NCBI GenBank assembly: GCA_947460235.1
Contig: CANHGK010000017.1
Coordinates: forward strand, 1-58,624
From: Paenibacillaceae bacterium
GTDB taxonomy: Bacteria > Bacillota > Bacilli > Paenibacillales > CANHGK01
Reading direction: 5' to 3'
Length of the DNA: 58,624 nucleotides
Part shown: in pieces, positions 1 to 58,624 of the stretch
Layout: each line of letters opens with the position of its first letter
Numbering within the stretch: position 1 is the first letter of the stretch
Translations under genes and position numbers: made by a program
Notes under the pieces: generated by a model
What the model was told of the DNA's origin: nothing
Seen by the model: the letters and a program-made list of their open reading frames with translations, nothing else
The model's database searches: none

Positions 1-1236
1 AAAATTAAAGATGCTGTTGATGGCGGCGCAATTCAGCGTGTGGTTGTTATTGGCGGAGGATATATTGGAATTGAGATGGCGGAAAACTTGCTTGATCGAG
101 GTTTGAATGTCACCGTGATCGAAGCGGGTAAACATATTTTGTCGCCGTTCGATGATGATATGGCGCCTTGGATTGAGAAGGAAGTTCGTGCGAAGCTTCC
201 ATCACTTGTTACTGGTCAAAAAGTATTGGAACTGAACGCAAATGATACGGCAATTGAAATTGTCCTGGATTCAGGCGAACGCATACATGCGGAATTGATT
301 GTTTTAGCCATCGGCGTTTCGCCAGACACTGAATTTTTAGTGGATAGCGGCATCACACTTGGTTCACGAGGTCATATTATTGTTAATGAAAAAATGAACA
401 CATCGGTGACGAACGTCTATGCGGTCGGAGATGCGGTGGAAGTGACACATTTTGTTAACGGTCAAAAAGCAACAATTCCACTTGCAGGACCAGCAAATAA
501 GCAAGGTCGTATTGCTGCAGACCAGATTGCTGGAATCGATACGGGATATTCCGGTACGCAAGGAACAGCAATTATCAAATGGTTTGAATGGACGGCAGCA
601 TGCACAGGCATGAACGAGCGCACGTTGAAACAACTTGGTGTACCATATAAAGTGGTACATGTGCATCCGCAATCGCATGCCTCTTATTATCCAGGTGCTT
701 CACAAATTACCTTGAAGGTTATTTTTGATCCTCAATCGGGTAGAATACTTGGCGCACAAGGTTTCGGAAAAGACGGTGTAGATAAACGGTTGGATGTCAT
801 CGCAACGGTAATTCGCTTACGGGGCACCGTTAATGATTTGGTCGATCTTGAACTTTGTTACGCGCCGCCATTTTCCTCGGCGAAAGATCCAGTAAACATG
901 GCTGGTATGGTCGCTGAAAACATAATGGAAGGGTTAAGTGATGTGGTGACTGCACTAGAGTGGTTGGAAGCGGCGCCAGAAGCGACTAGCGATATTCAAT
1001 TAGTGGATGTCAGGACTCCAGCAGAACATGCACAAGGAAATATTCCGGGGTCTGTGAACATCCCAGTTGATCAATTGCGAACAAGATTATCAGAGTTGGA
1101 TTCCGGCAAACCGGTGTGGGTATATTGCAGAGTGGGATACCGCGGGTATACAGCAGCAAGAATTTTGTTGCAACATGGATTTGGTGAAGTGAAAAATTTA
1201 ACTGGTGGCTATTTGTCATATGCCGCGCTCATTTAA
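1..1236 (+). CDS. CoA-disulfide reductase-like FAD oxidoreductase fused to rhodanese (5' truncated)
   Basis: The reading frame is open from the first base, so the N-terminus lies outside the window. What remains is the NAD(P)-binding fold (VIGGGYIGIEMAE near the left edge), a second FAD contact (NVYAVGDAVE), the dimerisation domain, and a C-terminal rhodanese domain (DVRTPAEHAQGNIPG) whose active-site loop has Cys in VYCRVGYRGY. This order matches the CoADR-rhodanese fusions of Bacilli, which reduce CoA disulfide or per/polysulfides with NAD(P)H and handle sulfane sulfur on the rhodanese Cys. The redox Cys of the FAD domain would sit in the missing part, so activity cannot be confirmed. It ends at a strong hairpin shared with the convergent neighbour. 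Confidence 0.85.
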   Translation, partial: KIKDAVDGGAIQRVVVIGGGYIGIEMAENLLDRGLNVTVIEAGKHILSPFDDDMAPWIEKEVRAKLPSLVTGQKVLELNANDTAIEIVLDSGERIHAELIVLAIGVSPDTEFLVDSGITLGSRGHIIVNEKMNTSVTNVYAVGDAVEVTHFVNGQKATIPLAGPANKQGRIAADQIAGIDTGYSGTQGTAIIKWFEWTAACTGMNERTLKQLGVPYKVVHVHPQSHASYYPGASQITLKVIFDPQSGRILGAQGFGKDGVDKRLDVIATVIRLRGTVNDLVDLELCYAPPFSSAKDPVNMAGMVAENIMEGLSDVVTALEWLEAAPEATSDIQLVDVRTPAEHAQGNIPGSVNIPVDQLRTRLSELDSGKPVWVYCRVGYRGYTAARILLQHGFGEVKNLTGGYLSYAALI

Positions 1237-1245
1237 AACAAATAA

Positions 1246-1284
1246 GGGGAACCTCTTTATACAAAAGGAGGTTCCCACCATTTT
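1246..1284 (+). terminator. Bidirectional terminator
   Basis: An inverted repeat (GGGAACCTC paired with GAGGTTCCC, loop around TTTATACAAAAG) is followed by ACCATTTTTT. It lies between two converging genes and overlaps the last codons of the minus-strand gene. Confidence 0.75.
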
Positions 1285-2228
1285 TTATGCCAACCTAATT
1301 CACTGCGAATCATATTTCCGGCAACGTCAAAGTATAAATTAATGCCAAATGGCATTTTGCGTTTATAACGGAAGCGACGGTCTCGAAGTGAAATCATACA
1401 ACCATCGGTCAACTGATGAATGGTGGTATGCACCCGCTGTGCGAATCCTAAAAAAGTACGTACGCCATCTAAATTGCTCGCTTTTTCTACCAATTCATTG
1501 ATCGGTTGTTCTGCGGGAAGACGGTGGAACAACCGGATCTTTTTCCCGTTTAATTCACCAAGCAATAGGTGATTTTCAGTTTGCACTTCATATTGCCACT
1601 GCCACGGCCAGAACTTCGGTGCAAGTTTGATTCCTTCGGACTGTAATCCGAATCGAGCGCGAATTCGCTTTTTTACACGGATGCGCCAAGATATTCGATA
1701 CAAAATCCACAATGTCATGGAGCAATAAATCAAGTGCCAGCACCAACCATTTGTACTTGGATCGATGAATGTAATGATTACCCCACTGAGATGCATCGCA
1801 AACAAAATTGGATCGAAAATCGGCAGAACATCTGCATGAATCCATTTTTGTGAAAAAGGCAATAACCACTTTGTTCCGTAGTTATTCAATATATCTAACC
1901 CAACATGCATTCCAATGCCGAGCATTGATGCCAACCAAATCGGCCAAAACGATGCGTTCGACTGAAAAAAAAGGATCATCCAAGTAATCGCAGTTGCAAG
2001 GATTGGCCACATTGGCCAAGCATGGGACCATGAACGGTGATATTTTAAATAATATTCAAATCCTTTTGTGCGAATTACAGAATCAAGGTCAGGAACTAGT
2101 GATCCGACAAATGCGGCAATGGCGATGCCTTTTAATGTATTTATATTTGTCACTCCGATGTCTTTTGCAACTTGCTGCAAAAATTGTCCGAGTGAATAGC
2201 CAGTCAACATATGCGTTAAACTATCCAA
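1257..2228 (-). CDS. Membrane-bound metal-dependent hydrolase, YdjM/YfhP family (DUF457)
   Basis: A 323-residue membrane protein. The N-terminal MDSLTHMLTGY, the PDLD segment and the HRSWSHA motif supply the Asp/His pattern typical of the YdjM/DUF457 family of predicted zinc-dependent membrane hydrolases. Several hydrophobic segments follow (about residues 30-170), then a soluble basic C-terminal part. B. subtilis YfhP is the closest family member I can name. The start is TTG, preceded by AGGAGTGATTTAA. The substrate is unknown for the whole family. It stands alone, convergent with the upstream oxidoreductase. Confidence 0.8.
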   Translation of the reverse strand: MDSLTHMLTGYSLGQFLQQVAKDIGVTNINTLKGIAIAAFVGSLVPDLDSVIRTKGFEYYLKYHRSWSHAWPMWPILATAITWMILFFQSNASFWPIWLASMLGIGMHVGLDILNNYGTKWLLPFSQKWIHADVLPIFDPILFAMHLSGVIITFIDPSTNGWCWHLIYCSMTLWILYRISWRIRVKKRIRARFGLQSEGIKLAPKFWPWQWQYEVQTENHLLLGELNGKKIRLFHRLPAEQPINELVEKASNLDGVRTFLGFAQRVHTTIHQLTDGCMISLRDRRFRYKRKMPFGINLYFDVAGNMIRSELGWHKKWWEPPFV

Positions 2229-2342
2229 ATTAAATCACTCCTTTGTCTCATGATAAACAATAGGAGTTAACGCAATTCTGATGATTTGTAAAAATGAAAT
2301 TAACTTGCGTCAATCACCAAAGATTTGAGATACTTAGAACAT

Positions 2343-2372
2343 AAAAAAACCACCTTTCATATGAAAGGCGGT
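2343..2372 (-). terminator. Terminator of the small zinc-ribbon gene
   Basis: The hairpin arms AACCACCTTTCAT and ATGAAAGGCGGTT are followed, read leftward, by a run of T. It sits just after the 74-codon minus-strand gene. Confidence 0.75.
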
Positions 2373-2387
2373 TCGGTCTATCAACAA

Positions 2388-2612
2388 TTAGTCTTCGTTG
2401 CTTAGGCGTGTTCCAATTTTCCAATCCTTCTCATTGTTCAAAGCAACCAAGAACGCTTTGAATGCATTTTGCAACGCGTAAGGCAATGGATTCAAGCAAC
2501 TTGGACAGTTAATCAAATGAAGAACTTCGTTCTCATTTGCAACGCGTTTCAAATACTCAGTTTCTAGAAGAGGAAAAGCAGTTTTGCACTTACCACATTT
2601 CAAGTCTACCAT
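2388..2612 (-). CDS. Small protein with two CxxC knuckles, function unknown
   Basis: A 74-residue protein. Two Cys pairs (CGKC near residues 6-9 and CPSC near 36-39) look like a zinc-ribbon or knuckle, followed by an amphipathic C-terminal half. The ATG at 2612 is chosen because GGGAGG lies upstream and because the zinc knuckle starts directly after it; a longer frame to 2693 has no ribosome site. I do not recognise a named family. It could be a small nucleic-acid-binding or regulatory protein. The gene is monocistronic and closed by its own terminator. Confidence 0.6.
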   Translation of the reverse strand: MVDLKCGKCKTAFPLLETEYLKRVANENEVLHLINCPSCLNPLPYALQNAFKAFLVALNNEKDWKIGTRLSNED

Positions 2613-2743
2613 GTGTAAAATGACCTCCCGGAATATCGTTTGCACACCAAACGAATTTTTTTCGATTAAAAGACGTTGAACGTAGTATATCACATCCCAA
2701 AACGGATAGATATAGATTTTAAACTAAATTAGGGGGTACTATT

Positions 2744-3682
2744 ATGGGTTTTAAAATTGAGTGGATTGGGTATTTGATCTTGATTTATATTTTGTTCAAG
2801 TCAGTAAAAATTGTTCCGCAACAACGCGTATTAATCATTGAGAGATTCGGTAAATTTTCGAGTGCATTGGAACCTGGTTTGAATTTTATTATTCCGTTCG
2901 TGGACCAAGTACGGATTATTCATGATTTGCGCATTCAACAAACGAGCGTCCCACCGCAAACGGTAATTACCAAAGACAATGTTCAAGTATTGATTGACAC
3001 AATCGTATTTTATCAAGTGGTGAATCCTCAATTGGCGACATACGGGATCTCGGATTATGTATACGGTGTTCGTAACATTACAACGGCAACGATGCGTCAA
3101 ATTATCGGTAAACTTGAATTGGACGAAACACTTTCCGGTCGAGAGAAAATTTCGTTGGATATTCGTGTAGCGTTGGATGAAGCGACAGAAAAATGGGGGG
3201 TGCAAATCGAACGCGTAGAAATTATCGATATTAAACCACCAACGGACATTCAGGATTCGATGGATAAACAAATGAAAGCGGAGCGTTCGAAGCGTGCGAT
3301 CATTCTTGAAGCGGAAGCGGCGAAACAAGATATGATTTTACGTGCCGAAGGGGAACGTCAATCAAAAATTTTGCGTGCAGAAGCAGAGCGTGAAGCGATG
3401 ATTCGTGTGGCAGAGGGTAAGAAACAAGCGCAACTATTGGAAGCAGAAGGGGAAGCTTCAGCGATACGTGCGGTTGCAGATGCAGAGAAAAACCGGATTG
3501 AATTGATCAATTCTGCAAACATAAATGAAAGTTTCTTAGCATATCGTTCCATTGATGCACTGAAAGAAGTTGCTAATGGTCCTGCAAATAAAGTCTTCTT
3601 ACCAACGAAAACTGTTGATATGCTTGGTTCGCTAGGCGCAATGGCGGAACTTTTCAAGAGCGAAAAAAAGAAAGATAAATAA
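2744..3682 (+). CDS. SPFH/band 7 (stomatin-prohibitin) membrane protein
   Basis: 312 residues. A single N-terminal membrane segment (about 5-22) is followed by the SPFH domain (about 25-185, VKIVPQQRVLIIERFGKF, then FYQVVNPQLATYG) and a long Glu/Ala/Arg-rich coiled coil (about 175-265) typical of stomatin and QmcA proteins. Such proteins oligomerise as scaffolds at membrane microdomains and often restrain membrane proteases. The usual NfeD partner is not next to it. The ribosome site AGGGGG sits 8 nt before the ATG. Confidence 0.9.
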   Translation: MGFKIEWIGYLILIYILFKSVKIVPQQRVLIIERFGKFSSALEPGLNFIIPFVDQVRIIHDLRIQQTSVPPQTVITKDNVQVLIDTIVFYQVVNPQLATYGISDYVYGVRNITTATMRQIIGKLELDETLSGREKISLDIRVALDEATEKWGVQIERVEIIDIKPPTDIQDSMDKQMKAERSKRAIILEAEAAKQDMILRAEGERQSKILRAEAEREAMIRVAEGKKQAQLLEAEGEASAIRAVADAEKNRIELINSANINESFLAYRSIDALKEVANGPANKVFLPTKTVDMLGSLGAMAELFKSEKKKDK

Positions 3683-3699
3683 TCTTTCTAATCGAATGC

Positions 3700-3728
3700 T
3701 TGAATGAAAATGACAGAATTGGTATGAT
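3700..3728 (+). promoter_or_regulatory. Sigma-A-type promoter for serC
   Basis: TTGAAT and TATGAT are separated by 17 nt, about 50 nt before the serC start. Confidence 0.55.
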
Positions 3729-3777
3729 ATTTTTTGTCTGATTGTAATGTATGTCATGTGAAAAGGTGATTTTACTC

Positions 3778-4866
3778 ATGGGAAAACGAGCGTATAATTT
3801 TAACGCCGGCCCGGCTGCACTGCCGTTGGCCGTATTGGAACGCGCACAAGCGCAATTTGTGGATTTTGAAGGCACAGGCATGTCGATTATGGAGATGTCA
3901 CATCGCGGTGCTGTTTATGAAGCTGTGCACAACGAAGCGAAACAATTATTACTTGAATTATTGGGAGCGCCAGAAGGCTATGAAGTGTTGTTCCTTCAAG
4001 GTGGTGCGACCACTCAATTTTCAATGATCCCGCTTAACTTGCTGAAAGAAGGCACGGTTGGCGCATATGTGAACACCGGTAGCTGGGCAGAGAAAGCTTT
4101 GCAAGAAGCACAAAAAGTAGGCGAGACTGCTGTCATCGCTAGCTCAGAAGCTGAAAAATTCGCATTTATTCCTTCATTTGATGGCGTTGCAATTCCTGAC
4201 AATGCTGCATATGTGCATATTACAACCAACAATACCATCGAAGGCTCACAATTTCATTTTACACCGGAAACAGGCAATATTCCGTTAATCGCGGACATGT
4301 CTAGTGACATTCTTTGCCGTCCGGTAGATGTAAGTAAATATGGTATGATCTATGCTGGTGCTCAAAAGAACCTTGGTCCATCTGGGGTAACTGTTGTTAT
4401 TGCTAAATCGACATTGTTGAAAGAATCACCAAAGTCATTACCTACCATGTTGCGTTATGACATTCATAATAAAAACAACTCTTTGTACAATACGCCACCA
4501 ACATTTTCAATTTACATGGTCAAATTGGTGCTCGAATGGTTGAAAGAGCAAGGTGGTTTAACTGCCGTTGAGAAAGTGAACGAAGCGAAAGCGAAAGTCA
4601 TTTATGACGCGATCGATGATAGCAATGGTTTCTATACAGGAACGGTTGATACTGGTAGCCGCTCATTAATGAACATAACATTCCGTCTTCCTTCTGAAGA
4701 ATTAGAAAAATCATTTGCAAAAGCTTCCGAAGCGGAAGGTTTTGTTGGTTTGAAAGGTCATCGCAGTGTTGGTGGTATGCGTGCATCCACATATAACGCC
4801 GTTCCAATGGAAGCATGTGAGGCGCTTGCTCGCTTTATGAAAGAATTCCAAGCGAAACACGCATGA
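3778..4866 (+). CDS. serC: Phosphoserine aminotransferase
   Basis: 362 residues, the usual length. It transfers the amino group of glutamate to 3-phosphohydroxypyruvate in serine synthesis. It carries the family N-terminus (AYNFNAGPAALP), the substrate-loop region MSIMEMSHRG, and the PLP-lysine segment GAQKNLGPSGV. It ends with a conserved GLKGHRSVGGMRASTYNA region. The start at 3778 is chosen over an in-frame ATG at 3751 because AAAGGTGA lies 8 nt upstream and the conserved N-terminus begins there. trmL follows 18 nt downstream, so both are probably one transcript. Confidence 0.97.
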   Translation: MGKRAYNFNAGPAALPLAVLERAQAQFVDFEGTGMSIMEMSHRGAVYEAVHNEAKQLLLELLGAPEGYEVLFLQGGATTQFSMIPLNLLKEGTVGAYVNTGSWAEKALQEAQKVGETAVIASSEAEKFAFIPSFDGVAIPDNAAYVHITTNNTIEGSQFHFTPETGNIPLIADMSSDILCRPVDVSKYGMIYAGAQKNLGPSGVTVVIAKSTLLKESPKSLPTMLRYDIHNKNNSLYNTPPTFSIYMVKLVLEWLKEQGGLTAVEKVNEAKAKVIYDAIDDSNGFYTGTVDTGSRSLMNITFRLPSEELEKSFAKASEAEGFVGLKGHRSVGGMRASTYNAVPMEACEALARFMKEFQAKHA

Positions 4867-4884
4867 TGTTGAGGGGCGTATAAT

Positions 4885-5349
4885 ATGTCTTTTCATATCG
4901 TGTTGGTCGAACCTGAAATACCGGCGAACACAGGGAATATTTCGCGTACATGTGCTGCAACAGGCAGTATCCTTCATTTGGTAAGGCCGTTAGGCTTTTC
5001 AACGGATGACCGCTATATGAAGCGAGCAGGTCTCGATTACTGGGATTCTGTGAAATTGCACTATCACGATTCATTTGAAGAACTGGTTCAAATGCTTTCG
5101 GGTCATCGTTTTTTTCTGGCGACGACGAAGGCAAACCGAAGTTATCATGAATTTGAGTATCAAGATGGCGATGTCTTTGTATTCGGCAAAGAAACGAAGG
5201 GGCTTGCCCCGCATATTTTGGAACAGTTTCCAGAAACATTAATTCGGGTTCCGATCGGTGATACGGTACGATCTCTAAATTTATCCAACGCCGTTGCAAT
5301 TGTTTTGTTTGAAGGGCTACGACAAGTTGGTTTTCCAAACTTGAGTTAA
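4885..5349 (+). CDS. trmL: tRNA (cytidine/uridine-34 2'-O)-methyltransferase
   Basis: 154 residues, a minimal SPOUT methyltransferase. It 2'-O-methylates the wobble nucleotide of leucine tRNAs using S-adenosylmethionine. Visible motifs are the N-terminal IVLVEPEIPANTGNISR, and the knotted C-terminal SAM site FGKETKGLAP, IRVPIGDTVRSLNLSNA. The gene follows serC and is closed by a strong terminator. Identification is firm because the spacing of all three SPOUT motifs is standard. Confidence 0.95.
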   Translation: MSFHIVLVEPEIPANTGNISRTCAATGSILHLVRPLGFSTDDRYMKRAGLDYWDSVKLHYHDSFEELVQMLSGHRFFLATTKANRSYHEFEYQDGDVFVFGKETKGLAPHILEQFPETLIRVPIGDTVRSLNLSNAVAIVLFEGLRQVGFPNLS

Positions 5350-5353
5350 ACAT

Positions 5354-5402
5354 AACCTTGTATGGACAAGTAGATTGTACTTGTTCATACAAGGTTTTTT
5401 AT
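5354..5402 (+). terminator. Terminator after trmL
   Basis: The hairpin AACCTTGTATG...CATACAAGGTT has inner arms ACAAGT/ACTTGT and is followed by a T-run. Confidence 0.85.
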
Positions 5403-5473
5403 GCCAAAAATCTTCTGATGATATTTCTTAGAATTAGTACCAATTTGCTTGAAGGTGATAATTATTGGATTCG

Positions 5474-5502
5474 TTGACTGACAACTTGAAAATGAGTAAT
5501 AT
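5474..5502 (+). promoter_or_regulatory. Sigma-A-type promoter for the AbrB-like gene
   Basis: TTGACT and TAATAT are separated by 17 nt and lie about 40 nt before the TTG start. Confidence 0.6.
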
Positions 5503-5541
5503 AGAAAATGAGGTAAGATGTTAGGAAGAAGGTGGAAATTC

Positions 5542-5802
5542 TTGAAGGCTGTTGGTGTTGTAAGAAAGGTAGATCAACTAGGTCGAATTGTGTTACCAAA
5601 GTCATTGCGTAAGCGTTACGCATTGAACGAAGGAGAACCTGTAGAGATCCTCGTTCTTGGAGATCAAATTATTCTTGAGAAATTCAAGCCCCGTTGCGTG
5701 TTTTGTACGTCTATTGATGCAGTAAGTGAGTTTAACGAAAAACATGTTTGTAGTAGTTGTATAAGCGAATTAAACGAGTTAGTAAATCACTTGCCAGCTT
5801 AA
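5542..5802 (+). CDS. AbrB/SpoVT-family transition-state regulator with C-terminal zinc knuckle
   Basis: 86 residues. The N-terminal swapped-hairpin DNA-binding domain is clear (VGVVRKVDQLGRIVLPKSLR, then EGEPVEILVLGDQIILEKF, residues about 3-52). The C-terminal part holds two CxxC pairs (CVFC and CSSC), as in the zinc-containing AbrB proteins common in Clostridia. The TTG at 5542 is chosen because AGAAGGTGG lies 6 nt upstream and the family N-terminus (MKAVGVVRKVD) starts there. It is expected to act as a DNA-binding dimer or tetramer in growth-phase control; targets cannot be read from the sequence. Confidence 0.88.
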   Translation: MKAVGVVRKVDQLGRIVLPKSLRKRYALNEGEPVEILVLGDQIILEKFKPRCVFCTSIDAVSEFNEKHVCSSCISELNELVNHLPA

Positions 5803-5816
5803 CTGAAATAGTAAAA

Positions 5817-5852
5817 AACGCATCTCTTGGCTAAGCCGAGAGATGCGTTTTT
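5817..5852 (+). terminator. Terminator after the AbrB-like gene (possibly bidirectional)
   Basis: The hairpin AACGCATCTCT...AGAGATGCGTT is followed by Ts. The opposite strand also shows a T-rich flank, so it may close the convergent small gene too. Confidence 0.8.
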
Positions 5853-5867
5853 GCATTGCGTATACAA

Positions 5868-5966
5868 TTAAATTCCTGGAGTTTTATCTTTGTTATATGC
5901 TGCAGTCAAAATACTGCCCACAAAAAGCAGTAACACGACTACTGTGATGTAAAACGCTGCACCCAT
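5868..5966 (-). CDS. Very small membrane protein (32 residues)
   Basis: Translation gives a single hydrophobic helix (AAFYITVVVLLLFVGSIL, residues about 3-20) and a short polar tail ending KDKTPGI. A strong ribosome site, GAGGAGG, lies 9 nt before the ATG, which argues for a real gene despite its size. It resembles in design the many single-helix peptides of Bacilli that modulate membrane complexes, but I cannot assign a family. It is convergent with the AbrB-like gene. Confidence 0.55.
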   Translation of the reverse strand: MGAAFYITVVVLLLFVGSILTAAYNKDKTPGI

Positions 5967-6009
5967 GAAATGAGCCTCCTCTGATTCATCGTTGTAACTC
6001 TATTATATA

Positions 6010-6762
6010 TTAGCTTTCCGGAAGCTTCAAATTGTTTTCTTGCATGGGATTTGTCCATTTTGTGTTCCAATCAGCATATTCCAATTTACCGGTTTCGGTA
6101 ATGGTGTAAAATGGCCTTGGTTGCTTTCCTTTTAAATTTAGTTTCGGATCATGGCGTTCGAACCATCCGTAAACATTTGTCCGCAAAATATCGCTTGTGC
6201 GTACTACACCGCTTTGTTTTCGCACGTCAAGCGCCGATAATCCTTGCTCGTGTTGAATCAGCGAATAAGCGATTGTAATTGCTTGTTCACGATATGCAGT
6301 TAGCAATTTTTTTCGTGTGCTACCTCCGCGATTTTGATTGGATTTACGCGTCGAAAATTCTTTCATTAGTGCTTTGCGTTTCTTTGATTTTCTAATTGGT
6401 TTGGAAGTCGTTCGAGACGTTGGAGTAACGACTTCAAGAACAATATATTCACTGGTTACGAAAAGAAGTCCAATGTTCATCGCACGGCAAATCATTTTCC
6501 AATCGGATGCTCGTTTACGTTGGCTTGGTTCAGGAATTGCGACGTATACCGTCGAAGATATCTTTTTGCGCCGAGCAGCTTGGGTGAGTAATTGAATATT
6601 AAATGAAAGTTTTAATTCGATCAGAACTGGTTCTTCTTGGGCGCGTATCGCAACGACATCACAGTCTTTAACTTCGCCCTTCACTTCATAGCCTTGTGAC
6701 TGCCAAAACGCCTCTACAGGCTCATACAACGATTGCTCATCTGGAAAAGGATTCGCGCTCAA
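6010..6762 (-). CDS. DUF2161-type putative PD-(D/E)XK nuclease-like protein
   Basis: About 250 residues. The N-terminal half carries a PD-(D/E)XK-like core (DCDVVAIRA followed by VLIELKL, residues about 33-52), typical of DUF2161 predicted phosphodiesterases. A Lys/Arg-rich linker (about 130-160) leads to a C-terminal winged-helix-like part (IAYSLIQHEQGLSALDVRKQ, DILRTNVYGWFER). A TTG at 6762 follows AAAGGAG by about 11 nt; a TTG at 6795 has no ribosome site. Nuclease activity has not been shown for the family to my knowledge. No restriction-modification partner is nearby. Confidence 0.75.
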   Translation of the reverse strand: MSANPFPDEQSLYEPVEAFWQSQGYEVKGEVKDCDVVAIRAQEEPVLIELKLSFNIQLLTQAARRKKISSTVYVAIPEPSQRKRASDWKMICRAMNIGLLFVTSEYIVLEVVTPTSRTTSKPIRKSKKRKALMKEFSTRKSNQNRGGSTRKKLLTAYREQAITIAYSLIQHEQGLSALDVRKQSGVVRTSDILRTNVYGWFERHDPKLNLKGKQPRPFYTITETGKLEYADWNTKWTNPMQENNLKLPES

Positions 6763-6933
6763 TCTGTAATGGGCTCCTTTTTTAGTTAAAATCAAATTTG
6801 TATAAATCGTAGGTATTGATTAAGATTACATGAGGAGACTTGTTGATGCAATAGAATTGTTCGATCATCAACATCGTAAAATTGACACATTATTTAGTGG
6901 TGCGATTTGACTGAGATACGTTTGAAGTAAAGT

Positions 6934-6968
6934 AAAACCCCCATTCATAGAATTGAATGGGGGTTTAT
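6934..6968 (-). terminator. Terminator of the mal/amylase operon
   Basis: AAACCCCCATTCA and TGAATGGGGGTTT pair around TAGAAT. The T-run extends on both strands, and the hairpin lies directly after the amylase stop. Confidence 0.85.
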
Positions 6969-6970
6969 TT

Positions 6971-8662
6971 TTATTTTTTGAGGAAAACGGTGTTGTAAGG
7001 TTCGATCGTTACGATATTGTCTTTCATTTTGGAGATTGTGCCAGTTTGCGCAACAATCGTATTAAAGTCTTGATCGTTCAATGGAATTTCCTGCGGTTTT
7101 GCAGTTAAGTTATGAATGACTAAGATTTGATCGTTTTCTGTTTTTCGGATATACCCCATGACGTTCGTATTTTCAATGGAGTAATCAAATAATTGGCCGG
7201 ATTGTAGTGCAGGTTCACTCATCCGTAAATGTATCAAGTTACGGTAATGTGAAAGTAACGAGTTCGGATCAGCGGTCTCTGCTTCAACGGAAACGGGCTG
7301 ATCGGAGTTGTCACGAGATGGTTCCCAATGCGTTTTTCCTTCGCCATCGCTACCGTCTTTGTACCATAAGAATGGTTCACGAATGTATTCGTCTGGCTTG
7401 CGACCTTGCATTCCGATTTCTTCTCCATAATAAATGAATGGAGTACCCGGTATGGTTAAAAGTAGTGAAGCGGCCATGCGAGCATGATTCAAATCGCCGA
7501 ACATTTGACTAGCTGTGCGGTCAATATCATGGTTTGTTAAAAACACGCTATCTACCGCTTCGCCTTGCGATTGTTGACGATACAATTTGAACACATTTCC
7601 GATCGTGCTTTGAAGTGCCGATGCACGTTCTGATGAAGCGGAACTTAGTAATTGTTTTGCTAATTCAAAATTAAATCCGCTTGTTAATGCTTGATTTAAT
7701 TGAGGAGCGACAATAATTGGGGAGTCCCAAATTTCACCGACAACAAATGCGTCTGGTTTTACTGCATTCAAGCCCGCACGAAATTCTTGCCAAAACTTCT
7801 GATTGTTCGCAGTTGTTTTGGGATCAATTCGATCCGTAGGGAAGTTCTCGTAAAGATGTTTCGCAGCATCTAGGCGGAAGCCGTCAATGCCAAGTTTCAA
7901 CCAATATTGACCGACATTAATGATTTCTTTACGAACTTCTGGCTCATCAAAATTCAAGTCAGGCATGTTGTTCGAAAAAATTGCCATGTAATGTTTTTTG
8001 TCTCTTCCATAGAATGCAGGTCCACCGAACGGACTGCGTGAACCAGGTGAATAGCCGTGATCTTCTGCCCACACATACCAATTGTGGTATGTGCTTTTAT
8101 CATTCATTAACGCGTCCACAAACCAAGGATGTTTGTAGCTTGTATGATTGAATGCAACGTCTAAAATGATTTTAATGCCTCGTTTATGGGCTTGGTTAAC
8201 AAGTTCAACTAGATCTGCTTTTGTTCCATATTGAGGATTTACTTCATAGTAATCCGAAATATCGTATCCATGATAACTGGTTGATTTGAAAATAGGCATA
8301 AGCCAAATTCCAGTAACACCTAAATCAGAAGTGGTCTTTGCGTCTCCATCATTTAGATAATCTAACTTTTTGGTGATCCCCTTGAGGTCACCAACGCCAT
8401 CTCCGTCCGAATCATAAAATGAACGAACAAAGATTTCGTAAAATACGCCCTTATTACTCGAAGTTAATAATGCATCATCTGAAACCGGTGGAGGTGTTGC
8501 GATAACAAGTCCCACTTGAGAAGAAGGACCAGGTGAAGTTGAATCCTTCACTTGGTCCCCAGTTGTTTCAGCATGTGATGAACATCCATTCAAAATGAGT
8601 AATATCGCAGGGACGATTAAAAGACCCGAAAGCGATTTGAATGAAAGTTTCACGGTTTTCAT
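6971..8662 (-). CDS. Lipoprotein alpha-amylase, GH13 (GH13_36-like)
   Basis: 563 residues. A lipobox (LNGC, Cys27) follows a hydrophobic signal, so the enzyme should be anchored on the outer face of the membrane. The four GH13 regions are present: DVAFNH (168-173), GFRLD with nucleophile Asp265, VVGE with acid/base Glu310, and TNHD with Asp379. The start VFYEIFVRSFYDSDGDGVGD (about 73-92) resembles the GH13_36 maltodextrin-active amylases. It hydrolyses alpha-1,4-glucans, probably trimming oligosaccharides for the adjacent MalEFG importer. ATG 8662 has AAAGGATG upstream; a longer frame to 8701 overlaps malG. It is the last gene of malE-malF-malG-amy, 4 nt after malG. Confidence 0.93.
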   Translation of the reverse strand: MKTVKLSFKSLSGLLIVPAILLILNGCSSHAETTGDQVKDSTSPGPSSQVGLVIATPPPVSDDALLTSSNKGVFYEIFVRSFYDSDGDGVGDLKGITKKLDYLNDGDAKTTSDLGVTGIWLMPIFKSTSYHGYDISDYYEVNPQYGTKADLVELVNQAHKRGIKIILDVAFNHTSYKHPWFVDALMNDKSTYHNWYVWAEDHGYSPGSRSPFGGPAFYGRDKKHYMAIFSNNMPDLNFDEPEVRKEIINVGQYWLKLGIDGFRLDAAKHLYENFPTDRIDPKTTANNQKFWQEFRAGLNAVKPDAFVVGEIWDSPIIVAPQLNQALTSGFNFELAKQLLSSASSERASALQSTIGNVFKLYRQQSQGEAVDSVFLTNHDIDRTASQMFGDLNHARMAASLLLTIPGTPFIYYGEEIGMQGRKPDEYIREPFLWYKDGSDGEGKTHWEPSRDNSDQPVSVEAETADPNSLLSHYRNLIHLRMSEPALQSGQLFDYSIENTNVMGYIRKTENDQILVIHNLTAKPQEIPLNDQDFNTIVAQTGTISKMKDNIVTIEPYNTVFLKK

Positions 8663-8666
8663 AGTA

Positions 8667-9512
8667 TCATCCTTTGGTTGCTCCGGAAGTAAGACCGGCA
8701 ACTAGGAATCGTTGCAGGAACATGAACAACAATGTGATTGGAATTGCTGCAAGTACAGCACCAGCAGCAAAGGTTGTAAATTCAGTACTTGAACGCTGAC
8801 TTACCATTTCATATAAGCCCATTGCCAACGTTTTCTTGTCGGTGGAACGCAATACGAAACTAGAGAAAATATAATCGAAGAATGTGCCAGTAAATGATGT
8901 TAATGCGATATACGTGATCATTGGACGGGATAATGGTAAGACGATCCCGATAAAAATCCGAGTATGGCTAGCACCATCGATGGTAGCAGCTTCTTCTAAC
9001 GCTTTAGGAATCGTATCGAAGAATCCTTTTGCTACGAATGCACCAAGCGGTGCGCCCGCCGCATATACGAGAATTAAACCCCAATGCGAGTCGTTCAAGT
9101 TTGCAGAAATCAAGAGGACATAAATCGCGATCATCGACATGAAACCTGGGAACATCCCAAGGATTAACATAGAAGTCAAGATATTTTGACGACCTCTGAA
9201 GCGGAAACGTGAGAGTGCATATGCAGTAATAATCGTAAGTGAAGTTCCTAAAACAGTACTAATTAATGAAATCTTAAATGTATTCCAATACCAAAGCGGG
9301 TAGTTTAAGTTATCATCTGTAAACAATCGGACATAGTGATCAGTCGTTAATTGGTCTGGAATCAAGTGTTCACTAAATAAAGAATCCCCAACTTTAAACG
9401 ATGACATAACGATCCAGAGTGCAGGATAAATACTTACGACTGCGATAATAATTAGCAACAAATAAGTAAGCAACAGTTTGATGAATTGTTGTGAGTTATG
9501 ACTCAATTTCAT
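8667..9512 (-). CDS. malG: Maltodextrin ABC transporter permease, MalG/MdxG type
   Basis: 281 residues with about six membrane helices. The cytoplasmic EAA loop that contacts the ATPase is EEAATIDGASHTRIFIGIVL. The tail ends in a short GLTSGATKG. Together with MalF it forms the membrane channel for maltodextrins delivered by MalE. The start overlaps the malF stop by 4 nt (ATGA), so translation is coupled. No ATPase gene is in the operon; family knowledge suggests a shared MsmX-like ATPase encoded elsewhere. Confidence 0.95.
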   Translation of the reverse strand: MKLSHNSQQFIKLLLTYLLLIIIAVVSIYPALWIVMSSFKVGDSLFSEHLIPDQLTTDHYVRLFTDDNLNYPLWYWNTFKISLISTVLGTSLTIITAYALSRFRFRGRQNILTSMLILGMFPGFMSMIAIYVLLISANLNDSHWGLILVYAAGAPLGAFVAKGFFDTIPKALEEAATIDGASHTRIFIGIVLPLSRPMITYIALTSFTGTFFDYIFSSFVLRSTDKKTLAMGLYEMVSQRSSTEFTTFAAGAVLAAIPITLLFMFLQRFLVAGLTSGATKG

Positions 9513-10810
9513 TGGATCATGTCCTCCTCAATGAACGATTTTGAACGACGATAGTTCCAAATTGAGAAGGTGGCAATGATGATAAAGATAATAATACCAA
9601 CGGAAGATGCCAAGCCATACTCTTGACGATCAAGCGTCAATTTATACAACCAAGTAACGAGCAAATCGGTTTCACCTGCATACTGACAATCTGCACAAGG
9701 TGGATTACCATTCGTTAGAAGAAAGATCACGTTAAAGTTATTAATGTTTCCGGCAAATTGCATAATTAAGAGCGGCATAGTTGAGAATAATATCATTGGC
9801 AATGTAATTGCACGGAATTTCTGGAAGTCACTTGCGCCGTCCACATCAGCAGCCTCATAAAGGTCGCGAGGGATTGTTGTTAATACGCCTAAGATCAATA
9901 CCATAGACACAGGAACACCAAGCCACATATTTACAAAAATAACCGTCATCTTTGCCCAAAACGCATCGCCTAACCAGTCAATATTCTGAATTCCGAAAAA
10001 TGCAAGATATTGATTAATTGGACCGAAGTTACCATTAAAAAGGTTACGCATAACCAACAAGGAAATTAATTGCGGAATTGCGTAAGGGATAATGAATAAT
10101 GTACGCCAGAACGTCTTAAAACGCACACCATTTTGTTGAATCAACAACGCGACAAGCATTCCGCCAAAATATGTGGTAACGGTTGCGGCAATAGCCCAGA
10201 TGAACGTCCACAATAGGATTTTGTAGAATGTGTGACTGTACGTTGAAAGTTGAACTAAATTCATAAAATTGTCCATACCAACCCAGTCAACTAATTTACT
10301 CGGCGGGATGTGATTTCGGTCATAATTCGTAAATGCGAGTAGAATCATGAAGACCAGTGGGAGAATCGTGAAGATAAACACACCAATGATAGGAACTGTC
10401 AATAAAACAAAAGGGAAACTGTACGTCAAAATGTTTTTGATCGTTTGTCCAAACGTTTTTACAGAACCGTATACTTCACGTTCACGCCCAGTTTCGTAGG
10501 CGTCTTTAATGTTATAGATGTAACTGATTAAATAAAATCCGAATAAAATCAAGACAGCCAAGCCAATAATGAGCAAGTTTGTCGAATGGTCGTATTCTTT
10601 AGGGAATTTACCTTTAACCATTGTGCGGGCATGTTCACCAAGTGTCCAAATCCCCCAGATTGCATTTGGTAAATATTTACTAAACATGATCCAAGCAAAT
10701 ACGTTGTAGCACAAGAATAGTAGTGCTTTTTCAATTTGTCGATTGTACAGTTGTCCGAGTCCCATAAAGACAGCAGAGAGGATGCCGGCTGTACGCGCAT
10801 AATTTTGCAT
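9509..10810 (-). CDS. malF: Maltodextrin ABC transporter permease, MalF/MdxF type
   Basis: 433 residues, close to B. subtilis MdxF. An extra N-terminal region with two or three helices (GILSAVFMGLGQLYNRQIEK at about 9-28) precedes the transporter core, as in the Firmicute MdxF branch. The EAA loop is YEAADVDGASDFQKFRAITL. It pairs with MalG to import linear maltodextrins. The ribosome site AAAGGAG lies about 13 nt before the ATG, rather far. A hairpin separates it from malE and may lower its expression relative to the binding protein. Confidence 0.95.
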   Translation of the reverse strand: MQNYARTAGILSAVFMGLGQLYNRQIEKALLFLCYNVFAWIMFSKYLPNAIWGIWTLGEHARTMVKGKFPKEYDHSTNLLIIGLAVLILFGFYLISYIYNIKDAYETGREREVYGSVKTFGQTIKNILTYSFPFVLLTVPIIGVFIFTILPLVFMILLAFTNYDRNHIPPSKLVDWVGMDNFMNLVQLSTYSHTFYKILLWTFIWAIAATVTTYFGGMLVALLIQQNGVRFKTFWRTLFIIPYAIPQLISLLVMRNLFNGNFGPINQYLAFFGIQNIDWLGDAFWAKMTVIFVNMWLGVPVSMVLILGVLTTIPRDLYEAADVDGASDFQKFRAITLPMILFSTMPLLIMQFAGNINNFNVIFLLTNGNPPCADCQYAGETDLLVTWLYKLTLDRQEYGLASSVGIIIFIIIATFSIWNYRRSKSFIEEDMIQ

Positions 10811-10852
10811 CTAGCGTGTGCAGCTCCTTTCCGATTAGAAGTAATCGTGGAA

Positions 10853-10882
10853 TCACCCGCCGGAACCGAGTCCAGCGGGTGA
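10853..10882 (-). promoter_or_regulatory. Stem-loop between malE and malF
   Basis: Perfect 8-bp arms TCACCCGC and GCGGGTGA around a 14-nt loop, with no T-run on the minus strand. This looks like an mRNA stabilising or processing hairpin 3' of malE rather than a terminator. Confidence 0.55.
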
Positions 10883-10909
10883 GTTTGATTTGCATCAAAA
10901 TTTATTAAA

Positions 10910-12217
10910 TTATTTAGCAGCGGAAGCAGCGATTGCTTCTTTAATTTGTTTAACTGCGTTATCCAATTCGCCTTTTGCATCTTTGCCATCATTCCAGATC
11001 GTTGACAAGGAAGCGCCAGCAGGACCCCATACTGAACCCATTTCTGGGATTGAAGGCATAGGCTCGGAAGTGTCGAATTGCTCCAAGAAGCCAAGTACCA
11101 ACGGGTTGTTGGCAATTGCCGGATCGTCTTTCGTGTCGATACGGGATGGCAATGCGCCAGTTACTTCGTTGTTTTTGATCAACATTTCTTTACTCGTTGC
11201 AAAACGAGCGAACAATTTTGAAGCAATTGGGTATTTAGTGAAAGCAGAAACGTACCATGCTTTAACACCGGAGAAGGATTTTGAAGGTTTGCCTTCTGCC
11301 AATGCTGGCAATGGAGCTACTGCAAAGTTAACTTTACCTTTGAATGAGCTGATCGCCCAAGGTCCGTCAACGTTCATAGCCAATTTACCTTTGGAGAACA
11401 AGTCAGTTTTGATATCCCAGTTAACGTCACCGGATTTCAATGGCAATGCATCAGTTTTCAATGATTGCATCAATTGTAAACCTTGAACAGCTCCGTCATT
11501 AGCTAAACCGATGTCAGCAGGATCTGTACCGTCTTTACCAAATACATAACCACCCAATGATGAGAAGAATGGATATGAGAAGTAGAAGTTACCGATATCC
11601 CACATGAAGCCGTATTTGTTATCAGCTTTGTTGTTGAAGCCTTTGGAGAAAGTGATTACGTCAGCGTATGTTTTAGGAACATCTTTAACGATGTCTGTGT
11701 TGTAGAACAACGCATACGTTTCAACCGCTTTCGGGAATCCGTACAATACATCTTTATAGCTTGTAGCTCTAACAGCTGGAGCCATGTTTTCTTCTTTGGA
11801 TTGTTTCTCGTAAGTGTCATTAGGCAATACCAAGTTAGCTGCGATTGCGCGACCCAAGTTATCGTGTGGGAATACGAATACGTCAGCACCGATACCAGCA
11901 GGACCGTCAGTAGTTTCTTTTGTTACTGTGTCTGCTGCGCCCATTTCAGCGAATTCAAAGTCAACTTTGTATTTGTCTTTGAATTGTTTAAGAACGTCTT
12001 CTACAAATGGACGCTCTTCACGTGATTCCCAAACGAGCAATTTAGCGCCGTCTTCAGGTTTTGCTTCTGCCTCACCAGTGCCTTCACCAGCTGCTGCTGA
12101 TGCTTCAGGTGCTACTGATGCTGTTGCTGATGTATCTTCTTTTTTGCCGCATGCTGCTAGCGTAAATACGACGATCATCGCTAACACTAGTAAGAGTGCT
12201 TTTTTGAATGCTTTCAT
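10910..12217 (-). CDS. malE: Maltodextrin-binding lipoprotein, MalE/MdxE type
   Basis: 435 residues. The signal ends in a lipobox LAAC (Cys23), followed by an Ala/Glu-rich flexible linker (about 27-57) and a type-1 extracellular solute-binding fold (KLLVWESREERPFVEDVLKQ; GFPKAVETYALFYNTD; AMNVDGPWAISSF; WGPAGASLSTIW). It delivers maltodextrins to MalFG. It is the first gene of the operon. The ribosome site is odd: GGAG ends only 2 nt before the ATG, and a better-spaced GGGG is 13 nt away. Binding specificity is inferred from the amylase and permease neighbours. Confidence 0.93.
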   Translation of the reverse strand: MKAFKKALLLVLAMIVVFTLAACGKKEDTSATASVAPEASAAAGEGTGEAEAKPEDGAKLLVWESREERPFVEDVLKQFKDKYKVDFEFAEMGAADTVTKETTDGPAGIGADVFVFPHDNLGRAIAANLVLPNDTYEKQSKEENMAPAVRATSYKDVLYGFPKAVETYALFYNTDIVKDVPKTYADVITFSKGFNNKADNKYGFMWDIGNFYFSYPFFSSLGGYVFGKDGTDPADIGLANDGAVQGLQLMQSLKTDALPLKSGDVNWDIKTDLFSKGKLAMNVDGPWAISSFKGKVNFAVAPLPALAEGKPSKSFSGVKAWYVSAFTKYPIASKLFARFATSKEMLIKNNEVTGALPSRIDTKDDPAIANNPLVLGFLEQFDTSEPMPSIPEMGSVWGPAGASLSTIWNDGKDAKGELDNAVKQIKEAIAASAAK

Positions 12218-12656
12218 GTCTCCAAATCCGTCCCCTCATGAGTTGAATGGTGGTGGTTCTTAGAATGCGTACTACGTGACTAAACGACACTGCTGTTGTG
12301 ACGCACTGCTCATGAAAAGCTCATGATTCATGCTGCGAGTTAGAGAATTCGATATTATTTATCAAACTCCTTTAACTTTAGCAAAAAAATGTGTTTGGTA
12401 ATATGTAGTATCAATCACTTGCCCGGAACAGCAAAGAATTGTTGATACCAAACGCATTCAAATCAAGAACATCACATGTTTGATACGATCACATGATATA
12501 CACAACAAAATTGTGCATACCTCGTGTTGCACAAACATATCTTACTTCAAGTTTTTAAATCCATCAAGCAAAAAGTTTAAAAAATCGCCAAAATTAAAAC
12601 CGCTTTCTATGAAAAAAGCACATAGAAAGCGGTCTCATTTGGCTAAAAAATACATT
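12218..12656 (-). promoter_or_regulatory. malE promoter region with paired inverted repeats
   Basis: 439 nt without a gene. A candidate minus-strand promoter is TTGCTA (12379-12384) and TAAATA (12356-12361), 17 nt apart. Upstream of it are inverted elements AATGTGTTTGGTA (12388-12400) and TACCAAACGCATT (12446-12458), complementary at 12 of 13 positions. Further upstream is TTGTGC-N12-GCACAA (12511-12534), related to a palindrome before the LacI-type gene. The rest holds a long malE leader and the LacI-gene terminator. Confidence 0.5.
12599..12634 (-). terminator. Terminator of the LacI-type gene
   Basis: ACCGCTTTCTATG pairs with CATAGAAAGCGGT, and the leftward flank on the minus strand is T-rich. 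Confidence 0.75.
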
Positions 12657-13685
12657 TTATACTCTACTTACCTTATTCATTGAAGATTCGCGAATAATTA
12701 ACCGGTGAGGAATAATCATTTCTTTTGCGTTCAAAGGTTCATTTTGAACGACGCGGATTAATGTTTGAGAAGCCGAATATCCTAGTTGATAGGTTCCGAT
12801 ATCGATAGATGAAATCGGAGGCGATGCTAATTCCGAAATTGCGATGTTATTAAAGCTGACTAGTTTAATTTGGTCTGGCACTTTAATTCCAAGTTCAGTC
12901 AAGCCGCGCAAAACTCCAAATGCTGCCACGTCATCGAATACGACCAACGCAGTAGGTGGATTTTGTTGACTCATTATAAATGACATCGCACGATATCCAC
13001 TTTGAGAAAGTAATTCGCCTTCGATAATCCAATCTTGAGCAATGTTAATATTTGCTTCGGACATTGCTTTTTTGTAGCCAGCCAAACGGTCTTGAGATAC
13101 GACCATCTCTTCAGGCCCAGTTACAAAACGAATATTTGTATGACCTTGAGCAATCAAATGATTTGTTGCATCGTAAGCAGCTTGTACGTTGTCATTATCC
13201 ACGGATGTAACGTCTGGATAATCCGCTGAACGTCCAATTAGCACGAAAGGAAAGTTCTGGTCACGCAAAAATTGAATGGACGGGTCATTTTTACGAGAAG
13301 AAAGTAAGATGATTCCGTCAACGCGGCGACCTTTAACCAATTTGGTAATTGTTTCGATTTCATCTTTATCTGAGAAACTTGATGTTAATAAAATGTCATA
13401 ACTAGCGCGCATGGATTGTGCTAAGATTCCACGGATTATCTCAGCAAAGAACAAGTTAAGAAACAATTCTTCCGCTGGTCTAGGCAAAATGATACCTAAT
13501 GTACGAGTGGTTTTTGAAACCAAACTTTTTGCCATGATGTTCGGGAAGTAACCGAGTTCTTCCATAATCAACTTGACCTTTTTTGTAGTTTGTGGACTGA
13601 TCCGTGTGTGGCCGGAAATAACGCGCGATACCGTTGAAGGTGACACACCTGCAATTCTGGCAACATCTTTAATCGTAACTGACAT
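12657..13685 (-). CDS. LacI-family transcriptional regulator of the maltodextrin/starch locus
   Basis: 342 residues. The N-terminal helix-turn-helix is canonical (TIKDVARIAGVSPSTVSRVI, residues about 4-23), followed by the hinge helix and the periplasmic-binding-protein-like effector domain (LGIILPRPAEELF, VVFDDVAAFGVL, SFNNIAISELASPPISSI). The start at 13685 follows GGGGGT by about 8 nt; a longer frame to 13718 adds a non-conserved stretch. Placed between the malE operon and the divergent 13-repeat binding protein, it most likely responds to a maltodextrin and controls both. Palindromes in both intergenic regions support this. Confidence 0.9.
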   Translation of the reverse strand: MSVTIKDVARIAGVSPSTVSRVISGHTRISPQTTKKVKLIMEELGYFPNIMAKSLVSKTTRTLGIILPRPAEELFLNLFFAEIIRGILAQSMRASYDILLTSSFSDKDEIETITKLVKGRRVDGIILLSSRKNDPSIQFLRDQNFPFVLIGRSADYPDVTSVDNDNVQAAYDATNHLIAQGHTNIRFVTGPEEMVVSQDRLAGYKKAMSEANINIAQDWIIEGELLSQSGYRAMSFIMSQQNPPTALVVFDDVAAFGVLRGLTELGIKVPDQIKLVSFNNIAISELASPPISSIDIGTYQLGYSASQTLIRVVQNEPLNAKEMIIPHRLIIRESSMNKVSRV

Positions 13686-14120
13686 CCATTCATACCCCCG
13701 AATTTTGACTGATTCCATATTTTTTCCGCTCTTGTAAGCGTTTGAACTGGAATATTCTGATTGTTCAAATGTTTTACCATGTTAGCTTAGCACAAGATAT
13801 TGAGTTGTGCCATACGTTGCACAAAATAATGTGCAAATTTGCACGTTATTTTTTCCAGCACCAATACAAACGATTGCTTAGTTTACTCATTTATCAACGA
13901 ACCCGTAATATTTAGACAAAAAAATGCTTTTCACGTCTAAATTCTAGTTGTGAAAAGGCGGAAATTAAGATATATTATATTGTGCGGGAACGTTTGAACG
14001 AACAAACGATCTCATATATATATTTGCAAAGAATAAATTGTAAACGTATGCAAAACTAGTATGCGGATGTTATTTATCGTTGCGAAATTATTGTAATTTA
14101 TACATTTAGGGGGAATTCAG
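13686..14120. promoter_or_regulatory. Divergent control region between the LacI-type gene and the 13-repeat gene
   Basis: 435 nt without a gene. It holds TTGTGC-N8-GCACAA (13805-13824), a perfect 14-bp palindrome GTGCAAATTTGCAC (13831-13844, near-perfect over 26 bp), a promoter for the rightward gene (below), CGTTTG-N6-CAAACG (13991-14008) over the expected transcription start, and a cre-like TGTAAACGTATGCA (14039-14052, 12 of 14 matches to TGWAANCGNTNWCA). Confidence 0.6.
13948..13976 (+). promoter_or_regulatory. Promoter of the 13-repeat starch-binding gene
   Basis: TTGTGA and TATATT are 17 nt apart. The CGTTTG/CAAACG operator-like palindrome begins 15 nt downstream of the -10. Confidence 0.5.
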
Positions 14121-17100
14121 TTGTTGTCTCTGACAAAGCAAAAATGGACCGTTTGGGCATTGGTTTGTGCGATTGTTTTCACGCAATTTGCAATTAGTTT
14201 AATGTTCCAATCCACTTCAGCAAATGCGTATTCCAATACGCTAGAAGCGGAAAATCAGGCGTTGAACAATGGTGCAACGAAAAACACAGATCACAAAGGT
14301 TATAGTGGAAGCGGTTTTGTTGATAATTTATGGAAACCGAACGCTGAGGTTGTTTTTAAGGTCTCCACACAGTATTCCGGAGATTATAACATGACATTAC
14401 GTTATGCCAATGGTAATGATAGCTGGAGAAGCATGACCATTTATGTTAACGGTAATAAAATCAGATCCACCAATTTACCTAATACCTCATCTTGGGATAC
14501 TTGGACCGACAAAGTTGAACAACTTTCTTTGATTGCTGGCGATAACGTGATTGCAATTAAAAAAGAAGTCTCCGATAACGGTGGAATCAACCTCGATTAT
14601 GCGAATTTCACGGATACTAATGTCTCCTCTGGCTCCAAGCAAGTTACTGTTTATTATCGCGGTAATTTCACCAATCCATACATCCATTACAAAAAAGATA
14701 ATGTGAACTGGACAACCGAACCTGGCGATAAAATGGCTGGGGCAACTGATGCGTTTGGTTTCTACAAAGCGGTGATTTACACATCTGCTGATGATTTAGA
14801 ATTAACATTCAATAATGGTAGAGATAATACTGGCAATGTATCACAGTGGGATCGCAACAACGGGCAGAACTACAAATATTCTGGCGTGACCTCTGGTTCA
14901 GTATTTACATTCGATCAAGGGACAGGACTTAAAGCAGGTTCACCAAATGGTGTAACGATCGGAAATGGTACCTCAAAAACGGTTACCCTTTACTACAAAG
15001 GTAATTTCACCAATCCTTATATTCACTTTCGTTTGAACGCTGCGGGGTCAACTCCGGAGTGGACAGTTCAACCGGGGACAAAATTGAATTATTCCACGGT
15101 ATATCCGGGTTATTATTCAGCGACAATTACGGTTTACACACCTTATTTGGAATGTGTATTCAACAATGGTTCAATTAACGGACAAGTTGGCGGAGATGTT
15201 CGCGAATGGGATAAAAACAATGGAGCAAACTATTTTGCACAAAATATTGTTGATGGACAATCGTATACGTACGAATCAGGCAACATCCGATCAGGTCTCC
15301 CGAATGGTGGAGGTAATTCGTTTGATCAATTTAATGGTACTAAACAAGTAACTGTTTACTATAAAGGACATTTCACAAGTCCGTATATTCATTATCGTTT
15401 GCAAAATGCAAATTCGGGTTCTGCAGAATGGTCAAACGAACCGGGAACAAGAATGTCGTTATCCGAAATTACTGGTTATTCCAAAGCAATTATTTCAACA
15501 AGTGCAGACAATTTAGAAGTTGTTTTCAATAATGGTCTAGTAAATGGTAAAGTAGTTGATTGGGATCGTAACAATGGTGCAAACTATGTTGCTGCAAATG
15601 TTTTCAATGGAAGTATCTATACGTATGATGAGTCAACGAAACAGTTAACCATTGGAGATCCGAATGGCGTATTGACGAGCACCACTGACTCTTCGAATAC
15701 AATCAATATCTTCTATAAGAAGAACGCATCAGTTCCAACGCCTTACATTTTTTATCGTCTTACGTATAACAATGTTGTGAATTCACCGAAAGAACCAGGC
15801 TACAAAATGGCTGAATCGAATTACAACGGTTATGTGAAATACACACTTACATTGCCTCCAGGAGTTTCGACGGTAGAAGCTGCATTTAATAATGGATTAG
15901 AAAATGGCATTGTAAAAACGTGGGATCGTCCTGCAAATGATAATTATTTCTTGCTCCAAGCGGGATATAACACAATTGCTGATGACGAAATTTCAAGAAG
16001 TATTCCGAATGTAAATAATATTTCTACTGAAGCAACCGTATATTATAAAACGAAATTTAAGAATACGTATCTGTACTACAAAGCTCAAAACGGATTATGG
16101 GTATCAGATCCAGGCGTTAAAATGGATGATTCAGAATACCTTGGATACACAAAATACACATTCAAAACGGGTGCGTATGAACAAACTGAAGTTCGTTTTA
16201 CGGGTAATAATAGTTCAACAAATCTTTTTGAATCAGACCCGCCTTCTTTGAAAGATTCATACATCATTCCAACGGGAATAGTCACATTGTCCGGTACAAA
16301 CGAAAAAGGGATTACGACGATCGAAGATGGTAAAATCCTTGCAGGCAAGCCGAAAAGTGGTAATGAGATCACGGTTTACTACAAAAAAGGCTTAACATTA
16401 TCACCGTATTTGTTGTACCGCGTTTCAACAAATAATTGGAACCAACAACCAGGTTTGAAGATGACTGATACAACCGAATATCCAGGATATTCAAAAGTAA
16501 CGTTCAATGTTGGCGACGCGAAAATTGTTGACGCAGCATTTAATGATGGTACAGGTAAACTCGATGATAACAAGTCGAAATACTATCAATTACCAATTGG
16601 TGTGAATACGGTTTCTGATGGCGAAGTTGCTCCAGGATTACCGACGAGCGGAAACAAAGTAACGTTATACTTCAATAAAACAGGTTTCGATGCTCCATTG
16701 ATCAATTATCGTACCCCTGAAGGTGTATTTCTTAAAGAAGCGAAGTTTTTGACGCAATCTGATATTACTGGTTACTATAAAATTGACCTTAATGTAGGTA
16801 GCGCATCAAAAATTATTGCTTATTTCACGAATGGTGCCGACATTACGAAAATGGATGATAACAGCGGAAAATACTATGAATTCCCAGTAGGATTAGCTGC
16901 GATATATACATTATCGAATGGAACGATTACATTAAACAAACCGACATCTGCTACTGCTGGTAATGAAGTAACCGTTTATTTCAAACAAGGTAACTTGCCG
17001 ATTTCATTTGTTTCCCGTAAACCAGGTGCAACAAAATGGAATGATCCGATCCAATTGCTAACATCCGAATTTACCGGATACGGTAAAGTTAATGTGAAAA

Positions 17101-18839
17101 TTGGTGCGGATAATCAGTTGGAAGGTTATTTTACTGATGGTACGACGAAATGGGATAATTCTGGATCGAATTACACATTCAGTATCGGTACTCAAACATT
17201 TAGTAATGGTTTGATTACACAAGGTGCTCCAAGTCAATTAACGAAAAACGAAATCGTTGTTTATTATAAAACAGGTATTGCAACGCCATATATTTTCTAT
17301 AAACCTCAAGGTGGAATTTGGACATCTGGCGAGATTATGGCCCCATCAGAAGTGCAGGGATATAGTGTAGCTCGTTTGAATTTAAGTTCTGCTTCACAAG
17401 CAGATATTTATTTCAATAATGGCGGTGTTCTTGATAACTTCAATGGTAAAAACTACACATTGCAAGTTGGGACTTATACAATTAACAATTCAAACATTAC
17501 ATTAAGTGCACCAACAGCTGCGAACACGAACAAAGTAACGGTGTATTACAAATTACCACAAAATAACTTTACCTTCTTATACTATCGTCTTCCAGGAGGG
17601 GTTTGGAGTACGACTGGTATTCCAATCATTTCTTCTGACGTAGCGGGTTACGGTAAAGCGGATGTTAACATGGGTTCCGCGGATCGTGTTGAAATGTATT
17701 TCGATCAAGGTAATGGATCGCCAATTGATAATTACAACAATCAGAACTATTCGTTAACACCAGGAACATCAACGATTGAAGATAGTACAATTTATCAAGG
17801 GAAACCAACTGGACAAGGGAATCAAGTAACGATCTATTATGCACAAGGATTTTTAAGTCCATTTGTGTACTATCGCACGGGAACGAATGACTTCAACAAA
17901 GCACCTGGTCTTCCAATGCAGGATTCGGAATACAAAGGATTTAAGAAAGTAACATTCTCAATCGGTCGCGCGAGTCAAGTAGAAGTGTATTTCCAAAACA
18001 GCAACGGTCGAATTGATAATAACACGAACAAAAATTATACGTTTGCAGTTGGAACGTCAGTATTTAGCGAAGGTTCTATCATTTATGGTCAACCAAGCGA
18101 AGCGTTGATTAATAAAATGCAATCTGGAAATACAACGCCAAGTCTTGATCTTACGGACATGGGAACAGATTTGGATTTGTTCAACAATGACAACACATCT
18201 ACGATTTATTACAAACGTGGGTATACAACTCCGTATGTTCAATACCGTGTAAGTGGTGGACAGTGGAGTGTTGCTCCGGGTAAGAAAATGTCAACGTCTG
18301 AGTTCGCTGGTTATTCCAAAGTAACTTTGCCAATCGGAACAGCGGATGAAGTTCAAATTCGCTTCTCTAATGGTAATGGCATGTATTCGAACGCTTACTA
18401 TTTCTCAGCAGGAATGTCAACATTCGAAGCTGGTAAAATTTACGCGGGTACACCAACGAAAGCTGCAACAACAAACTATACAGCCACGATTTACTATAAA
18501 CGTGGATATACGACACCATATGCATATTACCAACCTACCGATGGTAGTTGGTTAGCTCTTCCAGGTAAGAAAATGGTCGTTTCCGAGATTGCTGGGTACT
18601 CCAAAATTACGATTTCACTTGGTAAATTGTTAAGCATTAAAGTTAAAATTGGTGATGGAAAAGGTAAATGGTTCAAGAGTGGAACGTATTATCGCTTCTA
18701 TAAAGGCATCAATACATTTGTGAATGGTGAAATTACAGAAGGAAAACCGACTGCAATTAAGAAGAGTACGACAACTACTCCGAAGAAGAAAACGACAACT
18801 ACTACCACAAAAAAAGCATCAGTAATCACTAAAAACTAA
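14121..18839 (+). CDS. Giant secreted non-catalytic starch-binding protein: CBM35/6-like plus 13 CBM25-like repeats
   Basis: 1572 residues. A signal peptide (cleavage expected near Ala36) precedes a CBM35/CBM6-like module (38-165, NTLEAENQ, GGINLDYANF). Then come 13 CBM25-like repeats starting near residues 171, 283, 407, 524, 635, 747, 845, 948, 1043, 1137, 1234, 1358 and 1451, each opening with a strand like VTVYYKG-N-F-T-PYIHY. The tail (1546-1572) is Lys/Thr-rich. No glycosidase motif, LPxTG, SLH or LysM was found. Repeats 1-3 keep the His and two Trp used by CBM25 for starch; later repeats lose some or all. The start is TTG with AGGGGG 7 nt before. It may be a surface or extracellular starch-capturing scaffold; the anchor could be the basic tail. 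Function is inferred. Confidence 0.88.
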   Translation: MLSLTKQKWTVWALVCAIVFTQFAISLMFQSTSANAYSNTLEAENQALNNGATKNTDHKGYSGSGFVDNLWKPNAEVVFKVSTQYSGDYNMTLRYANGNDSWRSMTIYVNGNKIRSTNLPNTSSWDTWTDKVEQLSLIAGDNVIAIKKEVSDNGGINLDYANFTDTNVSSGSKQVTVYYRGNFTNPYIHYKKDNVNWTTEPGDKMAGATDAFGFYKAVIYTSADDLELTFNNGRDNTGNVSQWDRNNGQNYKYSGVTSGSVFTFDQGTGLKAGSPNGVTIGNGTSKTVTLYYKGNFTNPYIHFRLNAAGSTPEWTVQPGTKLNYSTVYPGYYSATITVYTPYLECVFNNGSINGQVGGDVREWDKNNGANYFAQNIVDGQSYTYESGNIRSGLPNGGGNSFDQFNGTKQVTVYYKGHFTSPYIHYRLQNANSGSAEWSNEPGTRMSLSEITGYSKAIISTSADNLEVVFNNGLVNGKVVDWDRNNGANYVAANVFNGSIYTYDESTKQLTIGDPNGVLTSTTDSSNTINIFYKKNASVPTPYIFYRLTYNNVVNSPKEPGYKMAESNYNGYVKYTLTLPPGVSTVEAAFNNGLENGIVKTWDRPANDNYFLLQAGYNTIADDEISRSIPNVNNISTEATVYYKTKFKNTYLYYKAQNGLWVSDPGVKMDDSEYLGYTKYTFKTGAYEQTEVRFTGNNSSTNLFESDPPSLKDSYIIPTGIVTLSGTNEKGITTIEDGKILAGKPKSGNEITVYYKKGLTLSPYLLYRVSTNNWNQQPGLKMTDTTEYPGYSKVTFNVGDAKIVDAAFNDGTGKLDDNKSKYYQLPIGVNTVSDGEVAPGLPTSGNKVTLYFNKTGFDAPLINYRTPEGVFLKEAKFLTQSDITGYYKIDLNVGSASKIIAYFTNGADITKMDDNSGKYYEFPVGLAAIYTLSNGTITLNKPTSATAGNEVTVYFKQGNLPISFVSRKPGATKWNDPIQLLTSEFTGYGKVNVKIGADNQLEGYFTDGTTKWDNSGSNYTFSIGTQTFSNGLITQGAPSQLTKNEIVVYYKTGIATPYIFYKPQGGIWTSGEIMAPSEVQGYSVARLNLSSASQADIYFNNGGVLDNFNGKNYTLQVGTYTINNSNITLSAPTAANTNKVTVYYKLPQNNFTFLYYRLPGGVWSTTGIPIISSDVAGYGKADVNMGSADRVEMYFDQGNGSPIDNYNNQNYSLTPGTSTIEDSTIYQGKPTGQGNQVTIYYAQGFLSPFVYYRTGTNDFNKAPGLPMQDSEYKGFKKVTFSIGRASQVEVYFQNSNGRIDNNTNKNYTFAVGTSVFSEGSIIYGQPSEALINKMQSGNTTPSLDLTDMGTDLDLFNNDNTSTIYYKRGYTTPYVQYRVSGGQWSVAPGKKMSTSEFAGYSKVTLPIGTADEVQIRFSNGNGMYSNAYYFSAGMSTFEAGKIYAGTPTKAATTNYTATIYYKRGYTTPYAYYQPTDGSWLALPGKKMVVSEIAGYSKITISLGKLLSIKVKIGDGKGKWFKSGTYYRFYKGINTFVNGEITEGKPTAIKKSTTTTPKKKTTTTTTKKASVITKN
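14631..18755 (+). repeat. Array of 13 CBM25-like coding repeats (about 95-125 codons each)
   Basis: Protein repeats share VTVYYK..., PG-K-M, GYSK, FNNG and NY anchors. DNA of repeats is diverged, so the array looks old rather than recently amplified. Repeats 1-4 are 111-124 residues with a WDRNNGxNY-type loop; most of repeats 5-13 are 93-104 residues with shortened loops. Confidence 0.85.
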
Positions 18840-18849
18840 TAAATAAAAA

Positions 18850-18896
18850 GGGTATTTCCAAACAGATCAGATCTGTATTGGGAATACCCTTTTTTT
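18850..18896 (+). terminator. Terminator of the 13-repeat gene
   Basis: AGGGTATTTCCAAACAGATC folds back on GATCTGTATTGGGAATACCCT, followed by a run of seven T. Confidence 0.85.
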
Positions 18897-19031
18897 ATGG
18901 TTTTCGATTAACAGGTATGCTCCAACTGGTGTGATTAAGTCGATTGTCGAATGTGGTGAATAGATACAGCAAGTCACAACAATTGCATTGTTATCCAAAT
19001 CTTATGTGTGCCTAAGAAATAAATAATTCGT

Positions 19032-20252
19032 TCATATGTTCACAGTAGTTCCCATTGCGGAGCGTGCAAATAGAATAAGATCAACAATTGAAGTTGCTTT
19101 GCGATGATGTAAAATTAATTGTTCAGCTGTATGAAGTGCCCGATGTTTCGCGTTAATGCGTTTTTTTGCATTTGTGATGGTTTCGAGATCAGCAACTTCT
19201 GACATACCAATTACGTGGCGCAACATGTTGCAACCGGTATATCCGAAGGTATCTTTAAGTAAACGCTGCATGAAATCATTTTGATAACCGGGTGTTTTAG
19301 AGAGGCGATCGACACCACGTGTATTCCAAAGATTGCGGAATTGTTGCTCAAAACCACACCAAATTTCGATAATCATTGCAAAAATATGTTCTTGTGCATA
19401 TACACATTCCTCGGCCGTCTTGCTCCAATGTGATTGACCCGCAGCATTTAATAAAAGATGTGCAAAAACTGCACCGATATCAAAACCAATTGGACCAAAA
19501 AAGGCGAATTCTGGAGCAATAACTTTTGTTGTTTCTTCTGTGACAAAAATGTTTCCGGTATGTAAATTACCATGAAGCAGCGCCTGGGTATGGGTTAAAA
19601 ATCCTTCTCGTAGCAAGGCGACTTCGTATTGTAACGATGTATTTTTCCATATGCGCTGGGCAGCTTCGCGAAGTCCTGCTTCGATGTTATTCTCGGGGGC
19701 ATCATAATAAGGGTTTTCAAAGGTTAACTCTTCAGTGATTTTACATCGTTCAGGATTGACGAACGATTGTTGAAGCTTCTTTTTCTTTTGTTGGTTCATT
19801 CCAAGATCGCTAGTGAAAAAATGCGTGTTTGCTAAGAATGTAGAAATATGATCTGGAAATAATGGATATTGTCCACCACTCATAAGACCTGTCCGCATCA
19901 TGATTTTGTCATTGTAATCGCCCATAACTGTAATCGAAAGGTCGTTGTCTACGTATAATACGTTCGGAACAAGATCAGGACAATAGTTTGCTTGAATCGA
20001 TAATGCATCATTTTCGATGCGAGTATGTTCTACTGGTATTTGCAATGGTTCATCGACGACGTTTACATTAGGAAGCGCTTGTTTGAAAAGAATTGAATTA
20101 CCAGTATCGTTATCTTTAATGCGGAAAACCACGTTTGAGTTTCCGGTATCAATCTCTTCACTCGTCAATATCGCATCTTGTAAAAACAAATTTGGTACTG
20201 TTCTAGCGAAAGAAATCGCTTCAATGGATGTAAATGCCTTGTACTTTTTCAT
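19032..20252 (-). CDS. mtnK: Methylthioribose kinase homologue lacking two catalytic Asp (probable pseudokinase)
   Basis: 406 residues, alignable along its length with B. subtilis MtnK, which phosphorylates 5-methylthioribose in methionine salvage. The Lys of the ATP site is kept (LFKQA, Lys57). The catalytic motif HGDLHTG reads HGNLHTG (Asn229), and the metal-binding DPEFAF reads APEFAF (Ala246), while Glu248 remains. Both changes are clear in the codons (AAT and GCT). The fold is intact with no frameshift. Catalysis as known is therefore unlikely; it may bind a ligand, regulate, or use altered chemistry. ATG 20252 follows GGAGGG by 7 nt. No other salvage gene or SAM riboswitch is adjacent. 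Confidence 0.82.
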   Translation of the reverse strand: MKKYKAFTSIEAISFARTVPNLFLQDAILTSEEIDTGNSNVVFRIKDNDTGNSILFKQALPNVNVVDEPLQIPVEHTRIENDALSIQANYCPDLVPNVLYVDNDLSITVMGDYNDKIMMRTGLMSGGQYPLFPDHISTFLANTHFFTSDLGMNQQKKKKLQQSFVNPERCKITEELTFENPYYDAPENNIEAGLREAAQRIWKNTSLQYEVALLREGFLTHTQALLHGNLHTGNIFVTEETTKVIAPEFAFFGPIGFDIGAVFAHLLLNAAGQSHWSKTAEECVYAQEHIFAMIIEIWCGFEQQFRNLWNTRGVDRLSKTPGYQNDFMQRLLKDTFGYTGCNMLRHVIGMSEVADLETITNAKKRINAKHRALHTAEQLILHHRKATSIVDLILFARSAMGTTVNI

Positions 20253-20352
20253 GAATACCCTCCTGAATAAAAAATACATAGAACATCATAGCATATCCTT
20301 GTTTCATTTTCTTTCATAGTACAGTATATTTAACAATAGGAGGCGAGTATTA

Positions 20353-20982
20353 ATGATAGGTGGGAAAATCGTCGTTGAATCTGAGAATCAAGTACAGACC
20401 GGCGTTATCAGTTTCTTTGAGGGCGATTTAATCGAAGTTAAAGTCGATCAACCAAAGCATTTTAATTTAGGCGACGCCATCCGAGCCTCAATTTATTCAA
20501 ACACTGGAATTAATAATTTTCAATCCACCGTGATTGCAAAAGTCTCGGATGGTTTAATTTTGGTTAATCCGCCAGAACATCAGAAAAAGCAGTTGTATAA
20601 ACGACAATTTACTCGAGTAGATTGTGAAGTGCATGCCTATATTCGTTCGATTATTATGGCAAGTATCAACCGTAAAATAATGCTTTCCAATCCAACACCG
20701 ATTTTGATCAAAAACGCGAGTTTAGGTGGGTTTGGATTTCAAATCCCCAAAGGATTGGATTTGCAGGAAAATTCGGCCGTTGAGTTAGAATTGAATATGC
20801 CGTTTATCGCGGTGTTAACTGTTGATATTATGCACAAAGCGGTCAATGAAGAAGGAGCCTTTTACGGCGGACAATTCAGAGATTTCCCAGCGGACAAAGT
20901 ATCCGCACTCAAAGGATTTATTCTGAAGAAACAAGTGGAAGCACGTTTGATTAAGAGAGCACATGACGATGCGGAGCATTAA
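20353..20982 (+). CDS. PilZ-domain c-di-GMP receptor, YcgR-like
   Basis: 209 residues. An N-terminal YcgR-N-like beta domain (about 1-90) is followed by PilZ with the two c-di-GMP signatures: RQFTR (RxxxR, about 94-98) and NASLGG (D/NxSxxG, about 122-127). Such proteins act as flagellar brakes or adjust surface behaviour when c-di-GMP rises. AGGAGG lies 8 nt before the ATG. A candidate c-di-GMP phosphodiesterase is encoded at 52-53.8 kb. Confidence 0.88.
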   Translation: MIGGKIVVESENQVQTGVISFFEGDLIEVKVDQPKHFNLGDAIRASIYSNTGINNFQSTVIAKVSDGLILVNPPEHQKKQLYKRQFTRVDCEVHAYIRSIIMASINRKIMLSNPTPILIKNASLGGFGFQIPKGLDLQENSAVELELNMPFIAVLTVDIMHKAVNEEGAFYGGQFRDFPADKVSALKGFILKKQVEARLIKRAHDDAEH

Positions 20983-21017
20983 GCGAACGGTTGTTTCGCG
21001 AGATGCTTCTTTTTTTT
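20976..21017 (+). terminator. Terminator after the PilZ gene
   Basis: A hairpin (GCAT...ATGC outer, GCGAA...TTCGC inner) overlaps the stop codon and is followed by TTCTTTTTTTT. Confidence 0.65.
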
Positions 21018-21038
21018 ATTAATGGGAGGAATGAATTC

Positions 21039-21596
21039 ATGTTAGCCTTGAAGGAATGGGCGATTGCGGTTGAAGCGCTAGCATCAGGAGATCAAATGAT
21101 CGCAATTCGCAAAGGCGGAATCCATGAGGAAACAAAACAGTTTGACTTAAAATCAAATGCGTTTGTATTGTTTCCTGCATATGAACATCAAAAAGAAACG
21201 TTAGTTCGTCATAAGCATACAAGTAGAGTAACCGAGTTGCGATTAGCTGGATGTCCCAATCCACTTGAGATCGGTGTTTACGCTGAAGTGACACAGGAAT
21301 GGCTACTGGAGGACGAATCGAAATTAAAACAATTGGAACAATATCATATCTGGACAGAACAATTTGCCCAAATACGATTGCACTGGAAAAAGGAACAACC
21401 CCTGCATATTTTAGCCCTTCGGGTTTATTTACTCGAAGAAGTTTTTGAATTGAGTGATCCATTACAATATACCGGCTGTAAATCGTGGTTTGAATTACCC
21501 TTTGATGTGGATGCAGGAAAATCGAAGTTGAAACCTGTTTTAGATGATCAAGATTACGAGAAACGAATAAAATTAATCAATCACATCCTCGGATAA
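21039..21596 (+). CDS. DUF1802 family protein
   Basis: 185 residues beginning LALKEWAIAVEAL, with AIRKGGIHEE and LFPAYEHQ motifs that typify DUF1802. No function has been established for the family as far as I know. The ATG at 21039 follows GGGAGG by 8 nt and gives the family N-terminus; an upstream in-frame ATG at 20991 lies inside the preceding terminator. It is followed by its own hairpin and then the suf promoter. Confidence 0.8.
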   Translation: MLALKEWAIAVEALASGDQMIAIRKGGIHEETKQFDLKSNAFVLFPAYEHQKETLVRHKHTSRVTELRLAGCPNPLEIGVYAEVTQEWLLEDESKLKQLEQYHIWTEQFAQIRLHWKKEQPLHILALRVYLLEEVFELSDPLQYTGCKSWFELPFDVDAGKSKLKPVLDDQDYEKRIKLINHILG

Positions 21597-21598
21597 GA

Positions 21599-21646
21599 AG
21601 TTGTGACTTTTGTCATAGACACGTCACAACTGGGTGACTTTTTTTG
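21599..21646 (+). terminator. Terminator before the suf operon
   Basis: AGTTGTGAC pairs with GTCACAACT, followed by GGGTGAC and a run of seven T. Confidence 0.7.
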
Positions 21647-21661
21647 TTTGTTAAAATACGT

Positions 21662-21690
21662 TATAATCAATTGAGAATCATTGAGAATCA
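21662..21690 (+). promoter_or_regulatory. suf promoter -10 with tandem 10-bp operator-like repeats
   Basis: TATAAT (21662-21667) is followed by two exact copies of TTGAGAATCA (21671-21680, 21681-21690). The unit resembles half of the classic Fur-type TGAGAATCATT element. Placement over the transcription start would suit repression. Confidence 0.5.
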
Positions 21691-21714
21691 ATGAACGTGG
21701 AGGGGTAAATACAC

Positions 21715-22500
21715 ATGGCGGCGCCACATTTTGTTGTTAACGGCTTAAAAGCAGAAATCGAAGGTAAAGAAATTTTGAAAGGTCTCAACCTTGAAATTAA
21801 AGGCGGGGAAATCCATGCGATCATGGGACCTAACGGTACAGGAAAATCAACATTGGCATCCACGTTAATGGGGCACCCTAAATATGAAGTAACTGGCGGC
21901 GAAGTGACATTCGACGGCGAAGATGTATTGGAAATGGCAGTTGATGAACGTTCACGCGCAGGACTTTTCCTCGCTATGCAATATCCTGCAGAAATTAGCG
22001 GTGTGACGAATGCAGACTTTTTACGTTCAGCAATTAATGTTCGCCGCGGTGAAGGAAACGAAATCTCTTTGATCCGTTTCATTCGCCAAATGGAATCAAA
22101 AATGAAAGAACTCGATATCGACCCTGCGTTTGCACAACGTTATTTGAACGAAGGATTTTCTGGTGGCGAGAAAAAACGCAACGAAATCTTACAAATGATG
22201 TTGCTAGAGCCGAAATTAGTCGTGCTCGACGAGATCGATTCCGGTTTGGATATCGATGCATTAAAAATTGTAGCAGCAGCGGTAAATACAATGCGTAGCC
22301 CTGAGCGCGGTTTTTTGATCATTACTCATTACCAACGTCTATTGAACTATGTGAAACCTGATTTTGTTCACGTGATGATGCAAGGTCGAATCGTGAAATC
22401 CGGTGGCCCAGAACTCGCAGAGCGATTGGAAGCAGAAGGTTACGACTGGGTCAAAGAAGAACTCGGCATTGTTGACGAAACCGTCGGACAAGGGGTGTGA
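21715..22500 (+). CDS. sufC: Fe-S cluster assembly ATPase SufC
   Basis: 261 residues. ABC-type ATPase of the SufBCD scaffold. Walker A is GPNGTGKST (about 39-47), the signature is FSGGEKKR, and Walker B is LVVLDEID. ATP turnover by SufC drives conformational change in SufB-SufD while an Fe-S cluster is built. First gene of sufCDSUB, with GGAGGGG 11 nt before the ATG and a Fur-like repeat at the promoter. Confidence 0.98.
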   Translation: MAAPHFVVNGLKAEIEGKEILKGLNLEIKGGEIHAIMGPNGTGKSTLASTLMGHPKYEVTGGEVTFDGEDVLEMAVDERSRAGLFLAMQYPAEISGVTNADFLRSAINVRRGEGNEISLIRFIRQMESKMKELDIDPAFAQRYLNEGFSGGEKKRNEILQMMLLEPKLVVLDEIDSGLDIDALKIVAAAVNTMRSPERGFLIITHYQRLLNYVKPDFVHVMMQGRIVKSGGPELAERLEAEGYDWVKEELGIVDETVGQGV

Positions 22501-22507
22501 GACCCAA

Positions 22508-25480
<2,973 letters not shown>

Positions 25481-25498
25481 GAGAATGGGGTGACTGAA

Positions 25499-26896
25499 AT
25501 GGCAAAAAACATGCCTGATATTGGTGAATATAAATATGGATTCCGCGATGAACATCAATCGATTTTCCGCACAGGGAAAGGATTGACAAAAGAAATCGTT
25601 ATGGAAATCTCCAAAATGAAAAACGAACCGGAGTGGATGCTCGAGTTTCGTTTGAAATCATTGGAGCAATTCAACAAAATGCCAATGCCTCGTTGGGGAG
25701 GTAACATGGACGATCTTGATTTCAACGACATCACATACTATGTGAAACCGTCAGAGAAACAAGGAAAGACATGGGAAGAAGTACCGATTGAAATCAAAGA
25801 AACATTTGATAAACTCGGAATTCCAGAAGCGGAGCAAAAGTTTCTTGCCGGTGTTTCTGCACAATACGAATCTGAAGTTGTTTACCACAGTATGCGTGAA
25901 GATTTGGAAGCAAAAGGCGTATTATTTATGGATACAGATTCAGCACTGCGTGAACATCCTGAAATTTTTAAAGAATATTTCGGGACGATTATTCCTCCGA
26001 GCGACAATAAATTCGCAGCGCTTAATAGTGCAGTTTGGTCTGGCGGAAGTTTTATTTATATTCCAAAAGGCGTGCAATGTGACATTCCACTTCAAGCATA
26101 TTTCCGGATTAATTCCGAAAACATGGGTCAATTTGAACGGACATTGATTATTGCAGATGAAGGCAGTTCAGTACATTATGTAGAAGGATGTACTGCGCCA
26201 GTTTACAGCACGAATTCTTTGCACTCTGCAGTCGTTGAAATTCTTTGTCTTAAAGGTTCTCGCGTTCGTTATACGACGATCCAAAACTGGGCACCTAATA
26301 TTTATAACTTAGTTACAAAACGTGCGGTTGCAGAAGAAGAAGCGACGATGGAATGGGTCGATGGTAACATTGGTTCCAAATTGACGATGAAATATCCGGC
26401 AGTTGTGTTAAAAGGTCGCGGCGCAAAAGGGATGGTTCTCTCCATCGCGGTTGCCGGCAAAGGACAACACCAAGATGCAGGCGCAAAAATGACGCATCTT
26501 GCACCAGATACAACATCAACAATCGTTTCTAAATCGATCTCCAAGCACGGTGGTAAAGTAACGTACCGTGGTCTTGCATCGTTCGGACGAAATGCCGACG
26601 GCGCAAAATCCAACGTGAAATGCGACACACTAATTATGGATAAAGAGTCTACTTCAGATACGATTCCATACAATGAAATTATGAACAACAATATTACGCT
26701 TGAACATGAAGCGACGGTTTCAAAAGTATCCGAAGATCAATTGTTCTACTTGATGAGTCGCGGTTTGTCTGATGCAGAAGCGACACAAATGATCGTCATG
26801 GGCTTTATCGAGCCGTTCACGCGTGAATTGCCAATGGAATATGCCGTTGAAATGAACCGTTTAATCAAGTTCGAGATGGAAGGATCCATCGGTTAA
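25499..26896 (+). CDS. sufB: Fe-S cluster assembly scaffold protein SufB
   Basis: 465 residues. Conserved regions include [30 protein letters not shown], and the C-terminal SDTIPYNEI. SufB forms the cluster-building complex with SufC and SufD. The ATG at 25499 follows GGGGTGA by 6 nt; a GTG 9 nt upstream is possible. It closes the operon. Confidence 0.97.
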
Positions 26897-26912
26897 TATT
26901 ATATTGTCCAAA

Positions 26913-26950
26913 CACCCCCCCGTTCACCGCATAGGATGGACAGGGGGGTG
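26913..26950 (+). promoter_or_regulatory. Hairpin that masks the ribosome site of the holin-like gene
   Basis: CACCCCCC (26913-26920) pairs with GGGGGGTG (26943-26950), an 8-bp GC-rich stem with a 22-nt loop. The right arm is itself the Shine-Dalgarno sequence of the next gene, 5 nt before its ATG. Few Ts follow, so it is not a typical terminator. Confidence 0.6.
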
Positions 26951-26955
26951 ATTTT

Positions 26956-27123
26956 ATGAACAAAGCACTCATTTTGCCAATCGTGACGCTACTTGCGATG
27001 GTCGTTAAACAATCAACCGGCTTTGAATTTACTGATGAAATGATGAATCAAATTACGGATGGGGTGATGAGCATCATCATTTGTGCTGGGATTTTTACAC
27101 ATCCAAACAAACCATCAGAATAA
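26956..27123 (+). CDS. Small holin-like membrane protein
   Basis: 55 residues. A hydrophobic N-terminal helix (LILPIVTLLAMVV, about 5-17), a polar EFTDEMMNQIT middle, and a second hydrophobic helix (MSIIICAGIF) ending in THPNKPSE. The helix-polar-helix layout with a final G-I-x-T-x-P motif resembles phage phi-LC3-type holins, though no phage genes are nearby. The ribosome site GGGGGGTGA is strong but sequestered in a hairpin. The holin role is inference; a toxin or stress peptide is possible. Confidence 0.55.
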   Translation: MNKALILPIVTLLAMVVKQSTGFEFTDEMMNQITDGVMSIIICAGIFTHPNKPSE

Positions 27124-27141
27124 ACGAAATTTATGTATTCT

Positions 27142-27174
27142 CGTCGCGGAATTTACGATCCGCGGCGTTTTTTT
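27142..27174 (+). terminator. Terminator after the holin-like gene
   Basis: CGTCGCGGA and TCCGCGGCG pair around ATTTACGA, followed by TTTTTTT. Confidence 0.85.
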
Positions 27175-27198
27175 AACCAAAAAATAGAAACGAGAGTA

Positions 27199-27231
27199 GG
27201 AAGATCTTCCGGTACTGTATAAAAACAGTAC
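27199..27231. promoter_or_regulatory. Two adjacent palindromes upstream of the permuted papain-like gene
   Basis: A perfect 12-bp palindrome GGAAGATCTTCC (27199-27210) is followed directly by GTACTGT-N6-ACAGTAC (27212-27231). They may be regulator sites for the operon that starts at 27300. Confidence 0.4.
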
Positions 27232-27299
27232 TGCCCAGATTTCTCCAATCAATTTATAATCAAGTGGGAGAATTCTATATAGGAGCAGGAGAGACAAAA

Positions 27300-28085
27300 A
27301 TGATAGAGAAAAAAAGATGGTTATTGTGTTTTGTTTTGGTGTATTTTGGATTTGGGTGTTTTGTTGTACAAGCTGAAACGTTGGAAGAATCATTAAAAAG
27401 TAACGCGCCAGTGATGAAATTATCGGGTACATCAGCGAATGAGGTTGTTCGGATACGCGCTAGACAACATTCGGATTGGAACGACTGGAAAATAATGTCC
27501 GGTTCGATATCAAAAAAAGGACTTGGTTTGACTTCGAAAAATAATTCAATAGGTGGTTTAAGCGTTTTGGGTTCTGTGTCCACACCAAATGAACCTGATG
27601 TGCTTATTAATCCGTTTCGGGGTGATTTAACGGCGAATGGAGCGATTTTATTAGCGTATAACCGAACTGGAAAAGGTGCATGGTGTGCTTTGTCAGTGAG
27701 TGGATATTGTCATGCAGGTATTTTTAATAAGAATGTATATATTAATGAGAATAGTATGGCCATCCGCACGTCAAATACAGAACAAGGTATGATTTTGGAA
27801 ACGCCTAGATATTGGCGTCATTTTGAAGAGATTCGAGAAATGGAAGTGTGGACAGCAAGTGCGGCGCAAAAGGCAGAAGCTGTGAAAAAATCATTAACAT
27901 ACAAAGGTAAGTATGGAATCGGATTGAAATTTATGAATGTTGACTGGTATTGTTCCAAAACCGTGTATCGTGCCTATTTTGATGCGGCGGGAATCGATTT
28001 GGATCAGGATGGCGGACTATTTGTACTCCCTGGTGATATTCGTTGGAGTTGGCAAACGCGTACGCTGAGGGTATATTCATCATGA
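27300..28085 (+). CDS. Secreted permuted papain-like (YycO/YiiX, NlpC/P60-related) protein
   Basis: 261 residues with a signal peptide (hydrophobic about 6-22, likely cut near VQA). The order His then Cys is circularly permuted: His in GYCHAGIF and Cys in WYCSKTVYRAY, followed by PGDIRWSW, as in YycO/YiiX-type enzymes of the NlpC/P60 superfamily. Such enzymes hydrolyse amide or thioester bonds of peptides or lipids; the substrate here is unknown. ATG 27300 follows GGAGA by 8 nt. The next gene overlaps its stop (ATGA), so the two proteins are made together. Confidence 0.75.
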   Translation: MIEKKRWLLCFVLVYFGFGCFVVQAETLEESLKSNAPVMKLSGTSANEVVRIRARQHSDWNDWKIMSGSISKKGLGLTSKNNSIGGLSVLGSVSTPNEPDVLINPFRGDLTANGAILLAYNRTGKGAWCALSVSGYCHAGIFNKNVYINENSMAIRTSNTEQGMILETPRYWRHFEEIREMEVWTASAAQKAEAVKKSLTYKGKYGIGLKFMNVDWYCSKTVYRAYFDAAGIDLDQDGGLFVLPGDIRWSWQTRTLRVYSS

Positions 28086-29137
28086 AGATGAAAATTGGGG
28101 TGTTTGTCGTTCTATTGTTAATGATTGGTACGGCGTTACTTTATACGTATTCTGATCCAATTGGTGCGAAGGCAACAGCGCTTCAAAAAGTAGAGTTGGC
28201 GTTGTTAAAAAAACCGATATGGGCGATTCAACCGGATGAAGGACAAATTTTACAATGGGACGCTATTCACCATTCGTTTCAGCAAAAATATAAGCTTGAT
28301 GGCGTACCGCTCACCGTAGCGGAGATTTCTCTAAATGAACAATGGATTGCGATGCACTCCAAAAATGATATTGAAGGCACACGAATTGTCTTTTGCAAAG
28401 GTGGCAAGTGTTCTACCGAGGAGCTTCAAATCAAACTCAAAGGGATTGATCAGTTAGTTGCTGCGGGTTCGAATGTGTTTGCTCGAAGTGGTGAGTTGAG
28501 TGCAACGATGGAACATCAAATTGCGGTGTTGGATACTGGATTATCACATTCAAAACGGATCGTTTCTGTTCCAGGTGTCGTGCAACAAATCGTTGCGTAC
28601 AACCGTAATGATGTTTTGATGTTTAGTTTGCGTGCAGCGGATGGTGAACGATTGTTGTGGCACTTTGACGATCAACGCAATCAACTTCATGCAATTTCAA
28701 TTGGTCAAGTTCAAGGATTCAAGCCGTCATATATTCAGTTTGATCAGATACATCAGACATTACTTTCCGTTTGGGTTTCATCAGAAAATACTGAGGAATG
28801 GTACGTGCAAAAAGATCGCTTAAGTGAAGATACATTGCACCGAATCAGTCAGTCCGACATCCAAACTGGGTTGGTGCAATCCGTTGCCATGTCGAATGAG
28901 CGCGGAATAATTGCGATTGCCCTTGGGTCTGCAAAAACGTTTGCTGTTGATTTTATTGAGCTTGAACATATGAAAAAAGTCAGAACGCAAGTTGTGGAAA
29001 TAACGCCAGCAAAAATTCAAGCGACGCCGGAATGTTTATTTGTAAGCAATGATGAGCAAAGCAATCAACAATGTTTATCGTGGGACCAAGAAAATGTATA
29101 TCAAATGATTTCTTCAGATCAATTGTTGTGGTTTTAA
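28082..29137 (+). CDS. Membrane-anchored extracytoplasmic protein of unknown function
   Basis: 351 residues. An N-terminal signal anchor (IGVFVVLLLMIGTALLY, about 4-20) is followed by a soluble domain rich in beta-strand-like stretches (WIAMHSKND, LLWHFDDQRN, GIIAIALGS), possibly a beta-propeller-like fold. I do not recognise the family. Its start overlaps the stop of the permuted papain-like gene by 4 nt, so it is a probable partner, inhibitor or chaperone of that enzyme; this is inference. No lipobox is seen. Confidence 0.6.
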   Translation: MKMKIGVFVVLLLMIGTALLYTYSDPIGAKATALQKVELALLKKPIWAIQPDEGQILQWDAIHHSFQQKYKLDGVPLTVAEISLNEQWIAMHSKNDIEGTRIVFCKGGKCSTEELQIKLKGIDQLVAAGSNVFARSGELSATMEHQIAVLDTGLSHSKRIVSVPGVVQQIVAYNRNDVLMFSLRAADGERLLWHFDDQRNQLHAISIGQVQGFKPSYIQFDQIHQTLLSVWVSSENTEEWYVQKDRLSEDTLHRISQSDIQTGLVQSVAMSNERGIIAIALGSAKTFAVDFIELEHMKKVRTQVVEITPAKIQATPECLFVSNDEQSNQQCLSWDQENVYQMISSDQLLWF

Positions 29138-29151
29138 TTGGAAAACCTAAA

Positions 29152-29190
29152 AACCCGGAACGATGCATAACGCATCGTTCCGGGTTTTTG
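29152..29190. terminator. Bidirectional terminator
   Basis: AACCCGGAACGATGC and GCATCGTTCCGGGTT pair perfectly around ATAAC, with T-runs on both sides between converging genes. Confidence 0.9.
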
Positions 29191-29191
29191 C

Positions 29192-32100
29192 TTACGGTTG
29201 CCGGGTAATCTTCTGGTTTTGATAGCGGTAATTTCCATTGCTTAAAATAAATTGATGTACAATTGGCTTACTATTCACGGTTTCGTTGACCTTCATGAGA
29301 ATACTAACGGTATCGGAAGGGAATTGCATTTGAACGAATGACGTATTTGGTCGCTCTAAATCCATCATTGGGTTACTCGTAAGTGCTTGCCAAACTCCCT
29401 TTGAGTTTTTGAAACTCCATTTTGCTGATTTATTAAGAGCTGAGGCGAAAAAGATTGTCGCCGCATTTTTTTTGGGAGCGGGAATGCCTTGGATGATTTC
29501 TTCTGAATCAATTGAGAATTTACCTGTTTTTGCAGTGAATGCAGTAACTGATTGATTATCATCGGATGGATCATTCACATAAAACTCAACGGTTTCTAAT
29601 GCAGAGTTTTTTAAGTTGATCGTTGTAAAATCATACCCTGCGCGATCAGAAGGATACAGTTTATTTATTTTTGCGTTATCCCAGGATTGGGCTGGATCAT
29701 GCCATACAATACTTGCACCAGCTGTCAAATGTTCAACATAAATCAAGACTTGCCGAACGTCACTTGGCGTTACAATTGGTTTTGGTGTCGTTACAGGTTT
29801 TGGTGTCGTTACAGGTTTTGGTGTAGCTCTAGGTGTTGGAATGGGTGTCCGCTGTTCGGTAGGTTCAGCTTTTGTACCGCCGGGCGCACCGGGTTTGAAT
29901 GTACCGTTCTCAAAGGTAACCACACCTTTGGGGAATAAATAGTTACTGCCTTTATTGTTATCCCACTGGCTACCGCCATCGTTGAAATCGGCTTCAAGTT
30001 CGACTGCTTTGCCAAGTTCGATTGTGATTTTGCTATAACCGGAAAATTCGCTATCTTTCATAGCAATGCCGGGAGGTGTCGTCCATGCATATCCGGTCGC
30101 GCGATAGTGAATATACGGTTTGGAAAATGTTTTTTTGTAGTAGACTGTAATTTGATTTCCACCAGGTGCTGGTGTTGCAGTTACCGCACCTGAAGTCGGG
30201 GAATCCGTTGCAGCAGGTTTTGAAGGTGATGGTTTGTCGGTCAAGAAAGGATCAGTTCCGATCATATCTCCATTCACATCTTCCACGATTTTGCCACTAC
30301 TTCGATCTTTACGGAATTTTCCTGCACCGACAAAAACTTGTTGTATATCTGTGCGCGTGATATTGCCGTTTCCGTCAGTTGCCTCAATGTAGTAATCAAG
30401 AAGTTGATCCCGATAATCATCAATGTAACTGAAATACATATCGCCAATTTCTTGTGCAGGTAAAATTTTATAATTTTGATGTACTGGAGCGGACTGCCAC
30501 GGAACCCCGTTCATATCTTTTTGCAAATCACGTTTTTTCATTGCATATGAGGTCCATTTTCCGACATTGTCTGAATTGATGTTTTTAACACCTTTCGCTT
30601 CGAGTGAACCTGGATCGTAGACGCGGAATGTATTATCTTTCACATCAGCGAATTTAGACTTATGGACACGAATTTTCAATTTGATATCTTTGATGTTGCT
30701 CATGTCATATGCGTACGTATAAATTCCGAATTTGTTATTGAAATAGTGTAGGGTCCAACCTTCGGATTTATCGTTGTTTGCACTTCCTGGATTATACGGC
30801 CAACGTTGTGGCCACCAGACTGAAGGGCCTGTGCGATCCAAATTGGACTTTTTATCAACATATGGTCTTGAAAAATGTAACGATTGATTGAATGCAAGCG
30901 TCGGCTTGACGTTGTCGTCGGTGTTTTCGTCGTAATATCCGAAACCAGAATCCATTGCCGGAAGTAGGAAGTACCACGCAAGTTCGGCAGGATTGGCACC
31001 GCCTTTGTAATCATTCGTCGGATCCCCTTTAACTGGGAACGATAGCATCCACGGATTTAATTGGTTACCGGAATAAGTAACTTCTTTATCCAATTTCGTT
31101 TTTGGAGACCAATATCCAGGATGGCTATCGAGCCAAATTTGTTCGGCGGTTTTTGCATAGTTAATTGCGGCTTGTAATAAAGCAAAATTCCGTTCGAGAT
31201 AATGATAACCATATTCGAAGGAGACAGTCATGCCTTCGGGGTTTCCTTGGAAATTTTTCTTGGGTGTATAATGAAAACCCATCGCTTTATTGAAATCAGG
31301 AAATTGACCTTTCCAAATACAAGGTGGCAACTTCCAGTGATGCCACTGTGGATCGGCAGATGAATCGCGTGTATCGACCCATGAACCATCTTGAACATGT
31401 GCTACATCATCGGCAGGAATCGGATTTTTTTTCAAATAGGAATCAACGCCCATTCCGGTTACGCCAGACTCGCTGTTCGTGACATTCGCAGCATTTTGCC
31501 ATGTGTCTAGTGAACCTGCACGCCCAGAAGAATTATCACCGTCATGTGCAAGGACATAAAACAATTTCCGCGAGGTCAACGTTTCATAAGCCTTTAAGAA
31601 TCCTGCGCTTGTTTGACCTTCCCATCCTTCCTCCCACGAACCTGCTTGATCAACGGGAATCCCGGCGATGCGGTCTTCTGATCCGTCGATTGGATCGACA
31701 TACTTTACCCAGTGCGGCGTTGCAGCGAATGGAAATTTGTTGACCATTTTTTGTTGTTCATGCTTCATTTCCTGATCAAGCCAAGATCCGAGATTGCTTG
31801 TATTCTGCATATCTGCGCGGTTTGGTGGACTGACAAGTGTATCTTTTCCTGGATCATTTAAGTATGGATAATCGCGTAGTGCCCGGGAAAAATGAATATT
31901 ACCCATGACGGACCATTCAATGCCAAGTTTCTTTAGTACGGGAATAATTCGTTCGGAGAACCCTAGTTCGGTTGGGAAAAAACCTTTGGATGATTCGAAC
32001 TTATCGCCAAGAAAATAGGGCTGAGCTAATGTTACATTTTGAAAAATCATATCTTTAAGCATGTACTCGTCGCCGACCAGTGGTCCCATGGAGTGATGGC

Positions 32101-32680
32101 CCGTAAAATGGATCGTATCAAGCGCTTTATCACCGGATTTGTTGAGAAGAGAAGCGCTGTTCCGCCAAGCGGAACCCCAATTTTTATTGTTGTAATCGGG
32201 CACTGCACCGGTTTCGACAAGGCTTTGTACATTGTTTACCACTGCGCCGGACATCGTGACATGCACCTGGCCATTCGGATTCTTGACGATTAATTCTTTG
32301 GCGACCTGCATCGGCCAGTACATGTAAGCACCTGTTTTTGCATGGTGAGAATAATATGTGACTAAGTCGTCGTGAGGCATCGGTTTGCTTGATTTTCCGC
32401 CTTTTCCGTCTGGAAGGAAATAGGGATAGTTGGACGGAGGATTATTTTTCAATTGGATCACTTGTCCGTCGTATGTATAACGAATCGGAGAACCCACGGA
32501 CGCTTTGTCATATTGAGTCAAATCATAATATGGCCAAAAGTTCGGCATGTGATTGTGATAAATATGAGTGGATGCAATTTCAGCAGATGCTGTAGGCGTT
32601 CCCACTATGAATGAAAACGATTGCAAAACAAGAGATACAGAGATGATAGCGGTTACAAAAGCTGGTCTGACATTTATCAT
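29192..32680 (-). CDS. Secreted alpha-amylase, GH119, with CBM25 and C-terminal beta modules
   Basis: 1162 residues. Signal peptide to about Ala33. The catalytic part (about 37-520) shows GH57/GH119-type regions: HNHMPNFWPY (42-51), GFFPTE with Glu238 as predicted nucleophile, and LAHDGDN with Asp380 as predicted acid. The 142-residue gap equals that between Glu231 and Asp373 proposed for the Bacillus circulans GH119 enzyme IgtZ. A middle beta domain (about 640-790) leads to a canonical CBM25 (843-934; His858, Trp866, Trp906), a TPKPVT linker (940-973) and two further beta modules (974-1066, 1070-1160). It would hydrolyse starch outside the cell. ATG 32680 follows GGAGG by 6 nt. Confidence 0.88.
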   Translation of the reverse strand: MINVRPAFVTAIISVSLVLQSFSFIVGTPTASAEIASTHIYHNHMPNFWPYYDLTQYDKASVGSPIRYTYDGQVIQLKNNPPSNYPYFLPDGKGGKSSKPMPHDDLVTYYSHHAKTGAYMYWPMQVAKELIVKNPNGQVHVTMSGAVVNNVQSLVETGAVPDYNNKNWGSAWRNSASLLNKSGDKALDTIHFTGHHSMGPLVGDEYMLKDMIFQNVTLAQPYFLGDKFESSKGFFPTELGFSERIIPVLKKLGIEWSVMGNIHFSRALRDYPYLNDPGKDTLVSPPNRADMQNTSNLGSWLDQEMKHEQQKMVNKFPFAATPHWVKYVDPIDGSEDRIAGIPVDQAGSWEEGWEGQTSAGFLKAYETLTSRKLFYVLAHDGDNSSGRAGSLDTWQNAANVTNSESGVTGMGVDSYLKKNPIPADDVAHVQDGSWVDTRDSSADPQWHHWKLPPCIWKGQFPDFNKAMGFHYTPKKNFQGNPEGMTVSFEYGYHYLERNFALLQAAINYAKTAEQIWLDSHPGYWSPKTKLDKEVTYSGNQLNPWMLSFPVKGDPTNDYKGGANPAELAWYFLLPAMDSGFGYYDENTDDNVKPTLAFNQSLHFSRPYVDKKSNLDRTGPSVWWPQRWPYNPGSANNDKSEGWTLHYFNNKFGIYTYAYDMSNIKDIKLKIRVHKSKFADVKDNTFRVYDPGSLEAKGVKNINSDNVGKWTSYAMKKRDLQKDMNGVPWQSAPVHQNYKILPAQEIGDMYFSYIDDYRDQLLDYYIEATDGNGNITRTDIQQVFVGAGKFRKDRSSGKIVEDVNGDMIGTDPFLTDKPSPSKPAATDSPTSGAVTATPAPGGNQITVYYKKTFSKPYIHYRATGYAWTTPPGIAMKDSEFSGYSKITIELGKAVELEADFNDGGSQWDNNKGSNYLFPKGVVTFENGTFKPGAPGGTKAEPTEQRTPIPTPRATPKPVTTPKPVTTPKPIVTPSDVRQVLIYVEHLTAGASIVWHDPAQSWDNAKINKLYPSDRAGYDFTTINLKNSALETVEFYVNDPSDDNQSVTAFTAKTGKFSIDSEEIIQGIPAPKKNAATIFFASALNKSAKWSFKNSKGVWQALTSNPMMDLERPNTSFVQMQFPSDTVSILMKVNETVNSKPIVHQFILSNGNYRYQNQKITRQP
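29778..29825 (-). repeat. 18-bp tandem repeat encoding the TPKPVT linker
   Basis: Two exact copies and a partial third of an 18-bp unit code for Thr-Pro-Lys-Pro-Val-Thr repeats between CBM25 and the C-terminal modules. Such repeats can change length by slippage. Confidence 0.8.
32612..32625. promoter_or_regulatory. cre-like catabolite-control site inside the GH119 signal-peptide region
   Basis: TGAAAACGATTGCA matches TGWAANCGNTNWCA at 13 of 14 positions, about 55-70 nt inside the gene. Intragenic cre sites act as roadblocks for CcpA in Bacilli. Confidence 0.5.
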
Positions 32681-32696
32681 GGGAGTCCTCCAAGGA

Positions 32697-32915
32697 TTAG
32701 CGTAAACGACCGATTTCGGTAACGATGGCTTCGATTTCAGAAATGCTAAATGCCGATTTCGAAACGACCAAATCATACAAATCGAGCAAGTCTTCATGAC
32801 TGCTAAGTGGGATTGAATCTCCAGACATCGCTTGTGCGTTGGCAACGCGTAACTTTGTTGTGATGGTCTCGATCATAAATGCGATTGATTCGCGGCTTGC
32901 TTGTGTTACATCCAT
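32697..32915 (-). CDS. DUF1128 family protein (YfkK-like)
   Basis: 72 residues, closely patterned on B. subtilis YfkK (FMIETITTKLRVANA, DLYDLVVSKSAFSISEIEAI). Small, soluble and probably helical; the role is unknown. The ATG at 32915 follows GGAGGG by 7 nt; the longer frame to 33002 includes a terminator-like hairpin and is rejected. It lies just upstream of the GH119 gene, 16 nt away, so the two could share a transcript. Confidence 0.85.
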   Translation of the reverse strand: MDVTQASRESIAFMIETITTKLRVANAQAMSGDSIPLSSHEDLLDLYDLVVSKSAFSISEIEAIVTEIGRLR

Positions 32916-32986
32916 TGTAAACCCTCCAAATGTGTTTGTTATGTACCAGTATAACGAAGTCGAACTGCGAATAAAAGGTACAAAAA

Positions 32987-33029
32987 AAATCCGCCTCATC
33001 AAGCGCTTAGCGCCTAACGAAACGGATCA
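32987..33029 (-). terminator. Terminator after the ferredoxin-NADP reductase gene
   Basis: On the minus strand GATCCG...CGGAT encloses an inner GGCGC...GCGC stem and is followed by TTTTTTT. Confidence 0.6.
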
Positions 33030-33042
33030 AATATAATTAAAA

Positions 33043-34038
33043 TTAACGTTTCATGTTTGAACTATGTCCAGGGGACAATTTAGCTGTTGGATCAATATAA
33101 ACTTTCGCATTGTTAATCGCGGTTGGTGCTTCGCCGAAACCGACAGCAATCAACTTCAGTTTACCTGGGTACGTCGTGATGTCACCAGCCGCAAAAATAC
33201 CAGGAATGGACGTTTCCATACGAGAGTCAACCACGATGGAACCATCTTGGATTTCGAAGCCCCACTCAGCAATTGGGCCGAGGGAAGAAATGAATCCGAA
33301 GTTTACAATCACATCGTCAACGTCAACAATGATTTCTTCTTTTGTTTTGGAGTTTTGCAAGACAACTTGTTCAATGTTGTCTTCGCCTTTTAATGCCAGC
33401 ATTTCAACCGGTGTAATGATTTTAACGGTTGATTTCATTAAATTTTCTACACTGTGCTCGTGTGCGCGGAACTTGTCCCGGCGATGAACGAGTGTTACTG
33501 ATTTTGCGATTGGCTCAAGCATTAACGCCCAGTCAACGGCAGAGTCGCCGCCGCCACTGATTAATACATTGCGGTCAGTGAAGATTTTTAAATCATTGAC
33601 GAAATAATGAAGATTTTTCTTTTCGTATTTTGCAGCTTCAGCTAATTCAAGGCGGCGAGGTTCAAAAGCACCAACGCCTGCAGTGATAATGATTGCTTTT
33701 GCAAAATGGCGACCAGAATTCGTCACGATTTCGAAGTTGCGCTCGTCATGCTTGATCACTTGTTCTACTTTTTGTTCGAGGCACTCCTCAATATTGAAAT
33801 GGCTCATTTGCTCTTTCAAATTGTCTACTAATCCTTGAGCAGTGATTTTTGGGAAACCAGCTACGTCGTAGATGTATTTCTCAGGGTAAAGTGCTGATAA
33901 CTGGCCGCCCAGTTGTGGCATGCTCTCGATAATTTTTGCTGATGCTTGGCGCATACCTGCATAAAATCCTGCGAACATTCCAGCAGGACCGCCGCCGATT
34001 ATGGCAATATCAACAACATTGTTTGTTTCTTGTGTCAC
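33043..34038 (-). CDS. yumC: Ferredoxin/flavodoxin-NADP+ reductase, thioredoxin-reductase-like (YumC type)
   Basis: 331 residues, matching the length of B. subtilis YumC. FAD site [16 protein letters not shown] (about 17-32), NADP site [11 protein letters not shown], and C-terminal FAD contact FAAGDITTY. It lacks the CxxC of thioredoxin reductase, as YumC-type enzymes do, and passes electrons between NADPH and ferredoxin or flavodoxin. The GTG at 34038 follows GGAGG by 10 nt. It is divergent from ndh, as neighbours of this type often are in Bacilli. Confidence 0.93.
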
Positions 34039-34266
34039 TTGAAGTGCACCTCCGCGTCCGATGATTGTACGCAAAATATTATACTACCATTTGATAAAAT
34101 ACGAAAGTAATTATCATAACGCCATCACTTTAGTTTTTGAACGCCATGTGATATATTAATTAGGTAAAGTTTTCGGGAACGCTTGTGTATTTTTTCACAA
34201 TGTTTCGAAGCGAAAAATGGTTCGTGAAGTACAAAAAATGGAGAACATACAAAGAAGGGGTCTACC

Positions 34267-35469
34267 ATGAAACAGGCACCGAAGATTGTCATCTTAGGCG
34301 CGGGTTATGCAGGAATCGTTGCTGCGATCCGCTTACAGAAGGAATTACAGTACAATGAAGCTGAAGTTACTCTAGTGAATAAACATGATTATCACTACAT
34401 AACTACGCATTTGCACATGCCTGCTGCAGGTACAGACCATCCGGAGAATGCTCGTGTCCGCGTTCAAGAATTGATCGATTTGCAGAAAGTGAAATTCGTG
34501 AAATCGACGGTGACAGAAATTCTTTTGGCGGAGAAAACGATCGTTTTGGAGTCTGGTAAATTAAACTACGATTATTTAGTCATTGGTTTGGGCGGCGAAC
34601 CAGAAACGTTCGGAATTAAAGGACTTAAAGAAAATGCGTTTAATATTCGCAGTATTAATAGTGTGCGTTTGATTCGTACGCATATTGAGAATCAGTTTGC
34701 ACTTTATAAACAACATCCGGACCAGACAGAATATTTGACGTTGATTGTTGGTGGTGCTGGATTCACAGGTGTTGAATTTGCAGGTGAACTTGCTGACCGA
34801 ATTCCTGTGCTTTGCCAAACATATGATGTTGATCAAAGCAATGTGCGCATTATAAACATAGAGGCATCCCCTACGGTGTTGCCAGGCTTTGACCCGGAAT
34901 TAGTGAAATATGCAATTGATGTGTTGAAACATAAAGGTGTGGAGTTCAAACTGGGCGTTCCGGTGAAAGAATGTTTGGAAGATCGGATCGTATTGGCGAA
35001 CGGCGAAGAGATTAAAGCTCGTTCTGTCATTTGGACTGGAGGAATTCGCGGGAATCACTTGCTTGAAGAAGCTGGGTTTGAAGGGTTCCGCGGTCGCGTG
35101 AAAGTTGACGAAATGTTACAACCAGCAGGGCATGAGAATGTATTTATTTTGGGCGACTGCTCAATTTTCTTATCACCAGATGGAAAGCCGTATCCGCCAA
35201 CGGCACAAATCGCGATGCAAGAAGGCGAAGTGGTTGCGTATAATTTGATGGCAAAAATTCGCGGTCAAGCGATGAAACCATTCAAACCATCGATTAAAGG
35301 TACGGTAGCTTCTCTCGGTAAAAATGAAGCAATCGGTTTCGTTTTCCGGTTTAAGGTAACTGGTTGGTTCGCGGCGTTGATGAAGCAAGTGATCGACTGG
35401 CGTTATTTATATATCATTGGCGGCGTTCAACTTGTGCTCAGCAAAACGCTCTTCAAAGCGCGCTGGTAA
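34267..35469 (+). CDS. ndh: Type II NADH:menaquinone oxidoreductase
   Basis: 400 residues. Two Rossmann sites (VILGAGYAGIVAA and IVGGAGFTGVEFAGEL) bind FAD and NADH; the FAD-end motif is NVFILGDCS. The C-terminal 50 residues form the amphipathic membrane foot (FAALMKQVIDWRYLYIIGG). It feeds electrons from NADH to quinone without pumping protons, working with the Sdh complex encoded at 44-47 kb. GAAGGGG lies upstream of the ATG. It resembles B. subtilis YumB/Ndh. Confidence 0.94.
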   Translation: MKQAPKIVILGAGYAGIVAAIRLQKELQYNEAEVTLVNKHDYHYITTHLHMPAAGTDHPENARVRVQELIDLQKVKFVKSTVTEILLAEKTIVLESGKLNYDYLVIGLGGEPETFGIKGLKENAFNIRSINSVRLIRTHIENQFALYKQHPDQTEYLTLIVGGAGFTGVEFAGELADRIPVLCQTYDVDQSNVRIINIEASPTVLPGFDPELVKYAIDVLKHKGVEFKLGVPVKECLEDRIVLANGEEIKARSVIWTGGIRGNHLLEEAGFEGFRGRVKVDEMLQPAGHENVFILGDCSIFLSPDGKPYPPTAQIAMQEGEVVAYNLMAKIRGQAMKPFKPSIKGTVASLGKNEAIGFVFRFKVTGWFAALMKQVIDWRYLYIIGGVQLVLSKTLFKARW

Positions 35470-35487
35470 GAATAGGGAGGACTTGGA

Positions 35488-35769
35488 TTGCGGCATTGCA
35501 GTGTGCAAGTTCGGGGACTTTTATTGCGCGAAGAATTGGATCGTTACAATGCGATGATTGAAGTTGGTTCGTATTTGGAGCAACAACAGCGATATGATCT
35601 GGCATATCATATCCAAAAAGAAATTGACCGTCTCATCCAACCTGCAATCGAACGATTGAAGGAAAAAGGGCGCGAGCGCGATCGGGACACAGAAGCGTAT
35701 TTGGCAGGAAAGCAACGTGAGATGTTGCTTGAGGATGAAGATGAAGTCGAAGAAGATGATATCTCTTGA
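35488..35769 (+). CDS. Small coiled-coil acidic-tailed protein, unknown
   Basis: 93 residues starting at TTG with GGGAGG 8 nt upstream, 18 nt after ndh. A charged helical middle (residues about 15-65, LEQQQRYDLAYHIQKEIDRL) leads to a strongly acidic tail (EDEDEVEEDD). I do not recognise the family. Co-transcription with ndh is likely; a terminator follows. Confidence 0.65.
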   Translation: MRHCSVQVRGLLLREELDRYNAMIEVGSYLEQQQRYDLAYHIQKEIDRLIQPAIERLKEKGRERDRDTEAYLAGKQREMLLEDEDEVEEDDIS

Positions 35770-35776
35770 AAATAAT

Positions 35777-35827
35777 ACAGGGTCATTGAACCCGCAACGC
35801 AAATTGCGGATCAAAGACCCTGTTTTT
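35777..35827. terminator. Bidirectional terminator between ndh operon and hemQ
   Basis: ACAGGGTCATTGA and TCAAAGACCCTGT enclose an inner CCGCAA/TTGCGG stem, with T-runs on both strands. Confidence 0.85.
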
Positions 35828-35838
35828 CATTCATTCAT

Positions 35839-36585
35839 TTACATTTCAAGCATTTTTTCCATGCGTTCATGATCAAGTAAGTTGCCAACATAGAATGAAC
35901 CGAATTCTCCAAAACGAGCACTTGCTTCATCGAAGCGCATTTCGTGCACGAGTTTCTTGAATGTGAGAGGATCTTCGGAGAAGAGCGTAACTCCCCATTC
36001 CCAGTCATCCAAGCCGATCGAACCGCTAATAATTTGTTTCACTTGACCTGCATATTTGCGGCCAATCATTCCGTGGGCACGCATCATCTCGCGGCGCTGT
36101 TCGACAGATAATGTATACCAGTTGTCAGCAAGCTCACGTTTTTTGTTCATCGGATAGAAACAAATGTGTGCAGCTTTTGGCATAATCGGCTTCAAGCGTT
36201 TAAGGATTTCCGGATTTTGCATTGGATCTTCGCCTGGGTTGTTTACGTAGTTACTGAGTTCAACGACAGAAACGTATGAATAGGATTGCTCTGTGTGAAG
36301 CGCGAAGGATGATTTATTGAATGCGGTTTCGAGATCGTTCAGCTCTTGAAGCGTCGGACGCAAGTGCACAATTACGAGGTCCGCTTTATGACCGACAATT
36401 GTATAAATTGCGGTACTTCCTTGATGATTATGTTCAACACTATCCCAGTGATTTACATATAAGGATAACTGATCGATGCTGGCGCGGCGTTCTTTCTCCG
36501 TGAGTGCTTTCCAAGAATTCCAGTTGATTTTGCGAAAATCATGAAGGGCATACCAGCCTTCTAGGGTTTGTAGAACTTCCGACAT
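35839..36585 (-). CDS. hemQ: Coproheme decarboxylase HemQ (chlorite dismutase family)
   Basis: 248 residues. It performs the last step of the coproporphyrin-dependent haem pathway, oxidatively removing two carboxylates from Fe-coproporphyrin III. The catalytic Tyr (Tyr144, in FYPMNKKRE) and the haem-binding His (His171, in MRAHGMIGRKY) sit 27 residues apart, as in characterised HemQ. Its presence marks a Gram-positive type haem pathway. GGAGGT precedes the ATG. Haem demand fits the cytochrome b of SdhC. Confidence 0.96.
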   Translation of the reverse strand: MSEVLQTLEGWYALHDFRKINWNSWKALTEKERRASIDQLSLYVNHWDSVEHNHQGSTAIYTIVGHKADLVIVHLRPTLQELNDLETAFNKSSFALHTEQSYSYVSVVELSNYVNNPGEDPMQNPEILKRLKPIMPKAAHICFYPMNKKRELADNWYTLSVEQRREMMRAHGMIGRKYAGQVKQIISGSIGLDDWEWGVTLFSEDPLTFKKLVHEMRFDEASARFGEFGSFYVGNLLDHERMEKMLEM

Positions 36586-36714
36586 GTCGTAACCTCCTCT
36601 TTGTTATTGTTATTGTACTCAAAACATTCAACGTTGAGCAAATTGGGGTGTTTATTTCTTGTGATATTTTTTTTACAATAATGTTAGAAGTGGTATGAAT
36701 GGGGTGAGAAGAAA

Positions 36715-37002
36715 ATGAATTTGGTTCAAGTTCCGGTATTAATGTTGTTGTCGATGGTGTTGTTTTTTGGGATCGGCTTCATCTTGAATATGTTATTAAA
36801 GACAACGTGGTTACCGCTCGGCGGATTTTTCGTGTTACTAATTGGTGTATCCATTGCTCGCGGTGGACTGAGTGCAACGCTTGAGTATGTTTCAGAATGG
36901 ACATGGGTTGATTATATTCCGGTCGTTAGCGGTTTACTTGGCGTTGTGCTAAGTAGTTGGGCGATTCGTACTTTACGTATGAAAGGATTCCGGATGTTCT
37001 GA
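36715..37002 (+). CDS. yuiB: YuiB-like small membrane protein
   Basis: 95 residues with two or three membrane helices. LFFGIGFILNMLLKTTWLP and the ending IRTLRMKGFRMF match the B. subtilis YuiB pattern. Function unknown. In B. subtilis yuiB lies near yumB and yumC, the same neighbourhood as here. The stop overlaps the dnaB start (TGATG), suggesting coupling to the primosome genes. Confidence 0.8.
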   Translation: MNLVQVPVLMLLSMVLFFGIGFILNMLLKTTWLPLGGFFVLLIGVSIARGGLSATLEYVSEWTWVDYIPVVSGLLGVVLSSWAIRTLRMKGFRMF

Positions 37003-38606
37003 TGAAAAATACGAGTCCATTACAGTTCACGGAGCACCATCGATTTTATGTGTTCCGTGATTTTTCGTTAAGCCCGATTGGTCAACGGACGATGTGGGAA
37101 CTATATCAGCCGATGGTTGGCCATGGTGCGGTTGCATTTTATCAGACGTTGTATCGTCAAATTGAAGAAGAGCGCCTCGGTTATTCTGCTCCAGAGCAAC
37201 AGCGATCCTTGTTTTATGCGATGGGTCTCGAGCTTGGAGAAAACGGGCGTCGAACGCTCATTGGCTACACGTCTCAACTTGAGGCGGTCGGATTGCTACG
37301 GACCACGCGTTGTAATGTGCCCAAACAAGATGAACGAATTTACGTGTACTACATTGAACAGCCACTTCATCCTCGTCAATTTTTTGAGCATATGCAGTTG
37401 CCGTTGCTTCTAAAAGATTGTTTGGGAAAACATGCGTTTGATCATTTGCTCAGCAAATGGACGACGGAGACGCCATCCGAATTATTAGATGAAGATTTGA
37501 ATTTCCAAGATTTATCCGTTGATTTTGCATCGCGATTTAAGTTGTCAATGACCGATTCATCCGGTGGGGCTGCGATGCGGCCAATTGTTCCTATGGGACA
37601 ACCTGTCGGCAAATCGTCGACCGATCAAACAATCACTCAAGCGTTTTCGTATGATGATTTGGTGGCGAGGATGCCGAAACGTTCCACGAGGCGCAAGTTT
37701 ATCGTAAAGTTAAAAGAACAACCACAAGTACTTTCTGAAATTAATTATATTGCGGTTAAACATGCGATACCATTAACCTCGATGTGTCGTATGCTAGATG
37801 ATATAGATGGCGTCTTTGATGAACAGGGACGTTTTTATGCACATGTACTCGATCAAGCAGCAAAAGAAGAACATCAGCATCAAGTGCGTCGTAATAAGAA
37901 GTTGACGGTAGAATCAGGTAAAGCTCAAACGGCACAAGCGCCAAGTGGTGATTTAAATCATAATCAATTGTCGGAACAGCAACTTGCGTGGTTGGAACGC
38001 CTGCCGGTTCCAGCAATGTTAACGGGGAAATTGACCAGTGCGGAGTATTTGGTGCGTATCCTACAATTGCCGCATACACAGTTTATTCAGCTGTTCCTCG
38101 GACACCAACCTGTGCATGAGCGGACAACCGCAAAATTAGACCAGGCGAATTATTACAGTGGTTGTAGTGATCCTGCACTGAATGTATTGATACATTTTAT
38201 GTATTCGAATGGGTTATCGTGGAATGAAACATATGTCGATAAAGTTATTAACGAGTGGACAATGAGCCGAATGATTTCGTTTGAGGATGCCGTGATGTAT
38301 TTCGAGAAAAAAACGAAATTGCTTGCGGATCAGCCTAAAAAAGATACAAACGGCAATCGAAAAGGTTTAAAATCTGGTGAAGGTAATTACCAGTCATCGA
38401 AAAAAACGAATCCTCCCAGTCAGACTTCGCATCCTAACTGGCAACATCGTCCAACAAGACCAAATGTTGAGATTATGCAAGTGTCCGAAGTCGATCAAGG
38501 GAATGAGATCGCACCTGAGAAACTTGCGGAAATACGACGTAAGGCCAGGGAGTATGAGGAAAATGTTGCAAAGAAGGGGCGTGTAACCGATGGATTCGAT
38601 TCGTGA
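37002..38606 (+). CDS. dnaB: Replication initiation/membrane attachment protein DnaB
   Basis: 534 residues. Contains DnaB/DnaD-type domains; the C-terminal one (about 375-450) includes SGCSDPALNVLIHFM and VDKVINEWTM. DnaB works with DnaD and DnaI to load the DnaC helicase at oriC and restart sites. The ATG at 37002 overlaps the yuiB stop by one nucleotide; no strong ribosome site is seen, so it is probably coupled. A polar, Asn/Ser/Lys-rich linker precedes the C-terminus. It overlaps dnaI by 17 nt. Confidence 0.93.
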   Translation: MKNTSPLQFTEHHRFYVFRDFSLSPIGQRTMWELYQPMVGHGAVAFYQTLYRQIEEERLGYSAPEQQRSLFYAMGLELGENGRRTLIGYTSQLEAVGLLRTTRCNVPKQDERIYVYYIEQPLHPRQFFEHMQLPLLLKDCLGKHAFDHLLSKWTTETPSELLDEDLNFQDLSVDFASRFKLSMTDSSGGAAMRPIVPMGQPVGKSSTDQTITQAFSYDDLVARMPKRSTRRKFIVKLKEQPQVLSEINYIAVKHAIPLTSMCRMLDDIDGVFDEQGRFYAHVLDQAAKEEHQHQVRRNKKLTVESGKAQTAQAPSGDLNHNQLSEQQLAWLERLPVPAMLTGKLTSAEYLVRILQLPHTQFIQLFLGHQPVHERTTAKLDQANYYSGCSDPALNVLIHFMYSNGLSWNETYVDKVINEWTMSRMISFEDAVMYFEKKTKLLADQPKKDTNGNRKGLKSGEGNYQSSKKTNPPSQTSHPNWQHRPTRPNVEIMQVSEVDQGNEIAPEKLAEIRRKAREYEENVAKKGRVTDGFDS

Positions 38607-39573
38607 TGTGTTACAGGCACTTGGTGGTAAGTTCGATAAGCAGCAAGCGGAAGAACGATTCCAGTCGCTCGTTCAACATCCGCTCATCCGTAAGGTATGC
38701 AATGATCATCCAAAATTAACAGAAGATATTTTGCGCACATCTCAAAACGTGTTGTATCAATACATTAAAGAGCAACAACATTGCAACAACTGTCCTGGTC
38801 TTGAAGCGTGCCCAAATTTTGTGCAAGGGCATTCGTCCAGGCTTCGAGTTGGCAATATGGCAGATTCGGTATATCTTTATGATGAAAAACAACCGTGTCA
38901 AAAATTTCTAGTTTCTCGCGAAGAAACGCAACTGAAATCGCGTATCAAAAGTTATTATGTCGATCATTCGGCGTTGCATGAATCATTGAATTTCGATGAT
39001 TTACTGGATGCGAATCCTGGACGAGCAGCGGCAGTCGGACAAGTCGTTGAATATTTGCGGCATGTACGAGAACATGGATTGCCGAATTTTGGATTGTATT
39101 TGACAGGATCGTTTGGCCGAGGCAAAACATTTTTGATGTGCTATTTGTTGCGGGAATTGGCGAAGCTTGGTTTTACCGGCGTGATTGTGCATATGCCTCA
39201 GTTTGTTGAAGAAGTGAAATCACTTATTCAAGAACCGGTAAAGTTGCGTGATTGGGTTGAAATGCTGAAGGAAACGGATTTTCTCGTCTTTGATGATATC
39301 GGATCGGAAAATTTGACGCCGTGGGTGCGCGACCATGTGTTAGGCGCGATTTTGACTTCAAGGATGAATCGTAAACCGACAGGATACACCGCGAACTATT
39401 CGATTGATGATCTAGGGAAATTACTTAGTTTTACTGCGCGCGAAGGAGAAGATCTGATCAAAGGGCAGAGACTCATGGAACGAGTGCGGAACTATGTGAA
39501 GGTCGTTGAGGTGAAAGGGACGAATATGCGGGAAAAAAGCGCAAAAGCGTTTCAGCAGGAAACAGGTCAATAA
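38590..39573 (+). CDS. dnaI: Primosomal helicase loader DnaI
   Basis: 327 residues. The N-terminal zinc site is Cys65, Cys68, Cys74 and His81 (CNNCPGLEAC ... GH). The AAA+ domain has Walker A GSFGRGKTF (172-180) and Walker B FLVFDDIGSE. It loads the replicative helicase together with DnaB. The start lies inside dnaB after GAAGGGG, a gene order conserved in Bacilli. A strong terminator follows. Confidence 0.97.
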   Translation: MDSIRDVLQALGGKFDKQQAEERFQSLVQHPLIRKVCNDHPKLTEDILRTSQNVLYQYIKEQQHCNNCPGLEACPNFVQGHSSRLRVGNMADSVYLYDEKQPCQKFLVSREETQLKSRIKSYYVDHSALHESLNFDDLLDANPGRAAAVGQVVEYLRHVREHGLPNFGLYLTGSFGRGKTFLMCYLLRELAKLGFTGVIVHMPQFVEEVKSLIQEPVKLRDWVEMLKETDFLVFDDIGSENLTPWVRDHVLGAILTSRMNRKPTGYTANYSIDDLGKLLSFTAREGEDLIKGQRLMERVRNYVKVVEVKGTNMREKSAKAFQQETGQ

Positions 39574-39580
39574 AATCATA

Positions 39581-39627
39581 AAGCGCAAGCCCCGATTCAC
39601 AATGAATCGTATGCTTGCGCTTTTTTT
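39581..39627 (+). terminator. Terminator after dnaI
   Basis: AAGCGCAAGC pairs with GCTTGCGCTT, inner CGATTCA/TGAATCG, followed by T7. Confidence 0.9.
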
Positions 39628-39644
39628 CATGTTACGGTGAACAA

Positions 39645-39788
39645 CTACATGACGGCTTTTATAATCGTTGCTAACAAAGCGATTAAAAAGAAAATACCAA
39701 AGGAAACACCAAATCCTTTGAACGTATCTTGAAAATCGTTGCGTGGCTCTTCGTTGACATGATCTTCAGGGCTCTGTTTTTGTGACAT
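39645..39788 (-). CDS. YqzM-like small membrane protein
   Basis: 47 residues: a polar N-terminus (SPEDHVNEEPRNDFQDTFKG) and one C-terminal hydrophobic helix (FGVSFGIFFLIALLATIIK). The ribosome site AAAGGAGGGG lies 7 nt before the ATG, supporting a real gene. The N-D-x-x-D-x-x-x-G-F-x-V-S-F-G layout resembles B. subtilis YqzM. Function unknown. Confidence 0.65.
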   Translation of the reverse strand: MSQKQSPEDHVNEEPRNDFQDTFKGFGVSFGIFFLIALLATIIKAVM

Positions 39789-39940
39789 TGTTGCCCCTCC
39801 TTTCGGTTTTGCGCTACTTAAGAAAGTATAACGAATTCGTCATACGATTGTAAAGAACGGGGGATATTCTAATTATGAATTCCATATGAATTGTGCTATA
39901 CTGACTAACAAATCCAATGGATAATTAGGAGGATTCTCTC

Positions 39941-40255
39941 ATGGCAATTGTAGATGTATCAGATCAATCATTCAAATCAGAGATCGAATCAGGTGTTGTT
40001 CTCGTTGATTTTTGGGCGCCTTGGTGCGGACCTTGCAAAATGATTGCACCAGTTTTGGAAGAAGTGGACAAAGAAGTCGGCGCAGTCAAAATTGCAAAAG
40101 TAAACGTTGATAACAACCCAGCAACAGCTGCTCAATTCGGTGTAATGTCGATCCCAACGTTGATTCTTTTCAAAGATGGTCAACCAGTGGATAAAGTCGT
40201 CGGTTTCCAAGCGAAAGAAAACTTAGTTCGTTTGATTGAAAAACACCAAGTTTAA
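39941..40255 (+). CDS. trxA: Thioredoxin
   Basis: 104 residues. The active site is WCGPC (28-32), with the cis-Pro loop SIPTL. General cytosolic dithiol reductant. AGGAGG lies 8 nt before the ATG; a TATACT -10 element is about 40 nt upstream. uvrC follows after a terminator, the trxA-uvrC-sdh order being like that of B. subtilis. Confidence 0.98.
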   Translation: MAIVDVSDQSFKSEIESGVVLVDFWAPWCGPCKMIAPVLEEVDKEVGAVKIAKVNVDNNPATAAQFGVMSIPTLILFKDGQPVDKVVGFQAKENLVRLIEKHQV

Positions 40256-40271
40256 TTTTATGTACATGTTT

Positions 40272-40327
40272 CGCACGAGTTTGAATGCCGAGTCAGGCGT
40301 CAACTCGTGCGTTTTGTTGTTTTTTTG
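40272..40327 (+). terminator. Terminator after trxA
   Basis: CGCACGAGTT and AACTCGTGCG pair around a 20-nt loop, followed by TTTTGTTGTTTTTTT. Confidence 0.85.
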
Positions 40328-40341
40328 GAGGAGGGACATTT

Positions 40342-42228
40342 GTGAGTGCAGATCATGAACTGAAGATCAAATTGTCTTTGCTTCCGGAACTTCCCGGTTG
40401 TTATTTGATGAAAAACGAGATCGGGACGATTATATACGTCGGGAAAGCGAAGAATTTACGGTCACGTGTGCGATCGTACTTTTCTGGTGCGCATGATGCA
40501 AAAACCGAGCGACTCGTTCAGGACATTCGCGATTTTGAATTTATCGTCGTTTCAAGTGAGATGGAATCACTAATTCTAGAGTGTAACCTAATCAAAAAGC
40601 ATTTTCCGAAATACAATGTCTTGCTCAAAGATGACAAGACGTATCCATATATAAAGATTACGAACGAAGTACATCCGCGTCTATTGATTACTCGGCGTGT
40701 GTTTCACGATCATGCGCATTATTTTGGACCGTATCCGAACAGTTTTGCCGCATTTCAAATGAAAAAGTTGCTCGACCGGGTGTATCCGTTCCGCAAATGC
40801 AATCAAATGCCGGACAAAGTGTGTTTATACTATCATATCGGGCAGTGTCTAGCACCTTGCGTACAGACGGTCGTTCCAGAACAGTACAAAGAAATGGCAA
40901 AGGAAGTCGGAAAGTTTTTACGCGGTGGTCATGATTCACTGAAGAAAGAACTGACGCAGAAAATGTACGATGCGGCAGAGGCACTTCAGTTTGAGAAGGC
41001 CAAAGAGTTACGTGATCAAATCGTACATATCGATTCAATCATGGAAAAGCAGAAAATCACATTGACGGATTTGTCTGATCGAGATGTATTTGGATTTGCG
41101 GTAGAAAAAGGTTGGATGTGCGTTCAAATTTTGTATACCCGGCAAGGGAAAATGATTGAACGTCATGCGTCATCATTTCCTTATTATGGTGAGCCGTATG
41201 AAGATTTTGTATCGTATGTGCTACAGTATTACAGCGATAATCCGGCGGTTCCTGATGAAATTCTATTACCGTTGATGGAGCATGATGCATTGAATTCTGA
41301 CGAAACCGAATCAATAGACGTTGAAGATGCTGCATCTGACGAATACACACTCATTCGAGAATGGTTCGCGCATTCAACGCCTGGTAATGTAAAAATTCGT
41401 TTTCCTAAGCGTGGTCAAAAATTCAAGATGGTCGGCATGGCTGCTCAAAATGCCACATTGTCCTTACGAAATCAATTTTTAGTCATTGCACGTGATGAGA
41501 ACAAATCACTAAAAGCGAATGCGTCACTTGGTGAATGGCTTGGTTTAGATTCCATGCGGAGAATTGACGCGTTTGACAATTCGAACTTACAAGGTTCGTC
41601 CGCGGTATCGGCAATGGTAGTTTTCATCGATGGGAAACCCGCCAAAAGTGAATATCGTAAATTTAAAATTCGAACCGTATCTGGTCCAGATGATTATGAA
41701 TCGATGCGTGAGGTTGTGCGTCGCAGATACGAAAGAGCACTAAAAGAAAACACGGAATTACCCGATTTAATAGTAATTGATGGCGGGAAAGGCCATATTG
41801 CCGCGGCGCAAGAAGTACTTGAAGATGAACTTGGTTTGATGATTCCAGTTTGTGGATTGGCCAAGGATGACAAGCACAAGACGGCGCAATTGTTAGCTGG
41901 GAATCCCCCGCAGGTCGTGCCAATTCCTAGGGACCGACAAGAGTTTTATTTGTTGCAGCGAATACAGGAAGAAGTGCATCGCTTTGCAATTACATTTCAT
42001 CGCCAAACAAGAAGCAAATCGATGATCCAATCTCAATTAGATGATATTCCAGGAATCGGGGATGCAAGACGTAAGAAGTTGCTTGCACATTTTGGTTCAG
42101 TAAAAAAAATCCGAGAAGCTAGTGTTGAAGCTTTTCGTGCAGTTGGAATTGGAGATCAGTTAGCGCGTACGATATTGCAAGCACTTGGAGGCAAGTTTTC
42201 AGAAAAAGAGGAGGAACACGATTTATGA
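40342..42228 (+). CDS. uvrC: Excinuclease ABC subunit C
   Basis: 628 residues. The N-terminal GIY-YIG nuclease ([20 protein letters not shown], about 16-35), a UVR domain (about 200-240), the RNase-H-like 5' nuclease part ([21 protein letters not shown]), and C-terminal helix-hairpin-helix motifs ([15 protein letters not shown]). It makes both incisions in nucleotide excision repair with UvrAB. GTG at 40342 follows GGAGGAGGG by 6 nt; an upstream in-frame ATG lies in the trxA terminator. It overlaps the next gene by 4 nt. Confidence 0.97.
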
Positions 42229-42887
42229 AACATAATCAGTTTGCTGTCATTGGACTCGGACGTTTTGGATCAAGTCTGGCACTCACATTGGCTAAGCAAG
42301 GCTGCCACGTTTTAGGGGTGGATGATAACGAAGAAATCGTCAACGACATGGCGAACAAATTAACACATGCAGTCATGGCGAATGCGACTGATGAAGAAGC
42401 GCTTCGTGCAATTGGCGTGCGTAACTTTGACGTGATCGTTGTTGCAATTGGTACCGATATTGAGGCAAGTATTTTTGCAACCATTTTGCTGAAAGAATTG
42501 GGCGCGAAATACGTCGTTGCAAAAGCATTATCAGAACTTCACGGCCGTGTATTAAGTAAAATCGGAGCGGATAAAGTTGTGTATCCGGAACGCGATATGG
42601 GTACACGAGTGGCGAACCAATTGGTATCGCCGAACTTACTTGATATCATCGAATTGTCCAAAGATTATAGTGTTGCCGAGTTGTCGGTCCCGCCGCGTCT
42701 TTCTGGTTACACGATTAAAGATTTGGATCCACGCAAAAAATATGGATGTTCAATCGTTGCGATCAACAAAAAATCCGGTGTGGTGATTGCGCCGCAAGCA
42801 ACTGATTTAATCAACGAAGGCGATATCATGGTCATCATTGGAACGAATGACCAAATTGAATCATTCGAAAAAGAAGTGCTCGACTAA
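42225..42887 (+). CDS. K+ uptake RCK regulatory subunit, KtrA/KtrC type
   Basis: 220 residues. RCK_N domain with the nucleotide site [10 protein letters not shown] and acidic GVDD (about 10-33), then RCK_C (about 135-220). Such octameric rings gate KtrB/KtrD K+ channels in response to ATP/ADP or c-di-AMP. No membrane subunit is adjacent, so the partner must be elsewhere. It is coupled to uvrC by an ATGA overlap, an unexpected operon partner. Confidence 0.9.
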
Positions 42888-42900
42888 TCGAAACAACTCA

Positions 42901-43800
42901 TCATTCGTAAATGTTTCGAACAAAATCGATAAAGGTTCTAGTTACTGTGCTTTGGCCGGCGGGATCCATGAAAATAATCGACGTTGTTCGTGTCATTTGC
43001 TGCAATTCAGGCAAGGATATCACTTGTAAATCTGAATTTACGCGAAGTTGGGAGGAGACATACGACTCTGGCAACAATGCGGCGACCTGACAAGTATTGA
43101 TTAAACGAACGATCGCTTCAAAGGAATCGATTTCGAGATGCACATCTGGTTTCACGCCATATTGTGCAAAAATTTGATCAATCATCACGCGATACCAAGT
43201 CCCCGAGGAGAATAATACCATGGGGATCCCTTCGAGCGCATGAATGGTGTCGAAATTGGTATGTTTTAATGTGATTGTTTTATTTGAGGGTAACACTAGA
43301 CAAAGGTGGTCATCGAACATCGGCACGCAATGAATGTCAGGTTGATCGACGCGAGCAGCAACGATGCCAAGGTCTACTTTTTTTTCGCGGACAAGGGACA
43401 CGATTTCATGTGTTTTCCCAGTCACGGCGTGGATATCTGTTTGCGGGTGATCACTTCGAAATTGGGTAATGAGTTCTGGCAAAGTTGCTTGCAACGTCGT
43501 CAGGCTCGCACCGATCGTCACTTTTCCACGTTCGGTTGAATGATTTCGAAATGGAGCAATTTGTTGAAGATATGCATGTTGATTGGCGAGCATGCGCTGT
43601 GCGTGTTCAACGGTTAATTGACCTGCACGCGTCAGCACGAGTTTTTTGCCCACGCGATCAAAAAGTGGTACGCCTAGTTCTTTTTCGAATGCTTGCAGTT
43701 TTCGAGATAACATCGGTTGAGGTTGGCCAAGAATCATTGCGGCGCGGTTCAAACTGCCTGCGTTCACGATGGTGGTAAACCATTGAAAAGATTGAATCAT
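42901..43800 (-). CDS. LysR-type transcriptional regulator divergent from sdhCAB
   Basis: 299 residues. N-terminal winged helix (FQWFTTIVNAGSLNRAAMIL, LSRKLQAFEKELGVPLFDR) and a C-terminal effector domain (about 90-295). LysR regulators usually control a divergent neighbour and themselves. Here the neighbour is sdhCAB, so a role in succinate dehydrogenase control is possible but inferred. A TATATC-N6-GATATA palindrome overlaps its own promoter. Confidence 0.88.
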   Translation of the reverse strand: MIQSFQWFTTIVNAGSLNRAAMILGQPQPMLSRKLQAFEKELGVPLFDRVGKKLVLTRAGQLTVEHAQRMLANQHAYLQQIAPFRNHSTERGKVTIGASLTTLQATLPELITQFRSDHPQTDIHAVTGKTHEIVSLVREKKVDLGIVAARVDQPDIHCVPMFDDHLCLVLPSNKTITLKHTNFDTIHALEGIPMVLFSSGTWYRVMIDQIFAQYGVKPDVHLEIDSFEAIVRLINTCQVAALLPESYVSSQLRVNSDLQVISLPELQQMTRTTSIIFMDPAGQSTVTRTFIDFVRNIYE

Positions 43801-43813
43801 TACATCACCTACT

Positions 43814-43838
43814 TATATCGTTTTTGATATATATTATA
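43814..43838 (-). promoter_or_regulatory. LysR gene promoter -10 and candidate LysR operator
   Basis: TATATC and GATATA (43814-43819, 43826-43831) form an 18-bp inverted repeat just downstream of a minus-strand TATAAT (43833-43838). This would suit autoregulation. Confidence 0.45.
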
Positions 43839-43937
43839 ATACCATTTTTGCGACTATCATCATAACAAAATAGAAGATAAAATAAGTTTATGTGATTCGA
43901 TGGATAGATTTTTATATAAGGGGGATCCAGAGGTATT

Positions 43938-44579
43938 ATGTCGTCAACTCGATCGTTTGTATCTAGAAAAATCCACTCATTGCTCGGAGTGATTCCAGTC
44001 GGTTTGTTCTTATTAGAACATATGATTACGAACTATTCTGCAACAAAAGGGTTGGAAGAGTTTCAAAAGAGTGTGGCATTTTTGAATAATTTGCCGTTCG
44101 TTTTGGCATTGGAGATTTTCTTCATTTGGTTACCGATTTTGTATCATGGAATTTATGGCGTTTATATTGCAGTCCAATCGAAAAACAATACGACGAGCTA
44201 TAGTTACTACCGTAACTTCATGTTCGTGTTGCAACGCATTAGCGGTGTCGTCACGTTGTTGTTTCTTGGATGGCATTTTTATGAAACGCGTTTACAAGTT
44301 GCACTTGGCAACGTAACTCATGAACAACTTGGATTGCTGATGCGAGATGTGTTTTTGAATCCGGTGACGTACTCGCTATACATGATCGGTGTGATCAGTG
44401 CGGTATTCCATTTCTGTAACGGCTTATGGTCGTTTATGGTTAGCTGGGGAATTGCAGTCGGACCAAATGCACAGCGTAAAGTGGCATATGTTTCGTTTGC
44501 ACTTTTCTTGATCATCAGCGTTATATTTATCTTAGCGATGAATGCTTTCACCGCTGATAGTTTCATAGCGAAAGGGTAA
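43938..44579 (+). CDS. sdhC: Succinate dehydrogenase cytochrome b558 subunit
   Basis: 213 residues, five membrane helices. Histidines 13, 28, 70, 113 and 158 correspond to the conserved set of B. subtilis SdhC that ligates two haems. It anchors SdhAB and passes electrons to menaquinone. GGGGG lies about 12 nt before the ATG. First gene of sdhCAB. Confidence 0.96.
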   Translation: MSSTRSFVSRKIHSLLGVIPVGLFLLEHMITNYSATKGLEEFQKSVAFLNNLPFVLALEIFFIWLPILYHGIYGVYIAVQSKNNTTSYSYYRNFMFVLQRISGVVTLLFLGWHFYETRLQVALGNVTHEQLGLLMRDVFLNPVTYSLYMIGVISAVFHFCNGLWSFMVSWGIAVGPNAQRKVAYVSFALFLIISVIFILAMNAFTADSFIAKG

Positions 44580-44590
44580 GGTGCGCGCGC

Positions 44591-46384
44591 ATGGCAAAAT
44601 CTAAAGTCATTATTGTAGGCGGCGGTTTGGCGGGTTTGATGGCAACAATCAAAGTTGCGGAAGCTGGCATGAATGTTGAATTATTCTCTGTTGTTCCCGT
44701 GAAACGCTCACACTCTGTTTGTGCGCAAGGCGGAATTAATGGTGCGGTAAATACAAAAGGGGAAGGCGATTCTCCTTGGGAACATTTTGACGACACGATT
44801 TACGGCGGTGACTTCCTCGCGAACCAACCACCAGTTAAGGCGATGTGTGAAGCGGCGCCTGGGATTATTCACTTGATGGACCGTATGGGCGTGATGTTCA
44901 ACCGCACACCTGAAGGTTTACTTGATTTCCGCCGCTTTGGCGGGACGAAACATTCCCGTACAGCGTTTGCTGGCGCGACGACCGGACAACAACTTTTGTA
45001 TGCATTGGATGAGCAAGTTCGTCGCTGGGAAGCTGCGGGACTTGTGAAGAAATATGAGTACTGGGAGTTTCTTTCAGCGATCGTTGATGATGAAGGCGTT
45101 TGCCGTGGGATCACGGCGCAAGATCTTCGCAGCATGAGCATTCAGGAATTTAAGGCCGATGCAGTTATTTTGGCGACGGGCGGTCCTGGGATTATTTTCG
45201 GGAAATCAACAAACTCTGTGATCAATACAGGAACTGCTGCGAGTGCGGTTTATCAGCAAGGTGTTGCTTACGCGAATGGTGAGTTTATCCAAATCCATCC
45301 GACTGCGATTCCCGGAGATGATAAATTGCGTTTAATGTCTGAATCTGCGCGCGGTGAAGGCGGACGCGTTTGGACATATAAAGATGGGAAACCGTGGTAT
45401 TTCCTTGAAGAAAAATATCCGGCATACGGAAACCTTGTACCGCGCGACATCGCAACTCGTGAAATTTTCAGCGTATGCGTCGATCAAAAACTCGGCGTAA
45501 ACGGCGAAAACATGGTTTATCTCGATCTTTCACATAAAGATCCGAAAGAATTGGAAGTCAAATTGGGCGGAATCATTGAGATCTATGAGAAATTCATGGG
45601 CGACGATCCACGTAAAATTCCAATGAAAATTTTCCCGGCAGTGCACTACTCAATGGGCGGCATGTGGGTCGATTACAACCAAATGACGAACATCCCTGGT
45701 TTGTTTGCTGCGGGCGAGTGCGATTATCAATTCCACGGTGCAAACCGATTAGGTGCAAACTCCTTGCTTAGTTCGATTTTCGGCGGAATGGTCGCTGGTC
45801 CAAAAGCAATCGAGTACATTAAAGGATTGGATACGCATGTCGATGATATCGCGAGCAGCGTATTTAGCCGCGAAGTGTCCAATCAAGCAGCGAAGTACAA
45901 TTCAATTCTCAAAATGGACGGCAAAGAGAATGCATACGTCCTGGGTAAGGAACTAGGCGAGTGGATGACGAACAACATGACGGTAGTTCGTTATAACAAA
46001 AAACTTCAAGAAACGGACGATAAAATTCGCGAGTTGATGGAGCGCTACAAAAATATCAACATCAACGATACCGCTACTTGGAGTAATCAAGGAGTCGCTT
46101 ACACGCGTCAATTGTGGAATATGCTGGAACTAGGACGTGTCATGACACTTGGTGCTTTGATGCGCGATGAGTCTCGCGGTGCGCATTACAAACCAGAGTT
46201 CCCAGACCGTAACGATGAGAAGTTTATGAAAACAACGAAAGCGTTCCATACACCAGAAGGACCGCGCATCGAATATGAAGATATCGATGTATCGCTCATC
46301 CAACCACGGAAACGCGATTATAGTTCTGATAAGAAAACGAAGAAGAAATCCGAAGAAACAGAGAAGGCGGGTGCTAGCAAATGA
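44591..46384 (+). CDS. sdhA: Succinate dehydrogenase flavoprotein subunit
   Basis: 597 residues. FAD site VGGGLAGLMATIK; the covalent-FAD His lies in KRSHSVCAQGG; substrate-site residues include QIHPTAIPG and HYSMGGMWVD. It oxidises succinate to fumarate in the TCA cycle on the inner face of the membrane. The C-terminus has a Lys/Glu-rich tail. It overlaps sdhB by 4 nt. Confidence 0.97.
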   Translation: MAKSKVIIVGGGLAGLMATIKVAEAGMNVELFSVVPVKRSHSVCAQGGINGAVNTKGEGDSPWEHFDDTIYGGDFLANQPPVKAMCEAAPGIIHLMDRMGVMFNRTPEGLLDFRRFGGTKHSRTAFAGATTGQQLLYALDEQVRRWEAAGLVKKYEYWEFLSAIVDDEGVCRGITAQDLRSMSIQEFKADAVILATGGPGIIFGKSTNSVINTGTAASAVYQQGVAYANGEFIQIHPTAIPGDDKLRLMSESARGEGGRVWTYKDGKPWYFLEEKYPAYGNLVPRDIATREIFSVCVDQKLGVNGENMVYLDLSHKDPKELEVKLGGIIEIYEKFMGDDPRKIPMKIFPAVHYSMGGMWVDYNQMTNIPGLFAAGECDYQFHGANRLGANSLLSSIFGGMVAGPKAIEYIKGLDTHVDDIASSVFSREVSNQAAKYNSILKMDGKENAYVLGKELGEWMTNNMTVVRYNKKLQETDDKIRELMERYKNININDTATWSNQGVAYTRQLWNMLELGRVMTLGALMRDESRGAHYKPEFPDRNDEKFMKTTKAFHTPEGPRIEYEDIDVSLIQPRKRDYSSDKKTKKKSEETEKAGASK

Positions 46385-47142
46385 CCACAGCTTCTACTCA
46401 AAAAACGATCAAGTTGATAGTTCAGCGTCAAGAAGGTCCGGACGCGTCATCCTTCAACGAAGAATTCGAAATTCCGTATCGTCCGAATATGAATGTTATT
46501 TCAGCGCTCATGGAAATCCAGCGCAATCCCGTTAACGCAAAAGGGAATAAAACGACTCCAGTTTGCTGGGAGTCGAACTGTTTGGAGGAAGTTTGCGGTG
46601 CTTGTTCAATGGTCATCAATGGTAAACCGCGCCAGGCATGTACGGCATTGATTGATAAATTGGAACAACCGATTCGCATTGCACCAATGCGTACCTTCCC
46701 AGTTGTGCGTGACGTTGTTGTCGACCGAAGCCAAATGTTTGAATCCCTGAAGAAAGTCAAAGCATGGATTCCGATTGACGGTACGTACGATCTTGGTCCT
46801 GGTCCGCGGATGCCTGAAGTGAAACGTCAATGGGCTTATGACCTTTCTCGTTGTATGACATGCGGCGTGTGTATGGAAGCGTGTCCGAATGTGAATCCGA
46901 CCTCTGATTTTATCGGTCCATTCGCGATCTCACAAGTACGTTTATTCAATGCACATCCAACGGGTGAAATGAATAAGCACGAGCGTATTGATGCATTGAT
47001 GGAAGACGGCGGGATTGCAGGTTGTGGGAACTCACAAAACTGTGTGCGCTCATGCCCGAAAGAAATTCCGTTAACGACTTCAATTGCCGAAATGAATAAA
47101 GAAACATCAATGTCCTTGTTCAAAAAATGGTTTACAAACTAA
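46381..47142 (+). CDS. sdhB: Succinate dehydrogenase iron-sulfur subunit
   Basis: 253 residues. The [2Fe-2S] ligands are in CWESNCLEEVCGAC and a later Cys (PRQAC). The [4Fe-4S]/[3Fe-4S] ligands are CMTCGVCMEACP and CGNSQNCVRSCP. It carries electrons from SdhA to the SdhC haems. Fe-S supply would come from the suf operon at 21.7-26.9 kb. Confidence 0.97.
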   Translation: MTTASTQKTIKLIVQRQEGPDASSFNEEFEIPYRPNMNVISALMEIQRNPVNAKGNKTTPVCWESNCLEEVCGACSMVINGKPRQACTALIDKLEQPIRIAPMRTFPVVRDVVVDRSQMFESLKKVKAWIPIDGTYDLGPGPRMPEVKRQWAYDLSRCMTCGVCMEACPNVNPTSDFIGPFAISQVRLFNAHPTGEMNKHERIDALMEDGGIAGCGNSQNCVRSCPKEIPLTTSIAEMNKETSMSLFKKWFTN

Positions 47143-47154
47143 TTACCACATCAA

Positions 47155-47208
47155 AAAGCATTCCTTTCTCATCTGAACCAATGGGGTTCGTGAGTAGGGA
47201 ATGCTTTT
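47155..47208. terminator. Terminator after sdhB (possibly bidirectional)
   Basis: AAAGCATTCC pairs with GGGAATGCTTT around a 34-nt loop, with T/A flanks on both sides. Confidence 0.7.
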
Positions 47209-47908
47209 AATTTATGATCCTTGATCGAAGGAGCGTCCAACTTCTTTCACTATCGATTACTTCGTGACGGGACAAACCACCTTCGATCAACATCGGTCCG
47301 CTTAGATCGTTCATCCGCGAGAACCATTGTTCCGCAAGTCGATCGATGCGGTTTGCTGATTCGTGCGCGAGTGTGAATAGGATATTCTCAGAGCGATCAT
47401 AATGGCCAAGTTGTTCATAATACAGCACAAGTTCAAAGCGTGTTTCAAGTGATAATTCATCGAGTACGCGGCCTTGTTCTAACCAAAAGCCTTCAAGTAT
47501 GGTTTCTATCCATTCACGCGCACCAATGGAGTCTAATTTATCAAGTGGTGCGATATGCCACGTCATCAGTGCACTATATAAACTCCTGCGCACGCAGGCT
47601 TCGAAAATTTGAAAGTTATTAGCTGATCTTGCCCGGCGAGCTTCCTCTAACAAAAGCAACGAAGCAGCAAAACAGCGATCTGCATCCAATTCAGCACCTT
47701 CAGGCCCAAGTAGACGAACACCATCACGCTCACTTAATGTTAACCAAACCCCAAGCGGAGGGATTCGGAAGCGGCGATACCATTCACCAATTTCGGCCCG
47801 TACGGATTCTAGTTGCAACGTTTCTTCGTCGGGATGTTGTTCGGTTTGTTTGCGTATCCACTGTGTGAGCATGAAAATTTGACGCATAATATAGTCATTC
47901 TGATACAT
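47207..47908 (-). CDS. DUF6483-type protein with tetratricopeptide-like helices
   Basis: 233 residues. The N-terminal YQNDYIMRQIFMLTQWIRK is a hallmark of the DUF6483 family; the rest is helical and may contain one TPR-like pair (FELVLYYEQLGHYDRSENIL). Function unknown. ATG 47908 follows GGAG by 8 nt and starts the conserved motif. It is last in a leftward three-gene operon after the DMT transporter. Confidence 0.75.
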   Translation of the reverse strand: MYQNDYIMRQIFMLTQWIRKQTEQHPDEETLQLESVRAEIGEWYRRFRIPPLGVWLTLSERDGVRLLGPEGAELDADRCFAASLLLLEEARRARSANNFQIFEACVRRSLYSALMTWHIAPLDKLDSIGAREWIETILEGFWLEQGRVLDELSLETRFELVLYYEQLGHYDRSENILFTLAHESANRIDRLAEQWFSRMNDLSGPMLIEGGLSRHEVIDSERSWTLLRSRIIN

Positions 47909-47923
47909 GTTCACCACTCCCGC

Positions 47924-48814
47924 TTAGTTCCATCGAATCAAAATTAACCCTGCAAAAATGAACAACAACGCAACCCATTGTAATCCGCGTAATCGTTCAC
48001 CGAACCAAATCATTGATCCAATCGCAATAATCATACTATTCGTCGCGAAAATTGGTGATACGACATTGGCTTGTCCACGTTCAAGGGCGTATGCATATAA
48101 TTGCATTCCGCCATAGGAACAAATCCCACTTGCGAAGCCCCACAACAAACCAATCGAGTTGCCACTATTTCTTTCTCGTTTTTTCCACAATCGTATAACT
48201 GGCGGTGAAAACCAAGCGAGTGACCATCCATAAGCGATGGCGAGCACGGTGTCATTATGCAAATCCCATGATTGTGTTACTTTTAAACCACCATTGCGCA
48301 GTGCAAATAGTAGCATCGCAGCAAAAACGAGCAAAAACCATTTTGCAGGCAAATGAGTTTGCTCGAGCACCGAGCGATTGGGCTTGTAAGATAACAAAAA
48401 AACCGAGAGCACAAGTATACCGATGGAAATCCATTGCCATACACGTAATGGTTCCTGATACCACCATGTGCTAAACAGAATGACAAAAATAATATTCATA
48501 TTTGTAATCGGGGAGGTTAGACTAGCAGGTCCAGCATTAAGTGCGCGCATAAACAAATCGTTTCCCCAAGCAGAACCACTTCCAACCAATATGCCGCCAA
48601 GTAACAACAACCATGACATCGAGGACCAGGAAACGTGACCGGCAATTGCTGAATGAGCCGTAAACAATAAGGTCCCCATACAATACAATCCGAACAAAAG
48701 ATGTGGTGTTGAACCTTGTTGTGCATGCGATGCCTTCATCATTAATCCGGCAAGCCCGAATACAATTGCACTCGCGATTGCTAAACCGAACCAGTCGCTC
48801 ATCAAAACGGTCAC
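47924..48814 (-). CDS. DMT-superfamily (EamA) transporter
   Basis: 296 residues with about ten membrane helices in two EamA repeats. The first repeat holds NAGPASLTSPITNMN and the second ALERGQANVVSPIFATN, the paired motifs seen in EamA carriers. Substrate unknown; such proteins usually export amino acids or other metabolites. It overlaps the upstream PHP phosphatase gene by 4 nt. Confidence 0.88.
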   Translation of the reverse strand: MTVLMSDWFGLAIASAIVFGLAGLMMKASHAQQGSTPHLLFGLYCMGTLLFTAHSAIAGHVSWSSMSWLLLLGGILVGSGSAWGNDLFMRALNAGPASLTSPITNMNIIFVILFSTWWYQEPLRVWQWISIGILVLSVFLLSYKPNRSVLEQTHLPAKWFLLVFAAMLLFALRNGGLKVTQSWDLHNDTVLAIAYGWSLAWFSPPVIRLWKKRERNSGNSIGLLWGFASGICSYGGMQLYAYALERGQANVVSPIFATNSMIIAIGSMIWFGERLRGLQWVALLFIFAGLILIRWN

Positions 48815-49617
48815 AGTTCTATTCTCACTTTATGTTTATTCCGAAAGAAAACCCAATCCTTGTAACCAATCTCTTTTAATTTTGCACCAACAAGATCAAA
48901 ATCATCGCCAACCCGCTCTGGGATGTGTGAGTCTGAACCAAGCGTGATATCAACATCGTAAAAAAACGCCCGTTCCAAAATTTCGTCGGAAGGATACCAA
49001 CCGCCGGACCATTTTGTTTTACCGGATGTATTCACTTCGACAGCCAATCCGTGTTCCCCGACAATCCGTAATGTTTCTTCTATAATATCCGTTGGAATTT
49101 CGGAAAATTCAGGGTAATAGCCTTTCATCGCATCAATGTGTCCAAGCACGTGAAACAACCCGCACGTTGCCGAACCTTGAACTAGACGATAGTATTCTTC
49201 TTTTTGTACGATTTTTTGCGCCAACGTCAAACCTTGCCAGCGCGTTTTGTTGAAAATACTTGCACCGCCGCTCAAATGAACGGAACCAATAATATAGTCA
49301 AAAGGTACATGCTCGAATGCTTTGCGGTATACATCGATGACCGCTGGAAAATAATCTGATTCCATACCAAGGAGTACTTCAATTTTTCCTGCATATTTTT
49401 GTTTTAACGACAGTACTTCCGCAACATATTCGGGGAACATACTAATCGCCATTGCGATGCCAGGACTTGAATGATCACCTTCACGTGCAAAAAACGGTGA
49501 GTGATCCGAAATGCCGATGACCTGTAATTCGGCTCGTATGGCTGCTTTGATATAGTCTTCAATGGTGCCGCTTGCATGTCCGCAACGCTCGTGATGTGTG
49601 TGTAAGTCAAATTTCAT
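48811..49617 (-). CDS. hisJ: Histidinol-phosphatase, PHP family
   Basis: 268 residues. PHP metal ligands are visible: DLHTHHERCGH, GISDHSP, GMESDY, GSVHLSGG, GHIDAMK and GSDSHIP. Full-length for the HisJ/HisK type that dephosphorylates L-histidinol phosphate. No other his genes are adjacent, so the role in histidine synthesis is by homology. It is coupled to the DMT transporter gene. Confidence 0.9.
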   Translation of the reverse strand: MKFDLHTHHERCGHASGTIEDYIKAAIRAELQVIGISDHSPFFAREGDHSSPGIAMAISMFPEYVAEVLSLKQKYAGKIEVLLGMESDYFPAVIDVYRKAFEHVPFDYIIGSVHLSGGASIFNKTRWQGLTLAQKIVQKEEYYRLVQGSATCGLFHVLGHIDAMKGYYPEFSEIPTDIIEETLRIVGEHGLAVEVNTSGKTKWSGGWYPSDEILERAFFYDVDITLGSDSHIPERVGDDFDLVGAKLKEIGYKDWVFFRNKHKVRIEL

Positions 49618-49642
49618 CCGTTTTTCAGTCCTTTGTATTCGA

Positions 49643-50542
49643 TTACGTCGCGTAAAAATCGGTTTCTGACATTCCCTTCAAATCGTCAAGGAATTGACGC
49701 ATCGCTACACTAATGTAACGCCCCGAACGATACATAATACCGACCGGATGAACGACGTTTAGTTCTTGAATCGGTATGATTTGCAATGATTTGCGTCTTA
49801 ATTCTTCACTAATGGAAAGTTTGGATACGATGGCAGCACCTAAATTCAACTCAACCATCCGTTTAACTTCTTCACTGCTAGACAATTCCATAACAATCAA
49901 AGGCGAAATGTTGTATGCTTTAAATACGTGGTCAACAAATCGGCGTCCTGCTGTTTCCGGTGCAAGCATAATTAAAGGTATGTTTCGCAAATCCTCGATG
50001 TGCAACGGTTCGGAAGTGCTTATTGGATGTTCTGGTGATGCGATCAACATGAATTGGTCGTAATATAAGGTTGAGGCTTCAATTTGATTTGGTTTTTCAA
50101 ACAAGTAACCGATGCCGATATCAACGGAACCATTTTCGACACTGCTTATAATTTGCGAAGAAGTCATGGAATGGATTCTCGATTTAATTAATGGATAGGA
50201 ATTTTGGAAATAAGATAATACACGCGGCAAAATTTGCATGGCAATCGATGTCGTCGTACCGATTTCGATGTGACCTTGTGGGTGCTGTTCGAGGTCGGAT
50301 AATTTATCGCGTAATTCTTTTACGGTTTTGAGCATGCCTTCGGCATATTCTGCAAATAATTTTCCGCCTTCTGTCAAAGCAACCGGATGATTTCGATCGA
50401 CAAGAATAATTTTGAATTCATCTTCAAGATTTTTGATTTGAGCGGATACGGCAGGTTGCGTTAAATTAAGTAATTCTCCCGCTTTTCGGAAACTCATTGT
50501 ACGAGACAAGGTTAAAAACGTCTCCAATTGTGTTAAATTCAT
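49643..50542 (-). CDS. LysR-type transcriptional regulator
   Basis: 299 residues. Winged helix MNLTQLETFLTLSRTMSFRK with TQPAVSAQIKNLEDEF, then an effector domain (about 90-290). ATG 50542 follows CGGAG by 8 nt. It resembles CysL/CcpC-type regulators in general layout, but the target cannot be assigned. Divergent from cheX. Confidence 0.88.
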   Translation of the reverse strand: MNLTQLETFLTLSRTMSFRKAGELLNLTQPAVSAQIKNLEDEFKIILVDRNHPVALTEGGKLFAEYAEGMLKTVKELRDKLSDLEQHPQGHIEIGTTTSIAMQILPRVLSYFQNSYPLIKSRIHSMTSSQIISSVENGSVDIGIGYLFEKPNQIEASTLYYDQFMLIASPEHPISTSEPLHIEDLRNIPLIMLAPETAGRRFVDHVFKAYNISPLIVMELSSSEEVKRMVELNLGAAIVSKLSISEELRRKSLQIIPIQELNVVHPVGIMYRSGRYISVAMRQFLDDLKGMSETDFYAT

Positions 50543-50719
50543 TGTTGTTACTCCGTTCGCGAAAGGTAATAAATTTATTTTATCAGATACATCAATCACA
50601 ATAAACTTTTTTTAATTTAAAAATGTAGCAGGAGTTTACTAATGAATTGTCGAAAATTTTAACTATGCAAGAAACAAACTAATTTCGATGATACCTTTAA
50701 CCGAAGAGAGAGGATCCAG

Positions 50720-51178
50720 ATGAGAGCAGAATACATCAATCCTTTTATTGAATCCGCGCGACACGTCATTGAACAAACGACGAACATTAGCCCGGAACCC
50801 GGCAAGCTCGGGATTAAGGACCTCAAGTTTACAGAAAACTATGTGTGGATCCAAATCGGTATGATCGGTCAAATGACTGGTGACGTTGTATTTGGTATTA
50901 AAGAATCTGTTGCCCTCAAACTCATCTCGGCGATGATGGGCGGATTTGTTGTCACACAAATGGATGACATTGGCCGAAGTGCCATTTCTGAACTTGGTAA
51001 CATGATCAGCGGCAACGCGAGTACGATCTTGTTTAATCAGGGTGTTCGTGTGGATATTACACCACCTAAGATCATTGAATCTGCACAGGCTGCTGGATTC
51101 CAACCGAAAAAAGCATTAACAATCCCATTAAATGTTGAGGGTGTTGGGGTTATTGAAATGCTTGTTGTGGTCACTTAA
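50720..51178 (+). CDS. cheX: CheX-type chemotaxis phosphatase
   Basis: 152 residues. The CheC/CheX phosphatase motif is present once (SELGNMISGNAS: Glu and Asn spaced three apart). CheX proteins dephosphorylate CheY-P and form dimers. Ribosome site AGAGGA precedes the ATG. No other che genes are adjacent. A terminator follows. Confidence 0.88.
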   Translation: MRAEYINPFIESARHVIEQTTNISPEPGKLGIKDLKFTENYVWIQIGMIGQMTGDVVFGIKESVALKLISAMMGGFVVTQMDDIGRSAISELGNMISGNASTILFNQGVRVDITPPKIIESAQAAGFQPKKALTIPLNVEGVGVIEMLVVVT

Positions 51179-51196
51179 TCGAATGGAAACACCTGA

Positions 51197-51224
51197 GCAG
51201 TAGTGCATCGCTACTGCTTTTTTT
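51197..51224 (+). terminator. Terminator after cheX
   Basis: GCAGTAG and CTACTGC pair around TGCATCG, followed by T7. Confidence 0.85.
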
Positions 51225-51247
51225 ATTTTGTTCAGGAGGTTAGTGCG

Positions 51248-52024
51248 ATGGATTGGAAAAATAAAGTCGTTGTTGTAACGGGTGGGTCAAGCGGGATCGG
51301 AGAGGCGATTGCAAGGGTGCTTGATGTGCGAGGAGCAATCGTTGTACTGGCTTCAAGGAATGAAGAGGAACTGAAGCGGGTACTTGGCCGATTGTCTGAT
51401 CGGGCGTATGCTCTTTCATTGGATGTGAGTGATCCTGTTGCAGTCGAAGAGTTTTTTTGCGGCGTCGAAAAAGGAATTGGTCCTGTAGAAGGTCTTATTA
51501 ATAATGCAGGGTTTGGCGTGTTCAACAAATTCGTAGAAGCGAGTGTCATTGATTTCGAACGGATGATGGCGGTGAACTATTTTGGCACGCTATATTGTTC
51601 AAAAGCGGTTTTGCCAGGAATGTTGGAGCGCAAAAGTGGGTTTATCGTAAACATTGCCTCCCTTGCTGGGAAAGTCGGTACGCCGAAATCATCAGGTTAT
51701 AGCGCGACGAAACATGCAGTGCTCGGATTCACAAATGCACTTCGCATGGAGATGGACGGAAAAGGTGTGTTTATCGGTGCAATGAATCCAGGGCCGGTGA
51801 AGACGAAATTTTTTGAAAAAGCAGATCCAAGTGGAGACTATGTAAAAAATGTGCAATGGATGATGCTGACACCGGAATCGGTGGCGCTCGAGGTTGCGTT
51901 AATGATTGAAAAACAAATTCCTGAAGTTGATTTGCCAAAATCGATGAAGTGGCTTACAAGATTATACGGCGCTGCTCCTAGGCTAATGGACAAAGTAGCA
52001 AAACGTTGGCTAAATCAGAAGTAA
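51248..52024 (+). CDS. Short-chain dehydrogenase/reductase
   Basis: 258 residues. Cofactor site TGGSSGIGEA (about 11-20), NNAG motif, and catalytic Ser-Tyr-Lys (NIASLAGK, YSATKHA). The N-terminal NADP-preferring pattern and the C-terminal lipophilic tail resemble DltE/YqjQ-like SDRs. Substrate not assignable. AGGAGG lies 7 nt before the ATG at 51248. Confidence 0.92.
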   Translation: MDWKNKVVVVTGGSSGIGEAIARVLDVRGAIVVLASRNEEELKRVLGRLSDRAYALSLDVSDPVAVEEFFCGVEKGIGPVEGLINNAGFGVFNKFVEASVIDFERMMAVNYFGTLYCSKAVLPGMLERKSGFIVNIASLAGKVGTPKSSGYSATKHAVLGFTNALRMEMDGKGVFIGAMNPGPVKTKFFEKADPSGDYVKNVQWMMLTPESVALEVALMIEKQIPEVDLPKSMKWLTRLYGAAPRLMDKVAKRWLNQK

Positions 52025-52066
52025 TTTTTGCTTCATTTGCAGGAGAATTTTTTTGGAGTAGCGAAT

Positions 52067-53806
52067 ATGAATCAAACTAGCGAATTTTTTGCTTATGTGC
52101 ACCAGGGAGGTGACAGCTTGAGCGTGAATCGATATAAAACATTAATTGATCATTTGCCGGTCATGATTTTCTCGCTGGATTCGGCAGGTTGTCTCGCAGA
52201 AGTTAATGCTTTCTTTCTAAAGAAGCTTGGTTATAAAGAGGAAGAAGTACTAGGTAAACCAATTACTGAATTTATTAGTGGTGGTTACAAAGATCTATTT
52301 TTAACGCAATGTCTCGCAAAATTACAGGAACAGGACGAAATTGTCCCCCTCGAATTGCAATTAACAACCAAGGCGGGCATCTGGATTGATGGTTCATTAA
52401 CGGGAAGTCGGATCACCGACGGTGCAATGGGAGGGAATATTCTATTTTTCTCCATTCTTGATGTGACGGAGCAACGCCGCACGGTTAAAGAGATCGAGCA
52501 AATGGCATATCATGATGATTTGACTGGATTGCCAAACCGTTTATTGTTCCGTGACCGTCTACAAATGTCGATGAGTCAAGCACAACGTTTAAATCAAAAT
52601 GTTGCGATTTTGTTTATTGATATTGACCGATTTAAGTTGATTAATGATAGTTACGGACATCAAGTCGGTGACAAGTTATTGGCGTATATGGCGTATCAAT
52701 TGATGAAACATATTCGCAAAGGGGATACGGTTTCCCGATTCAGTGGAGATAAGTTCATGATGTCGGTTCCGTTTATGGCAAATGAGGAAGATTGCTATTT
52801 GATTGGGAACCGGATTTTAGACTTTATGAAGTCACCGTTTATGGTGGAAGATCACGAATTTCAAATGACAGCGAGTATTGGGATTAGTTTATTCCCGCGT
52901 GACGGTCAAGATGTGGATTCGTTGATCAAATGTGCAGATTTGGCGATGTCCCGTGCGAAGCAAAATGCGGGGAATCGTTTTGAAGTGTACACTCCTGCGA
53001 TGAATGAACAAATCTTAAAAAAAATGAATCTCGACCGGGACATGCGCAAAGCGTTGGAGCGAGAAGAGTATGTGCTTTTCTATCAACCGCAAGTCATGTT
53101 GCCAGAAGGTCGCGTTTATGGTGCGGAAGGTTTAATTCGTTGGCGTTCTCCAGAACGTGGACTCGTACCACCGATGGAATTTATTCCACTCGCGGAAGAA
53201 ACGGGTATGATCGTGCAACTTGGTTATTGGGTGCTTCGAGATGCTTGTCGTCAAACGAGGGTATGGTTGGATCAAGGGATGTCACCGATTACGATTTCGG
53301 TAAACATTTCTCCGAGACAATTTGCACAAACTGATTTTGTTCAGCGTGTGAGTCAAATTCTCGAAGAAACAAAATGTGAACCGAAATATATTTGTTTAGA
53401 AATTACGGAATCGACGATGATCAATGATTTTGAGTCGAGTATTAAAATCATTAAAGATTTGATTGATCTCGGATTAACGATGTCGATCGATGATTTTGGT
53501 ACCGGGTATTCATCGTTGTCGTTGCTCTATCGCTTACCAATTCATTCTGTCAAAATTGATCGCAGTTTTGTACAGCAAATGAGCCAGTCTCAAGATAGTT
53601 CAATCGTCAATGCAATCATCGCAATGTGTCACCGCTTGAATTTGAAGGTTGTCGCAGAAGGTGTTGAAACGATCGAGCAATATGATTTGCTCATTCAAGA
53701 TGGTTGTGACTCAGTTCAAGGTTATTATATTGGTCGTCCAATGCCTGCGCCGGATTTCGAAAAATTTATGTTGAATTTCAAAGCGGTGGAACCGACTTCA
53801 AAGTAA
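52067..53806 (+). CDS. PAS-GGDEF-EAL protein: c-di-GMP phosphodiesterase with degenerate cyclase site
   Basis: About 579 residues. PAS (about 20-140), GGDEF-type domain (about 145-310) and EAL domain (about 325-570). The cyclase signature reads SGDKF instead of GG(D/E)EF, so synthesis is unlikely. The EAL part keeps GAEGLIRW, the metal ligands in NISPRQF, CLEITES and IDDFGTGYS, the Lys in VKIDRSF, and VAEGVET, so hydrolysis of c-di-GMP is likely. Two starts have ribosome sites: ATG 52067 after GGAG, and TTG 52118 after GGGAGGTGA. It may lower c-di-GMP sensed by the PilZ protein at 20.4 kb. Confidence 0.9.
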   Translation: MNQTSEFFAYVHQGGDSLSVNRYKTLIDHLPVMIFSLDSAGCLAEVNAFFLKKLGYKEEEVLGKPITEFISGGYKDLFLTQCLAKLQEQDEIVPLELQLTTKAGIWIDGSLTGSRITDGAMGGNILFFSILDVTEQRRTVKEIEQMAYHDDLTGLPNRLLFRDRLQMSMSQAQRLNQNVAILFIDIDRFKLINDSYGHQVGDKLLAYMAYQLMKHIRKGDTVSRFSGDKFMMSVPFMANEEDCYLIGNRILDFMKSPFMVEDHEFQMTASIGISLFPRDGQDVDSLIKCADLAMSRAKQNAGNRFEVYTPAMNEQILKKMNLDRDMRKALEREEYVLFYQPQVMLPEGRVYGAEGLIRWRSPERGLVPPMEFIPLAEETGMIVQLGYWVLRDACRQTRVWLDQGMSPITISVNISPRQFAQTDFVQRVSQILEETKCEPKYICLEITESTMINDFESSIKIIKDLIDLGLTMSIDDFGTGYSSLSLLYRLPIHSVKIDRSFVQQMSQSQDSSIVNAIIAMCHRLNLKVVAEGVETIEQYDLLIQDGCDSVQGYYIGRPMPAPDFEKFMLNFKAVEPTSK

Positions 53807-53820
53807 ATCACATTTAAAAT

Positions 53821-53866
53821 AAAAAAGAGACCTCAAATGCTACCGGCATCTGGAGGTCTCTTTTTT
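53821..53866. terminator. Bidirectional terminator
   Basis: AAAAAAGAGACCTC and GAGGTCTCTTTTTT form a symmetric hairpin between convergent genes. Confidence 0.88.
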
Positions 53867-53878
53867 ATTGGTGAATAA

Positions 53879-55186
53879 TTAAACAGCAGGTACGCCAGTT
53901 AGGTCGCAAACGCCTTGATAAATTAATTCGAACAAATCATCCAATTGTGATTCTTCGGTACAGGAGAATGCTACGCGTAAGTCCGTTTCCCCTAACGCAA
54001 TTGTTCCAACGCCATACTGATTCAATAAATGTTGACGTAGCGTTTCTGCGTCAACGGTTTTTAATTTTAAGCACATAAAGTAACCAGAATTAAATGGGTA
54101 GTACTCCCAAACCGAAATGAATTTCTCGTTGTTCAAAATTGATTTTACGCGTTGACCGCGTGATTTCATAATTTCAAACTTGGCTTGTTTCTGTTCTTCA
54201 AATGCCGGATCTTGAAGCGCTTGTAGGACAAAAGTTTGCGATGGGTGCGGTCCGCTAGAAATGGTAGCGCGGATTATGCCCATCGTTTTTTGTTCTAACG
54301 CATCCAGCAATGCTTGATCTTCATGAGCGTAGGTAATGAATCCGACGCGGAATCCCCAAACATATTCTTCTTTTGTTGCCCCATCCACTTTTATCGGCAA
54401 AATCCGTTCGTGTAATTGAGCCAATTTGCCGAATAATGATTCGTGCAAACTTTCTTCAAAAAACAAGCTGAAATACGCGTCGTCCAAAACAGCTACAATA
54501 TTAATTCCTTGATCCGCTGCACGTGTCAACGCAGAAATGATTTCATCACCCTCAGCAACCGTTGGCGTGTAGCCTGTTGGGTTGTTGGGGAAGTTTAGCA
54601 CGACAACTGCCTTGCCTTTGTCTTTTTGTGCAATTAACGCTTGGAACAATGCGTCGGCGTTGAATTTCTTTTGTTCGTTGTATAGCGGATAGTAAACAAG
54701 TTCTCCGCCGCGGCGAATGCCAAACGTTAATTCGTAGTTCTCCCAGTTTTTATCTGGGATAATAACAGCATCACCAGGACCTACAAATAGGTCAGCTACA
54801 ATACTGAGTCCATGAGTTAATGCGTTAGTGACAATCGGGTTACTTAATTTTTTACCAGCAACGGATGGATTCTCTTTTTCCATTTTAACTTTCCAAGCGG
54901 TGCGCAATTCTGGTTTTCCTGCTGGAGGTGCATATGGGTACAAATCTTTCGGTGCAAAGGCAGAAAGTTTGGACTGAATGACATCCAAATACATAGGTTT
55001 ATTTCCTTCAGTTGCAGTTCCGATCGTTGCGTTATACTTTGTTGCTTTCTTTGCTGCCTCCGCGGATTGACTCAAAATACCTTCCTTCGGAAAATAAATA
55101 AGACGTCCTAAATCGGATAACATTTCGAACATGTTTGGGTTGCCACGTTGAATCGTGTCATTTAATTGTTGGCATAACGGATGCAT
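53879..55186 (-). CDS. Class I/II PLP-dependent aminotransferase
   Basis: 435 residues. Aminotransferase fold with PPAGKPELRTAW, NFPNNPTGYTPT, DDAYFSLFF, and the PLP-lysine region VDGATKEEYVWGFRVG. The substrate is probably an amino acid but cannot be narrowed. GGAAGG lies 7 nt before the ATG. Monocistronic, convergent with the EAL gene. Confidence 0.88.
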   Translation of the reverse strand: MHPLCQQLNDTIQRGNPNMFEMLSDLGRLIYFPKEGILSQSAEAAKKATKYNATIGTATEGNKPMYLDVIQSKLSAFAPKDLYPYAPPAGKPELRTAWKVKMEKENPSVAGKKLSNPIVTNALTHGLSIVADLFVGPGDAVIIPDKNWENYELTFGIRRGGELVYYPLYNEQKKFNADALFQALIAQKDKGKAVVVLNFPNNPTGYTPTVAEGDEIISALTRAADQGINIVAVLDDAYFSLFFEESLHESLFGKLAQLHERILPIKVDGATKEEYVWGFRVGFITYAHEDQALLDALEQKTMGIIRATISSGPHPSQTFVLQALQDPAFEEQKQAKFEIMKSRGQRVKSILNNEKFISVWEYYPFNSGYFMCLKLKTVDAETLRQHLLNQYGVGTIALGETDLRVAFSCTEESQLDDLFELIYQGVCDLTGVPAV

Positions 55187-55231
55187 GAAATACCTTCCTT
55201 CCTAAATGTCAGATGACAATTAAAAATTATA

Positions 55232-56422
55232 TCACTGTTTTCGTTCGTTCGGCAATAACAGAGTGGCCCAACCTGCTAAAGGTAAAATGGCTAGCCAAAA
55301 AATTAATGTTTGAAGTCCGATATGATCTGCAAGTATTCCGAGAGCAACGGCACCGATTGCGCCCATTCCAAACGCTAAACCGATGACTAACCCAGAAACC
55401 GTCCCGATTTTTCCGGGTAATAAATCTTGTGCATACACGACGGTTACTGAAAAACTTGATAATAAAATCAATCCGTCCAAAGCAATGACAACATATGCAA
55501 GGGCTGGACCACAAAAAGGCAGTGCGACCGCGAATGGTAACGAACCGAGCATAGAAAGCACAATTGTATTTTTTCTTCCGATTTTATCTGAAAGTGGACC
55601 GCCGAGAAACGTTCCGATTGCACCAAAAATTAAAAAGACAAATACGTATGATTGTGCGTTCGTGATCCCGTTGTGCAACACGTCGACTTGATATAACGCA
55701 TAAAAATTTACGATTCCTGAATAGTACCAAGACCTTGCAAACACAAGAAAAAGCAACAGGATTAACCATTTTAGCGGGAAGGCGTTTACTGTTCCTAAGA
55801 AGCCGAGTGATTGTTTTTTCTCAGACGTCGACATGTTTTCTTTAAGATGATTACTGAGCCAACGTGCGATACTTAAGAGAATAAAAATTGCGATGGCAGT
55901 AATTATGGCAAAAAACCAAGTCGCATTTAGACCGAACGGTACAAATAACAAAATCATAAATAGCGGGGCAAGTGCTTGTCCTGTATTTCCGCCAACCTGA
56001 AAAATAGATTGTGCCAATCCTCGGCGTTTGCCAGCGGATAATGCGACAACTCGAGAACCTTCTGGGTGAAAAATCGCTGAGCCCAAACCAATGAGTACCG
56101 CAGCGATAAGAATCATCGCAAACGATTCGCTAAAACGAATAAAAATCATTGCGCTAAATGACAGCAGCATACCAATCGGCAACGTATAAGGTGAAGGTTT
56201 TCGATCGCTTAAAGCTCCAATTAATGGTTGGAAAATTGATGAAGTCATATTTAATGCAAATGCGATCCAACCAAGTTGTGTGTACGAAAAATGAAATTCA
56301 CTTGCGAAGATCGGATTTAATGCTGGAATTACAGATTGGATGGAATCATTAATGAGATGAACAACGCTGATAATGATTAAGATCGAAAACATTGTTTTCG
56401 TTTGCTGTATTTGATGGCTCAT
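55232..56422 (-). CDS. fsr: MFS exporter, fosmidomycin-resistance (Fsr) type
   Basis: 396 residues with 12 membrane helices. The first helix VVHLINDSIQSVIPALNPIF and the loop GSAIFHPEGSRVVALSAGKRRG match the Fsr family of drug exporters. ATG 56422 follows GGAG by 9 nt. It lies 5 nt after psd, so they share a transcript. Natural substrate unknown. Confidence 0.9.
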   Translation of the reverse strand: MSHQIQQTKTMFSILIIISVVHLINDSIQSVIPALNPIFASEFHFSYTQLGWIAFALNMTSSIFQPLIGALSDRKPSPYTLPIGMLLSFSAMIFIRFSESFAMILIAAVLIGLGSAIFHPEGSRVVALSAGKRRGLAQSIFQVGGNTGQALAPLFMILLFVPFGLNATWFFAIITAIAIFILLSIARWLSNHLKENMSTSEKKQSLGFLGTVNAFPLKWLILLLFLVFARSWYYSGIVNFYALYQVDVLHNGITNAQSYVFVFLIFGAIGTFLGGPLSDKIGRKNTIVLSMLGSLPFAVALPFCGPALAYVVIALDGLILLSSFSVTVVYAQDLLPGKIGTVSGLVIGLAFGMGAIGAVALGILADHIGLQTLIFWLAILPLAGWATLLLPNERKQ

Positions 56423-56427
56423 TATAT

Positions 56428-57207
56428 TCAACTCCAATGACCGATCGCTTGCCCCATTCTGACGCGTCCGCCTTCAACTAACGTAGAGTCCCAATTGAAA
56501 TTGCCCGAAACAAATAGTACTACGGTTGATCCGAACTCGAAATAGGCTAACTCTCCACCTTTAATTAAATCAGTGCCAATCGGAACTGCATATTGTATTG
56601 AAGAAACATTCATTGCACCGACTTTGCAAACTGCAACTTCACCGAATTTGCTTTGGATACAAGTTGTCAAACGTTCGTTTCTTTTTAAAACGCCGCGAAT
56701 ATGTGTCAAAGCTGGATCGTGAACTGGATAAACAGCTCCAGGCACGTGTAAATGAGATTTCCACGTACCGCTTACTGGCGCATGTATTCTGTGGTAATCG
56801 GTCGGGCTTAAATATAGAACAATAAAATGTGAAAAGTTATTTACTTGTAAATCGTCGAAATCATTAATGATTTCTAATGGAGTGTATCTTTGACCTTTAA
56901 CAATTAATTCTTTTGCATCATTAATTTCACCGACAGCTGTTATTCTTGCGTCAACGGGAGATGCAAGTGATTGATCATTACGATCGATAACACGAGTGCC
57001 CGGTTTAAGACGTCTTGTAAAAAAAGAATTTAATGTAGGGTATTGATCTAAATCCATTTCAGCTTCTTCGATTTTGATATTGTAAATGTTTGCGAAGGTT
57101 GGAATCATAAATTTGCTAATTTTAGATTTAGCAAACGTTCCAGTAATAGATGAAATAAAACGACTAGATGTTAATTCTGTAAAAAAACGAAAAAAAGTTA
57201 ACTTCAT
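56428..57207 (-). CDS. psd: Phosphatidylserine decarboxylase proenzyme
   Basis: 259 residues. It makes phosphatidylethanolamine. The self-cleavage site that forms the pyruvoyl group is in FEFGSTVVLF (Gly-Ser). Other conserved parts are SPVDARIT, YLSPTDYHRIHAPV and VGAMNVSSI. ATG 57207 follows GGAG by 9 nt and gives the family length. The pssA gene is not adjacent. Confidence 0.95.
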   Translation of the reverse strand: MKLTFFRFFTELTSSRFISSITGTFAKSKISKFMIPTFANIYNIKIEEAEMDLDQYPTLNSFFTRRLKPGTRVIDRNDQSLASPVDARITAVGEINDAKELIVKGQRYTPLEIINDFDDLQVNNFSHFIVLYLSPTDYHRIHAPVSGTWKSHLHVPGAVYPVHDPALTHIRGVLKRNERLTTCIQSKFGEVAVCKVGAMNVSSIQYAVPIGTDLIKGGELAYFEFGSTVVLFVSGNFNWDSTLVEGGRVRMGQAIGHWS

Positions 57208-57309
57208 TAAGTTCATCTCCAATTTTTATAAAGATTAATTGATGCAGGGTGCATATCGAACATTCTTACTAATTTCGTTTAAAATGTAAAGCACTCACCG
57301 TTTGAAATC

Positions 57310-57325
57310 TACATCATATGATGTA
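57310..57325. promoter_or_regulatory. Perfect 16-bp palindrome between psd and gerE
   Basis: TACATCATATGATGTA reads the same on both strands and lies about 40 nt before the gerE start, between divergent genes. Confidence 0.45.
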
Positions 57326-57364
57326 AAAACGAATTAAAATTAATGAAATATCGGAGGGGTTCAT

Positions 57365-57589
57365 CTGGATGACTATGCGAACAAAAAATGGTCTGTATTA
57401 ACCGCACGTGAACGGCAAGTTTTTGAATTGTTAGTAAAAGATAAAACAACAAAGGAAATTGCGGTTTTATTGGAAATAAATGAGAAAACAGTTCGAAATC
57501 ACATCTCAAATGTCATTCAAAAGCTAAGTGTTAAAGGGAGATCGCAAGCTATTGTTGAATTAGTCAGATTAGATGAAATTGCGTTGTGA
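57365..57589 (+). CDS. gerE: GerE-like LuxR-type spore-coat regulator, apparent CTG start
   Basis: 74 residues, the length of B. subtilis GerE. The HTH is nearly identical in pattern (LTARERQVFELLVKDKTTKE, EKTVRNHISN, QKLSVKGRSQAIVEL). GerE acts late in the mother cell with sigma-K on spore coat genes. In this frame there is no ATG, GTG or TTG between the upstream stop (57344) and the HTH. CTG at 57365 follows GGAGGGG by 5 nt and is the best start. It occupies a place downstream of sdhCAB, as in B. subtilis, though 10 kb away. Confidence 0.85.
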   Translation: MDDYANKKWSVLTARERQVFELLVKDKTTKEIAVLLEINEKTVRNHISNVIQKLSVKGRSQAIVELVRLDEIAL

Positions 57590-57628
57590 TTTTCCGAAAA
57601 TAAAAATCAAAAAAAACAAGGAAACTAC

Positions 57629-57657
57629 TTGCAAACAACAAAAGACCTATGTTATAT
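57629..57657 (+). promoter_or_regulatory. Promoter of the tRNA-Ala/tRNA-Ser genes
   Basis: TTGCAA and TTATAT are separated by 17 nt, 45 nt before tRNA-Ala. A CTTCAA/TTGAAG mini-hairpin lies in the leader. Confidence 0.6.
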
Positions 57658-57701
57658 TCCTTCTTGTCCTCTTCAAGTAGTTGAAGCGGTCGAAGGAAAG
57701 C

Positions 57702-57774
57702 GGGGCCATAGCTCAGCTGGGAGAGCGCCTGCCTTGCAAGCAGGAGGTCAGCGGTTCGATCCCGCTTGGCTCCA
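57702..57774 (+). tRNA. tRNA-Ala (TGC)
   Basis: GGGGCCA acceptor pairs with TGGCTCC; the anticodon loop CTTGCAA gives TGC; T loop GGTTCGATC. No CCA encoded. Confidence 0.96.
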
Positions 57775-57849
57775 TAACTTACTTTTGTAAGTTAATTGAT
57801 ATGCAGTCAAGGAATGTTTGAATAAGATCTCCTGGGCGGCAGACCACCT

Positions 57850-57936
57850 GGAGAGGTGGTCGAGTGGTTTAAGGCAACGGTCTTGAAAACCGTCGTAGGT
57901 GTGAGCCTACCGTGGGTTCGAATCCCACCCTCTCCG
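57850..57936 (+). tRNA. tRNA-Ser (TGA)
   Basis: 87 nt with a long variable arm (GTAGGTGTGAGCCTAC). The anticodon loop gives TGA. Acceptor GGAGAGG pairs with CCTCTCC, discriminator G. Confidence 0.95.
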
Positions 57937-57971
57937 ATTTAATTGCTTCAAAAATTGTTTGAACGAAACAC

Positions 57972-58000
57972 TTGCAAAACGATTTGAGATGTGTTATCTT
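57972..58000 (+). promoter_or_regulatory. Promoter of the tRNA-Gly/Leu/Pro genes
   Basis: TTGCAA and TATCTT are 17 nt apart. A leader stem (GCTTC...GAAGC) lies downstream, about 58007-58041. Confidence 0.55.
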
Positions 58001-58107
58001 AATTAAGCTTCTCAAGCGTGAGTAGCAGAACTTGTTGAAGCATTAGAAACAAGTTCCAATAATTGCAACATCAAATGGAATTAATCATTTTGACTGAGCA
58101 AACTCAT

Positions 58108-58179
58108 GCGGAAGTGGCTCAGTGGTAGAGCATCGCCTTGCCAAGGCGAGGGTCGCGGGTTCGAATCCCGTCTTCCGCT
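58108..58179 (+). tRNA. tRNA-Gly (GCC)
   Basis: Acceptor GCGGAAG/CTTCCGC, anticodon GCC in CTTGCCAA, T loop GGTTCGAATCC, discriminator T. Confidence 0.96.
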
Positions 58180-58196
58180 CTTGTACAACTTAATTA

Positions 58197-58279
<83 letters not shown>

Positions 58280-58288
58280 TTGCTTTTA

Positions 58289-58362
58289 CGGGACGTAGCT
58301 CAGCTTGGTAGAGCGCTTGGTTTGGGACCAAGAAGTCGCATGTTCAAATCGTGTCGTCCCGA
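58289..58362 (+). tRNA. tRNA-Pro (TGG)
   Basis: Acceptor CGGGACG/CGTCCCG, anticodon loop TTTGGGA gives TGG, T loop TGTTCAAATC. Confidence 0.95.
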
Positions 58363-58405
58363 TTGGGTTTATCCCATAAGTAAGGAAAGTAAGGCGCATG
58401 GTGCT

Positions 58406-58441
58406 TGTCGCATCAGTAACTGCGACATCATCATTTTTTTT
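58406..58441 (+). terminator. Terminator of the tRNA cluster
   Basis: TGTCGCA and TGCGACA pair around TCAGTAAC, with T8 shortly after. Confidence 0.7.
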
Positions 58442-58452
58442 CGCAAATCAGG

Positions 58453-58624
58453 TTGACAACAACTTAACAGATGTGTTAACCTACTCCTTGTGCTTAAATC
58501 GTTCCTTGAAAACTGAACACTGAATGTAAGAGAGAAACGATGAGATCGTAGCGGAGATCATCGAGCAATAAAAACGCTAGCGAGAGCTTAAAGGTCTTAG
58601 GACCTTAGGATATCAACACCATCA
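58453..58624 (+). promoter_or_regulatory. Promoter and leader of an rRNA operon (16S gene beyond the window)
   Basis: TTGACA (58453-58458) lies 17 nt before a weak TTAACC. Downstream the sequence CTTGAAAACTGAACA is typical of Bacilli rrn leaders and spacers. It is followed by stems (CGATGA/TCATCG; AAGGTC/GACCTT at 58591-58606) suited to rRNA processing. No mature rRNA sequence is reached. Confidence 0.6.

Follow-up and report, generated by a model that had tools for sequence, protein, structure and literature searches.

We identified in the window (the whole stretch of 58,624 nucleotides that was analysed) a gene for a 1572-residue protein that is very probably a secreted, non-catalytic alpha-glucan-binding protein. 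This protein, here called the array protein, carries a signal peptide, one CBM35 module and 13 CBM25 modules, R1 to R13 (Table 1). Alignment of the modules indicates that the 13 Pfam CBM25 stretches are not 13 canonical starch-binding sites, as only R1-R3 keep H26/W34/W74 while R4-R13 have lost the site and kept the family profile. The first-pass annotation, which had read a signal peptide, one CBM35/6-like and 13 CBM25-like modules, agrees with Pfam and with our reading of the frame as to content, but its picture of 13 starch-binding modules is supported only in part. Its proposal of a starch-capturing function accordingly stands in part: a predicted secreted, non-catalytic, multi-CBM25 product, the neighbouring importer operon, a host that is by its gene content a starch specialist and a cre-like site resembling those of several other CBM25 genes are in line with it, and the notion that every copy is a working binder is not.

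The ribosome-binding site and the terminator after the stop codon indicate that the array gene is one complete gene (our terminator scan was restricted to short loops, and the long hairpin fell outside its list). Pfam detects CBM_25 with an E-value of 6.9e-180 in 13 significant stretches, all above the cut-off of the family (PF03423), which answers the profile check proposed in the annotation, as well as CBM_35 (E 2e-10) and CBM_6 (E 1e-7) at about residues 41-164. No glycosidase motif had been seen in the protein, and indeed Pfam finds no catalytic family in it even at E<=1 and NCBIfam gives zero matches. Modules occupy residues 37-1544, and the longest unassigned stretch is a linker of 29 residues, which leaves no space for a hidden catalytic domain and rules this candidate out. 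By inspection the signal is of the signal-peptidase-I type. Pfam and reading of the sequence reveal no LPXTG, SLH, lipobox or transmembrane tail in the protein, and no sortase was found in the genome; the array protein is therefore not sortase-anchored, and the earlier statement that it lacks a classical wall anchor holds.

Table 1. Positions of the array gene, its modules and neighbouring features in the window.
Feature	Positions	Strand	Basis
Operon: solute-binding protein, two ABC permeases, GH13 enzyme	6971..12217	-	Pfam
TTGTGC-N12-GCACAA inverted repeat, upstream of importer operon	12511..12534	+	motif scan
LacI-family regulator, divergent to array gene	12657..13718	-	Pfam
TTGTGC-N8-GCACAA inverted repeat, upstream of LacI-family gene	13805..13824	+	motif scan
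cre/LacI-family operator-like site TTGTAAACGTATGCA, 83 nt before start codon	14038..14052	+	exact WTGNAANCGNWNNCA match
Shine-Dalgarno-like AGGGGG	14108..14113	+	read by eye; 7 nt before TTG start
Gene for secreted CBM35 + 13 x CBM25 protein (predicted)	14121..18839	+	open 1572 codons, TTG start
Signal peptide, about residues 1-36, cleavage near SANA/YS, no lipobox	14121..14228	+	by inspection
CBM35 module, residues 37-168	14229..14624	+	Pfam and PDB sequence matches
CBM25 R1, H26/W34/W74 intact	14634..14945	+	module alignment
CBM25 R2, H26/W34/W74 intact	14970..15305	+	module alignment
CBM25 R3, H26/W34/W74 intact	15339..15662	+	module alignment
Derived CBM25 R4, F/V/W at 26/34/74	15690..16010	+	module alignment
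Derived CBM25 R5, Y/W/F at 26/34/74	16023..16355	+	module alignment
Derived CBM25 R6, L/W/L at 26/34/74	16356..16646	+	module alignment
Derived CBM25 R7, N/F/M at 26/34/74	16647..16946	+	module alignment
Derived CBM25 R8, S/W/W at 26/34/74	16956..17234	+	module alignment
Derived CBM25 R9, F/W/L at 26/34/74	17241..17516	+	module alignment
Derived CBM25 R10, Y/W/I at 26/34/74	17523..17810	+	module alignment; modelled with R11
Derived CBM25 R11, Y/F/I at 26/34/74	17814..18098	+	alignment; predicted fold similar to 2c3x, Z 16.9
Derived CBM25 R12, Q/W/Y at 26/34/74	18186..18458	+	module alignment
Derived CBM25 R13, Y/W/W at 26/34/74, net charge +9	18471..18752	+	alignment, charge count
28-residue Lys/Thr tail (8 Lys, no acidic residues)	18753..18836	+	no LPXTG, no SLH
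Strong intrinsic terminator, long hairpin then T run	18845..18896	+	read by eye
GH57/GH119-like enzyme, one canonical and one weak CBM25, likely start 32680	29192..32845	-	Pfam, alignment

The module copies are diverged. Best amino-acid identities within the array are 35-53%, and nucleotide repeats are short and about 60-80% alike, a divergence that rules out an assembly artefact or chance repeat. Recent tandem amplification was likewise ruled out for most copies, the only groupings being R1-R3 (support 0.48), R12-R13 (0.95) and R6 with R11 (0.73). A peptide-pattern scan of 84,980 genomes, which detects close relatives only and excluded the source genome, returned no close relative of the array protein, and no orthologue was found. 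Our literature search, of limited coverage, yielded no paper evidently on a protein of such architecture.

The CBM35 module, the only copy found in its genome, is closest among PDB sequences to the CBM35 of the GH31 alpha-glucosidase (5X7O) and of cycloisomaltooligosaccharide glucanotransferase (CITase). The CITase CBM35s belong to subfamily III, which binds glucosyl-oligosaccharides (PMC5408701). In the alignment, the SSWxTW loop has both of its Trp, and the concave-face Trp of CITase is apparently absent. The nearest relatives and the SSWxTW Trp pair suggest that this module is related to the alpha-glucan-type CBM35s.

The maltotetraose site of BhCBM25 has been experimentally defined as W34, W74, H26, D81 and N76 in the numbering of 2C3V (PMC4625611); the same comparison describes modules of starch synthases that have Y at 74 and an aromatic residue at 26. 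We aligned, in this numbering, the CBM25 modules of the window's genome and of a relative, G002. The triad H26/W34/W74 is intact in 3 of the 13 array modules (R1-R3), 68 of the genome's other 86 and 35 of 38 in G002. None of the ten modules R4-R13 retains it (0/10 vs 68/86; Fisher p 1.2e-6), and the difference persists at comparable core identity (0/10 vs 31/45; p 7e-5), although these statistics assume independence, which does not hold among related modules. Under a looser definition, aromatics at both 34 and 74, the array has 7/13 against 77/86 (p 0.004), and six of the ten derived modules lack the pair.

When positions conserved in 124 other modules are taken as reference, the largest conservation drops in R4-R13 fall at 26, 35, 74 and 68, followed by 65, 77, 81 and 34, which are mostly the known CBM25 site or its sequence neighbours. 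Core positions 38, 39, 49, 50, 67, 82, 87 and 101 are retained at 0.89-1.0. The kept core and the comparison at equal divergence point to a loss that is mostly specific to the binding face and not general decay. At the level of single residues, H26 is absent from all ten derived modules, with an aromatic (F, Y) at position 26 in six of them. In R6, R7, R9, R10 and R11, an L, I or M stands in place of the second aromatic. Column comparison across R4-R13 revealed no common replacement motif, and the substitutions are heterogeneous. W34 is kept in seven of the ten (10/13 over the whole array) and two aromatics at 34/74 are retained in R5, R8, R12 and R13, so that some derived modules may bind weakly.

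An AlphaFold2 model of the R10-R11 pair (pLDDT 90.9, pTM 0.73), built with an alignment of other tandem pairs from the window's genome and G002, has as its best PDB match the CBM25 structure 2c3x, with Z 16.9 and an rmsd of 1.7 over 94 residues, as the structure-prediction check suggested in the annotation would have it. Against 2c3x, 2c3w and 2c3v, Foldseek and VIA-align give VIA Z-scores of 16.2-16.9 and rmsd of 1.7-2.0 over 94-95 residues. The modelled derived modules are thus predicted to adopt the CBM25 beta-sandwich fold. Linkers measure 8-11 amino acids between R1-R4 and 0-4 between R4-R11, with 29 residues before R12. In several other multi-CBM25 proteins of the window's genome and G002, successive modules lie about 95-100 residues apart, an FN3-sized distance, and FN3 matches are frequent in such proteins (Pfam). 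Along the array the net charge stays close to zero; it reaches +18 over residues 1445-1572, the last 128, which comprise R13 and the tail. A generally basic stalk was ruled out, as R4-R13 do not differ in net charge from other modules (p 0.96) and only these last 128 residues are basic.

We propose for the array protein the role of a secreted tether for alpha-glucans, without catalytic activity and made up of a binding head and a stalk. The head, residues 37-514 (the CBM35 and R1-R3 on short flexible linkers), would grip starch by avidity. R4-R13, with the binding face lost, the fold kept and most modules abutting head to tail, would serve mainly as a long stalk or spacer, whose geometry we extrapolate from the one predicted pair. 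The basic C-terminal end is the only candidate for attachment and may rest on the cell wall, held non-covalently by the anionic cell envelope; no known anchor matches the Lys/Thr tail, with which release into the medium without attachment would also be compatible. In this way the cell would keep granules, or the glucan released from them, near the amylases that it tags with CBM25 and near the maltodextrin importer encoded beside the array gene. We give the complete arrangement of head, stalk and wall about an even chance. That CBM25 has been re-used as building material, multiplied and stripped of its binding face into a structural stalk on which an intact starch-binding head is displayed, by a host that places CBM25 on many kinds of secreted protein, is a tentative idea to which we assign slightly less than even probability.

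Alternatively, all or most of the 13 modules may bind starch, forming a multivalent capturing fibre in which altered but working, or weak single-Trp, sites add avidity. The fold kept in the predicted pair, W34 in most array modules and the paired aromatics in seven of the 13 speak for it, and fusion of CBM25 to CBM26 is known to lower the Kd for granular starch from about 30 uM for the modules alone to 0.63 uM (PMC3398936). We nevertheless consider such a fibre rather unlikely, as five derived modules have an aliphatic residue or Met in place of the second aromatic, H26 is lost throughout, no common motif has replaced it and most other modules of the genome retain the site when equally diverged. 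Binding of a different ligand by the derived modules (another glycan, a partner protein or a cell-wall polymer), making the protein a bispecific bridge, is very improbable: the F/Y at position 26 together with the retained W34 could offer a different platform, and R13 is unusually basic, but the replacements are heterogeneous and share no new motif.

The protein could also be released, acting as a soluble granule binder that coats or loosens granules or bridges them to other secreted CBM25 proteins. The missing anchor motifs and sortase fit release, as does the presence of SLH domains beside CBM25 in two starch enzymes of the genome (37 SLH matches genome-wide), which suggests that proteins destined for the wall carry a marker where one is required. 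The strongly basic C-terminal end points instead to an electrostatic partner, and we regard release as unlikely, a shade more so than the multivalent fibre. Compared with these alternatives, the tether remains our preferred reading.

The array gene was described as next to a maltodextrin importer, and Pfam confirms a maltodextrin-type ABC importer/GH13 operon there. Within the window, the TTGTGC..GCACAA repeats occur only upstream of this operon and of the lacI gene. Control of the array by the neighbouring LacI regulator was considered and rejected: its likely operator lies about 300 nt from the array start, and the site before the array is a different, cre-like one. The only other cre-like matches in the window are at 32611-32658, at the 5' end of the GH119-like gene. 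That gene, placed 13 kb away in the annotation, has its end 10.4 kb from the end of the array, and its start is about 18 kb from where the array begins. In stretches taken from the genome, 11 of 15 cre-like matches are close to the 5' end of a gene with CBM25, a zone that makes up 5.6% of the sequence, but the zone was widened after the GH119 case had been seen, which makes the p value optimistic, and the stretches were picked for their CBM25 genes. When annotated starts were used, a cre-like site was found upstream of 6 of 37 genes. It is plausible that the array is regulated together with other starch genes; joint regulation with the importer next to it has no specific support.

The array protein belongs to CBM25 by profile and, for the modelled pair, by fold; ten of its modules lack the full set of binding residues in the alignment. 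The CBM25 modules of the Bacillus halodurans G-6 amylase (2C3V/W/X) and the Paenibacillus polymyxa beta/alpha-amylase (2LAA, 2LAB) are of the same sequence family, as a PDB sequence search with the array modules also found (2LAA/2LAB/2C3V). They have the fold in common with the modelled pair, and R1-R3 keep their whole site; however, they occur in one or two copies on an amylase, whereas the array has 13 enzyme-free copies, ten without the site. Since these ten pass the family cut-off, a CBM25 profile match is not proof of a working starch site, which calls for caution in annotation.

SusE and SusF of Bacteroides are non-catalytic, multi-module starch binders near an importer, and are outer-membrane lipoproteins. 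They carry X25-type modules (PMC9112005). The likeness to the array protein lies in how they would work, as the latter is Gram-positive and lacks the lipobox of a lipoprotein signal. Ruminococcus bromii Sas20 is a secreted Gram-positive starch-binding protein without an enzyme, has a dockerin and is a member of the amylosome (PMC9112005). The array protein may work most like these starch adherence proteins but is not one of them, as its modules differ and a cohesin system is missing; nor does Sas20 form a 13-fold array. A structure search found the N-terminal module of R. bromii Sas6 similar to the R10-R11 model fold. No cohesin was found in the genome or in the array protein, so the latter is not an amylosome scaffold, to which the first-pass annotation had likened it in concept; a Pfam scan of the CBM25 ORFs detected no dockerin. 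In Microbacterium aurum, MaAmyA and MaAmyB require CBM25 for activity on granular starch, and MaAmyB has two CBM25 and four FN3 domains (PMC5093618). This is a CBM25-bearing, granule-degrading system like that of the array host, but its proteins are enzymes.

Breakdown of raw starch granules hinges on the cell's means of holding them. One known Gram-positive solution with non-catalytic binders, the R. bromii amylosome, relies on cohesin-dockerin docking; here CBM25 sits directly on about 40 ORFs, among them enzymes potentially able to remove protein and phosphate, and there is also a 13-module enzyme-free binder. The source genome (2.72 Mb, 99.2% complete) belongs to the order Paenibacillales, as indicated by about 90% identity of the window's SufB to that of Paenibacillus and Cohnella; no other genome of its genus or family was among the relatives sampled. 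It contains 98 CBM25 matches, 95 above the Pfam cut-off, in about 40 ORFs, a few of which run into contig ends and could represent two halves of a single gene. Beyond the window, and so out of the first-pass annotation's view, lie about 40 further ORFs with CBM25, and the CBM25 ORFs total roughly 125 kb, or 4.6% of the genome.

We surveyed CBM25 within the genome's own phylum and order, scoring at most 11 candidates per genome. No other genome in an even sample of 398 from the phylum reached 11 matches, and among 395 of the order only G002 (38) and G547 (at least 11) did so; nearly all others had 0-8. The annotation remarked that CBM25 usually comes attached to amylases as one to a few copies, which agrees with these low counts across most of the order and fails for the source genome. 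The most CBM25 per ORF seen elsewhere is five in G002 and six in the source genome, against 13 in the array.

The CBM25 enzymes of the genome include GH13, GH15, GH31, GH57/119-like and isoamylase-type proteins (Pfam). CBM25 is also fused to a subtilase, two M6 peptidases, two phosphoesterases and a glucose/sorbosone dehydrogenase-type protein (L018, L030, L033, L026, L045, L029), where it would act as a starch-binding tag on enzymes that do not cut starch. From such gene content we infer an organism specialised on starch granules, whose secretome is tagged with a single family of starch-binding modules.

Several CBM25 proteins have no recognised enzyme domain, including two with an N-terminal membrane segment and a minor-pilin-like one. 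The latter, a prepilin-type protein (L035:11584-13137, -), has the N_methyl motif GLSLVELL followed by FN3, CBM25 with an intact site and CBM20. Its gene adjoins one for a PilV-like minor pilin (related: L035:13165-13836, -; L035:13994-16033, +), and a type IV pilus operon (PilB, PilT, PilC, two pilins, PilD, PilM) lies on a separate contig (L144). This suggests a starch-binding pilus, perhaps with the module at the tip. The other two are encoded by overlapping genes (L024:5946-8336 and 8333-10744, -), each product having the membrane segment, FN3 and two CBM25; they are possible membrane-anchored starch binders. Genes for a solute-binding protein and a CBM21 protein are close by (see also L024:1445-2383, +). 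A 220-aa CBM25 protein (L036:4674-5336, +) has no evident signal peptide and is possibly intracellular.

Many genomes of the phylum sample have weak CBM25 matches of about 22-39 bits, mostly to profile positions 2-85 and in frames of about 100-270 aa. G002, likewise a small genome (2.5 Mb) and from another family of the same order, carries its 38 CBM25 (L049-L060) on amylase-, FN3-, CBM26- and CotH-containing proteins, an expansion that may be either independent of, or shared with, that of the source genome.
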